This document shows, piece after piece, positions 1-47,262 of a stretch of 47,262 bases of DNA. The stretch covers positions 1 through 47,262 of the forward strand of contig WSYG01000015.1 of NCBI GenBank assembly GCA_009773735.1, written 5' to 3'. Below the pieces are notes generated by a model. The model was not told the DNA's origin and did no database searches. It saw only the letters and a program-made list of their open reading frames with translations. The position numbers and the translations under genes were made by a program. Source of the DNA: Erysipelotrichaceae bacterium. Its GTDB lineage: Bacteria; Bacillota_I; Bacilli_A; Erysipelotrichales; Erysipelotrichaceae. How positions within the stretch are numbered: position 1 is the stretch's first letter; every line of letters begins with the position of its first letter.

Positions 1-197
1 GTATCGATGTCTGAATCTTTCAACATGGCTTCGTAACTGTCATACGCTTTTTCAATCTGATGAAGTTTCGCAAACTCTAAAGCAGATTCCATAGTACGAC
101 TTTGAATGGCGATGACTTTGACTTCACTGAGCTGATGAGCTGCCTTCACAAACGATTCACTGATCATCCCTGTTCCTACGATACCAACATTAAGCAT
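1..197 (-). CDS. Gfo/Idh/MocA-family oxidoreductase, N-terminal part (cut by window edge)
   Basis: The 65 visible codons form the start of a Rossmann fold. A first beta strand runs into a GxGxxS-type dinucleotide loop (VGIVGTGMIS), and an SRT-type motif follows the second strand, as in NAD(P)-dependent sugar and inositol oxidoreductases of the Gfo/Idh/MocA family. The ATG at 197 has a GAGGGG ribosome site eight bases upstream. The C-terminal catalytic domain lies outside the window, so the substrate cannot be inferred. It is the third gene of a minus-strand run after the broken zinc dehydrogenase and the PHP phosphatase, which suggests sugar or polyol catabolism controlled by the GntR regulator at 2097. 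Family call is firm; role is inference. Confidence 0.85.
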   Translation of the reverse strand, partial: MLNVGIVGTGMISESFVKAAHQLSEVKVIAIQSRTMESALEFAKLHQIEKAYDSYEAMLKDSDID

Positions 198-236
198 ACA
201 TACCCCTCGCTTTCTTTGACCCTTAAGCCAAATGTT

Positions 237-944
237 TTATAATAGATCGAGTCCATCGATCAAACGTTGCGGATTATCAATAAACAAACGCTTTGCTCTT
301 TCACTTCCAAATCTTGTTTCTACCATGGCATAGGCATCACTTAACGTAATGTTTCTGACACTGGTGCGATGGGCATCCGTTGCGACGACATCGCAATAAT
401 CATCCTCTATGAATTTCCAAGATAGATTTCTATCGACTTCTCTGGCAGTATCCAATAAACTGGTACGGTTGACTGAAAAATGACAACCAATGGATCTCCA
501 AACAGCCATTTTACTATAATCATTTTGGATCTGTTTGTAGCGTTCAGGATGTGCGATCAATATTTTATAGCCCATGGATATTAATGTTTTGAAAGTTGCT
601 TCCACATCGATTTCAAACTGAACATCGCTTAGATATGGGATTTCAATTAAGAGCCATTTGGTTTGATTATAGGAGGCAATCCTATTTTCCTTTAACCATT
701 CTAGGGATAAAGGGGTAACCATCAACTCACAGCCCAAATAGAGTTCTACATCTCTAACTTGATCGTAAACAGGTTTTAATATGGCATAATCATTTTCAAA
801 TTTAATCCCAGGTACACAATGACTGGTACATATAACTTTATTAACACCGTCTGCAGCAGCATCTTTGAGCATCGTGATTGACTCCTCGATCGTCTTTGGG
901 CCATCGTCTACTCCGAATAAGACATGGCAATGTGAATCTATCAT
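237..944 (-). CDS. PHP-family phosphatase, CpsB/YwqE-like
   Basis: A 235-residue protein with the PHP-fold pattern of CpsB/YwqE, a manganese-dependent protein-tyrosine phosphatase family. The metal-binding start is DSHCH (residues 3-7) followed by a DDGP motif. Later come TSH, LIEIP, IAHPERY and a C-terminal ATDAH, all in family order, and the length is close to the 240-260 residues usual for CpsB. In capsule loci this enzyme dephosphorylates a BY-kinase. Here there are no capsule genes: it lies between a zinc dehydrogenase remnant and a Gfo/Idh oxidoreductase. It may therefore act on a sugar phosphate or another phosphoester. Family call good, substrate unknown. Confidence 0.8.
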   Translation of the reverse strand: MIDSHCHVLFGVDDGPKTIEESITMLKDAAADGVNKVICTSHCVPGIKFENDYAILKPVYDQVRDVELYLGCELMVTPLSLEWLKENRIASYNQTKWLLIEIPYLSDVQFEIDVEATFKTLISMGYKILIAHPERYKQIQNDYSKMAVWRSIGCHFSVNRTSLLDTAREVDRNLSWKFIEDDYCDVVATDAHRTSVRNITLSDAYAMVETRFGSERAKRLFIDNPQRLIDGLDLL

Positions 945-983
945 GATGGTCTCCTTTTCTTGACATTTCAGTGATTTATAAAT

Positions 984-1960
984 CTACTTCCAATCAATAA
1001 TAACACCTCGATACACTTCTTTGTTGTTCATTAAGCCTTCATAGGCTTCCATGATGTCTTCTGGTTTGATCGTATGCGTGATGAATTTCTCTACGTCGAT
1101 GGTTTTATTGATCATCAATTCTGATAAATAATCTAAGCCTCTTCTAATGCTTAAACTGGATCCTTCTTTTTCTTCAAAAGGATAAAGTCTGTTTAAAGCA
1201 CCGATGACTTTGATGTTTTTCATATGGATCGTATTGAGCATTGGGGTAATGTTGGTGACATAATCAACGCGTGGTGAACCTAATAAAACAACTTGTGCAT
1301 TCTTAGCTGCACATTGGATCGCTGTATCGATCGCTGCACTAATACCGGTCGCATCAACCACGATATTGGCCCCTTTGTTTTTGGTTAAACTCATAACAGC
1401 TTTGATTTGTTCATTGACTGGACAATTTATGATATTTGTCAATCCTAAATCTTTTGCCTGTTCACAACGTGATTGAACTGGATCGACAACTATGACTATT
1501 ACGCCCATCTGTTTATACAGTAAGGCTAAGACTTGACCTAAGATTCCTAAACCAAAGATCACAACCGTGTCAAAAGGTTTCACATCGACGCTTAAGATCC
1601 CATTCATGGCGATCCAACTCATCTTAAGGACTGCTCCTTCGCGATCATTTAAGCGCGGATCCATTTTATACAGGTTCCCGCTTTCTGAATTGGATTGATC
1701 ATAAAGATACATACTCGCATGTTGTCCTGAATGGATGACTTTATCACCGATCTCAACATTTTTGACCAATATCCTGGTCTTACCGGATAGGTCGCCCCTA
1801 CTTTTAATCCAAAAACTCGTGATAATTCTGTTCCTGGACTGATAAAAGACACTGTGTTTTCGATGAGGCACATATATGGATTCATCGTCTCAAGATTTAA
1901 TTCTTCTTCTACGATACTCACATCTTTTACACCATGAATGATCACACTTCTAATTTTCAT
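984..1960 (-). pseudogene. Zinc-type medium-chain dehydrogenase, frame broken
   Basis: The ATG at 1960 follows TAAGGAG and opens a threonine-dehydrogenase/sorbitol-dehydrogenase-like GroES domain (ISPGTEL, then YPVRPGYW). At about 1760-1790 the frame is lost. The remainder (VEIGDKVIHSGQ, a Rossmann segment with GLGILGQVLA, then DATG) continues in another frame to a stop at 984. Family members have roughly 10-12 more residues between PGY and the GD(K/R)V turn than are left here. The 977-base length implies a loss of 3n+1 bases, so a deletion of roughly 31-37 bases is more likely than a one-base slip. It lies divergent from the GntR gene and probably led the operon with the PHP and Gfo/Idh genes. 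Confidence 0.75.
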
Positions 1961-2096
1961 TTGTTTCTCCTTATATAGACTCTTTCTTGAGTCTGTGTTT
2001 ATCGTGTTGTACAACTTAAGCTTATGAATACCCATAAACTTGTTTTGTTTTATGTGGCACTTGTTATGTTAATATAATCATAACAGGACCAATCCA
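1961..2096. promoter_or_regulatory. Divergent regulatory region with two palindromes
   Basis: This intergenic stretch separates the dehydrogenase remnant (minus) from the GntR gene (plus). It holds the perfect palindrome GTTGTACAAC at 2006-2015. It also holds a perfect 7-bp inverted repeat, TGTTATG (2062-2068) and CATAACA (2079-2085), with a 10-base AT-rich spacer, lying 12 bases before the regulator's ATG. Both look like dimer-binding sites, and the second is well placed for autoregulation. The word ACAACTTAAG at 2011-2020 recurs exactly in front of the second GntR gene at 8038-8047. The palindromes are seen; GntR binding is inferred. Confidence 0.6.
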
Positions 2097-2819
2097 ATGA
2101 CAGAAAACAAAAAAGTTAAGAAATATCAGAAAGTCATCATCGGACTTACTTCAGACATCGAAACCGGAAAACTTAAACCCAATCAACAATTGCCTTCAGA
2201 AAATGATTTATCCGAGATTTATAGTGTGTCCCGAATTACCGTTCGTAAAGCATTAAGTGAATTGGTTTTATCTAGGATCATCACAAAATCTCAAGGCAGA
2301 AGTACCATTGTCAACAATCAAATCATCGATAAGAAACTCAATGAAGTTGTCAGTTTTACCAAATCATCTTTACTAAGAAATGAACAACCATCAACCAGAG
2401 TCATCTTAGTCCAACTTGTTGATCCTTCAGTCTACATTGCTAAGATGCTCAACATCGACATCAGTGATAAAGTGTGGCAAATCAAGCGTGTTCGTTATAC
2501 CAACGATTTCCCATTGATCTATGAAGAATCTTTTTGGATCAGCAAGTTGATTGGTCCTGTAACAAAACAAATCGCAGAAGGCTCTATGTTTTCTTACATC
2601 AAGACTTTAGGTATTATGCCTAAAGAAGCAAAACAAGACTTGGATGCGGTAGTCGCGGATGAAGAATTAGCCAAAGAACTTGAGGTTCATGTTGGTTTTC
2701 CTTTATTAAGATCCACCATGATCATCATGGACTCTAAACATGTAGCATTTGAAATCTCTTTCAGTTATCACAGAACAGATCGAGTTAAATTGTCTTTGAT
2801 CAGAAATCTCAACGAGTAA
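2097..2819 (+). CDS. GntR-family regulator with UTRA domain (HutC subfamily)
   Basis: A 240-residue regulator. Residues of about 8-75 form the winged HTH typical of GntR proteins, with LPSENDL and SRITVRKAL, and a wing ending in GRSTIV. The C-terminal part is a UTRA ligand domain, marked by the V.QIKRVRY segment and the YEESFW segment. HutC/NagR-type regulators usually sense a phosphorylated sugar or amino acid. Neighbours on both sides are sugar genes (dehydrogenase, NagA, HAD), so a sugar-phosphate effector is likely. The gene overlaps the end of the HAD gene by 11 bases in convergent orientation. Its frame is intact although three presumed targets are broken. Confidence 0.9.
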   Translation: MTENKKVKKYQKVIIGLTSDIETGKLKPNQQLPSENDLSEIYSVSRITVRKALSELVLSRIITKSQGRSTIVNNQIIDKKLNEVVSFTKSSLLRNEQPSTRVILVQLVDPSVYIAKMLNIDISDKVWQIKRVRYTNDFPLIYEESFWISKLIGPVTKQIAEGSMFSYIKTLGIMPKEAKQDLDAVVADEELAKELEVHVGFPLLRSTMIIMDSKHVAFEISFSYHRTDRVKLSLIRNLNE

Positions 2820-3627
2820 GCTCTAGCTTTAGGAAATCATTTAAGAAATGAGCTACCCCGTCTTCATCACATGACGAGGTAATATAATCAGCAACTGCTT
2901 TGGCTTCTGGATTGCCATTGCTGACACAGACTCCGATTCCACAATCTTTCAACATCTCTATGTCATTGGTAGAATCTCCAAAGGCCATGGTATTGGCTAT
3001 TGTAAATCCATGTTGATGACAAAAATGTTCGATCGCATACGATTTGGATATGTTTTCATCTACGATCTCAATCAAGTCAGGATCAGAGAAGAAACCACGC
3101 ACATGAGGTATCTTGTGCTGGTTGAATAAAGCCAAGGCTGCATTTTTCTTTTCTGGTGGGGCAATAAACATGATCTTAGAATACAGAATATCAGGAATGT
3201 CTTCTAAGTTATGGAAAGTCGCAAGGGACAGGTTGTTCTTACCGATCCTTTGGATCGCATGATCGTCTCGTTTTGCGAATTGATAATCATTGTCATACAG
3301 ACAATAATTAAGATCTAAAGGTTCAAAGATCTTGCCTAAGTCAATTAAAGTCTTTTTATCTAGCGGATAAAAATTATGCTTACGATCAAACTTCATATCG
3401 TGTTCTTGGGCACCATTCATTGTAATGACCACGTCGCATTACTCTAAAATATGGATTTCTTTTAGAACACGTCTAACAGAGTTTGATGATCGTCCGGTTG
3501 CTATTCCAAATAAGATGCCTTTGTTTCTTAAGGAAACGATCGTTTTTATCGAAAAGTCACTAAAACCACCGTCTTTACTTTTAAGTGTATCATCAAGATC
3601 GCATATCACTGCTCTTATGTCATTCAT
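2809..3627 (-). pseudogene. Cof-type HAD phosphatase with an in-frame stop
   Basis: The start at 3627 (AGGAAA upstream) gives a typical HAD motif I (DLDDTL) and IATGRSS. The frame meets TAA at 3439-3441, then continues in the same frame with VITMNGAQ, a cap domain, the DPDLIEI region and motif III/IV (FGDSTNDIEML) to 2809. Ignoring the stop, the product would be 272 residues, the normal length for Cof/YidA-type sugar-phosphate phosphatases. This is therefore a nonsense mutation, not a frameshift. A GTG at 3432 could allow re-initiation, but the product would lack the motif I nucleophile Asp. It follows nagA by 68 bases and was probably cotranscribed with it. Confidence 0.8.
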
Positions 3628-3695
3628 TCGATGGTTTCCTGTTCTTGGTTGGTTATGATACTTCTGCTTCTATTTAACTGTGTCACCAACTCAAG

Positions 3696-4860
3696 TTAAT
3701 CAGATATCCTGCGACTTAATGCTTCTAGGTTTAGGAAGTCTTTGGTTGTTTCGGTATCAAATACCAGTTTTCCTTTGACGTAGGTCAATTGACACTCAAA
3801 CTCATCATTGATGACCATAAAGTCCGCATCTTTACCAACTTCAAGTGTTCCGGTAAATGAATCGATTTTTAGGAAATGAGCAGGATTAAGTGAAGCCATT
3901 TTAGAGACTTCAACTAGGTTGACACCTACTTTTTCAACCAATTGTTTCATGTTGAATAGGACAAACTTACCACTGCCCATGATTCGTCCATGATCATCTT
4001 TGATCAAACCAGTTTCATGGGAATTCATGGCTCTTCCATAACGCATATAACGTCCTGTAGGTAAACCTGCCATATAGTTAGAATCTGAGATGAGTACGAA
4101 TTTTTCATACGGCTGCAGTTTAAACATGATCTTTAACATATCTGTACAGATATGATTTAGATCGGTAATGATTTCATAAGTCAACCCTTCAGACAAGAGT
4201 GCTGCACCCAAGACCCCAACATCTCTGTGATGGATCCCACGCATTCCGTTTCCAGTATGAGTCACCAAATCGATTCCAACTTCATCTAGGGCTTGATAAA
4301 TATCTTTCGCATAAGCAGCGGTATGACACAGTGATACCAACACATGTTGATCATGAAGGTAAGAAATAACATCAAATGGCCATCAATACGATCTTACCTT
4401 TAGCCTTTGTTAGATATCTGTGCGTCTCTTCAATGCTAGGTAAGGGATAATGTTCATCAACAGAATTCTCTCCACCACGAGCCCAGAAAGGTCCTTCACT
4501 ATGGATGCCAAAGATTCTGGCCCCATCATTCTCAAGGTCCATCGTATCTGCGATGGCTTCAAAGGCTTCTTCACGGGCAGTTGGTAAGATACCCGTTACC
4601 CCAATGGATGTCAAAGCTTTAAGATAGCCTTTAACGTCATTGATGGTGGCAGGATCGGTCATTGACCAACCTCCATAACCATGATTATGAATATCTATGA
4701 TTCCTGGCAATATTTTATGATTTCCTAAATCTTTTACGCTCTCAAAAGGTTCATTACATAATGAGGATAAACGAGCAATTTTTCCATCTTCAATGATTAA
4801 ATAGCCATCTATGAATCCTCTTGGGGTCATGATTTGAGATGATTTTAAGGTGTATTTCAT
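3696..4860 (-). pseudogene. nagA: N-acetylglucosamine-6-phosphate deacetylase, frame broken
   Basis: NagA removes acetate from GlcNAc-6-phosphate in amino-sugar and cell-wall recycling. The N-terminal part (start 4860) has the amidohydrolase IDIHNHG and the HSEGPF metal ligand. It stops at 4372 just after LMA, where the family has a conserved Pro-Glu. The rest resumes in another frame with FDVISYL, CHTAA, a THTGNGM variant of the usual THLFNAM, and the catalytic-Asp segment ISDSNYMAGLPTG, ending at 3696. The 1165-base span needs 3n+2 extra bases, so a deletion of about 11-14 bases that removed the Pro-Glu fits best. Neither half alone should be active. A CCACAAT/ATTGTGG palindrome lies just upstream. 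Confidence 0.82.
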
Positions 4861-5302
4861 TTTGCCTCCTTGGTTTGTGCCACAATAAATTGTGGAGATC
4901 AGTGTGATGATTTTTTAGAATTTATTTGTATGAAATGTTTAACAATCATATTTTACAGACAAGAATCATTTTTTGATTTGTCTGTTTATTCATGAATCAT
5001 CTTATTTAGTCCAATTTAAAACTCATGAATTTGTTTTTAGTGTTATCCTCCCCTCATATTAATCTTGTGATATCTGAACACGATTAAGACTCTTATATTT
5101 TAACCTACATGTACTAGTTTTAAAATACATATTTGTATATATATGCTAAAATAAACAGGATTATTTTTTAGAAGCTTACGGATGTTTAGAGTGCATCAAT
5201 AACTACTGAAGATTATCTATGTTTATGCGTTTTATAAGGTATAATTTTAACATTATGGAAGATTGGATTAGTATTAAACACTTAACCTATGGAGGCATTA
5301 TG
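4861..5302. promoter_or_regulatory. Intergenic region between nagA and the OFA transporter
   Basis: No credible gene is seen in these 442 bases. The palindrome CCACAAT-AA-ATTGTGG (4880-4895) lies 20 bases before nagA's start and is a likely operator. A strong hairpin at 4955-4985 pairs ACAGACA and AATCA with TGATT and TGTCTGT around a T5 loop; its function is unclear. For the transporter, an extended -10 element (TGC then TAAAAT at 5147-5152) is the best promoter candidate, leaving a leader of about 145 bases. GGAGG at 5291-5295 is the ribosome site. Confidence 0.5.
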
Positions 5303-6541
5303 ATGGAAATCAACACAAACAAATCCTGGCTAGAAAGAAACTTAACCAATCGCTGGTACCAATTGATCGTTGCCTCTCTTGCGATGATGATGATTTCCAA
5401 TCTACAATACTCTTGGACCCTATTCACCACACCTTTAGTCGATAAGCTTGATTCTAACCTTATTGCGATTCAATATGCCTTTACTCTATTTGTGATGTTT
5501 CAGACCTTTATACAGCCTGCTGGAGGATATCTCTTTGATCGTTTTGGATCAAAGTTGGTTTTTTCGATATCAGGTTTATTGGTTAGTATCGGTTGGGTCA
5601 TGATGGGTAGAGTTACGACTCTATCAGCCCTCTATTTCTTTTATTCGATGTCTGGAGTAGGAGCAGCCGTCATCTATAGCGGATGTGTTGGGATATCGAT
5701 CAAATGGTTTCCTGATAAAAGAGGATTGGCGACAGGGATCATTGCGGGGGCTTTTGGATTGGGATCCATGCCTTTTGTACCTCTGATTGATGGGATCATT
5801 TCCACAAGTGGGGTAACCAATGCCTTTGGGATCATTGGATTGATACAAGGTATCGTCATCATCATTGCGGCCTTTATCTTACGTAATCCTGTGAATGCAG
5901 TGGTTAAAAAAGGTGATGAGAAGAAGGATCAGAAACAAGCTAAGCCTAGCTTCAATCCTTTACAGATGTTAAGGACACCTCATTTCTGGTTCATTTGGAC
6001 CATGGCTTTTGCGGTCAACGTGGGTGGTTTGATCATAACCGCAAACTCAAAGGCTTTCGGTAAGAGTCTACTTATTTCACCTTCAACTATCGTATTTGCC
6101 GTCATGATGACAAGCCTTGCGAATGGATTAGGCCGTGTATTTTGGGGTTGGGTCTCTGATCGATTAGGTCGTTCAAAAACCATGTTTGTGTCCTTTGGGC
6201 TCAATGCGATATTCTTGTTTATATTACCGATTGCTGGTTCTCAAGGAGAATTTGCCTATGTTGTAGCGTTGATGTTGGTCATGTTTACATGGGGTCAACT
6301 CTTCAGCTTGTTTCCTTCACTCAATGCCGATCTATTTGGTTCTGCTTTCTCAGCTGCCAACAATGGTTTCTTGAACAGTTCAAAAGGATTCGCTGCGATC
6401 TTAGGCGGTGGTTTAGGCGCATATTTAGCCAACACCTATGGTTGGACTGTGGTCTTCTCTTTTGCGGCAGTTATGTCGCTGTATGCATCGCTAATGTCAC
6501 TTGTTTTACCGAAATTATCAAAACCGATTAAGCATGGTTAA
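5303..6541 (+). CDS. MFS transporter, oxalate/formate antiporter (OFA) family
   Basis: A 412-residue membrane protein with about 12 hydrophobic segments and the OFA-family look: the first helix region SLAMMMISNLQYSWTLF, a QPAGGYLFDRFG loop after helix 2, a KWFPDKRGLATG loop, and a central cytoplasmic linker rich in Lys (about residues 195-220). OFA members exchange small carboxylates or serve as poorly defined anion carriers. I chose ATG 5303, seven bases after GGAGG; ATG 5300 is possible, and the upstream extension to 5219 has no ribosome site. It is a single-gene unit closed by a strong terminator. The substrate cannot be read from sequence. Confidence 0.85.
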   Translation: MEINTNKSWLERNLTNRWYQLIVASLAMMMISNLQYSWTLFTTPLVDKLDSNLIAIQYAFTLFVMFQTFIQPAGGYLFDRFGSKLVFSISGLLVSIGWVMMGRVTTLSALYFFYSMSGVGAAVIYSGCVGISIKWFPDKRGLATGIIAGAFGLGSMPFVPLIDGIISTSGVTNAFGIIGLIQGIVIIIAAFILRNPVNAVVKKGDEKKDQKQAKPSFNPLQMLRTPHFWFIWTMAFAVNVGGLIITANSKAFGKSLLISPSTIVFAVMMTSLANGLGRVFWGWVSDRLGRSKTMFVSFGLNAIFLFILPIAGSQGEFAYVVALMLVMFTWGQLFSLFPSLNADLFGSAFSAANNGFLNSSKGFAAILGGGLGAYLANTYGWTVVFSFAAVMSLYASLMSLVLPKLSKPIKHG

Positions 6542-6553
6542 TCCATAAACAAC

Positions 6554-6585
6554 AAAGGTGTTCATTTATGAGTGAACACCTTTTC
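6554..6585. terminator. Bidirectional terminator between convergent genes
   Basis: A perfect 11-bp stem, AAAGGTGTTCA and TGAACACCTTT, around an 8-base loop, with T-rich flanks on both strands. It lies between the converging transporter and ceramidase-like genes and can serve both. Confidence 0.9.
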
Positions 6586-6592
6586 TTATTGT

Positions 6593-7879
6593 TTATTTCG
6601 CCAATAGTTTCTTAGCAACTTCTACCATATTGTCTTCAGAATGCTCATCTACGATGGCACTGGCAATCTCATAACCTAAAGGATCTTCATACGTGACCTT
6701 GGTTGGGATGTAGCCAACATAACCATTGGTGTAACCTGTAACGACGGTCTTATGATTAGGATCTAGTTCACGGATACGTTTTCCGATTTCCCCAAAAGTT
6801 TCACCAGGCGTAGAGATCAGATTCCAATCTCCAATACTGATTCTTTGCATTTCGATATCGATATGATCGATATCGATGGATTTCTTAAAGGCAAGATATC
6901 GTTTGGCTCCATCTAAACTTACGATGGCAGTTCTTTGTAAAGCTTCTGATGCATTTTCAGCTTTTAAGCGATCACATTCATCTTGAGAAGTTTTGATTCT
7001 GCTTTCACAGTCTTCATCAGAGGCGAATTTGCGAATATCTAATCTTAACGGTTCTATAACAGCACTGATTTTAACATCCGCCGTTGTATCGATCCATGTG
7101 ACATCTTTGATGACTTCTCCAGCCAACATTCTGCCCATACGTGTCACTTCAGGGACATTGACAAATTTACGATTATGACGGGTACTGACATCGCCTGCAC
7201 AACCTTGGATAAACATCGCAACGGATCCTTTGTATACTTTCTCAACAGTTTCTTGATAGAAAGATACAAAGTCTCCTGAGTATACATAACTATCAGAGTT
7301 CAATACGGTTGGATGACAGGTATATTGTGTCATGATGCATAAAGGTTCAGCTTTCAAATTATCAAACCTAAACACAGTCACTGTATTATCGACATATCTT
7401 GAAGGATCGATACGATTGCTTCCTAGTCCAACCAATTGACTTTGGGCAACCCCAAATGTTACAGGCTCCAAATGCGCATTGGCCCATACAACACCATTGG
7501 CAATCAATTGTGGAAGCAGGGTATTATAAGCGGTGTCAACTGGTGTCGGTTCAATACGATGCGATAATCTGCCCATATCCCCAAAACGAGCCGCTTCTGG
7601 TCCAGAATGGGTATGCGATCCAACCAACATGATGGATTTATATGGAATATCCGTGCGTTCACTGACGATGGTCCGTACTTCATGAGCCAACGCTTTATCG
7701 ACTCCTATCAAATCCAAGGTCACAAAAGCAACCTTTGTGTTTTCATCGTCTAAAACTAAAACATTTGCATACAGCTGATTTAAGATGCCTTCATTGGCAT
7801 GTTTGCGAGCTCCATAGCCAGCCATTCTTAAACCAATTGGAGGGGTGATGTTTACTTTCTTACTTGATCCTTTTAGCAT
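6593..7879 (-). CDS. Neutral/alkaline ceramidase-like hydrolase
   Basis: A 428-residue protein of the neutral/alkaline non-lysosomal ceramidase N-terminal domain family. The family's metal-binding HTHSGP is near residue 90. The other family blocks are FIQGCAGDVS in the middle, and GETF and GYTNGYVGYIPT near the C-terminus. True ceramidases are secreted and larger (600+ residues) with an extra C-terminal domain. This one has no signal peptide and no such domain, so a cytoplasmic amidase on a different substrate is more likely. I chose ATG 7879 (AAAGGAA upstream) over 7924. It is divergent from the second GntR gene, with clustered inverted repeats between them, so it is the probable target of that regulator. 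Confidence 0.8.
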   Translation of the reverse strand: MLKGSSKKVNITPPIGLRMAGYGARKHANEGILNQLYANVLVLDDENTKVAFVTLDLIGVDKALAHEVRTIVSERTDIPYKSIMLVGSHTHSGPEAARFGDMGRLSHRIEPTPVDTAYNTLLPQLIANGVVWANAHLEPVTFGVAQSQLVGLGSNRIDPSRYVDNTVTVFRFDNLKAEPLCIMTQYTCHPTVLNSDSYVYSGDFVSFYQETVEKVYKGSVAMFIQGCAGDVSTRHNRKFVNVPEVTRMGRMLAGEVIKDVTWIDTTADVKISAVIEPLRLDIRKFASDEDCESRIKTSQDECDRLKAENASEALQRTAIVSLDGAKRYLAFKKSIDIDHIDIEMQRISIGDWNLISTPGETFGEIGKRIRELDPNHKTVVTGYTNGYVGYIPTKVTYEDPLGYEIASAIVDEHSEDNMVEVAKKLLAK

Positions 7880-8246
7880 AATGAGTTTGAGTTCCTTTCT
7901 TGCAGAATGCCTTAATACAAGCATCTGCTCATTCTAAATAGACATTCTAAACATGGTCTTGCTTTGGTTAGAATTCGATAAGGTCTCCTCCAGTTCTGTC
8001 TTGTATTGATTTAACAAACAAAGTTGTATATATAACCACAACTTAAGTATACAACTGTTTTTGGTTGTTTCAATCTTAACCTAGACTTTTTGGTGAGTAT
8101 TTTTATTTTACACATTAAATGCAAGTGTTAAAGCTTGGATATTCTTTGATTTAAGGACAAATTGTTGAACAAGATGAGCTTTTATCTATGTGTTATAATG
8201 TATCAATGTAAAGTTGATATGCCTAATAAAGGAAAAGTGAGCACTC
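7880..8246. promoter_or_regulatory. Divergent regulatory region with nested inverted repeats
   Basis: No gene is seen here. A cluster of half-sites lies at 8021-8056. AAGTTGT (8021-8027) and ACAACTT (8038-8044) form a perfect 7-bp repeat with a 10-base spacer. AGTTGTATA (8022-8030) and TATACAACT (8048-8056) form a perfect 9-bp repeat with a 17-base spacer. TTGTATATATAA at 8024-8035 resembles the TTGTATATACAA operators known for HutC-subfamily regulators such as TreR. TATAAT at 8194-8199 is a plausible -10 for the plus-strand GntR gene. Regulator binding is inference. Confidence 0.65.
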
Positions 8247-8966
8247 ATGGCTAGAATAAATAAACATGAAGAAATTAAAGAATATATCGTAGGTCGAATC
8301 AATCGAAAAGAGATCCTACCGGATGAATCCATCGAATCCGAAAATGAGTTGGCCAAACGATTTGAAGTTTCTCGTATGACCGCTCGCAAAGTCATTGATG
8401 AGTTGGTTGTCTTAGGCACACTGCACCGATATCACGGGAAAGGTTCTTTTGTATCCCGTCGTCCTCACTTCAAAGATCTTCAAAGTTATTTATGCTTCAC
8501 AGAAGAAGCAACCCGACGTGGATTAACAGTAACCAGTACTGTCATCGACTTCAATAAAGAAAAAGCAAGTACCCTAGTCGCCATGAAGTTAGGTGTCAAT
8601 GTGAATAAACAAGTATGGAAAATCCAAAGAGTAAGAAATGTTGATAATGAGCCTTATGCTTTTGAAGATTCATTCTATTTAGCATCTGTCTTTGGTGATT
8701 GTACATTAGACATCCTAAAAGGTTCGATCTATCAACATCTAGAAAAAAAGATAGGTTTGGTCATCACCTACGCCAATCAGGAAATCGAAGCTGTGGAAGC
8801 AAGCAGCGAGATCGCTAAACTCCTTAATGTTGTTGAAGGTAAACCTTTGCTTAAGATCACAAATATCTCTTATCTAAAAAATGGAGTTGCCTTCGAACTT
8901 ACTTCAACCTATTATAGGCCTGATCGTTTCAGCATTACCCAGGCCGCTTATCGTACTTCAATCTAA
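8247..8966 (+). CDS. GntR-family regulator with UTRA domain (second copy)
   Basis: A 239-residue regulator. An N-terminal winged HTH (ESENELAKRFEVSRMTARKVI, then HRYHGKGSFV) is followed by a UTRA effector domain (VWKIQRVRNV, YAFEDSFYL, then TSTYYRPDRF). It has the same architecture as the protein at 2097 but is clearly diverged, so the two are paralogues and not a recent duplication. AAAGGA lies about 14 bases before ATG 8247. It is divergent from the ceramidase-like gene, with well-formed inverted repeats between. Most likely it represses that gene and itself and is released by a pathway metabolite; the effector is unknown. Confidence 0.9.
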   Translation: MARINKHEEIKEYIVGRINRKEILPDESIESENELAKRFEVSRMTARKVIDELVVLGTLHRYHGKGSFVSRRPHFKDLQSYLCFTEEATRRGLTVTSTVIDFNKEKASTLVAMKLGVNVNKQVWKIQRVRNVDNEPYAFEDSFYLASVFGDCTLDILKGSIYQHLEKKIGLVITYANQEIEAVEASSEIAKLLNVVEGKPLLKITNISYLKNGVAFELTSTYYRPDRFSITQAAYRTSI

Positions 8967-9271
8967 AAAATGTTGATTTCACTAAAAACCGTAAAGAACC
9001 TACTTCTATAAAGCGGACTTGATAAATCAAAACTGATGTTTGATAAATTGGTTCTTACTTCTAAATTGGACACTGTTTTTGAGGTCGAGGTAAAACAAGA
9101 TTTTTTTAATCTAGCATGGTAAAAGGCATCTAATCTATCAGAATGTAACCATAGACAGAAAGATTATTATTCTCGCACAATTTTTCAAGTGTGTTATTCT
9201 TAAAGTGCATCCAGTATGTTTTAGATGGTAACCAAACCATTTGAAATGTACAAGGGATGCAAGGTGGTTCT
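8967..9271. other. Intergenic stretch before the HD-GYP gene
   Basis: I see no gene or RNA here. A weak 7-bp inverted repeat (AAGAACC at 8994-9000, GGTTCTT at 9050-9056) is too widely spaced to be convincing. No promoter stands out. AAGGTGG at 9261-9267 is the ribosome site of the next gene. Confidence 0.4.
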
Positions 9272-10506
9272 ATGAACTTCAGTCTGAATGAGTTTTTGAT
9301 TTCTGTTTCCAATACGCTAGATGCAATAGAAACTGATCTGTTTGGAGTTCCAACCAATCACTCAAAGCGTATTGCATATATAGCAACAAGAATTGCACAC
9401 AAACTTATGCTAAAACCAGAAGAGATTTTCGACTTGGCTGCACTATCATTAATGCATGACAATGGTGCCACAATGAAGATTCTTGACGACAAGATCAACT
9501 ATACTGTTAAACAAAAAATTGCTGTTTCTGAAAGTCGAAAAGAACATTGCCTTATTGGAGAAGCTAACTTAAAACATTTTCCTTTTTTAACCAATCCTGA
9601 AGATATCATAAAGTATCATCATGAGGACTATAACGGAGGTGGATTCTTTGGGTTAAGTGGAGATGATATTCCTTTGTTTGCTCAAATTATTCATATTTCA
9701 GACAATCTTGATCTGAAATTTGATTTGAATCACACATCAAAAGAATTATTAGTCAATTATATTGTTGCAAATCGGAATGGTAAATTCTCTATCTTTCTAT
9801 CAGACATTGTTCTGGATTTGATGGATGAAAAAGAATTTTGGGAAGATTTGAAAGATGAGAACATCAAAAGAGCTCTCGAACATCAAATACCTTTGTTTGC
9901 GAATGCTCTAAGTTTTAAGAATATTAGGCAGATTACACACACATTATCAAGAATAATTGATGCTAAATCTATTTTACAAGAAGGCACTCAACAGGATTAT
10001 CTGGTCGTATGCTTAAAATGGCAAGATACTATCATTTTGATACGACGACAAAATATAAAATTTTAATTGCTTCGGATCTGCATGATTTGGGGAAACTGTC
10101 TATTAGTAATGTGATTCTTGATAAACCTGGTAAATTAACGATTGAAGAATTCGAAACCATAAAAATGCATCCGGTAGTGACGAGAAGTTGCCTACAAGAA
10201 TTAAGTGGGTTAGAGGACATCTCAATTTGGGCAGGTAATCATCATGAGAAACTAGATGGTTCAGGTTATCCAAACAAACTACATGCAAATGAATTGGATT
10301 TTCCTTCCAGGCTAATGTGTTGTTTAGACATTTATCAAGCTTTACGAGAAAAAAGACCCTATCGAAATGCGATGAATCACATTAATGCGATGACGGTTCT
10401 CTATGACATGGCTGACAGTGGTCAAATAGATAAACAAATTGTTAAGGATATAGATTTAGTATTCTCGATTCCATCGAAGTCAAGCATACAAAAATCAGTC
10501 AATTGA
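9272..10506 (+). pseudogene. Tandem HD / HD-GYP protein with a one-base frameshift
   Basis: ATG 9272, with AAGGTGG upstream, starts an HD-type domain (HSKRIAYIATRIA, MHDNG, then KYHHEDY). A second, full HD-GYP domain follows, with HDLGK and HHEKLDGSGYP. The two parts are in different frames. Adding one T to the T4 run at 9972-9975 joins them as DAKSIFTRRHSTGLSGRM, which matches the usual DAKSxFTxxHS linker, and gives 411 residues. HD-GYP proteins are c-di-GMP phosphodiesterases; here only the second domain has a recognisable GYP motif. As written, the products are a 264-residue N-terminal piece and a separate C-terminal ORF at 10009-10506. Mutation, phase variation at the T run or base-call error are all possible. 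Confidence 0.8.
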
Positions 10507-10539
10507 GTGTCAATGATTATAATAATTGACACTTTTTTT
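10506..10539 (+). terminator. Rho-independent terminator after the HD-GYP gene
   Basis: The perfect 9-bp stem AGTGTCAAT / ATTGACACT with a 10-base loop is followed by a T7 run. It begins at the last base of the stop codon. Confidence 0.92.
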
Positions 10540-10584
10540 AATTATCCCTGTTGTTTGTGGTTTCCTGATAAGCATGTTAAACTG

Positions 10585-10601
10585 AACTCATAAAATGAGT
10601 T
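10585..10601. repeat. Short palindrome upstream of the GGDEF gene
   Basis: AACTCAT-AAA-ATGAGTT is a perfect 7-bp inverted repeat that ends 31 bases before the start codon at 10633. It lacks a T tract, so it is more likely an operator or leader hairpin than a terminator. Confidence 0.4.
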
Positions 10602-10632
10602 GTTCCTTTGTGACACAAGTAAAGGGGCCATA

Positions 10633-12359
10633 ATGTCTGCCAATTTCTGTGAATCCATCATTGAACAGTTTCCCATATTAATAATGACCAGAATACCCCT
10701 TCGGATTTTGAATATATTCAAATCAATGGTGCTTATGAAGATATGATTGGTCATAAGCGTGATCAAGTCATAGGGTTAAGATTGAGTGCCATCAATCCAG
10801 GATTTAACTTAGAAGAAAATGCTTATTTTGATCGTATGGTCCATGTTGCGATGAATGGTGGAACTGAGCTTTTTAACGTGTATGTTTCAAGAAGCGAATC
10901 GTATTATAAAGTCAGTGTTTATTCACCACAACCCAATACTATTTATCTTTTTTATACCGATATTACAGCGTCTGTGAAAAATTTAAGTGATATGGATGTC
11001 TTCTTTAGAATAAGTCCTGATCTCTTAAGTATTTCACATAAAGATGGGCTTTACTTAAAAGTGAATCCAGCTTGGAAAAAAGTATTGGGCTATGAACCCA
11101 ATGAAATAGAGCACAAGTACAGTTGGCAGTTTCTTCATCAAGATGACCTGTCCAATAATAAAACCATCCTCAAACAATTAGAGAACAATCAACAAGTCAT
11201 TAGTTTCGTAAATCATTATCGACATAAAGACGGTACCTATCGTGTTTTAGAATGGGATGCTCAAAGCGATGGTGAAAAAGTTTATGCAGTGGCTAGAGAC
11301 ATCACTGAACGTAACTTAAAAGAAGCACAGATCGAATACCTTAGCTTTCATGATATGTTGACCGGTTTATACAATCGACGTTTTCTTGAGGAAGAAATCA
11401 AACGCTTGGATGTACCGCGTAATTTACCACTCACCGTCATTATGGGTGATGTGAATCGCTTAAAACTTGTCAATGATGCATTTGGTCACGAGAAAGGTGA
11501 TGAACTGATCATCAAGGCAGCAGAATCCATCAAGAATAGTTGTCGTCCTGAAGATTTGATCGCACGTTGGGGTGGAGATGAATTTATGATTTTCTTACCT
11601 AAAACGACTTCTATCGATGCACAGAAGATCCTCGATCGTATTAACGCAAGTTGTGCGGAAAAAAGCGTCAATTCAATTAGTGTCAGTATTGCCTTTGGTT
11701 TATCTACCAAATCATTCTTAAATGAATCAATGAATGAACAAATGAGATTGGCTGAAGATGCGATGTATAAAGCCAAAGCTAAAGAAGGCGAAAGAAGTCG
11801 TAAAGACATTATCGATGTTATTGCAGCCACCTTATTCAGTAAGGTCCCTTATGAAGAACAACATGCCAAACGTGTAAGTTTCTTGTGTCAACAAATGGGT
11901 CATGCCTTAAACCTAAGTAAAGATGATATACAAAAACTAACCTTAGCTGGTTTACTACATGATATTGGTAAGATTGCTATAAGTACAGATATCCTTCAAA
12001 AGAAATCTTTATTGACCTCAGATGAATGGGAACAAGTAAAATCTCACACCGAGATTGGTGCCAAAGTTGTTAGGAATGCCGATGCGATGAATAAAGTAGG
12101 TACTGCGATCTTATATCACCATGAACGTTACGATGGTTCTGGCTATCCTTTTGGGATCACTTGGGAAAAAATTCCTGTATTCTCTCGAATCATAGCGATC
12201 GCAGATAGTTTTGATACGATGATCACTCAAAGTGCGTATAAACCATGTAAGACGAGAATCGAAGCCATAAATGAAATAAGACAAAATATGGGGACTCAAT
12301 TTGATCCTAATTTGGCTCAAATGTTCATAGAAAAAGTATTGCGTCACACAGAATCGTAA
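10633..12359 (+). pseudogene. PAS-GGDEF-HD-GYP protein, N-terminal frame break
   Basis: ATG 10633 follows AAGGGG and reads SANFCESIIEQFP, then loses frame at about 10665-10680. The continuing frame (from INNDQNTPSDFEY) runs open to 12359. From the internal Met at 10743 there are 538 codons: the rest of a first PAS-like domain, a second PAS domain (about 85-190), GGDEF (277-281) with an intact RxxD inhibitory site (R268, D271), and an HD-GYP domain (HDIGK, HHERYDGSGYP). It thus pairs a c-di-GMP-synthesis signature with a hydrolysis domain. The 1727-base span lacks 3n+1 bases. A downstream restart could still give an active enzyme missing most of the first PAS domain. Confidence 0.7.
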
Positions 12360-12362
12360 TTT

Positions 12363-12385
12363 AAAAAACCACTTTGTGGTTTTTT
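12363..12385. terminator. Bidirectional terminator
   Basis: AAAAAACCAC-TTT-GTGGTTTTTT is symmetric and carries T runs on both strands. It closes the GGDEF gene and the converging membrane-protein gene, whose stop codon overlaps its edge. Confidence 0.9.
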
Positions 12386-13727
12386 AGTTGAATCCAAATA
12401 GAAGTGGAAATATAAATACAACAAAGGCAAACCATCCTGCATATACATTGAGATAAGAGGTTTGGAAACGTTCGAGTTGCTCAAAAGAAGCTTTACCTCT
12501 GATTATTTTCATATAGGCAAAAATCAATCCGGCCAAGTTGATCAACACCACAATATTCTCACCAAATGCTGCCATTTTATTAGGAGTAATGCCCATTGAA
12601 GATAGTCTAATGACAATCTCAACCAATGCAATCCCATCGATGATTAAAGCTGCACTGATAAGTCCGATGTTTAAGTAATCATATAGTCTAATTTTTTCAT
12701 CCTCTTTGCGAGCTGAGATCACATAAAGCACCAGTGCCAACACAAGCACCAACATCGCATCAAAGGCTATGAGATAGTTACGATCAACCAAAGGATTACG
12801 ACCTGTCAATAATATCGTCAACAAAAACAAAACCATAGAAATCAAAAACAAAGGGCTAAAGATTCTCGCTAAGATAGGTGCGAAATTCTCCATAAGGTTT
12901 TTCTTTTCAACTTGATATACCGTAACTAAAATAACGGCACATGTGCCATACACGATCAGATATTCCGTTATAAATTGTGATACATCGACTTGAATGGATG
13001 AGAAGATAAGAAGAATAAACAACGATAGAACCATCAAACCACAGAAAATTAAAACACCATAGATAAAGGCTTCTCCTGAGAAACGAATAAAGTCCATTCT
13101 GCGTTTTGGATTCTTCCATTCACTTCCCAAATAAGTAACCCCAATCATCAACCACATCAAAAACGGAACATGAAGTCCACTTAAGATTTCAGTATGACGT
13201 AATCCGGTATAAGGATATATGTTGATAAGGAGTATCGTGATTGCGAAAATTCCCAAAATCGTCAACACCATTTTTCGACTGGCTTTATGTTGAATCAGTA
13301 AATACAAAGCAACCAAAGGCAAGATAAACAAACTAGAGTTCTTAAACATCATCAATCCATATGCGAAACCTTCATTATCCAACCAAATCCAACTGGGTAG
13401 TTTGGTTAATGTCCCAGCAATCAGTGAGAAGAAAACAACCATTAAGACCGATTTCAATCTGTTGGGATCTGTTGTTTTTTCAAGGGTTTTGATGCTGACT
13501 TGTTTCCAAATCACAGTCTCATCATGAATAAGCGTGTATCCACGCTCAATTGATACTCGCTTAATGGCGATTAAAAATGCTTCTTCGTCGCTTAAGCCTT
13601 GCTTAGTCAGTTCTGTGGTCTTTTGTCTAACCTGTTCTTCCAACAGATGACGATCAGTTGCACTGAGTTGAATCTGATCTTTGACATGAGTTACCCAAGC
13701 ATCGATACTAAAATTTAAATCAAACAT
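12384..13727 (-). CDS. Membrane protein with permease prefix domain, DUF4153-like
   Basis: A 447-residue protein. Residues of about 10-65 are a soluble helical segment (LLEEQVRQKTTELTKQGLSD, then EEAFLIAIKR) matching the permease prefix domain found ahead of many bacterial membrane proteins. After a short linker come about 10-11 hydrophobic helices to the C-terminus. The segment ITPNKMAAFGENIVVLINL resembles the DUF4153 family. The function is unknown; prefix-domain proteins are often paired with PadR regulators, but none is adjacent here. AAGGAG sits six bases before ATG 13727. It lies downstream of the tldD-tldE unit but is separated from it by a terminator. Confidence 0.7.
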   Translation of the reverse strand: MFDLNFSIDAWVTHVKDQIQLSATDRHLLEEQVRQKTTELTKQGLSDEEAFLIAIKRVSIERGYTLIHDETVIWKQVSIKTLEKTTDPNRLKSVLMVVFFSLIAGTLTKLPSWIWLDNEGFAYGLMMFKNSSLFILPLVALYLLIQHKASRKMVLTILGIFAITILLINIYPYTGLRHTEILSGLHVPFLMWLMIGVTYLGSEWKNPKRRMDFIRFSGEAFIYGVLIFCGLMVLSLFILLIFSSIQVDVSQFITEYLIVYGTCAVILVTVYQVEKKNLMENFAPILARIFSPLFLISMVLFLLTILLTGRNPLVDRNYLIAFDAMLVLVLALVLYVISARKEDEKIRLYDYLNIGLISAALIIDGIALVEIVIRLSSMGITPNKMAAFGENIVVLINLAGLIFAYMKIIRGKASFEQLERFQTSYLNVYAGWFAFVVFIFPLLFGFN

Positions 13728-13776
13728 AAAGCTCCTTGTTGATGATCCTTATGATCATTGGTCATTAAATCTGTTG

Positions 13777-13804
13777 AAAATACATCCCCGAAGGGACGTA
13801 TTTT
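13777..13804 (-). terminator. Terminator of the tldD-tldE unit
   Basis: On the minus strand AAAATACGTCCC-TTCG-GGGATGTATTTT forms a 12-bp stem with one G-U pair and a stable UUCG loop. On the plus strand that pair would be an A-C mismatch, so it is built for minus-strand transcripts. Confidence 0.88.
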
Positions 13805-15084
13805 TATTGGATACCCGCGACACTGACACCATTAAGTCTGAGTTTAACAGGACCTTCAAAACGATTGGCACGCTGAACTTCTTTAGATAAGTATAACTGA
13901 TGATGAAGTGCTAACAAATTACCGGATATGGATCCTCCGCTGATGGCTATTTTTTGTCCATTCTTAATGGTGTAACCCAAACGGATTTCGCCACTAAAAT
14001 CTCCAGTAGAATCATCTACGATAAAACTTGAGAAATCTAAGACTTCTAAAGCATCTTCACTTTCTAGTTCCTTGATGGTTTTGCTTCCACCTTTGAAACT
14101 GGCATTTCTAAGCTGACCTGAAGGTTCAAGTTCCATATAGTAGGAGTGTCTAGCATCTCCCCAAGCTTTCGTAAACACGCCATTTTCGATGACTTTGGTG
14201 GATTTTAAGATGACCCCATCATTATCGATCGGTGCATTATAGATTGAGCCTTCTAATGCATTCAGCATCGTCAATTCGATCTTATCACCTTGGGAATTTT
14301 CTTGAAGATTTTGACCCATGGTGAAATTGCTCATGTGGTTGTATAAAGCAGCCGCATTGGTAGAGCCTTCATAGACTCCCAATAAGCTTTCAACATTATC
14401 ATTTGATAAGATCAAATCTGCCTTTTCTAGTTTTGGGGTAGGCAAAGCACTGGCTCTGTCTTTGGCTTCTGTAAACAAGGCATTGAATTGATTGGCTAGA
14501 CTTTCTTGATTCAAAGATCCAAAGCGATATTCTTTATAGAGTTCAATTTCTTGAGTAGGTGTTTTCGCATTGACGATGACTTCTAAGTAACAATCTTGAG
14601 TTGAATAGTTTAGATGAAGTCCATTTTTATTGAGGAATTCAATGGTGTTGTGATTGACGAAGACTTCGAAGCTGTTGAGATCGCCTTGAGCTTTTTTAGC
14701 AGTATCGAAAATGAAATCGATGATTTCTAGTCCTGTCACTAAGATGTTTTCTTTGACGTTATGTTTGTATTCCAAATCTTTCTCAACAGGTAATGCATAA
14801 CCCTGATTTTTAATCAATTTGGCTCCCAATACAGCCTCATGTAGCATGGTTTTGATTTCTTCTGGTGTATGAGTAGGATATATGGTAACTTCCGCATGAC
14901 CTCTTATTTTGGCTGCAGTATCATCCACAAATAGTTTAATGGTTGTATAAGCTACTTCTTTACGACGAGATTGATCGAGTTTATCTTTGATGAAGAACCA
15001 TTCTGCACTCTTAGTGTGTTTAGATATGATGACATAATCATTGATTTCAGGATACTCTAATAAGATTTTTTCTAGATGTTTCAT
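13804..15084 (-). CDS. TldE/PmbA-family protein
   Basis: A 426-residue member of the TldD/PmbA superfamily and partner of the TldD-like protein encoded just before it. In E. coli, TldD and TldE form a heterodimeric metalloprotease that trims unfolded or leader peptides (microcin B17, CcdA); TldE itself lacks the zinc motif. As expected, no HExxxH is visible here, while the family's C-terminal blocks (SFKGGSKTIKE, then DFSGEIRLGYTIKNG and SGGSISGN) are present. Its ATG shares one base with the tldD stop (TAATG), so translation is coupled. No RiPP precursor or modification enzyme is found nearby, so a housekeeping proteolytic role is more likely. Confidence 0.85.
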   Translation of the reverse strand: MKHLEKILLEYPEINDYVIISKHTKSAEWFFIKDKLDQSRRKEVAYTTIKLFVDDTAAKIRGHAEVTIYPTHTPEEIKTMLHEAVLGAKLIKNQGYALPVEKDLEYKHNVKENILVTGLEIIDFIFDTAKKAQGDLNSFEVFVNHNTIEFLNKNGLHLNYSTQDCYLEVIVNAKTPTQEIELYKEYRFGSLNQESLANQFNALFTEAKDRASALPTPKLEKADLILSNDNVESLLGVYEGSTNAAALYNHMSNFTMGQNLQENSQGDKIELTMLNALEGSIYNAPIDNDGVILKSTKVIENGVFTKAWGDARHSYYMELEPSGQLRNASFKGGSKTIKELESEDALEVLDFSSFIVDDSTGDFSGEIRLGYTIKNGQKIAISGGSISGNLLALHHQLYLSKEVQRANRFEGPVKLRLNGVSVAGIQ

Positions 15085-16505
15085 TAACCTAACCTCGCTG
15101 TGGCTTTAATATAGGCGCCGCCATTGGCCGTCTTAACCCATTCTTTATGACCTTTTCCACAGAAACCAGAACCCATCAATTCAACATCTTTAGAAACCAT
15201 GGTGATTGACTTTAAAAGATCGATCACATAACCTGTTAGGATGATTGGACCAACGACCTTTCCTGTGAATTTCCCATCGATGATTTCATAACCTCTGGAT
15301 AATACACACTGGATTCCCCAGTTCTTAGGATCTTCCATTCCACTTTCCATACCATCTAATAAATAACCCTTCTTAACAGAAGAAATCATATCTTCAAGTT
15401 TATCGTTTCCTGAGGTGAAGTAAGTGGAGGTCATTCTGGTGTAGGCTTTACGTTCAAATGATTCACGCTTACCATTACCGGTAGGTAAAGTATGTAAACG
15501 AGATGCGCTTAACGCATCACAGATGCCTTGTTTTAAGATTCCGTTTTCTATGATGACCGTATCATGAGCCAAGGTACCTTCATCATCAAACGCATATGAA
15601 GAAACTTGTTCATACACCAAAGCCCCATCATGCATCCCTACTAAAGGTGATGCGACAGCTTTATTGATGAATTGAGGAGCCTGAGCTCTGTTTTTAACAA
15701 ACATGTCCATTTCTACACCATGTCCAAAAGCTTCATGGGCAATCAAACCGGTAATATCTGGGGTACATATGATTTCGTATTCACCAGGAATGATTGGGGT
15801 AGCTTTTAAGGTATCATCTAAGTTCTTAACGGACTTATCGATGATGCCTCTTAGTTCATCTAAAAGCTCCAGTCCTTTCATTCCGCTGACTGAGTTATAA
15901 CCCATCTTAATACCGCTTTCGCCTTTACCCAAGACTACGACAGCCCCTTGTGACCAAGGATAGGTCTGCATCATGTCTTTCTTTGTAGAGATGAATAGTT
16001 TAGAGACAGTGACTTCTACATACTGAACTACCGCATTGACGATACGCTCATCTTTAGCATTGACTTCTTTAACGATCTCAGACAATAGATTGAGTTTTTC
16101 TTCAGGAGTCTTTGAATCAAAAGGAATCTTATATGATTTACAGATGTCTAAAGTTGCGCTTTCTTCGGTAGATAAATCCACTAAAACAGAATCGAATCGA
16201 GCTTGTTGATCAAACTGATGCTTCAAAAGATCGATGATTTTTTGGCTGGCATCCAACGGAACATCCAACTTCAAATCATTGATGGATACTTCTGCGACTC
16301 TGCCTTGACATACGGCTCTAAAAACCATGCCTCGTTCACCCATCGCATCACGAATATCCATACTGCGGGTTCTGACGCCATAGCTTTTTCCTTTAGTGTC
16401 GGTTGCTAATACTGAAATGTAATCAAAATGGATGCTTAATTCGGCGATGATCGTCTTTAAGTCATCATGTATGCGTGTTAAATATGGTGATGGTTTTACG
16501 TTCAT
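15084..16505 (-). CDS. tldD: TldD-family metalloprotease
   Basis: A 473-residue TldD-type subunit. The zinc motif HExxxH is present at H257-E258-H262 (AHEAFGHGVEMD), and the C-terminal block GSGFCGKGHKEWVKT is typical of TldD. With the TldE-like protein it should form the peptidase that cleaves unstructured peptides inside its chamber. A TATAAT sits about 25 bases upstream of the coding region, and AAAGG about 10 bases before ATG 16505. This is the first gene of a two-gene unit that ends at the UUCG terminator. The frame is intact and the length is normal. The physiological substrate is unknown. Confidence 0.88.
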   Translation of the reverse strand: MNVKPSPYLTRIHDDLKTIIAELSIHFDYISVLATDTKGKSYGVRTRSMDIRDAMGERGMVFRAVCQGRVAEVSINDLKLDVPLDASQKIIDLLKHQFDQQARFDSVLVDLSTEESATLDICKSYKIPFDSKTPEEKLNLLSEIVKEVNAKDERIVNAVVQYVEVTVSKLFISTKKDMMQTYPWSQGAVVVLGKGESGIKMGYNSVSGMKGLELLDELRGIIDKSVKNLDDTLKATPIIPGEYEIICTPDITGLIAHEAFGHGVEMDMFVKNRAQAPQFINKAVASPLVGMHDGALVYEQVSSYAFDDEGTLAHDTVIIENGILKQGICDALSASRLHTLPTGNGKRESFERKAYTRMTSTYFTSGNDKLEDMISSVKKGYLLDGMESGMEDPKNWGIQCVLSRGYEIIDGKFTGKVVGPIILTGYVIDLLKSITMVSKDVELMGSGFCGKGHKEWVKTANGGAYIKATARLG

Positions 16506-16630
16506 AATCTCTGCCTTTCATTATGATTTATTATACACCCACTAAGAAGTTTTTGTCTTTTCCTTTAGGCGCTAAACTTGAGAGTATATATTACTCTTAA
16601 TGTTGATGAAGACCATATCAGTGTGAATGT

Positions 16631-16660
16631 AAAATAAAGAGCGCTTATTTAGCGCTCTTT
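16631..16660 (-). terminator. Terminator overlapping the flotillin stop codon
   Basis: The perfect 10-bp stem AAAGAGCGCT / AGCGCTCTTT with a 5-base loop is followed on the minus strand by TATTTTAC. The stop codon TAA and the last codons are part of the hairpin. Confidence 0.88.
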
Positions 16661-18678
16661 GGTTCTTCTTTTTTGACTTCTTCTTTCTTAACTTCTTCCT
16701 TCTTAACTTCTTCCTTCTTAACTTCTTCGATTTTCTTATTTGCTACTTTTGGTAATTCAACACCCAGTTGTTTCATCGTAAGTAACTTTAATAACGCTTC
16801 CACAATGTTTTCGCTGTTTCCATCATTGTCGCGTGAGCCCATATTGACCACAGTACTTGGGACGACGCTTACTTTGGCATTTTTAATGGCATCCGCAAGT
16901 TTATCTGCAATTTCCTGCATGACACGATATTCTGCACCACCATAAGCTCTAACTTGAGCATCGATGGCTTGCGCTTTCGCTAAACCAACATTGGATTCTT
17001 TAGAGGCTTCAGCTTCACCTTCGACCCTTACTTTCGTCGCATTGGCTTTAGCCAAAGCTACGATCTGATTGGCTTCTTGTTCAGCTTTAGAGGCCATCGC
17101 AGCCCCACTGTTGCGTTCAACTTCGATCTGAATCTTAGACTTCGTCAATAGACCTTGTTGTTCTGCAGTAGCTTGTGCTTCTCTCAGCGATTTTTCGCTT
17201 TCGGCAGCTTGCTGTTGTTTTCCATACGTTACTTTCTTTTCTTCAGCGATCTGACGTTCACGTAATTGTGTCAAAATGTTTTCAATCATAGGATCATTGA
17301 TCAAGGAACGTGGGGTTCCAATCAATACTTCTTCCAATTGAAGGTTATACTTAATAAACTTGGCTCTCATTTCCATAACTGCACGTTCTCTGATTTCTGA
17401 ACGCTCTTGGATGAGTTCAATCAATGTTTTTGTTTGGGCAACATCTTTAAAGTAAGCAGATACGAGTGGATCTAAGGATTGGTTAACCAACATACTGATG
17501 TCTCCAAAGCGTTGAATGACCCAAGGTGCTTGTCTGTAATCGATGTGCATAACGACCGATAATGGTAAAGCAGGTTCAAAAGCATCTTTAGTGATGATGT
17601 CAACTTCAGTCAAGTTCTCATCATACTTATGATCTCCTGTTTCTGACTTATTCCATTTCAAAATAATGTTGGTTGTAGGAACTAAGACAACTTTTCCAGC
17701 ATCCGTATTAAAAGCATATTTACCAGGCATCAAAGGTTTTTCTAAAACACCTTTACTACCGATCGCGACCAATTCACCATGTCTGTATTCTTCTCCGGTG
17801 ACGTCTTTGCCTTCAGTTCCAAAGAATGAAACGACAACGCCAACAAACCCGATCGGAACGACAGTTTTTGGTTTAAACTCTACAGTAGCGAAAAGACGGT
17901 TGATGTAGTAGGTCCCATCTGTTAAGACTTGGATCTGTTTACCTCTGCGTCCGCCTAATTCTAAAAACATTTCTGGATCCTGATACGATGAATGTCCTTC
18001 GCCCACACTTGGGGCAATGATCTCACCAGACTGTAATGGTAAACCATCATGAACGGTCACGATACCCATCAAGTCCGCTGTTTGATCACGTTCAGCCATA
18101 ATGACGACTGGTCCAAAAGCACCACGTTCACGCAAAGTATTCTGCATGCTTTGTAGCTCTTGGCGTTCTTGACGTCGAGTAGAATCGATCATCTTGAGTT
18201 CTGTAGGTGTGATGACAATGAACTGCGACAAATTGATGGCGTAAGTCCCTTCACGCAAAATGCCGCGTTGAGGTCCTCTTTGTCCGCCATTCTGTAAGAA
18301 TCCTCTGACACTTTGAAAGTTGTTGGCTTCCTTAATGACTTTTCCTAAAGTTTGTGTTGGAGACAAAGGTTGTCCGTCTCTGGCAAAAATATAAGCAATT
18401 TGACCTTGAGGAATCGTGATCAAAGGATAACGATGAATCTTATACATAAATACAGATTTAAAATGGATACCGCCACGCAAGAGATCTGGTGCATAACCTG
18501 CTTCTCCGTTTAAGGCGATAATGGCATCTTTCAATGAACCCTTTAAGCTCCACCACTTCTCAACCACTGCAACTTCGTTGGAATTGATGACGCGCAGTCC
18601 AAGAAACTGAAAGATAAACAAATACAAAAAAATCAAACCAAGAACAACATAAATAATTAATGGAATATAGTCTGTCAA
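16645..18678 (-). CDS. Flotillin-like SPFH-domain membrane protein
   Basis: I set the start at TTG 18678, giving 677 residues: GGAGG lies exactly seven bases upstream, whereas the GTG at 18714 has no ribosome site. One N-terminal membrane helix (about 3-27) is followed by a long SPFH/band-7 region with an unusual insertion, rich in Gly, Gln and Arg, at about 110-150. Then comes a helical, Ala/Glu/Gln-rich coiled-coil segment (about 455-600), as in flotillins, which scaffold membrane microdomains. The C-terminus ends in repeated KKEEV units. A TATAAT about 35 bases upstream is a likely -10. The protein is longer than typical flotillins (about 450-510). Function beyond membrane scaffolding is unknown. 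Confidence 0.8.
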   Translation of the reverse strand: MTDYIPLIIYVVLGLIFLYLFIFQFLGLRVINSNEVAVVEKWWSLKGSLKDAIIALNGEAGYAPDLLRGGIHFKSVFMYKIHRYPLITIPQGQIAYIFARDGQPLSPTQTLGKVIKEANNFQSVRGFLQNGGQRGPQRGILREGTYAINLSQFIVITPTELKMIDSTRRQERQELQSMQNTLRERGAFGPVVIMAERDQTADLMGIVTVHDGLPLQSGEIIAPSVGEGHSSYQDPEMFLELGGRRGKQIQVLTDGTYYINRLFATVEFKPKTVVPIGFVGVVVSFFGTEGKDVTGEEYRHGELVAIGSKGVLEKPLMPGKYAFNTDAGKVVLVPTTNIILKWNKSETGDHKYDENLTEVDIITKDAFEPALPLSVVMHIDYRQAPWVIQRFGDISMLVNQSLDPLVSAYFKDVAQTKTLIELIQERSEIRERAVMEMRAKFIKYNLQLEEVLIGTPRSLINDPMIENILTQLRERQIAEEKKVTYGKQQQAAESEKSLREAQATAEQQGLLTKSKIQIEVERNSGAAMASKAEQEANQIVALAKANATKVRVEGEAEASKESNVGLAKAQAIDAQVRAYGGAEYRVMQEIADKLADAIKNAKVSVVPSTVVNMGSRDNDGNSENIVEALLKLLTMKQLGVELPKVANKKIEEVKKEEVKKEEVKKEEVKKEEPKSAK
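16661..16729 (-). repeat. 15-bp coding tandem repeat in the flotillin tail
   Basis: The unit acttcttccttctta (plus strand) recurs at 16676-16690 (one variant base), 16691-16705 and 16706-16720, with degenerate copies on both sides. It encodes KKEEV repeats at the C-terminus. The unit is a multiple of three, so copy number can change without losing frame. Confidence 0.9.
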
Positions 18679-18765
18679 GCCTTTACCTCCGCCGTACAAG
18701 ACGTGCTTAAACACATTATACGCCTAACTATATAAAGCAATATTATATCGCTCATAAATATTACA

Positions 18766-19698
18766 TTATCTAGTGTGGCAAAATTTATCTAAGACATAAG
18801 TTGCACGAATTGTATTGATTTTACTTCTTTGGCTCACTTTTTCCATGGTAAAGAAGTACTGTCCTGCATAACGAGGACTTAATGACCAGGCTTCATTTTG
18901 CCTTTTGCTTTCTAACCAATCTAGTGCATCTTTCATCCGTTCATCATAAGGTGAATCTGAGAAAGCAAAGTATTCTAGTGCTCGCAAGAGATCATAATGC
19001 CAATGATAAGGCCAATGCATTGATAAGAAATGTTCATCCATAATGTGTCCATCTTTATCACTCTTATATAAATGATGCATTAGTATGAATTCATTGGCTT
19101 CTTGGCGCATTCTTTTAACTTCATCCAATTTATACATGTAGCCATTTCTTTCATACTCCCACAATCCTTCAGCAACCGATAAAGTTGTATGAACTGAACT
19201 GTGATGAGTATGTTTTTTCCTGTATTGGCAATTGAAACCACCATCTTTAAGCTGTACTTTAATAAAGAAATCAATCAACGTTTTTAGTTTATCTTCAGTT
19301 GCTTTAAAGTAACAGGCAATGTTTAAAAACATACCAACAATACATACATCACTTGTAGGATAACCAACTCTATGTCCTAGACCTCCATCTTGGGCAATGT
19401 TTTGATCAAGGATCATTTCAACAGATTTCTGAATGATGGGATTCGTGTTTGGAAAACAAATCATTCTAAGCATCAGTAAAGTATAGTGAGTCGATGTAAA
19501 TTTTGGCAGATAATAGGCAAGACCCCAATGTCCATCTGGATTTTGATGGCTCAAAAAGGCGGCTCCCCAACCTGTCTTTTCAATTTCATTCTGACTTGAT
19601 TGAATTATCTTTGGGTCACTTTTTAAAAGATCTCGATGCAAACGAAAACGAATCACCGGATCAGAATCTTCTAGCCAGTCCAAGGTTTTTTTATCCAT
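18766..19698 (-). CDS. Terpenoid-cyclase-like alpha/alpha toroid protein
   Basis: A 310-residue soluble protein with repeat blocks seen in prenyltransferase/squalene-oxidase toroids: NPDGHWG, QDGGLGHR and KDGGFNC, each about 40-60 residues apart. A Trp/His-rich block (SMHWPYHWHYDLLRAL) lies in the C-terminal third. I see no DxDD or other cyclase acid motif, and there are no isoprenoid genes nearby, so catalytic terpene chemistry is not supported. Related stand-alone proteins are usually annotated only as hypothetical or prenyltransferase-like. AAGGGGAA precedes ATG 19698, and TATAAA lies just before it. The fold call is reasonable; the role is unknown. Confidence 0.6.
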   Translation of the reverse strand: MDKKTLDWLEDSDPVIRFRLHRDLLKSDPKIIQSSQNEIEKTGWGAAFLSHQNPDGHWGLAYYLPKFTSTHYTLLMLRMICFPNTNPIIQKSVEMILDQNIAQDGGLGHRVGYPTSDVCIVGMFLNIACYFKATEDKLKTLIDFFIKVQLKDGGFNCQYRKKHTHHSSVHTTLSVAEGLWEYERNGYMYKLDEVKRMRQEANEFILMHHLYKSDKDGHIMDEHFLSMHWPYHWHYDLLRALEYFAFSDSPYDERMKDALDWLESKRQNEAWSLSPRYAGQYFFTMEKVSQRSKINTIRATYVLDKFCHTR

Positions 19699-19724
19699 AG
19701 AACATTCCCCTTTATAAGAATTAT

Positions 19725-20267
19725 TTAAGCCTTGATTTCAAACTCAATCAACCACGTATCAATCATCTTGATGATCTGATCATGGATTCCATGACCTACA
19801 ATACTTTCTTCATGGATCTCATAGTCTTCAATCAATTCATCTTGATCTTCTTGTTTTAGAAGTTTATCAGATAATGGAAACAATACATTGTTTTCTTTGT
19901 GTAAGTGTCTACGGACAAAGATACTATATTCACCAAAGTGTTCTTGTAAGCTTACTAGATCCTTTTTTTCAATATCTTCACGCATATTTTGAACCATGGT
20001 TCGTCCAAGAACATGTTCGTGCATCAAGATCGCTATGACACCATCATTATCTGGGACCCCTTTTAAAACCAGGGTTGGAAACAGATAAGCATCTTCTTTA
20101 CCATGATGACACTTGTCTGTAAACGTTGATAAAAAATAGAGCACCTCATTACAGTATTTAAGTTTTATCTCTTCAGATTTTGCGGAATTCATGATGTCAT
20201 CCGCAATGTCTAAAACACTGAGTATCACTTCATGCTCATGCCTTAAATCATCTGTCGCTTTTCCCAT
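19725..20267 (-). CDS. Hemerythrin-like domain protein
   Basis: A 180-residue all-helical protein with the spaced His/Glu ligands of the hemerythrin HHE fold: HEHE near residue 10, HHGKEDAYLFP around 60, MHEH around 90 and HLHKENNVLFP around 120-130. Such proteins bind a di-iron centre and are linked to oxygen or nitric-oxide sensing and iron-cluster repair. I chose ATG 20267, since AAGGAAAC lies eight bases before it and the extra 11 codons to 20300 have no ribosome site. It stands alone between the toroid protein and the nucleotidyltransferase. In an anaerobe with PflB, oxygen or NO defence is plausible, but this is inference. Confidence 0.85.
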   Translation of the reverse strand: MGKATDDLRHEHEVILSVLDIADDIMNSAKSEEIKLKYCNEVLYFLSTFTDKCHHGKEDAYLFPTLVLKGVPDNDGVIAILMHEHVLGRTMVQNMREDIEKKDLVSLQEHFGEYSIFVRRHLHKENNVLFPLSDKLLKQEDQDELIEDYEIHEESIVGHGIHDQIIKMIDTWLIEFEIKA

Positions 20268-20353
20268 TCTTGTTTCCTTCTTTCTTTCAAAATAAGTCAA
20301 CAGAGGTCACTATCTATCCTTATTATACATCACTTTAGGATTTCATAAATCTA

Positions 20354-21220
20354 TCAAAGAGTGCTTTTGTTTCTAATCCTGGTTAAATGATCATGTAGAT
20401 TTTGCGCTTCGTCATCATGAAACGGAAGTTTGATTTCTTGACAAACCTCTAGAGCCATTTCTTTAAATAGACTCATCATTTCATAGACACTTGCCCATAT
20501 TTTGTCACTTGAGCCATCACAATAGGTCTTCAGTAAACGTTCATATCGTGATTCACTCAAAAATTCTTTAAAGGCTTTTCCGTGACTTCCGGTGGCGATT
20601 TGATATTGGTAATCTTGTGCGATATCCCACTCGATCATCTTCGTCAACATTTCTCGTACTGGTCCGTTCATCATCCACAAGGCATAGGGAATCTGATCTC
20701 TGGCCAATCCTTTTCCTACATTTTGTAGACACCAATAGAATTCATTCATACAGGTATTTACCATAAAGGAACTTGGCTTTGAAATCCAATAATCACGATC
20801 GGTTGGTAAACCTAAATCTTTAAATTGATGATCTTTATCCATAAGAAGAATGGTTAAACTATCTGTACCATATTCAATAAGTGCCTGATTGATGGTTTTA
20901 AAGCACAAATCGGTTCTGACATCATCCTTATATAGGATCAAAAAAATATATGAGTTGGGTCGCTTATTTGCTTCATAGAGAGTCTGTTCTACTTGATCAG
21001 CTTCTTGTAGGATTGCGATTTGTCCAAAGGTGTCGATCCAAGTATGATCATCCAAATACTTTTGGATATCATGACATACAAAAACCATATCATAATCCTG
21101 ATAATCATCTTTCATAATATTGGGATTGGCTTTTGAACCATTCATATAAGCTGCGCGAACATTATCATCATTTTGAGCAAATTCAAGAATCAAATTCATC
21201 ATTTCTTTTTCATTTCTCAT
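20354..21220 (-). CDS. ANT(6)-like aminoglycoside 6-adenylyltransferase family protein
   Basis: A 288-residue member of the streptomycin adenylyltransferase (AadE/ANT(6)) family. The nucleotidyltransferase core is visible as NGSKANPN followed by DYQDYDMVFV, with the two metal-binding Asp residues. The C-terminal helical domain contains the MNEFYWCLQNVGKGLARDQIPYA-type block. Length matches ANT(6) enzymes (about 285-300). It overlaps the preceding Imm-5-like gene by 11 bases, so the pair is translationally coupled. There are no mobile-element features and base composition looks like that of its neighbours, so this is more likely an intrinsic chromosomal homologue than acquired resistance. Drug modification is not demonstrated by sequence. 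Confidence 0.8.
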   Translation of the reverse strand: MRNEKEMMNLILEFAQNDDNVRAAYMNGSKANPNIMKDDYQDYDMVFVCHDIQKYLDDHTWIDTFGQIAILQEADQVEQTLYEANKRPNSYIFLILYKDDVRTDLCFKTINQALIEYGTDSLTILLMDKDHQFKDLGLPTDRDYWISKPSSFMVNTCMNEFYWCLQNVGKGLARDQIPYALWMMNGPVREMLTKMIEWDIAQDYQYQIATGSHGKAFKEFLSESRYERLLKTYCDGSSDKIWASVYEMMSLFKEMALEVCQEIKLPFHDDEAQNLHDHLTRIRNKSTL

Positions 21221-21671
21221 AATGATCCACGCTTTCTTTGATGTCTTTTAAATGTTGGATCTGCCAAACTCTTTCAATTAATCGTTCGCTTTCATTTCGA
21301 CAAGCTTTTAATCCATAGATGGCTGCCCCAATACAATGGGTTTGAACATGAATCGTTGCAATCGCATGACCACAAGCTCTGGCAGCTGCAATGGCATAAG
21401 GATCTTCCACAGATCGTGCTGCTGCATGAGCAGCTAAAGCACTGGTTCTAATTAATTTAAAAGGGACAACTTCTGTAAGCCATTGTCTTCCTAAAGTAAT
21501 GCATGTTCTTGGTCTAGGATCTTCAGGTGCAATGATCTCAAAACGATCGAGTGTACGCTCAGCGACATCAAGTGCCCATTTTAAAGCATCTCGTTTATCT
21601 AGAGTCAATAATTCATCAAGCATCGATTGTGTTTGAGCGTCAAAGCGAGGATTTTTTACTTTATCTTTCAT
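21210..21671 (-). CDS. Imm-5-like putative immunity-family protein
   Basis: A 153-residue, Ala- and Arg-rich helical protein. The block PRPRTCITLGRQWL, the SALAAHAAARSV segment and ACGHAIATIHVQTHC are characteristic of the family annotated as putative immunity proteins (Imm-5-like). No toxin gene is adjacent, and the immunity label is only a family name. I chose ATG 21671: TATACT lies exactly six bases upstream and no ribosome site is visible, suggesting a leaderless message. It begins 45 bases after purD's stop with no terminator between, so read-through from the purine operon is also possible. It overlaps the nucleotidyltransferase gene downstream. Confidence 0.6.
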   Translation of the reverse strand: MKDKVKNPRFDAQTQSMLDELLTLDKRDALKWALDVAERTLDRFEIIAPEDPRPRTCITLGRQWLTEVVPFKLIRTSALAAHAAARSVEDPYAIAAARACGHAIATIHVQTHCIGAAIYGLKACRNESERLIERVWQIQHLKDIKESVDHYEK

Positions 21672-21716
21672 AGAATAAGTATACACCCGACTTAATATTC
21701 AGGTTTAGGTGTTGGA

Positions 21717-22949
21717 TTATTTTATGCCGATATCATGTCGATAAAAAAGTTGAGGCGCATCGATTTTTAAGATTTCCGTATAAACTTTTTGTGCTGCTTC
21801 TTGAAGGGTCAGGGCCATTTCCACAACACATAGTACTCGTCCAGAAGCATTTCTAAACCCATCTTGATAAGAAGTACCCATATGATAAACTTGTGCTTCT
21901 ATGTGTTCTAAACCTATGATCTGTTGATCTTTTTCAAAGGTTCTAGGATAACCTTTTGATGCTAAAACAACACCTAAAGCAAAGCGAGGATCAAACTTTA
22001 GTTGAGGTTTTTTATCGTTGATCATATCGAAAATCACTTGATCAAGTGGATTCAGTAAGCGAGGTAATAAGACTTCAGTTTCAGGATCTCCAAATCTAGC
22101 ATTGAATTCTATGGTTTTTATACCATCTTTAGTGGCCATTAAACCACCGTATAAAACACCTTCAAAAGGATTTCCCTCTAGTACCATTGCCTGAGCAATG
22201 GGTCGCATGATTTTATCCATAGCTTCATCGATTTGGATCTGAGAAATTTGAGGTACAGGCGAGTAAGCTCCCATACCGCCAGTATTTGGACCTTGATCAA
22301 AGTCATAAGCACGTTTATGGTCACGGGCAATATCCATCGCTATGACTGTCTTTCCCTTCACAAACGCCATCAAAGAGAATTCTTCACCTTCAAGATATTC
22401 TTCTATAACAACCGGCGACACCACAGATTCGTCATGATAAATCTCATGGATCGCATCAATGGCTTCTTGATCTTTCATCGCTACCGTAACCCCTTTGCCT
22501 GCCATCAAACCATCGGCTTTGATGACAATAGGTGCAGGGTTTACAGAAAGATATTTTAGCGCTTCTGATTTGTTATAAACAGTTGTGTGTTGAGCGGTAG
22601 GGATACCATATTTATTCATGATCGTCTTAGCATAAGATTTGCTGGATTCAAGACGAGCCGCACTTGCGGTAGGTCCATAAATCGGTATGCCTTGAGCTGA
22701 CAACACATCGACGATCCCTTTAGATAAAGGTGCTTCAGGTCCTACAAATACCAGTGAAATCTGATTGGCTTTTGAGAATTCGATCAACGCATTAAAATCA
22801 TCTGTTGGGATGGGTATGATTTCAGCCACATCAGCCATTCCGGGATTTCCTGGGGCGACATAAACTTTCTCAACAGTGGGACTCTTTTTAAAGCAGGTCG
22901 CTAAAGCATGTTCACGACCTCCTGATCCTATGATCAAGATGCGGTTCAT
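21717..22949 (-). CDS. purD: Phosphoribosylamine-glycine ligase
   Basis: PurD joins glycine to phosphoribosylamine with ATP, the second step of purine synthesis. The 410-residue product has the family start GSGGREHAL, the segment VGPEAPLSKGI, ATP-grasp residues in the KADGLMAGKGV loop, the GPNTGGMGAYSP signature and EFNARFGDPETEV. Length is normal. Its ATG shares one base with the stop of purH (TAATG). It is the last gene of the purine operon, and no terminator hairpin follows before the next minus-strand gene. Confidence 0.97.
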   Translation of the reverse strand: MNRILIIGSGGREHALATCFKKSPTVEKVYVAPGNPGMADVAEIIPIPTDDFNALIEFSKANQISLVFVGPEAPLSKGIVDVLSAQGIPIYGPTASAARLESSKSYAKTIMNKYGIPTAQHTTVYNKSEALKYLSVNPAPIVIKADGLMAGKGVTVAMKDQEAIDAIHEIYHDESVVSPVVIEEYLEGEEFSLMAFVKGKTVIAMDIARDHKRAYDFDQGPNTGGMGAYSPVPQISQIQIDEAMDKIMRPIAQAMVLEGNPFEGVLYGGLMATKDGIKTIEFNARFGDPETEVLLPRLLNPLDQVIFDMINDKKPQLKFDPRFALGVVLASKGYPRTFEKDQQIIGLEHIEAQVYHMGTSYQDGFRNASGRVLCVVEMALTLQEAAQKVYTEILKIDAPQLFYRHDIGIK

Positions 22950-24484
22950 TAGTGTTTAAAATGCCTTTCACCGGTAAAGATCATGGCGAGTTGTGCTTCA
23001 TCACAAGCTGTAATAGAGTCTTGATCCTTGATCGATCCTCCAGGCTGGATGATACATGTGATCCCATATTGAGCAGCCAAAGCCACTGTATCGTTCATTG
23101 GAAAGAAGGCATCAGATGCTAAGGTTGCGCCTTTAGCTTTTTCACCAGCCTGTTTAAGCGCAATTTCAGCTGCACCGACACGATTCATTTGTCCTGCACC
23201 GATGCCTAAAGTCTGACCATCTTTTACGATGACGATCGCATTTGACTTAACATGTTTTACTACTTTTTCTCCAAATAAAGCATCATTGAGTTCTAAGGAA
23301 GTAGGTTGTTTCAAAGTGACTATTTTGATTTGTGATAAAGCACTTGAGTGTTTATCAGTATCCTGAGTCAATAAACCACCCGCAACTCTGACACTGGTCT
23401 TAATGTAAGGTCTTGAACTCTTGTCTGAAGTTTTCATCAATCGTATATTTTTCTTTTGCGTTAGAATGTCAAGCGCAGCAGATGAGAATGAAGGCGCTAA
23501 TACAATCTCTAAAAATATCTCAGAGAGTTCTTTAGCGATTTGATCATCAACTTCACGATTGAACGCAACAACACCTCCAAAGATACTAACTTTATCTGTA
23601 TCATATGCCTTTCGCCATGATTGATATATGTCCGAAGAAATCCCAACACCGCAAGGATTGGTATGTTTTAAAGCGATAACAGCCGGCTGATCAAATTCAC
23701 TCAACAATTGTAGAGCAGCAGCACCGTCTTGGATGTTGTTGTAGGAAAGTTCCTTGCCATGTAATTGTGTAGCAGCCGATAATGAATCACGTTCTTCAAA
23801 TGGAGTCGCATAGAAAGCAGCTTTTTGATGAGGATTCTCACCGTAACGCAAGGTTTGTTTCAAAACATAGGTTTCGGTGATGCGTTCAGGAAACTCAATA
23901 TTGACCAATGTATTCATATATTGAGCGATCAGGGCATCATAAGCAGCTGTTGTTCGGTAGACTTTCGCAGCCATGGCTTGTCTAAAGGCAAAATCAGTTT
24001 TACCTTTTTCATTAAGTTGAGAAATCAAACTTGGATAATCTAAAGGGTCACAAATAACAGTCACATCTTGATGATTCTTGGCTGCACTTCTTAACATCGA
24101 AGGTCCACCGATATCAATGTTTTCAATGGCTTCTTCAACTGTGCAGTCTGCTTTCTCAATTGCTTTTTGAAAAGGATACAGATTGACGATGACGTAATCG
24201 ATGGGTTGAATATGAGCACTTTGAATTTGTTGAAGATGAGAAGGATCTTGGCGCTTGAATAAAAGTCCGCCATGAACCAAAGGATGTAGTGTTTTGACTC
24301 TTCCATCCAACATTTCAGGAAAGCCAGTTACTTCTTCGATGCCTAAGACAGTTAGCCCTGCATCTTGCAGTGTTTTCTTCGTACCGCCGGTTGAGATGAG
24401 TTCAATGTCGTGATCAATCAAGACTTGTGCCAATTCAACCAAACCTGTTTTATCACTGACACTTAATAATGCTCTTTTCTTCAT
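22949..24484 (-). CDS. purH: Bifunctional AICAR formyltransferase / IMP cyclohydrolase
   Basis: PurH carries out the last two steps to IMP. The N-terminal MGS-like cyclohydrolase domain (residues about 1-195) starts with [14 protein letters not shown] and contains STGGT and LDGRVKTLHP. The formyltransferase domain has LRYGENPHQKAAFY, KHTNPCGVG and the C-terminal SDAFFPMNDTV. At 511 residues it is full length. Its start overlaps purN's stop by ATGA, and its own stop overlaps purD's start. The cofactor 10-formyl-tetrahydrofolate is known for the family; no folate gene lies nearby. Confidence 0.97.
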   Translation of the reverse strand: MKKRALLSVSDKTGLVELAQVLIDHDIELISTGGTKKTLQDAGLTVLGIEEVTGFPEMLDGRVKTLHPLVHGGLLFKRQDPSHLQQIQSAHIQPIDYVIVNLYPFQKAIEKADCTVEEAIENIDIGGPSMLRSAAKNHQDVTVICDPLDYPSLISQLNEKGKTDFAFRQAMAAKVYRTTAAYDALIAQYMNTLVNIEFPERITETYVLKQTLRYGENPHQKAAFYATPFEERDSLSAATQLHGKELSYNNIQDGAAALQLLSEFDQPAVIALKHTNPCGVGISSDIYQSWRKAYDTDKVSIFGGVVAFNREVDDQIAKELSEIFLEIVLAPSFSSAALDILTQKKNIRLMKTSDKSSRPYIKTSVRVAGGLLTQDTDKHSSALSQIKIVTLKQPTSLELNDALFGEKVVKHVKSNAIVIVKDGQTLGIGAGQMNRVGAAEIALKQAGEKAKGATLASDAFFPMNDTVALAAQYGITCIIQPGGSIKDQDSITACDEAQLAMIFTGERHFKH

Positions 24485-25053
24485 GTTGACTCCTTTAGTA
24501 GTTGCTCAATGACTTGTGGGTATAACTGATGTTCAAGTTGATGTAAGCGAGCTTCTGCTTCTGTTCTGCCTTCACCTTCTGTGATTTGAAAGGATACTTG
24601 CTTGATGATTTCTCCAGTATCCATGCCTTCATCAACATAATGGATACTAACTCCTAAGGTAGTATCTTTGTTCGCCAAAGCTTGACCTAAGGCATCTTTG
24701 CCTTTGTATTTGGGTAATAATGAAGGATGGATGTTGAGGATGTGTTTGGGATAGGCGTTGATTAATATGGGGCTTAATATGCGCATATAGCCAGCCAAGA
24801 TGAGCCAATCCGCATGCCATAATTGAACTTGATTAAGTATGGCTTCATCCATGGCGATCTTTGAAGGATATTGGTTTCTAAGAAAAATAGCACTGGGGAT
24901 ATTAAGACGAAATGCTCTGGATAAACATCCCGCATCATGATGATCACAGATCAATCCAATGATATCTGCATCCAATTGACCTTTGTTTTTTGCTTCAACG
25001 ATGGCTTCAAAATTGGTGCCGCTTCCTGAAGCGAAAATCACAAGTCGATTCAT
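24481..25053 (-). CDS. purN: Phosphoribosylglycinamide formyltransferase (folate type)
   Basis: PurN formylates GAR with 10-formyl-tetrahydrofolate. The 190-residue protein has the start [12 protein letters not shown], the catalytic Asn-His in [12 protein letters not shown], and the Asp in [11 protein letters not shown]. It is translationally coupled on both sides by ATGA overlaps (purM before, purH after). The formate-dependent alternative PurT is not seen here. Given PflB at the other end of the window, formate is available in this cell, but the route shown is the folate one. Confidence 0.96.
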
Positions 25054-26069
25054 ACAAACTGAATTCCTGGGATATTGGTTACTTCACCGATAACCTGAGC
25101 ATTTTCACCATGAGTACTTAGAATCGATAAAGTTTGTTCCAGATCTTTTTGATCCACAAGAAGGATCATACCGATTCCCATGTTGAAAATGTTGTACATT
25201 TCTGATTCATTGATCTTTCCTAAATCTTGTAACTTCTTAAAAATCGGGGGAATCGTCCATGAACCTTTCGTAATCAACAAACCTTGAGTGTCTTGTAGAC
25301 AACGAGGCATATTCTCAATAAATCCACCACCCGTTATATGGGCAATGCCTGAAACTTTGATTTCTTTTAGTACAGCCATAACAGCTTTCACATAGATTTT
25401 TGTAGGTGTAAGAATGGTTTCTCCTATAGTAGAACCTTCAAAAGGTTCATCTAGTGAAACATGATTATCTTTAAAAAGGATCTTTCTTACCAAAGAAAAA
25501 CCGTTTGAATGAATACCGCTTGATGATAATCCAATAACGACTTGACCTACTTTTACATTTTCAGTCGAGATCAGTTGTGATTTCTCTGCGATGCCTACTG
25601 AAAATCCTGCGATGTCATATTCACCATATTGATACATGTCTGGCATTTCTGCTGTTTCTCCACCGATCAGTGCACATCCAGCTAAGACACAACCATCCGC
25701 AACCCCTTTGACCAAGGCTTCAACGACTTCAGGTTTATTTTTTCCAATCGCGATATAATCCAGGAAATAAAGTGGTAAAGCCCCTTGCGCTAAGATGTCA
25801 TTTACACACATCGCAACCGCATCGATGCCTACCGTATCATGTTTATTCATCATAAAAGCAATCTTGAGTTTGGTTCCTACCCCATCTGTTCCACTCACCA
25901 AGACTGGTTCTTTGATGTTATAGAGAGATAGGTCGAAAAGACCTCCAAACGATCCAATATTGGACATCATGCCTAAGTTTCGTGTTCTTTCAGTGTGGTT
26001 CTTAATCCGCCTTACAGATTCATAGCCGGCTTCTAAATTGACACCTGCATTTGTATAATGTTGACTCAT
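25050..26069 (-). CDS. purM: Phosphoribosylformylglycinamidine cyclo-ligase (AIR synthetase)
   Basis: PurM closes the imidazole ring of AIR using ATP. The 339-residue protein contains the family pieces [12 protein letters not shown], the nucleotide-binding [34 protein letters not shown] and [12 protein letters not shown], and the C-terminal [13 protein letters not shown]. It lies 10 bases after purF with AAAGGAG just before ATG 26069, and overlaps purN by ATGA. It is homologous to the central part of PurL, encoded upstream in the same operon. No oddities seen. Confidence 0.97.
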
Positions 26070-26079
26070 GATTGCTCCT

Positions 26080-27492
26080 TTAGAATTTGCCGTCTTTATT
26101 GGCGTTTTCTATATGCTCATATAGATGCGTTGGATAATTCTTAGTAAAACAAGCATGACAGAAATCTCTGTTTCCTAAAGCTTGTTTTAAGCCATCCATG
26201 GATAGAAACTTTAGTGAGTCTGCTCTGATCAATTGTCTGACTGCTTCCACATCATTAAAAGCACTGATGAGTTCTTCATAAGTTGACGTATCAACGCCAT
26301 AGAAACAAGGCGCAATGATGGCTGGTGATGCGATCCGCATATGGATCTCTGCAGCCCCACATTGTCTAAGCATCTCAACGATCTTCATGGATGTTGTTCC
26401 ACGTACAATCGAATCATCGATCAACACAACTCTTTTTCCCGCAATGATTGATCTTAAAGGAGACAGTTTCATTTTGACGCCCTTTTCACGTAAAGCAGGT
26501 GAAGGTTCAATAAAGGTACGGCCCACATATCTATTCTTGATGAGACCCATTTCATAAGGAATCCCACTGGCTTCTGCGTATCCATAAGCAGCAGATAACG
26601 ATGAATCAGGTACCCCTATGACGATGTCCGCATCTACTGGACTTTCTTGGGCCAAGATACGTCCTGCTTCTTTGCGTGAACGATGAACGTTGAGGCCTAA
26701 AAGGTCACTGTCAGGACGCGAGAAATAGATGTATTCCATTGCACAAATCTTGGATTGGGTATCTTTTGAATAGAAGTCGCTGTGCAAACCATCTTTATCA
26801 ATGGTCACGATTTCACCAGGCAAAATATCACGTAAGAAAGTTGCCCCTACCGCATCCAGTGCACAGGTTTCACTGGCCACCACATAACCTTCATCCAGTG
26901 TCCCGATCGATAAAGGACGCAATCCATGACGATCTCGCATGGCATATAAACGATCTTTCGTTAAAATTAGAAACGCAAAAGCTCCTTCAAGATAAATCAA
27001 AGCTTCTTTGATGGCTGCGATGCGTTTGATACGTGAATCTTGGTAGATCAAATGAGCTAAGATTTCTGAATCAGAAGAACTTTGAAAGATTGATCCTTTA
27101 CGTTCTAGATTTTGTCTTAATATCTGAGAATTGACGATGTTTCCATTGTGACACAGGGCAAAATCACCACCACCATGTCTAAACAAGAAGGGTTGAACAT
27201 TTAGGATGCCACCACCACCTGTCGTAGAATATCGAACATGACCAATCGCATGCATCCCAATCAATTTCTTTAATACGGATTCAGGAAAAACATAACGAAC
27301 ATTGCCTTCATTTTTAACACTGGTCAATTTCTCATTATCTGAAACAACGATGCCTGCACCTTCTTGACCTCGGTGTTGTAGCGCATGAAGTCCATAATAA
27401 GATAGCTCTGAAGCTTTTGGGCAATTGAAAACACCAAATACTCCGCATTCTTCATGTAGTTCTCTTTCGTAGATCAGATTGATTTCGCTCAT
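26080..27492 (-). CDS. purF: Amidophosphoribosyltransferase
   Basis: PurF makes phosphoribosylamine from PRPP and glutamine, the committing step. The 470-residue protein starts with a 15-residue propeptide before the nucleophile Cys16 (HEECGVFG), as in Bacillus. The PRPP loop is [14 protein letters not shown]. Cysteines expected to hold the Bacillus-type [4Fe-4S] cluster are visible: one in KICAMEY, one in IIAPCFYG, and the C445/C448 pair in FCHAC. The cluster makes this class oxygen-labile, fitting an anaerobic or fermentative host. Its ATG overlaps purC's TGA. Confidence 0.97.
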
Positions 27493-28208
27493 ACTGTTTT
27501 GATCAGTTCTAGACGTCTCAAAATTTCTTGGTAGGCATCTTCAACTTTTCCCAAGTCTCTTCTGAAACGATCTTTATCTAGCTTCATCATGGTTTCTTTA
27601 TCCCAGAAACGACAAGTGTCCGGTGAGATTTCATCTGCTAAGACAATTTTCCCATCAGGTGTTTTTCCAAATTCGATTTTAAAATCAACGAGTAAGATTC
27701 CTACTTGATCAAATAGTTTTTTAAGAACTTCATTGATTTGTAGTGTCAAGGTTTTGATGGTAATTAGTTCAGATTCACTCACAACACCCAACGCAAGCGC
27801 ATGATCTTCATTGATCAATGGATCGCCCAGCTCATCATTCTTGTAGCACAATTCATAGATTGGCTTTGGGGATGGTGTTCCTTCTGGAATATTGAGTCGT
27901 TTCGACATACCTCCTGCAATCACGTTTCTGACTATGACCTCTAGTGGGATGATGTGGACTTTCTTACAAAGTTGATCGCGATCATTAAGCGTTTCTAAAT
28001 AATGGGTTGGAATTCCAGCTCTGGCCATTTCTTTAAAAATGATGGTTGAGATCGCATTGTTGAGCATCCCTTTATGCTCGATCTGAGCTTTCTTTGCCCC
28101 ATTAAAGGCTGTCGCATCGTCTTTATAATGAATGATTAAGGCATCTTCTCTTTCACAGGTATAAAGCTGTTTGGCTTTGCCCTCATAAATCATGTTTAGT
28201 TTTTTCAT
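27489..28208 (-). CDS. purC: SAICAR synthetase
   Basis: PurC condenses aspartate with CAIR. The 239-residue protein has the family start YEGKAKQLYTC, the KDDATAFNG segment, the VRNVIAGGMSKRL block, and the C-terminal LADEISPDTCRFWD. Length is typical of bacterial PurC. AAAGGAG precedes ATG 28208, 12 bases after the purL stop, and its stop overlaps purF's start. The SAICAR lyase PurB, which follows in the pathway, is not in this operon. Confidence 0.97.
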   Translation of the reverse strand: MKKLNMIYEGKAKQLYTCEREDALIIHYKDDATAFNGAKKAQIEHKGMLNNAISTIIFKEMARAGIPTHYLETLNDRDQLCKKVHIIPLEVIVRNVIAGGMSKRLNIPEGTPSPKPIYELCYKNDELGDPLINEDHALALGVVSESELITIKTLTLQINEVLKKLFDQVGILLVDFKIEFGKTPDGKIVLADEISPDTCRFWDKETMMKLDKDRFRRDLGKVEDAYQEILRRLELIKTV

Positions 28209-28220
28209 ACTGTGCTCCTT

Positions 28221-31200
28221 TCAGCGCTTTTTGAAATAGTCGATTCCATTTTGGAAGAGTTTATGCTCTGCCATATCAGGAATATTTTTATAGAGATCAT
28301 TACTTACACGTTCAGTGTGGGCCATTTTACCTAAGATTTGACCATTAGGTGAAATCAGTCCTTCGATGGCTTCATCTGAGCCATTTAGATTGTAGAGTGG
28401 ATCCATGGTAGGCTGTCCTTTAGGATTGCAATACTGAAAGACGACTTGACCATTTCTGAACCACTCTGTAACCTGTTTTGGATTGACTTTCAAGCGACCT
28501 TCCCCATGACTGATCGGTACTTTTGTGAGTTCACCAGGAACACAATTATGTAACCAAGGAGAAGCATTGGAGCTTAGACGTGTGGTTACAATGGCTGAAA
28601 TATGTCTATGAATCACATTGTGAGTCAAGGTCGCATCATTTTCAGTGAGTTGACGATATTCGCCATAAGGCAACAAACCAGTTTTTATAAGAGCTTGGAA
28701 ACCATTACAGATTCCGATAATGAGACCCTTTCTTTCAAGCAATGCCTCAATCGCTTTTCTTACTTTGATTTGATTTAAGACATTGACGATGAATTTCGCA
28801 CTGCCATCGGGTTCATCTCCACTGGAGAAACCTCCAGGAAGTGCCAAGATATGAGCTGAATCGATCTCATCAGCGAATGCTTGTAGTGAAGATTCAAGAT
28901 CTTCTTTGGTTGTATTTCGAATTCCAATAATGACAGGTTGACCCCCTGCTTTCTTAAAGGCTTTTGCGGTATCTGTTTCACAGTTAGTCCCTGGGAAAAA
29001 CGGAATGACAACTTTGACATCATCAACTGCTTCCCCTGTATACTTTGGCCCCAATCGATTAGTATCTTGAACCTTTAGTTGGATTGCTTCAGGTACTGAT
29101 TTAACAGGATATAGGAAATCTAATCCATATGTATAAGCAGCTTTCGCTTTCTCATAATCGATATCGATCCCATTAAATGAGAAATGGTTTGTAGAAACTT
29201 TACCGATTTTTAACCATTCTTTAGGGACATCAGAACTGGGGGTTGCGAACAGTAAAGAAGCAGGATGATCCTGAAAAAGATCCTCTTCCGTTTTGATTTT
29301 TGCTTTTAGATCATTCCCAAAAACCAAAGCACATACACTTGCGAAAAGACCTTGCTCAATGACGCGTACTGCACTGACTTTGTTGGATTGAACCATCAAC
29401 TGAACTTTCGTATAGGTCTTAACGATGTCATCCAAATCAAAAAGTCCATTGGGTTTACGTTTAGCTTTAACCAAATATAAATGATCAAAAGCAGATTTGG
29501 CTTGTTGTGAGTGAATGTCATCGACTTCAGCAACAGTACACGCAAAGGATACCAAAGTATCCAAAACATCCATATGTTTGAAAGTTCCAGACATACTGTC
29601 TTTACCTCCAATGGCAGGACGTTTAAAAGCCGCTTGAACACTTAGTGCACCAAGTAAAGCTTGGACCACATTGCCCCATTTTTTCTCATCTTGATTAAGT
29701 CGTGGAAAGTACTCTTGGAAAGAGAAAAAGATGTTTTCAATTTTACCACCCAAAGCAATTGTCTTAGCGATCGATTCCAGTACCGCACCTTGTGCACTTA
29801 AGAAAGGATTGATGTCGCTGAGATTTGGGATGAAACCATGAGTGAGAATCGAAACCGTTGAGACATCATCTGTTTCAGTACATATTTTCTGAACTGAACC
29901 TTGGGTTGGTGTTAATTGATTCTTACCACCTAAAGGATAAAGCACTGTGCTTGTCCCAATACTGCCATCGAATTGTTCAATCAAACCTTTTTGAAGACAA
30001 ACATTCAAGGATGATAAATGAGTAAGAGCCGTGTCTTCATTGAATTCAAGACCTTTGTTTTCTACGATTGGATTTTGATGAAGAACAGCTTCAGCGCTTT
30101 GTCGAACTCCATTGGTATCGATTAAATCACGATCCAAATCAACAACTTTATGACCTTTTGAAATCATCTGTAGTCGTCTTGTATTGGTGACTTGAGCGAC
30201 CACTGTGGCTTCTAAATTTTCTTGATGAGCTAAGCTGATAAATGCTTCAACGTCTTTAGGATCCAACACTACTGCCATACGTTCCTGACTTTCACTGATG
30301 GCTAGTTCTGTGGCATTTAGTCCATTGTATTTTAATGGGATTTGATCGAGATCGATAATTAAGCCTTCTGCTAATTCTCCAATCGCTACACTGATACCAC
30401 CTGCCCCAAAATCATTACATTTCTTGATTAAAAGTGAAGCATTAGGATTTCTAAATAGCCGTTGAAGTTTACGTTCTTCTGGTGCGTTACCTTTTTGAAC
30501 CTCACTTGCACATTGAATTAAAGATCCTTGAGTATGAGCTAAGGATGAACCTGTTGCCCCACCGATACCATCTCGACCCGTTCTTCCGCCCAATAGAACG
30601 ATCACATCATGTCCCTTAGGAGTTTCTCTTCTTACCGCATCCGCTCTAACTGCGCCTACAACTGCCCCCAACTCTAAATGTTTGGCTGTGTATTTAGGAT
30701 GATAGATTTCTTTGACATAGGTAGTTGCAACACCAATTTGATTTCCATAAGCACTGTTGCCTTGTGTCGCTCTTTGAGCAATAACGCGTTGAGGCAGTTT
30801 ATCATCAATGGTATCACTGATGCTTTCTCTTACATTACCGCACCCACTGATCCGCATTGCTTGATAAACATAAGCTCTACCACTTAACGGATCCCGAATT
30901 GCTCCTCCAATACAGGTGGAAGCACCCCCAAAAGGTTCAATTTCAGTAGGATGATTATGAGTCTCGTTTTTGAATTGGAGTAGCCAATCTTGAAGTGTAC
31001 CGTTTTGTTTAACCTTGATTTTTACAGAACATGCATTGATTTCTTCACTGTGTTCAACTCGAGGATCATCGATCACCTTGGCACCAATAGTTGCCATTTC
31101 CATCAAGGTCAATGGTTTAAATGTTCGTTTGGTTTGAACTCGATATGCATTAAAAAGATCCAGTGTTGCCTTTAGTTCTTTTTCATATGGACCATGAGGA

Positions 31201-31895
31201 ATGGTGATTGATTTGAGTTGTGTTTCAAAGGTTGTGTGACGACAATGGTCGCTCCAATATGTATCCAATACTTTAAATTCTGTCATGGTAGGTTGACGAT
31301 ATTCATGGGTCTTAAAAAAGTGTTGGATCAGTTGAAGATCAGCTAAACTCATCGCAGCTTTATTGTTTTTTAAGAATTGTTGAACTTGTTTAACTGAAAA
31401 ATCAGAAAAGTGCTCAATGGGTCCTTCATCGCTACTAGATTCCGATAGTTCGATTTCATGTGTCAAAGATTTTTCGCGCATTTCAATCGGATTGATCCAA
31501 TAATGGATAAAGCGTTCTTTTTCTGTGGTGGTCAAGTCTCGATCGAAGATGACCAGTTCAAAGGTTTTTACAGTTGCTTTTGTGTTTGGGTCCAACAGGC
31601 GAATACATTGAATGGCCGCATCTGCTCTTTGATCATATTGACCAGGTAAAGGCTCTTTGATGATTAAAGTTCCTGCGAGCTCAGGTAATTGAATCATCAC
31701 TTCATCCGTCATGGCTTCTGAAAATACCTGAGCGATGGCTTGTGGGAAAATAGCATCATCGATGTCAGCGATGTCATAACCGATTAGGGCTGACACTTCT
31801 GCATTTATCGCCAGTTGAGTTTGAATCAAAGTGCTGAGTGCAGGTGAAGTCAAATCAAACCCAGGACGTTTTTTTATGAACAGGCGGTGCATCAT
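28221..31895 (-). CDS. purL: Phosphoribosylformylglycinamidine synthase, single-chain
   Basis: A 1224-residue FGAM synthase of the large, fused type. An N-terminal PurS-like segment is followed by two AIR-synthetase-like halves (FKNETHNHPTEIEPFGGAST, ATGSS, KCNDFGAGG). A C-terminal class I glutaminase has its nucleophile in GICNGFQAL, with LPGGFSSGDEPDGSAKF before it and SHGEGRLK after. The enzyme supplies its own ammonia, so separate PurS and PurQ are not needed and none are in the operon. I chose ATG 31895, with GGAG six bases upstream and an ATGA overlap with purK, over the upstream TTG. The very long frame is intact. Confidence 0.96.
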   Translation of the reverse strand: MMHRLFIKKRPGFDLTSPALSTLIQTQLAINAEVSALIGYDIADIDDAIFPQAIAQVFSEAMTDEVMIQLPELAGTLIIKEPLPGQYDQRADAAIQCIRLLDPNTKATVKTFELVIFDRDLTTTEKERFIHYWINPIEMREKSLTHEIELSESSSDEGPIEHFSDFSVKQVQQFLKNNKAAMSLADLQLIQHFFKTHEYRQPTMTEFKVLDTYWSDHCRHTTFETQLKSITIPHGPYEKELKATLDLFNAYRVQTKRTFKPLTLMEMATIGAKVIDDPRVEHSEEINACSVKIKVKQNGTLQDWLLQFKNETHNHPTEIEPFGGASTCIGGAIRDPLSGRAYVYQAMRISGCGNVRESISDTIDDKLPQRVIAQRATQGNSAYGNQIGVATTYVKEIYHPKYTAKHLELGAVVGAVRADAVRRETPKGHDVIVLLGGRTGRDGIGGATGSSLAHTQGSLIQCASEVQKGNAPEERKLQRLFRNPNASLLIKKCNDFGAGGISVAIGELAEGLIIDLDQIPLKYNGLNATELAISESQERMAVVLDPKDVEAFISLAHQENLEATVVAQVTNTRRLQMISKGHKVVDLDRDLIDTNGVRQSAEAVLHQNPIVENKGLEFNEDTALTHLSSLNVCLQKGLIEQFDGSIGTSTVLYPLGGKNQLTPTQGSVQKICTETDDVSTVSILTHGFIPNLSDINPFLSAQGAVLESIAKTIALGGKIENIFFSFQEYFPRLNQDEKKWGNVVQALLGALSVQAAFKRPAIGGKDSMSGTFKHMDVLDTLVSFACTVAEVDDIHSQQAKSAFDHLYLVKAKRKPNGLFDLDDIVKTYTKVQLMVQSNKVSAVRVIEQGLFASVCALVFGNDLKAKIKTEEDLFQDHPASLLFATPSSDVPKEWLKIGKVSTNHFSFNGIDIDYEKAKAAYTYGLDFLYPVKSVPEAIQLKVQDTNRLGPKYTGEAVDDVKVVIPFFPGTNCETDTAKAFKKAGGQPVIIGIRNTTKEDLESSLQAFADEIDSAHILALPGGFSSGDEPDGSAKFIVNVLNQIKVRKAIEALLERKGLIIGICNGFQALIKTGLLPYGEYRQLTENDATLTHNVIHRHISAIVTTRLSSNASPWLHNCVPGELTKVPISHGEGRLKVNPKQVTEWFRNGQVVFQYCNPKGQPTMDPLYNLNGSDEAIEGLISPNGQILGKMAHTERVSNDLYKNIPDMAEHKLFQNGIDYFKKR

Positions 31896-32998
31896 ACTAT
31901 ACTCCAATCTTCGATCACTTTTTGAAGTTCAGCATTCTGTGCTGCACACAATGTAATGTGTCCTACTTTACGATTGGTTCGCGCTTCTTTTTTACCATAT
32001 ACATGTAGATGAACATGATTGGGATCCATCACTGTAAATTTTTGAAGAACACTTTGTAAATCCTGCCCTAAGATATTTAGCATTAACGTTAATGAAGTTG
32101 TCTTGGGTTGGATTTGATGTGAACCTGTAATCGCCGCAATGTGTAAGTCAAATTGACTAAAGGTACATCCTTCTATGGTTCCATGGGCTGAGTTGTGTGG
32201 ACGAGGTGCCATCTCATTAAACAAGATTCCGTCTTTGGTCACAAAATATTCAACTGCCATGACTCCGATATAGTTCAAAGATTGAGCGATTCTTAATGTA
32301 TATTCATAGGCTAGTTTTTTAAGCTGCTCACTGATTTGTGCAGGATGACGTGAGGAACTTAAAATGCCATTTACATGAACATTCTCAAAAGGTTCAAAGA
32401 AACTGATCCCATCTTTGAAGCATGCACATACAACCGAGATTTCCTTTTCGAAATAGATGAATTGTTCAGCGATGTATTCATCAGGAAAATTCAGTTTGAG
32501 TTGATCACAATCATTTTGATTCTTAACTGTAAACTGTCCTTTACCATCATATCCATATCGACAACGTTTAATTACATACGGAAAGTCATGTAGTTGATGG
32601 AAATCTTCTTGTTTATGGATTGAGCTATAGTTTGGACATGGAATTTTCAGTGATTGCGCAAATTCCTTTTCCCTTAAACGATGCTGAGACAAGGTTAATG
32701 CGAGTGCACCTTGTGGTACTTTACCATTGAGATTAAACCCATCGATCAAAACACTATCTGCGTTTTCAAACTCATACGTAACTACATCGCTACACTCTGC
32801 CAAGTGTTCTAAAGCCAACACATCATTAAAATCGGCCTTGATAAACGTTTCTGCCAGTTGTGCGCAAGGACATGATGGATCTGGATCGAGCACATTGATT
32901 TTATAGCCTTGTTGAATGGCAGATAGAGCCATCATTTGGCCTAATTGTCCTCCACCAATGATTCCGATATGGGCTGGTGGAGTCAGTCTTTGATTCAT
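31892..32998 (-). CDS. purK: N5-carboxyaminoimidazole ribonucleotide synthase
   Basis: PurK uses ATP and bicarbonate to carboxylate AIR at N5. The 368-residue ATP-grasp protein opens with [17 protein letters not shown], a family hallmark, followed by [12 protein letters not shown], the [19 protein letters not shown] loop and [13 protein letters not shown]. It overlaps purE's stop by ATGA, and the same arrangement links its own stop with purL. The E-K order is as in Bacillus subtilis. No anomalies. Confidence 0.96.
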
Positions 32999-33480
32999 TT
33001 AAAGGTACTGGCTCTAACTGTTTGAGCCATTTCGAATTGATGATCTTTTAGTTTTTTTACCAAATCAGCATCATGGATCGCTAAGATACGAATCGCTCCT
33101 AAAGCTGCATTCTTAGCCCCTGCAACCCCAATGGCTGTCGTTAAAACAGGAATACCTGCTGGCATTTGATTGATCGACAAAAGGCTGTCTAAACCATCAA
33201 GTGCTGTTGTTTTAATAGGAATACCGATGACTGGCAAGTGAGTCAATGAGGCAATCATGCCTGGTAAATGTGCTGCTCCACCAGCAGCCGCAATGATGAC
33301 TTCAATGCCTCGATGTGCTGCTTCTTTTGCATAGTTCACCATATCTTCTGGTGTTCTATGGGCACTAACCACCTTTTTCTCATAAGCAACTTCAAAAGCT
33401 TCGAGAATATTGATGGTTTCTACAACTGTTTCATAATCACTGATTGAACCCATTACGACAGATACTTTGATTTGATCCAT
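32995..33480 (-). CDS. purE: N5-CAIR mutase, class I
   Basis: PurE moves the carboxylate from N5-CAIR to CAIR. The 161-residue product shows the class I blocks [22 protein letters not shown] and [12 protein letters not shown], and the presence of PurK confirms the two-step bacterial route. I chose ATG 33480: GGAGGAG lies four to ten bases upstream, and the ten extra codons to 33510 run through the terminator arm and ribosome site. It is the first gene of the operon, directly after the guanine riboswitch and its terminator. Confidence 0.97.
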
Positions 33481-33500
33481 ATCTCCTCCTCCTTGAATAC

Positions 33501-33524
33501 AAAAAGACACCCGGTTGGATGTCT
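33501..33524 (-). terminator. Riboswitch expression-platform terminator
   Basis: On the minus strand AGACATCC-AACC-GGGTGTCT forms an 8-bp stem with one G-U pair followed by T5. It lies 36 bases after the aptamer and ends about 20 bases before purE, as expected for an OFF switch acting on transcription. Confidence 0.9.
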
Positions 33525-33559
33525 CATAAAACCAAAAAATAGCTTGGCAGCTTATTTTG

Positions 33560-33630
33560 ATTTTGTAGTCCCGACGTTTATGGTGTCAGGGTAGAGACTT
33601 GCAGACCGTATTTCTGCAGTTATACAAAAT
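33560..33630 (-). promoter_or_regulatory. Purine riboswitch aptamer, guanine class
   Basis: The 71-nt element has an 8-bp P1 (ATTTTGTA / TACAAAAT), P2 TGCAGA / TCTGCA with loop AATACGG, junction AGTCTCTACC, P3 CTGAC / GTCGG with loop ACCATAAAC, and J3/1 GACTAC. The junction fits the consensus AGTTTCTACC with one change at the variable flipped-out U48; U47 and U51 are kept. The specificity base before UA is C (C74 in xpt numbering), so guanine or hypoxanthine is the expected ligand, not adenine. It should shut off the pur operon when guanine is plentiful. Confidence 0.95.
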
Positions 33631-33643
33631 ATTCAGTTGTCAT

Positions 33644-33676
33644 AAAATAAAAAACACAAGCGCAGATAGGCTTATG
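33644..33676 (-). terminator. Terminator at the end of the leader ORF
   Basis: On the minus strand CATAAGC and GCTTGTG pair (7 bp, one G-U) around an 8-base loop, followed by TTTTTTATTTTAT. The stop codon TAA of the leader ORF lies inside the 5' arm, so a ribosome at the stop would block the hairpin. Confidence 0.75.
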
Positions 33677-33761
33677 CACTAAAGATGTTTGTTACGTCAT
33701 GGATCTGATCATTCAAGTATAAGTTCATAGCCACCTCCGTAACATGCCTATACTTTATCAC
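33672..33761 (-). CDS. Small leader ORF upstream of the purine riboswitch
   Basis: A short ORF in the purE leader with two well-formed starts in one frame. GTG 33761 follows AGGAGG by four bases (29 residues). ATG 33728 follows GGAGG (18 residues: MNLYLNDQIHDVTNIFSA). The stop codon is within a terminator hairpin. I recognise no family. The peptide is not hydrophobic enough to be a membrane toxin. Asn, Asp and Gln, which include nitrogen donors of purine synthesis, make up six of the 18 residues (three Asn, two Asp, one Gln), but there is no run of regulatory codons. It could be a leader peptide for attenuation or a small independent gene. Function unknown. Confidence 0.5.
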   Translation of the reverse strand: MIKYRHVTEVAMNLYLNDQIHDVTNIFSA

Positions 33762-33771
33762 AAGTCCTCCT

Positions 33772-33802
33772 AAAAAAACAGACCTGTAAGGCACCTTAAG
33801 GT
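33772..33802 (-). terminator. Candidate terminator at the head of the pur leader
   Basis: On the minus strand ACCTTAAG-GTGC-CTTACAGGT forms an 8-bp stem with one bulged C, followed three bases later by T7. It lies immediately before the AGGAGG of the leader ORF. No other minus-strand gene lies upstream that it could terminate. Confidence 0.5.
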
Positions 33803-33922
33803 TAAATTTCACCACATTTTTTATTCATCACAGTAAATTATTTATGAATAAAGATTCATGACTTACGTCATATTTTTCATCGGAGACCTTTTTATGTATA
33901 ATAACTTCAAAGGGGATTTTTT

Positions 33923-34750
33923 ATGAAAATCATGACTGATACTGGTAGTTTGATAGGGGTTGAGGAAGCTCAAAGACTAGACATTGAACTCATACCTTTA
34001 CAAGTTGAAGTTGCGGGAACAAATTATCGTGATTATTTAGACATAACCGTGGAGAAATTTGTTGAGTTTACCAAGACAGATCGAGCATTGACCTCTTTAC
34101 CTTCCATTGGACAAATGATGCAAATCTATGACCAATACAAAGAAGGTCTCCATATTTGTGTTGCTAAAGGACTAAGTTCAACGCATGATGTGGCTGCTTC
34201 CGCTTTAGGGGAATTAGATACGAATGTGGTTTTATACAACAGTAAGTCTTTGGTTGGAACACAACGTTATTTGGTCCTTTTAGCGAAACGATTATCAGAG
34301 AAACATAGTGTTGAAGAGATCATCCGTAGAATGGATAAATGTTTACTAGATTGCCAATCCTTCTTAATTCCAGTTGACTTTAATTTTTTGAAGCGCTCTG
34401 GTCGACTATCCCCACTAGCTGCGACATTTGCAGGGTTGATGGGAATCAAGCCAATCTTGACATTTAAACCAGGAATGGAACGCTTAGATAAGTTTGGGGT
34501 TGGTCGAACTTGGCCTCAGGCTTTTGATCATATCTTAAGAAAAATGGCTGAAAGTGCAGTCAGTATTAAACATAAAATCTATATCGTTCATGCGATGAAT
34601 CTAGAAACAGCTAAAATGTTGGAAGACAAGTTAATTCAAAAATTCGGTCAACTTGATATCGAAACCTTGAGTTTCTCACCTGTTTTAATGGCACTGGGTG
34701 GACCTGGTTGTGTTGCCGTTCAATACATCTTAAGAGATGACGATGAATAA
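33923..34750 (+). CDS. DegV-family fatty-acid-binding protein
   Basis: A 275-residue DegV/FakB-type protein. These bind a free fatty acid and present it to the FakA kinase. Family blocks are visible: the start MTDTGSL, a TSLPSIGQ segment like the TSxPS substrate loop, SSTHDVA, and the central FNFLKRSGRLSP that matches the fatty-acid headgroup region. The usual S/T-D-S start is TDTGS here. AAAGGGG precedes ATG 33923, and a terminator-like hairpin follows. A second, diverged copy is at 39183. No FakA gene lies in this window. Confidence 0.9.
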   Translation: MKIMTDTGSLIGVEEAQRLDIELIPLQVEVAGTNYRDYLDITVEKFVEFTKTDRALTSLPSIGQMMQIYDQYKEGLHICVAKGLSSTHDVAASALGELDTNVVLYNSKSLVGTQRYLVLLAKRLSEKHSVEEIIRRMDKCLLDCQSFLIPVDFNFLKRSGRLSPLAATFAGLMGIKPILTFKPGMERLDKFGVGRTWPQAFDHILRKMAESAVSIKHKIYIVHAMNLETAKMLEDKLIQKFGQLDIETLSFSPVLMALGGPGCVAVQYILRDDDE

Positions 34751-34753
34751 ACT

Positions 34754-34780
34754 AAACGACACACTAGAGTCGTTCTTTTT
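34754..34780 (+). terminator. Terminator after the first DegV gene
   Basis: AACGAC / GTCGTT with an 8-base loop is followed by CTTTTT. The stem is short, but its position right after the stop codon supports the call. Confidence 0.7.
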
Positions 34781-35447
34781 ACCATAAGCTCCAAGCGATC
34801 AAGCCTTGACCAATATGATACAGAATGAGATATAAAACAACAGAACTATTGTTTCTTTTCTTATAGAAATAGAGATGTAAAAGTATAAAATCAGAAAAGA
34901 AAAAGAATATGGCTCCTATCACACGCATTGAAGTCAGCTGTGTTGGTTGAAGAACCCATGACGCTAAAGCAGTGCTCACCATCAGAATCAACATCAGAGC
35001 ATAGATATGAATGACCCATCCTATTCCTTTAAAGTCGTATTCTTTATTCTTTTTAGTTGAACTTCCAAATAGCATAAGCATAAATAGTAAAGGTACAGCT
35101 AACCAAAGCGAAGGTTTAGTAATCCCAAAAAACAGAATATAGAATCCTTGTCCAATCAAAAAAAACATCGTTCCCAAAAATAGGAAAGACCGATGTTTGT
35201 ACTTTAAACCCAATGCAATGTCTCCGCTAAACGATGCTCCTAATCCAAGAACCAGAAATATTTCGCGAGTTTCTATTTTTTTAAAGAATACTGCAGCAAG
35301 TGCAACAACCATAAAGTGAAGACATGTTATTGTCTTAATGATTAGGCGTAACTCATTGCCGTCTTCTAGTGTTAGTTTAACCAAGAGTATCAAAAAGAAC
35401 GTAACGCTAACGACATATGTCAATGATATGATTGTGCCTAGTTCCAT
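34779..35447 (-). CDS. YhhN/TMEM86-family membrane protein (lysoplasmalogenase-like)
   Basis: A 222-residue membrane protein with about eight hydrophobic helices. The two conserved acidic blocks of the YhhN/TMEM86 family are present: LGASFSGDIALGL in the middle and FFFFSDFILL near the C-terminus. Animal TMEM86B hydrolyses lysoplasmalogens; for bacterial members this activity is assumed. Plasmalogens occur in many anaerobes, which fits the setting. I chose ATG 35447 because TATAAT lies exactly six bases upstream; no ribosome site is visible there or before the alternative GTG at 35483. This suggests a leaderless mRNA. Family call good, start uncertain. Confidence 0.75.
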   Translation of the reverse strand: MELGTIISLTYVVSVTFFLILLVKLTLEDGNELRLIIKTITCLHFMVVALAAVFFKKIETREIFLVLGLGASFSGDIALGLKYKHRSFLFLGTMFFLIGQGFYILFFGITKPSLWLAVPLLFMLMLFGSSTKKNKEYDFKGIGWVIHIYALMLILMVSTALASWVLQPTQLTSMRVIGAIFFFFSDFILLHLYFYKKRNNSSVVLYLILYHIGQGLIAWSLW

Positions 35448-35600
35448 GGCTTTATTATAAACTTTTAGTTGTTGATGAGCCACTCAAAATGATTAATTTA
35501 TACTTTAAAATAGCACTTTCTGTGTAAGTTTCTGAGGTTGAGATTGCATATGAAGACGATGTAGGGTATGATTCTTTTTGGACATTTATAAAGGAGAAAT

Positions 35601-37157
35601 ATGAGTATTTGTACTGTTGAACATTTAAGTCACGGATTTGGAGATCGAGGTATATTTGACGATGTCTCTTTTCGTTTGCTCAAAGGTGAACATGTTGGCT
35701 TGATAGGAGCCAATGGTGAAGGCAAATCAACATTCATGAGTATTCTGACCAGTAAGTTAACTCCTGAAGAAGGGCGAGTCATATGGTCTTCTAAAGTCAG
35801 AGTTGGTTATTTAGATCAACATACAGTGCTAGAGAAAGGACTTTCGATTCGACAAGTCCTGCAGAAAGCCTACCAATATTTATTTGATGATGAAGCTGAA
35901 ATGCTTCAGTTATATGATGCGATGGCCAATGATCCCGATCTGGATATGGATGAAACACTTGAACGTATTGGAATCCTTCAAGACACACTGGATCATCATG
36001 ATTTCTACATCATTGATAAGAAAATCGATGAAGTTGCTTCTGCTTTGGGATTAAGCACAATCGGTCTAGAAAAAGATGTTGAGCTGTTATCTGGTGGACA
36101 AAGAACCAAAGTTTTATTGACAAAACTTTTACTGGAAAAACCAGATATTTTACTTTTAGATGAACCTACCAACTATTTAGATGAAGAACATATCACTTGG
36201 TTAAAACGTTACTTGCTTTCTTATGAGAATGCCTTTATCTTGATCTCTCATGATATGCCATTCCTAAATGACGTTGTTAATTTGATCTATCATGTAGAAA
36301 ACAGAAAATTGACTCGATATGTAGGAAACTATGATGAGTTTGTTAGAATATATGACCAAAATAAACGTTTATTGGAATCAGCTTATGGACGTCAACAATC
36401 AGAAATTGCTAGGTTAGAGGATTTCGTCGCACGTAATAAAGCCAATGTCGCAACTTCAAACATGGCTAAATCTAGACAAAAGAAACTGGATAAAATGGAA
36501 CGTATCGAGTTAGCTCCTGAAAAACCTCAGCCTGTCTTTAACTTCAAGATGTCTCGTACCTCAGGTAAATTAATCGTAGAGACCAGCGATTTAGTGATTG
36601 GCTATGATGCACCATTATCTAAACCTTTAAAGTTCACACTTGAACGTGGACAAAAGATAGCCTTAACTGGAGCCAATGGTTTAGGTAAATCGACATTACT
36701 AAAAAGCATCCTAGGCATGATTGAACCCATTTCTGGTAAGATCGAAACTGGAGAATATTTATTCATCGGTTACTTTGAACAAGAACAAAAGAAGAACTCA
36801 AATCTGACCTGTATAGAAGATGTATGGCAAGCTTTCCCTTCTTTCAATCAATTGGAAATTCGTAATGCATTAGCCAAAGTTGGATTAACACGTCAACAAT
36901 TGGAATCAAAAGTCAGCGTGCTAAGCGGAGGTGAACAAGCCAAAGTACGTTTATGTAAGATACTGCATACCCCATCCAATGTCTTGGTTTTGGATGAACC
37001 AACCAACCATTTAGATATCGACGCGAAAGAGGAACTAAAAAGAGCGTTGATTGAATACAAAGGCACCATCTTACTGGTTTGCCATGAACCTGAGTTTTAT
37101 CAAGATATCGTGAGTGAAGTTTGGAATTGTGAGACTTGGACGACGAAAATTGTATAG
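35601..37157 (+). CDS. ABC-F ATPase, YkpA/YbiT-like
   Basis: A 518-residue soluble protein with two ABC ATPase domains and no membrane segments. Walker A motifs are GANGEGKS (36-43) and GANGLGKS; signatures are LSGGQRTK and LSGGEQAK, each followed by LLLDEPTNYLD or LVLDEPTNHLD. The basic helical linker (ARNKANVATSNMAKSRQKKL) between the domains inserts near the ribosomal P site in this class. Length and linker match YkpA/YbiT translation factors better than antibiotic-resistance ABC-F proteins, which have longer linkers. AAAGGAG precedes ATG 35601. It is a single-gene unit closed by a terminator. Confidence 0.9.
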   Translation: MSICTVEHLSHGFGDRGIFDDVSFRLLKGEHVGLIGANGEGKSTFMSILTSKLTPEEGRVIWSSKVRVGYLDQHTVLEKGLSIRQVLQKAYQYLFDDEAEMLQLYDAMANDPDLDMDETLERIGILQDTLDHHDFYIIDKKIDEVASALGLSTIGLEKDVELLSGGQRTKVLLTKLLLEKPDILLLDEPTNYLDEEHITWLKRYLLSYENAFILISHDMPFLNDVVNLIYHVENRKLTRYVGNYDEFVRIYDQNKRLLESAYGRQQSEIARLEDFVARNKANVATSNMAKSRQKKLDKMERIELAPEKPQPVFNFKMSRTSGKLIVETSDLVIGYDAPLSKPLKFTLERGQKIALTGANGLGKSTLLKSILGMIEPISGKIETGEYLFIGYFEQEQKKNSNLTCIEDVWQAFPSFNQLEIRNALAKVGLTRQQLESKVSVLSGGEQAKVRLCKILHTPSNVLVLDEPTNHLDIDAKEELKRALIEYKGTILLVCHEPEFYQDIVSEVWNCETWTTKIV

Positions 37158-37160
37158 TAA

Positions 37161-37186
37161 AAGATGATCCTGAGATCATCTTTTTT
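37161..37186. terminator. Terminator after the ABC-F gene
   Basis: AAGATGATC-CTGA-GATCATCTT, a perfect 9-bp stem, is followed by T-rich sequence on the plus strand. It lies between converging genes. Confidence 0.9.
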
Positions 37187-37195
37187 GTGGTTGAA

Positions 37196-37687
37196 CTAAA
37201 TATAGTTGTGTTGATTGAGGGCTTGTTGTTTAGAGTGTAAGTTAATCGCATAGATCGAAGAGCTTTCACCCCAAGGATGATAACCTGTTCCAATTTTAGA
37301 AAAGCCAAATTTCTCATAGTATCCACCATGATCCGTACATAAATATAGATTTAAGAATCCAAGTTCTTCGGCTTTTTTCTTACCATATTCAATCAATAAA
37401 GAACTGAGGTGCTTTCCTCGATATGATTCATCGATGTAAAGTGCACATATCCAAGGATAAAGATCCATTCGACTGATAAAATCATTGGTGATTAATCCTG
37501 CACAACCAATTATGTTTTCTTCATCTTTTAAAATAAACCATTGAGGTAAAGCATTGTCTGACATTAAAGAACTTCTGATCGCATCATCATAAACCATCAT
37601 ACTGGCTTCACTAGCCCAGATTTTTTGAAAATAGGATATGATGGATTCTAATTCTTCCGGATGTTCCCTTACGGATATGATTTTCAT
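37196..37687 (-). CDS. GNAT-family N-acetyltransferase
   Basis: A 163-residue protein with the GNAT fold: an N-terminal helix-rich part, the central strand ENIIGCAGLI, ICALYIDESYRGKHLSSLLIEYG for the acetyl-CoA pyrophosphate loop (R/Q-x-x-G-x-G/A position as YRGKHLS), and the C-terminal YYEKFGFSKIG typical of the family. The acceptor substrate is not predictable. GAGGAA precedes ATG 37687. It lies 29 bases after the HAD gene on the same strand and may share its transcript. Confidence 0.88.
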   Translation of the reverse strand: MKIISVREHPEELESIISYFQKIWASEASMMVYDDAIRSSLMSDNALPQWFILKDEENIIGCAGLITNDFISRMDLYPWICALYIDESYRGKHLSSLLIEYGKKKAEELGFLNLYLCTDHGGYYEKFGFSKIGTGYHPWGESSSIYAINLHSKQQALNQHNYI

Positions 37688-37716
37688 GTGTTCCTCATTT
37701 TAGATAATATGATCAT

Positions 37717-38514
37717 CTAGAAATAATCATTTAAGAAATGGCCAATACCATCTTCATTATTAGATAACGTTACTGCATCTGCGATGGCTTTAACTTCATC
37801 GACAGCATTCCCCATCGCGACACCGATTCCGGCATATTCAATCATGGTCAAATCGTTGTAACTGTCCCCAAAGGCCAAAACTTCACTGGCACCGATTTTC
37901 ATAAGATCACAATACTTTCTTAAAGCACTACCTTTATCAACACCTTTTGGATTTATTTCTATAAAATCAGGTCTTGATTTTAAGAAATGGACTTCCCTTT
38001 TAAAAGGTTCAATCAACTGATCCATTACTTGATCAAGCACTTTTGGATCAGCACTGATCATAAGCTTATTGGGACAAAAATCAATCAAGCTAAGATCAGG
38101 CATTACTTTTACAGTATGATTCTCTGAACTAGATGCATATGCAACATTGAATCCATTAGGATCTTGAACCCATAAGACATCTTTACAAGGAACCATCAGG
38201 GTAAGCGGAAACTGTTGAGCATGTGTGATGATTCGTTTTGATAAATCTTCATCAAATAAATCTTCAAACAAGATTTCATTGCTTTCCGCATCTGCAACTA
38301 CACCTCCGTTATAACAAAGCAATATCGTTTTATCCAAAGGGATACGCTGTTTAAGAATAAGGTTTCTTAAACCGTGAAGTGATCTGCCAGAGGCCAAGAC
38401 AAGGATAACTCCATTCTTATGTGCTCTTAGTAATGCAGATCTAGTGAGTGGCATGATTTCATCATGTTGGTTATATAGAGTACCATCTATGTCTAAAGCA
38501 ATGAGCTTGATCAT
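37717..38514 (-). CDS. Cof-type HAD-family phosphatase
   Basis: A 265-residue Cof/YidA-type hydrolase that usually acts on sugar phosphates or flavin-type phosphates. Motif I is ALDIDGTLYN, motif II lies in LVLASGRS, the conserved Lys is in the KGSALRKYCD block, and motif III/IV is FGDSYNDLTMIEYAG. An intact counterpart of the broken HAD gene at 2809-3627, but clearly diverged from it. GGGAGGAAA precedes ATG 38514. The downstream GNAT gene is on the same strand. Substrate not predictable. Confidence 0.9.
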   Translation of the reverse strand: MIKLIALDIDGTLYNQHDEIMPLTRSALLRAHKNGVILVLASGRSLHGLRNLILKQRIPLDKTILLCYNGGVVADAESNEILFEDLFDEDLSKRIITHAQQFPLTLMVPCKDVLWVQDPNGFNVAYASSSENHTVKVMPDLSLIDFCPNKLMISADPKVLDQVMDQLIEPFKREVHFLKSRPDFIEINPKGVDKGSALRKYCDLMKIGASEVLAFGDSYNDLTMIEYAGIGVAMGNAVDEVKAIADAVTLSNNEDGIGHFLNDYF

Positions 38515-38639
38515 AATTTCCTCCCGTCCGCGAAATTGTAACCAACTTTACACCACCATTATATCTTTTTTCAGAATTTCTGCTATTAAAATGGTAGACA
38601 CATTTTACCCAAAGGGTTAATCTAATTACAATAACTATA

Positions 38640-38668
38640 TTGACTAATTATGGTTATTATATTATACT
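38640..38668 (+). promoter_or_regulatory. Strong promoter for a leaderless message
   Basis: TTGACT (38640-38645), a 17-base spacer, and TATACT (38663-38668). The ATG of the next gene starts at 38675, seven bases after the -10, which is where transcription should begin. No ribosome site fits in between. Confidence 0.82.
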
Positions 38669-38674
38669 TTATTT

Positions 38675-39211
38675 ATGAGCACTAAATCGGAATTAGCACC
38701 TTTTAAATTGCCGCGATGGGAAGATTTACCTGACATCGACTTATATATGGATCAAGTCATCAAATTGACTGAGAAACATTTGAGTTCGTTAGGAATCAAA
38801 CCTGTCACCGCAGCCATGATCAACAATTATGTCAAACTTAAATTGTTGCCGGCACCGATTCAAAAAAAGTACACACGTGTTCATGTTGCCTTTATCTTTG
38901 CGATTGCCATCTTAAAAGATGTGTTTGAAATCACATTGATCAAGGAAGGCATTCTCATTGAAACTCAAACTCTGGGTCTTAAACAAGCGTATAATTTATT
39001 TGTAAGTGACGTTGAAAACGCAGTACGATTGATTGAAACTCAAGGTGAGAAACGTGAGCCTGTGACTTTATTGGAAGGCGAGATTACATTAGAGAATCGT
39101 ATCCTAAAGCTTGCAGCATTAACCTTCGCGGCTCAAAGAGTCGTCAAAAATTTGATTCTGACCGAATCTAAAGGAGAAAAGAATGATTCAAAAAATAGCG
39201 ATCTTAACTGA
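38675..39211 (+). CDS. DUF1836-domain protein
   Basis: A 178-residue protein of the DUF1836 family, known from Bacillota and of unknown function. The N-terminal FKLPRWEDLPDIDLYMDQV block and the YVKLKLLPAP segment, which resembles a MerR-like helix-turn-helix, are typical and suggest DNA binding. The promoter puts the transcript start at or next to the A of the start codon, so translation is probably leaderless. The last codons overlap the start of the second DegV gene by 29 bases, and they carry that gene's AAAGGAG ribosome site, so the two are coupled. Confidence 0.85.
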   Translation: MSTKSELAPFKLPRWEDLPDIDLYMDQVIKLTEKHLSSLGIKPVTAAMINNYVKLKLLPAPIQKKYTRVHVAFIFAIAILKDVFEITLIKEGILIETQTLGLKQAYNLFVSDVENAVRLIETQGEKREPVTLLEGEITLENRILKLAALTFAAQRVVKNLILTESKGEKNDSKNSDLN

Positions 39212-40034
39212 TTCAGGCAGTGACGTGCCCGCTGAAATTGTCAAAGAAATGGGAATCTTTGTCTTACCACTACAAGTCAACTACAAAGATCGCAGTTATT
39301 CAGACGGGGTCGATATTGATGCCCAAACTGTATACGAAAATCTAACAAAAGAGGTCCCAACAACATCACTCCCTACAGGTCAAATTGTTGCGGATACCCT
39401 TCAAAAAATTGAACAAAATGGATATACCCATATCCTAGCTGTTGTCTTGTCTTCTGGTCTATCAGGCACACATAATATGGTTCAATTGATGGCAGATCAT
39501 TCTAAGTTACCTATGAAAGTTATCGATACAAAAAACATAGGGATTGGAAGTGGCTTAAGTGTCATTAAAGCAGCACAATGGGCAAAAGAAGGCTTCTCCT
39601 TCGATGATTTGATCGATAAAGTAAAAGATGTTATTCTTCAAACTAAAGTTTATTTCGTGCTTAATACACTAGAGTATCTTCAAAAAGGCGGACGTATCGG
39701 TAAAGTTTCAGCATTCGTTGGGCAAACATTAGATCTAAAACCTGTCATTACCTGTAATGATGAAGGTATATATACCACCCTGGTAAAAGTCAGAGGCAGA
39801 AAAGGCTCACTGACCAGAATCAAGGAAATCGCATGCGCTTATGCCCAGGATGGAAAAAGTATCAATATTGCCTTTGCGCACGGAAATGCGATGGAAGAAA
39901 TCACCAGAATAAAAGAGGATGTTTTATCCAGAGTCCAAAACGTTAAGAATATCTATTTAGGTCCTGTTTCTCCTGCACTAGGCGTTCATACTGGTCCTGG
40001 ATTGATTGGGATCGCTGTTCAAATCGAAAAATGA
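39183..40034 (+). CDS. DegV-family fatty-acid-binding protein (second copy)
   Basis: A 283-residue DegV/FakB-type protein with the canonical start LTDSGSDVP, the TTSLPTGQI loop, SSGLSGTHN and the YLQKGGRIGKVSAF headgroup block, followed by GLIGIAVQ at the end. It is closer to the family consensus than the copy at 33923. AAAGGAG precedes ATG 39183 inside the end of the DUF1836 gene, so it depends on that gene's promoter. A strong terminator follows. As for the first copy, it should carry a fatty acid to FakA, which is not encoded here. Confidence 0.92.
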   Translation: MIQKIAILTDSGSDVPAEIVKEMGIFVLPLQVNYKDRSYSDGVDIDAQTVYENLTKEVPTTSLPTGQIVADTLQKIEQNGYTHILAVVLSSGLSGTHNMVQLMADHSKLPMKVIDTKNIGIGSGLSVIKAAQWAKEGFSFDDLIDKVKDVILQTKVYFVLNTLEYLQKGGRIGKVSAFVGQTLDLKPVITCNDEGIYTTLVKVRGRKGSLTRIKEIACAYAQDGKSINIAFAHGNAMEEITRIKEDVLSRVQNVKNIYLGPVSPALGVHTGPGLIGIAVQIEK

Positions 40035-40037
40035 TTC

Positions 40038-40060
40038 AAGTGTCTTAGGACACTTTTTTT
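40038..40060 (+). terminator. Terminator after the second DegV gene
   Basis: AAGTGTC-TTAG-GACACTT followed by a run of T7 ending at 40060. Confidence 0.93.
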
Positions 40061-40063
40061 ATG

Positions 40064-40091
40064 TATAAAAAAACAGCACAATGTGCTGTTT
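40064..40091 (-). terminator. Terminator of the 42-codon gene
   Basis: AAACAGCAC and GTGCTGTTT form a perfect 9-bp stem with a three-base loop. On the minus strand a T-rich tract follows (TTTTTTTATACAT). It lies 21 bases after the stop of the small gene, which supports that gene being real. Confidence 0.88.
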
Positions 40092-40111
40092 CAGAGTTTT
40101 AGCGAGATTAA

Positions 40112-40240
40112 TTATGATAGTCTAAGCAATTCAAAGAAGTTACTAAAGATATGATAACTGATCAAAATCTTAGTTAAACCAAATATTCCAAGTATAAACA
40201 GCACGGCTTTAGGGATAGAACTTCTTGTCTTGTTGTTCAT
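40112..40240 (-). CDS. Small single-helix membrane protein, 42 residues
   Basis: The ORF starts with a basic, polar segment (MNNKTRSSIPK) followed by a hydrophobic stretch (AVLFILGIFGLTKILISY) and an amphipathic end (FSNFFELLRLS). It is too short for ordinary gene finders. Support for it being real: a -10-like TATAAA exactly six bases before the ATG, a strong terminator directly after, and an otherwise empty 290-base gap. There is no ribosome site, so a leaderless message is implied. The family is not recognised. Its position between unrelated genes gives no functional clue. Confidence 0.55.
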   Translation of the reverse strand: MNNKTRSSIPKAVLFILGIFGLTKILISYHIFSNFFELLRLS

Positions 40241-40323
40241 ACTTCATTTATAACACAACCATCGAAATTTAGGTATACATGTGCATATGAAAGTATCTTT
40301 CACATTTAATATAGATTTTTTGA

Positions 40324-41352
40324 TTACCACTTATTGGCTACTTTTTCAGCGAAACCCATAAAGTCTTTGATTTGAATGATTTTTCCATCATCAAGTTTTG
40401 CAGATCCACTAAAACGTCCAAAGACTTGATGCTGATCTGATTCTAGAATCAGAAGCGATGTTTTGGAAAAGCGATCCAAGATTGGTACGAAATCCATCTC
40501 AAAACGTCCATCATGGCTACTAAATCTCCACGGTTTTAGATAATCTTCATGTCCATCTTTCATGGGGATATGAAAAGTGACTTCAGACAGTTTATGAACC
40601 TTCCCATTATAAATCAACATATTCTCTGTGGCTGCTTTGGTATTTCCAAACCCATAACCAATGTTGAAACCAAAAGACATCCCATCAACGACTCCAGAAG
40701 CACTTCCCCAGTACCAAGTGTTCTTATAGGTCCACACCCCTCTTCCCCAATCCAAGACCGCAAATGAGGTGTCAGGCTTAAATTGATAGGCTTTGCCCGC
40801 AATCGTTACACTGCCTTCAGCTCTCATACAATTGATTTTTTGATTGAAGTAGAAATGTTTGGGTTTGTTAAAAGGTGTTGCGATAACAGTGCTTTCTTTA
40901 GGGATATTACTTAAGATAAGTCGTCCTACCAAGGGTTGACCTTGACTAAAATGTTCCACTTTGAAATCTAAGATTCTTTGCTGATCTTTGTGGGTAAATT
41001 CTAATATGTAATTCTTTTTAACAACACGAATGTTCCCTTTCAATGAACTCGAAGGAAGCTTCTTCTTTCCAAATGGTAAGAAAGACATGAAACTTGCGGT
41101 GATCTCATAAACATCATCGAAGTTAAAGAATGTCACTGAATCTAAACCCATGTATGAATTATCCGCAACTGTTAGTGCGAGACCAAAATGATCATTACCA
41201 ACAAAGTAATAATCCCATTCTTTGATTCTAAAACTTGGTGCTTTAATATCTTTTCGATTATAAATCGGCAACAGACTTTTCGCATACCCAGGTTCTGCAA
41301 TATTACCTTGTTTATCCAACAAAGGTGCAGAACTTAATATCTCGTGTTGCAT
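40324..41352 (-). CDS. DUF2804-domain protein
   Basis: A 342-residue protein of the DUF2804 family, of unknown function. Trp-rich blocks are characteristic: the N-terminal half has RIKEWDYYFVGN and the C-terminal half has VLDWGRGVWTYKNTWYWGSASG, then SFGFNIGYGFGNT and AATENMLIYNGK. Related folds include lipocalin/AttH-like beta barrels. There is no signal peptide. The start ATG lies three bases after the stop of the small lipoprotein gene (TAA then ATC), without a clear ribosome site, so translation probably depends on coupling. Function unknown. Confidence 0.85.
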   Translation of the reverse strand: MQHEILSSAPLLDKQGNIAEPGYAKSLLPIYNRKDIKAPSFRIKEWDYYFVGNDHFGLALTVADNSYMGLDSVTFFNFDDVYEITASFMSFLPFGKKKLPSSSLKGNIRVVKKNYILEFTHKDQQRILDFKVEHFSQGQPLVGRLILSNIPKESTVIATPFNKPKHFYFNQKINCMRAEGSVTIAGKAYQFKPDTSFAVLDWGRGVWTYKNTWYWGSASGVVDGMSFGFNIGYGFGNTKAATENMLIYNGKVHKLSEVTFHIPMKDGHEDYLKPWRFSSHDGRFEMDFVPILDRFSKTSLLILESDQHQVFGRFSGSAKLDDGKIIQIKDFMGFAEKVANKW

Positions 41353-41355
41353 GAT

Positions 41356-41652
41356 TTAACGGCGGCGACGAGATTTCTTACGATATAAAGATAAGCCTCC
41401 AAAACCAGATATGATGGCAATATAATAACCGAAATCATACCAGAATCCACTATTCATAACTTCATAGATTCTAATATTCTTATCAAAAATACTGAAGATC
41501 AAAGATAGAGGAGCCAACCAACCATGCCAAATTCCCCAAAAGAATCCAGCTGTGCTTGTTGAAGATGCAGAACCATCTCCAGGGATACAACCTGTCAAAA
41601 CGATGAGAATGAAGATACTGATCAATAACCAAGCGAGTTTTCTGTTTTTCAT
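41356..41652 (-). CDS. Small membrane lipoprotein
   Basis: A 98-residue protein. Its N-terminus is a lipoprotein signal: basic residues (MKNRK), a hydrophobic core, and LTGC as the lipobox. Two further hydrophobic segments follow, including FYWGIWHGWLAPL-like FFWGIWHGWLAPLSLIFS and the YYIAIISGFGGLSLY segment, and it ends in an Arg/Lys-rich tail. I chose ATG 41652 with AAGGAAA upstream over 41703. Tails like this stop transfer and keep the C-terminus inside. It is coupled to the DUF2804 gene. Small lipoproteins of this form are common and uncharacterised. Confidence 0.7.
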   Translation of the reverse strand: MKNRKLAWLLISIFILIVLTGCIPGDGSASSTSTAGFFWGIWHGWLAPLSLIFSIFDKNIRIYEVMNSGFWYDFGYYIAIISGFGGLSLYRKKSRRRR

Positions 41653-41726
41653 AGGTTTCCTTTTTGTTTTTATGTTCAGGGTCCATTGATTTGTTGGACA
41701 CACTATAGACCTATTATAAGCGTTTA

Positions 41727-42329
41727 CTAGACAAGTTGCTGTAATGCTTCTTTGATTCTGAGGATGACATACGCCAAATCATCTTCAGATGCTTCAAAAT
41801 CTAAATGATCGACATTAATAACTAGCATTGGAGAATGATCATATTTCGAAAAATAGGTTTCATATTTATCGTTTAGTCTTTCCCAATATGCTCTTTCTAC
41901 ATTTTGTTCAAAGTCGCGGCCTCTTTTTTTGATTCTCTTAATCGCAACATCAATACTGACTTGTAGATAAACCAACAAATCTGGTCTCTTTACTTCATGG
42001 ATCATCACATCAAAGAGATCTTCATAAATGTTGTACTCTTCAGCTTCCATCGTTTTATATTCTGCATGCATGGATGCAAAGAGTCCATCCCCATAGATAC
42101 TTCGATCCATAATTGAGTTTGGGATCATCTCCGCCGCTTTGAGATGTTCAAATCGTTTGGTTAGGAAATAAATTTGAAGCGGAAATGCATAACGTTGTCG
42201 ATCTTGATAGAATCTATCTAAAATCGGATTGTTTAAAACAGGCTCAGGAAAAGCAATATACCCTTCATCGGCCAAATGATTCATCAAGGCAGTTTTACCT
42301 ACGCCTACTACACCCTCAATAATCAGCAT
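41727..42329 (-). CDS. Deoxynucleoside kinase (dAK/dGK family)
   Basis: A 200-residue member of the deoxyadenosine/deoxyguanosine kinase family, which salvages deoxynucleosides to monophosphates. The P-loop is GVVGVGKT (6-13). The substrate and catalytic region carries PEP (Glu of the specificity pocket), the Q-rich stretch LQIYFLTKRF, and DRSIYGDGLF with the ERS/DRS motif. The LID is KKRGRDFE. Length is typical. AAAAGGAG precedes ATG 42329. The exact base preference cannot be read from sequence. It complements the de novo purine operon in this window. Confidence 0.9.
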   Translation of the reverse strand: MLIIEGVVGVGKTALMNHLADEGYIAFPEPVLNNPILDRFYQDRQRYAFPLQIYFLTKRFEHLKAAEMIPNSIMDRSIYGDGLFASMHAEYKTMEAEEYNIYEDLFDVMIHEVKRPDLLVYLQVSIDVAIKRIKKRGRDFEQNVERAYWERLNDKYETYFSKYDHSPMLVINVDHLDFEASEDDLAYVILRIKEALQQLV

Positions 42330-42356
42330 AATGATCTCCTTTTACAATAATTAATT

Positions 42357-43235
42357 TTATTTTGTTACTTTCTTTGCTTTTCCCAATAAGAATTTTAAAA
42401 CATTTTTATCAACGATATTGCCTTCGTTGATGCGTTCTTCAAAGTTTTCCCAGCCACAGAAATCATTAAATGCTTTGATTGTTTCAAGATCGAATGCTTG
42501 AGTCAAAGGTCCTTTATAATACCCACATTTTTGAAGTGCTTTCTGAATTTGATCGGCTATCTTAGGATCAACAATGACCTTATCTTCTTCTGTGGTTTTA
42601 TTGAAATAGATCTCATGAAGCCTAACAAGTTTCATCAGTTTCTTTATGGGTTGAGGATCATCATCTACTCTAAGATCCATATATCTGTCATTGTATCCAC
42701 CATAACTACCACCTTGTTTAACGATCAATAAAGCAGCTGATTGACGTCCTCTGCGATCACCACCGGCATTTTGACCCGCATCCAATGCTTTAACCAAACG
42801 ATTAGCTAAAGTTCCAATGGTCGATCTATAGGTTTTCACCATGGCTTCGATCGTTTCTACTCCAACCAAAATGTTACCTTGACATGCAAGATTTTCTTGA
42901 GCAATACCTCCCGCATAATCAAAACAATTCTTTCCGGTAAATGTAACAGATCCACCTTTGGAATCTACGATCCCAAATTGTCGATCTTCGATATGCGTAT
43001 CTCTTGCCTTTAGAGAATCCAAAACTTTCTGGGCAGAATACCCTTTCTCCAACAAATCTAACCCAACAGTACCAAATTCAAGGTTTGCCATGGCTTGAGT
43101 TGCGATCCCACCCACATTGGCTTTAGCCCAAGGTACAGCTGATCCAACAGCCAAGAATTTAGACTGAACTGCAATCCCGATTTCACCAGTCGATGGGTCT
43201 CTGGCCACAATGGAGAAGGTCGCGATATTTTTCAT
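42357..43235 (-). CDS. DUF1028-domain protein (Ntn-hydrolase-like)
   Basis: A 292-residue protein. Residues 1 to about 215 form a DUF1028 domain: ATFSIVARDPSTGEIGIAVQSKF, then VPWAKANVGGIATQAMANL and the DAGQNAGGDRRGRQSAALL block, all typical. This family has an Ntn-hydrolase fold and may process itself before a Thr or Ser near the start; no substrate is known. The C-terminal 70 residues look like a peptidoglycan-binding-type helical add-on (IQKALQKCGYYKGPLTQAFD). I chose ATG 43235 (AAAGGA upstream) over 43250. Its promoter region is framed by a striking inverted repeat. Confidence 0.88.
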   Translation of the reverse strand: MKNIATFSIVARDPSTGEIGIAVQSKFLAVGSAVPWAKANVGGIATQAMANLEFGTVGLDLLEKGYSAQKVLDSLKARDTHIEDRQFGIVDSKGGSVTFTGKNCFDYAGGIAQENLACQGNILVGVETIEAMVKTYRSTIGTLANRLVKALDAGQNAGGDRRGRQSAALLIVKQGGSYGGYNDRYMDLRVDDDPQPIKKLMKLVRLHEIYFNKTTEEDKVIVDPKIADQIQKALQKCGYYKGPLTQAFDLETIKAFNDFCGWENFEERINEGNIVDKNVLKFLLGKAKKVTK

Positions 43236-43467
43236 ATGAGGTCCTTTCATAAACCTATGTCATAATAGATTTTATGGATATAATCTTACTATTCCTATTA
43301 TGACATAATTCAGACGAAAATTAATCTCATAAAGATGTGTGTTGAAATCGAATATGCTTTTTAATATCTATATTGATAAAGATAGACTCATGATTATTTC
43401 ACACTTAACCAATTATAGGTTCAAACCAGCATCTTCTTACCCTATAATAAATGTAACGAGGTAAGCA
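43236..43467. promoter_or_regulatory. Divergent region with paired operators before DUF1028
   Basis: ATGTCATAATAG (43257-43268) and CTATTATGACAT (43295-43306) form a perfect 12-bp inverted repeat with a 26-base spacer. Each arm is itself a small palindrome: TATG-T-CATA and ATTATG-A-CATAAT (43297-43309). The spacer contains candidate -10 elements for the minus-strand DUF1028 gene. For the plus-strand HD gene, TATAAT at 43443-43448 with TTCAAA 17 bases before is a fair promoter. Confidence 0.6.
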
Positions 43468-44117
43468 ATGGAATCACTCATCGAAAAAACACAGGTTTAT
43501 GTAAGATCTTTACTTGAGAAGGAAGCCAGTGGTCATGATTGGTGGCATACTCAACGGGTCAAAGATCAGTAAACCTAGAGATTATTATTTTGGCATCTAC
43601 ACTACACGATGTTTACGATTATAAGTTGTCTGGTGATGAAAAAGCAGGTCCAAAAGCTGCCACAGATTGGTTGGTAAGGTGCGGAGCTGATGTAGATTTG
43701 ATCAAACATGTTGTTGAGATCATCGAAACGATGTCATTTAAAGGGCAAGTGCATCGTCCTATGCAGACCATTGAAGGTAAGATCGTGCAAGATGCCGATC
43801 GTTTGGATGCGGTTGGAGCCATAGGGATTGCGCGTGCTTTTGCGTTTGGTGGAACTCAAGGCAGAGAGATCTTTAATCCTGAAATTCCTTATCGCGAAAA
43901 CCTCAGTTCAACTGACTACAAAAACAAGACTTTACAAACAACCAGTCTTAATCATTTTTATGAGAAACTATTCAAACTTGATGGACACTACAACACACCT
44001 TTAGCCAACAAAATTGGTCATCAAAGACATGAATTCATGATGAATTATGTGGAAGCCTTATTAAAGGAATGTGGCGCTTCTGAAAATGAATTTGCTAGAA
44101 AACTAAAGCACATTTAA
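43468..44117 (+). pseudogene. HD-domain phosphohydrolase, frame broken near the N-terminus
   Basis: ATG 43468 follows GAGG and a TATAAT promoter. It reads a normal start for the YedJ/YpgQ family with the first ligand in GHDWWHTQRV, then stops at 43570. The rest continues in another frame (VNLEIIILASTLHDVYDYKL, IVQDADRLDAVGAIGIARAF, then FYEKLFKLD) to 44117. Between RV and the HD motif about nine residues are missing relative to the family, and the 650-base span needs 3n+1 bases, so a deletion of about 25-31 bases is likely. The first His ligand is thus separated from the rest of the metal site, and the protein should be dead. Confidence 0.75.
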
Positions 44118-44141
44118 AAATCATCCTATTTGGATGATTTT
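44117..44141. terminator. Bidirectional terminator
   Basis: AAAATCATCC-TATTT-GGATGATTTT lies between the converging HD remnant and pflA, whose stop codon TAG is in the loop. T tracts flank on both strands. Confidence 0.85.
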
Positions 44142-44869
44142 ATATTCTCGATAAGATCGATCAGTTGAGCTTGCCACTGTAGTCCTTTTGTTAGAGACAT
44201 GGCTGGAGTGTCCCCTAATGGATATTCAATTTCCATAAGCTCGTATTTTGATTTACCTAATGTATGATAAGGCAAGATCTCGATTTTATCTACATATTTT
44301 AGTTTTGCGATACGTTGAGCTGTTGCGAGTAGATTGACTTGGTTGTCATTGAGTCCAGGAACCATAACTTGTCTGATCCAAAGTGGGGTTCCAATACTTT
44401 GAGCCAACTCAAGAAACTTCTCTGTCACATCCATTTTCTGCGATGTGATTTTCTTATACAGGTCTTCCTGGGCCGCTTTCAAATCATAGATGATCAAATC
44501 AGTCGCCTTGATGATTTCTGGTAATAAAGGTGATAATGAAAAACCTGATGTATCAAGTGCTGTATGGATACCTGCTGCTTTCAAAGCCAAAAGACACTCT
44601 AGAAGAAATTCAGGTTGATTCAAAGGTTCTCCACCACTAAACGTAACACCCCCATGTTGGCCATAATATGGCTTATTTCTTAATGCTAACTCTGTGATTT
44701 CTTGGGCACTTAAACGATTCCCAATTTGTGCTTGCCAAGTCTCAGGGTTATGACAATACACGCATCTTAAAGGACATCCCGAAAGAAAGATGATCGAGCG
44801 AATGCCTGGTCCATCAAAGGTCCCAAAGGGTTCAATTTTACTGATATAACCAAGTCTAGATGGATTCAT
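44126..44869 (-). CDS. pflA: Pyruvate formate-lyase activating enzyme
   Basis: PflA is a radical-SAM enzyme that abstracts hydrogen from the essential glycine of PflB. In the 247-residue protein the cluster Cys residues are C32, C36 and C39 in [13 protein letters not shown], preceded by [14 protein letters not shown] as in the family. The [10 protein letters not shown] glycine-rich block (SAM binding) and [12 protein letters not shown] follow. Its start overlaps the end of pflB by 14 bases, so the activator is translationally coupled to its target. Length and motifs are normal. Confidence 0.97.
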
Positions 44870-47081
44870 GGAAGGTCCTGTTGAGCACTTCCAATTGCTG
44901 AGCTCTTGTCAAACGATGGAAGTGGACCGCATAACCAGAAACACGGATTGTAAGATTAGGATAAAGCTCAGGATGATCCATGGCTTTTTGTAAGACTTCT
45001 CTTGAATAGACATTCACGTTTAAATGATGTGCTTTTTGTTTAAAGTAACCTTCAAGGATTGAAACTGTATTTATGACACGTTCTTGTTGAGTCTTACCTA
45101 AAGTTTCAGGTAAGATCGAGAATGTATTTGATACCCCGTCTTGGCAAATATCCCCATATGGAATTTTTGCGACAGAGTTTAGGGATGCTAGGGCACCGCT
45201 TTGATCACGTCCATGCATTGGATTAGCACCAGGCGCAAATGGTTCACCTTTTTGACGACCATCTGGTGTATTGCCTGTCTTTAATCCATAAACCACATTG
45301 GATGTGATGGTTAGAATCGATAAAGTATGAACTGCATTACGATGTAGAGGATGTTCTTTCAGCATGTTTGAAAACATGGTGACTACTTCAACTGCGAGAT
45401 CATCCACTCGATCATCATCATTGCCGAATTTTGGATAATCTCCTTCGATTTTGAAGTCGATCGCAATCCCTAATTCATTACGAATAGGTCTTACTTTCGC
45501 ATATTTTATGGCAGATAATGAATCTGCTACAACAGATAATCCTGCAGCCCCAAACGCCATCAAACGTGTGACGTGAGTGTCATGTAAGGCAAACATACTT
45601 TTCTCATAGGCGTATTTATCATGCATATAATGGATGATGTTCATTGTATCGACATAGAGTGCAGATACTTTCTTAAGGGTCAATGTATAAAGATCCATAA
45701 CTTTATCAAAATCAAGGACTTCATCTGTGATCACAGGGATTCCGTCAATGATCTTTTCTTGGTAGATTTCATCATATCCACCATTGATCGCATACAACAA
45801 TGCTTTTGCCAAATTGGTTCTAGCGCCAAAGTATTGGATCTGTTTTCCAACTTCCATCGCAGAGACACAACATGCGATCGCATAGTCATTGCGATATAAA
45901 GGAGACATCAAGTCGTCATTCTCATATTGAATGGCTCCTGTCTCAATCGACATTTTGGCACAGTATTGTTTAAAGGCTTCTGGTAGTTTTTCGGACCATA
46001 AAATGGTCATATTGGGTTCAGGAGCAGCACCGATGTTGGTGAGAGAATGTAGATATCTAAAGGATGTTTTTGTAACCAAAGGTTTCCCATTGGAGGCAAT
46101 ACCACCGATGGATTCTGTGACCCAAGTTGGATCACCCGCAAACAATTCATCGTATTCTGGTGAACGTAAATGACGAACCAAACGTAACTTAATGATGAAC
46201 TGATCGATCAAATCTTGAGCTTGCATTTCTGTGATCAGACCTAATTGGAGATCGCGTTCAATATAAATATCTAAGAATGATGAAGTGCGTCCTAAAGACA
46301 TCGCAGCCCCATTGTTTTCTTTAACTGCTGCTAAGTAGGCAAAATATAACCACTGTACAGCTTCTTGAGCGTTTGTGGCAGGTTTTGAGATATCAAAGCC
46401 ATAAGATGAAGCCATTTTGATCATGTCTTTTAAAGCACGGATTTGATCGCTGACTTCTTCTCTGAGTTGAATCGTTGTATCATTGATTTCTGTGATTTGA
46501 TTGAAATCCTTTTTCTTTGATTCAATTAACGCATCTACTCCATATAGAGCAACTCTACGATAATCCCCAATGATTCTTCCTCGTCCATATGCATCTGGTA
46601 ATCCTGTTAATAATCCTGTATGACGAGCTTTCTTCATCTCTGGTGTATAGGCATCAAAAACACCTTGATTGTGTGTCTTTGAGTAATCATTAAAGAACTT
46701 ATAAAATTCAGGTTTCATTTTACGTCCATAAACTTCCAGAATTTTAGACGCTAGATTAATACCACCATAAGGATTAATGATGCGCTTAAGTGGAGCATCT
46801 GTTTGTAGTCCCACGATTGATTCCTGATCTTTTAAAATGTACCCAGGTTTAAAATTATTGACACCAGATACGGCATCCATCTCAATATCTAAAACTCCGA
46901 GTTTTTGTTCTTGTTTAAGAAGTTCTACACATTTATCCCAGACGGCTTTTGTATCATCTGAAATCGATGATAGAAACTGGTCATCTCCTTCATACGTGCT
47001 AAAGTTTTGGTTGATGAAATCTTCAACGTTGATTTCTTGTTGCCATAAACCTGATTTGAATGAATCCCATGTTTTGTGCAT
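44856..47081 (-). CDS. pflB: Formate acetyltransferase (pyruvate formate-lyase)
   Basis: PflB splits pyruvate with CoA to acetyl-CoA and formate, a core anaerobic fermentation step. The 741-residue protein has the catalytic Cys pair C404-C405 ([11 protein letters not shown]) and the glycyl-radical site at G716 (RVSGYAVHF), both as in E. coli PflB, and ends in RTFHESI. AGGAGG precedes ATG 47081. It is cotranscribed with pflA. A CRP/FNR-family site upstream suggests anaerobic control. The radical is destroyed by oxygen, so the host is expected to ferment without oxygen. Confidence 0.98.
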
Positions 47082-47097
47082 AAGTGCCTCCTGAATG

Positions 47098-47147
47098 CTT
47101 GATTATTTTATCATGCTCTTCATGTATATGATGTGACTTTAATCACA
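47098..47147 (-). promoter_or_regulatory. pflB promoter with FNR/CRP-family site
   Basis: On the minus strand TGTGA-TTAAAG-TCACA (47132-47147) is a perfect five-base inverted repeat with six-base spacing. The -10 hexamer TAAAAT lies at 47105-47110, and exactly 29 bases separate the site centre from it. This puts the centre at -41.5, the classical position of activating FNR or CRP sites. The transcript would start near 47098, leaving a 17-base leader with AGGAGG. Confidence 0.82.
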
Positions 47148-47253
47148 TTTTTACCACTAATATGACTAAAGCGCTTTCATGTTTCATAATTAACAATCAT
47201 TTATAATGAATCACAATTCACGATATAATAGGAATAACGAAACAGGAGCATCT

Positions 47254-47262
47254 ATGCGAAGA
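47254..47262 (+). CDS. Start of an unidentified gene (cut by window edge)
   Basis: Only ATG CGA AGA is visible. Support for a real start: AGGAG eight bases upstream and TATAAT at 47224-47229. The product cannot be identified. It is divergent from pflB, with about 170 bases between. Confidence 0.5.

Follow-up and report, generated by a model that had tools for sequence, protein, structure and literature searches.

The pyruvate formate-lyase operon (pflBA) of this Erysipelotrichaceae bacterium is preceded by a perfect CRP/FNR-type operator centred at a predicted -41.5, and comparison with related sequences confirms that the operator is real and conserved beyond neutral expectation. We consider it very likely that the site is read by an FNR-type protein whose gene lies on contig 7 of this genome, and likely that this protein activates pflBA in the window species. 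The full picture, in which an FNR-type protein senses O2 through an O2-labile cluster and acts on pflBA as a class II activator, is one that we hold to be fairly probable. The window is the whole stretch of 47,262 nucleotides analysed here, contig 77 of the almost complete, 1.94 Mb genome G000. The features of the pflB promoter region and operon, in positions of the whole stretch, are as follows.

47132..47147, minus strand: CRP/FNR-type operator TGTGATTAAAGTCACA, an exact match centred on 47139.5, which is -41.5 relative to the predicted pflB transcript start
47105..47113, minus strand: extended -10 TGATAAAAT, hexamer TAAAAT at 47110-47105, read directly, without a -35
47098, minus strand: predicted pflBA transcript start, inferred as 7 bases past the -10 hexamer
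47087..47092, minus strand: pflB ribosome-binding sequence AGGAGG, read directly
44856..47081, minus strand: pflB, pyruvate formate-lyase (TIGR01255; 1147 bits, cut-off 994)
44126..44869, minus strand: pflA, pyruvate formate-lyase activating enzyme (TIGR02493; 245 bits, cut-off 232)
47166..47179, minus strand: cre-like element TGAAAGCGCTTTAG, core AAGCGCTT at 47169-47176, about -74.5

The palindrome TGTGA-N6-TCACA is the operator consensus of Bacillus Fnr. The initial annotation had described a perfect copy of it upstream of pflB, centred 29 bases before TAAAAT and at -41.5, and these positions are borne out: the 16-mer at 47132-47147 has 0 mismatches, 29 bases lie between the centre at 47139.5 and the hexamer, and the sequence gives -41.5 when the predicted +1 is taken at 47098. 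Read towards pflB, the minus strand is aaaaATGTGATTAAAGTCACATcatatacatgaagagcaTGATAAAATaatcaagcattcAGGAGGcacttATG, in which the operator (47147-47132) is followed by 21 bases and then by TAAAAT (47110-47105). A TG at 47113-47112 makes this an extended -10, and a sigma-70 scan of the minus strand found no -35/-10 pair for pflB. The combination of a poor -35 with a good or extended -10, which characterizes class II promoters, is therefore present at pflB. The core of the cre-like element is kept, at 89.5-91.5 bp upstream of the pflB start, in G000 and in the congeners G001, G002, G004, G005 and G007, and CcpA may add catabolite control of pflBA through it. A search against Rfam found no RNA element. 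Between the cre-like element and a divergent gene, the minus strand at 47179-47196 reads TTGTTAATTATGAAACAT, a weak Rex-like sequence with 3 mismatches that did not turn up in the congeners. At 47200-47262 there is a divergent promoter-like pair (TTTATA, 18, TATAAT) together with the first codons of a gene truncated by the contig end.

We asked how much of this arrangement could be expected from the motif itself. Perfect bare palindromes number three in G000, as do matches to a reversed control pattern, so the palindrome is not over-represented and proves nothing on its own. Dinucleotide shuffles gave a perfect copy no more than 150 bp from pflB in only 0.06% of cases. Of the three perfect palindromes, two are in promoters, one at pflB and the other behind a CRP/FNR gene, and both stand 21 bases from a -10-like hexamer. 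The third copy (C18) is located inside an ArsR-family gene and was rejected as an operator.

Neither the shuffle frequency nor the shared spacing is what chance would give, and the same holds for the conservation of the site. Among named genomes the closest pflB sequences are those of Erysipelothrix species (71-72% identical), and pflB is present in six congeners. The pflB genes of G001 and G002 share about 81% DNA identity and 89% protein identity with that of G000, and 53-57% of their fourfold sites have changed. Against this background, the block AATGTGATTAAAGTCACATCATAT holding the operator is identical at 24 of 24 bases in G000, G001 and G002, whereas only 5 of the next 15 bases in G001 and G002 agree with G000. 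The distance from operator to TAAAAT is exactly 21 bases in all three, and the extended -10 is kept as TGGTAAAAT in G001 and G002. G006, which sits on a long branch whose placement at the base of the genus the tree does not resolve, has the perfect variant TGTGACGTACGTCACA followed by 21 bases and TACACT, a spacing as in G000. We also considered whether the operator serves the divergent gene at the window end. The farther-upstream sequence of G001 and G002 is unrelated to the window's divergent promoter and yet the operator is kept, indicating that it belongs to pflB.

The initial annotation had predicted that a CRP/FNR-family gene would be found elsewhere in the genome, and G000 contains two, on contigs 7 and 51. 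The first is the candidate reader of the pflB site:

G000:C7:12595-13263: FNR-type regulator gene, CRP/FNR family

Its product matches PF00027 and PF13545 above cut-off. Apart from its orthologue, no PF00027 gene was detected in G001, G002 and G006 (completeness 98%, 79% and 79%, respectively), all of which have the pflB site. Eight orthologues, with identity down to 33%, all keep the four cysteines C4, C7, C12 and C110. In alignment, C4, C7 and C110 correspond to C20, C23 and C122 of E. coli FNR, and C12 is matched to C29 by motif position rather than by alignment column. The N-terminal motif is CX2CX4C, with a loop one residue shorter than the CX2CX5C of E. coli FNR; in G014, from another genus, it is CX2CX9C. 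We counted both departures against the assignment. The window-species protein has no cysteine after C110 and ends soon after the helix-turn-helix. Its recognition helix reads SSREAISR (VSRESVNR in other species), an R-E-x3-R pattern as in CRP, where R180, E181 and R185 read TGTGA. The best-scoring model for the protein is NF008365 (NCBIfam Fnr), at 51 bits against a curated cut-off of 228, and we therefore do not file it as an E. coli Fnr orthologue. A structure model has the CRP/FNR fold, with Foldseek matches to CRP and A. fischeri FNR that do not separate FNR from CRP. In a phylum sample of 295 genomes, after discarding several rows for which the wrong reading frame had been taken (bit scores under 20), most relatives are FLP-like, carrying one N-terminal cysteine beside VPIF, and three-cysteine forms are few. 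In G004 and G005 a one-mismatch site lies just ahead of the regulator gene.

A second operator accompanies the regulator gene. A further copy of the motif at -41.5 had been anticipated, and a perfect one occurs directly behind the contig-7 gene. In six genomes (G000, G002, G004, G005, G006 and G007) the stop codon of the regulator runs into or falls just before TGTGAY-N4-RTCAC[A/T], followed after 20-21 bases (21 in G000) by a -10-like hexamer and then by the beginning of a DUF438/hemerythrin/PAS gene. In G004, G005, G006 and G007 the regulator's TGA stop codon lies within the operator. In G001 the DUF438/hemerythrin/PAS gene is not next to the regulator gene, and in G014 a small gene that looks like DUF1858 stands between the two. 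The DUF438/hemerythrin/PAS protein is encoded at L001:1563-2717 directly behind the FNR-type gene, and the neighbours of the regulator gene in the other genomes were read from L119-L124.

Both target operators share a feature absent from the original pattern: position 6 is a pyrimidine and position 11 a purine. The refined motif, TGTGAY-N4-RTCACA, has only two perfect copies in G000, those in the pflB and DUF438/hemerythrin promoters, and 21 of its 22 one-mismatch copies lie within reading frames. The remaining one, 60 bp before a ribD-like gene, lacks the -41.5 spacing and was set aside. For G001/G000, one-mismatch copies number 24 against 8 in the reversed control, but we set this excess aside as evidence because the control pattern differs in dinucleotide make-up. 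From the two perfect copies and the placement of the one-mismatch copies in reading frames, the regulon appears to be very small, at least as far as strong sites are concerned.

These observations suggest the following mechanism. The contig-7 protein would hold an O2-labile [4Fe-4S] cluster on Cys4, Cys7, Cys12 and Cys110. When oxygen is absent, its dimer would bind TGTGAY-N4-RTCACA and, at -41.5, would lie next to RNA polymerase on a promoter with an extended -10 and no usable -35. It would recruit the polymerase to pflBA by class II activation, and pyruvate formate-lyase would thus be produced in the absence of oxygen. From the same -41.5 position, the protein probably also activates the DUF438/hemerythrin/PAS gene.

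The pflB operator does not occupy this position throughout the genus. The -41.5 spacing is common to G000, G001, G002 and G006, whereas in G004, G005 and G007 the palindrome at pflB ends four bases before the extended -10, which puts its centre at -24.5. An FNR located between -35 and -10 is considered unable to activate (PMC7349173), and because the operator at -24.5 overlaps the core promoter, repression is expected in these three congeners. The initial annotation had proposed direct activation of pflBA by a CRP/FNR-family protein, and those of its refuting conditions that sequence can address did not refute it. Conservation backs a function at pflB, but activation is not to be assumed genus-wide. 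The tree does not resolve the base of the genus; since the G000 group and G006 share -41.5, the shift probably arose in the group of G004, G005 and G007. The -24.5 position reflects either a mispredicted promoter, a change in the sign of the regulator, or a DNA-binding form that is not simply anaerobic. In G014, a perfect pflB site lies at about -90.5. We counted both this placement and the -24.5 sites against the reading of the regulator as an O2-sensing class II activator.

The alternative that survives best keeps the contig-7 protein as reader of the site and makes it an FLP-like thiol/disulfide, NO or metal switch, acting with either sign according to operator position. Fe-S binding is deduced from the cysteines alone, the relatives in the phylum sample are for the most part FLP-like and carry fewer N-terminal cysteines, and the conserved hemerythrin-domain neighbour would fit an NO or oxidative signal as well. 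A site at -24.5 should block polymerase (PMC7349173), which is odd, in three congeners, for a protein whose DNA binding requires the absence of oxygen. However, the four cysteines, three N-terminal and one central, remain invariant in the eight orthologues although identity drops as low as 33%, and four is the number expected for cluster ligands and more than a disulfide needs. We regard such a switch as unlikely, and prefer the O2-sensing FNR-type protein.

A different regulator could also read the palindrome, and we counted the presence in G000 of Rex and of the second CRP/FNR protein (contig 51) against the contig-7 reading. Rex, an NADH-sensing repressor with a single gene in G000 (contig 73), would repress pflBA at low NADH, as at S. 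aureus pflB. We considered it because the TGTGA-N6-TCACA core forms part of the S. aureus Rex box, TTGTGAA-N4-TTCACAA, and the region upstream of pflB is a binding target of Rex in that species (PMC2883068), giving a similar palindromic core at the same target operon; the -24.5 operators of the three congeners also resemble repressor sites. However, neither this pattern nor TTGTTAA-N4-TTAACAA is found at the pflB site of G000, which has 4 mismatches to the Rex box, its outer T/A and inner A/T all differing. The exact Rex boxes of several congeners are located elsewhere, before genes that, judged by their translations alone, resemble hydrogenase or other redox genes. The Y6/R11 constraint is common to the pflB operator and the one downstream of the regulator gene, but not to Rex boxes. 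We rejected Rex as the reader, and consider it quite improbable in that role.

Still less probable is a reading by the contig-51 protein, which has an FLP-like cysteine set and is encoded beside a metal-transport P-type ATPase gene: it is present in G000 and has counterparts in G004, G005 and G007, but none was detected in G001, G002 and G006, which retain the pflB site, and its recognition helix, MSQETLSR, is without the arginine that CRP uses for TGTGA. On these two grounds we rejected it. That the pflB palindrome is a chance occurrence without function, as the equal genome-wide counts of perfect palindromes and control matches would allow, is the least credible reading of all, given a block and an exact spacing kept against a strongly diverged background and the matching operator that follows the regulator gene in six genomes.

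Two further observations concern CRP/FNR genes. The second, FLP-like CRP/FNR gene (L004:1378-2073) directly follows the gene of the metal-transport P-type ATPase and is itself followed by one for an MFS transporter. Beside a third CRP/FNR gene, G004 (C55:26152-26194) and G005 (C13:81633-81675) carry TGTGAGAAATCTCATA and TGTGAGATATCTCATA, respectively, with 21 bases and a TATAAT-like hexamer; this is perhaps the own operator of that third protein.

Taken as the reader of the pflB site, the contig-7 protein combines features of several known systems. With E. coli FNR it shares the set of three N-terminal cysteines and one central cysteine, and the pflB promoter resembles E. coli FNR class II promoters (for example cld, PMC7349173) in its -41.5 spacing, extended -10, poor or absent -35 and anaerobic gene. 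It differs from E. coli FNR in its CRP-like R-E-x3-R helix, in having CX2CX4C rather than CX2CX5C, in its Bacillota host and in apparently having two targets only; the TTGAT half-site (TTGAT-N4-ATCAA) of E. coli FNR is not found at the operator, whose conserved form is TGTGAY-N4-RTCACA. Bacillus Fnr is alike in its TGTGA-N6-TCACA operator, its Bacillota host and its link to anaerobic metabolism, but its cluster is held by C-terminal cysteines plus an aspartate (PMC3520743), and the contig-7 protein lacks the C-terminal cysteine motif. Thus, although the site does match the Bacillus Fnr consensus invoked by the initial annotation, the likely regulator, with its N-terminal and central cysteines and CRP-like helix, is not of the Bacillus Fnr kind. 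FLP/ArcR-type CRP/FNR proteins of Gram-positives have the same fold and cysteines at the N-terminus and the C110 position; FLP-like relatives mostly have one N-terminal cysteine and an ETLSR or ETFSR helix, in contrast to the three cysteines and SREAISR of the contig-7 protein.

According to a 2026 structural review, the cluster of Fe-S FNR proteins is N-terminal in Gram-negatives and C-terminal in Gram-positives (PMC12937710), and the contig-7 protein, as judged from its cysteines, would be an exception to this split. In the literature searched we found no Erysipelotrichales regulator, operator or pair of targets of this kind; the present analysis names a regulator, its operator and two targets for the order. 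The operator that has moved 17 bp relative to the -10 also offers a natural test of how the sign of a regulator changes. Tentatively, and with more doubt than confidence, we suggest a Bacillota FNR with a Gram-negative-type N-terminal cluster, CRP-type DNA recognition and a tiny regulon (pflBA and the DUF438/hemerythrin gene), whose pflB operator has moved within the genus from -41.5 into the core promoter at -24.5, so that a protein activating the operon in some species would repress it in others. If this is true, the sensor and DNA-reading halves of FNR proteins can be combined in other ways.
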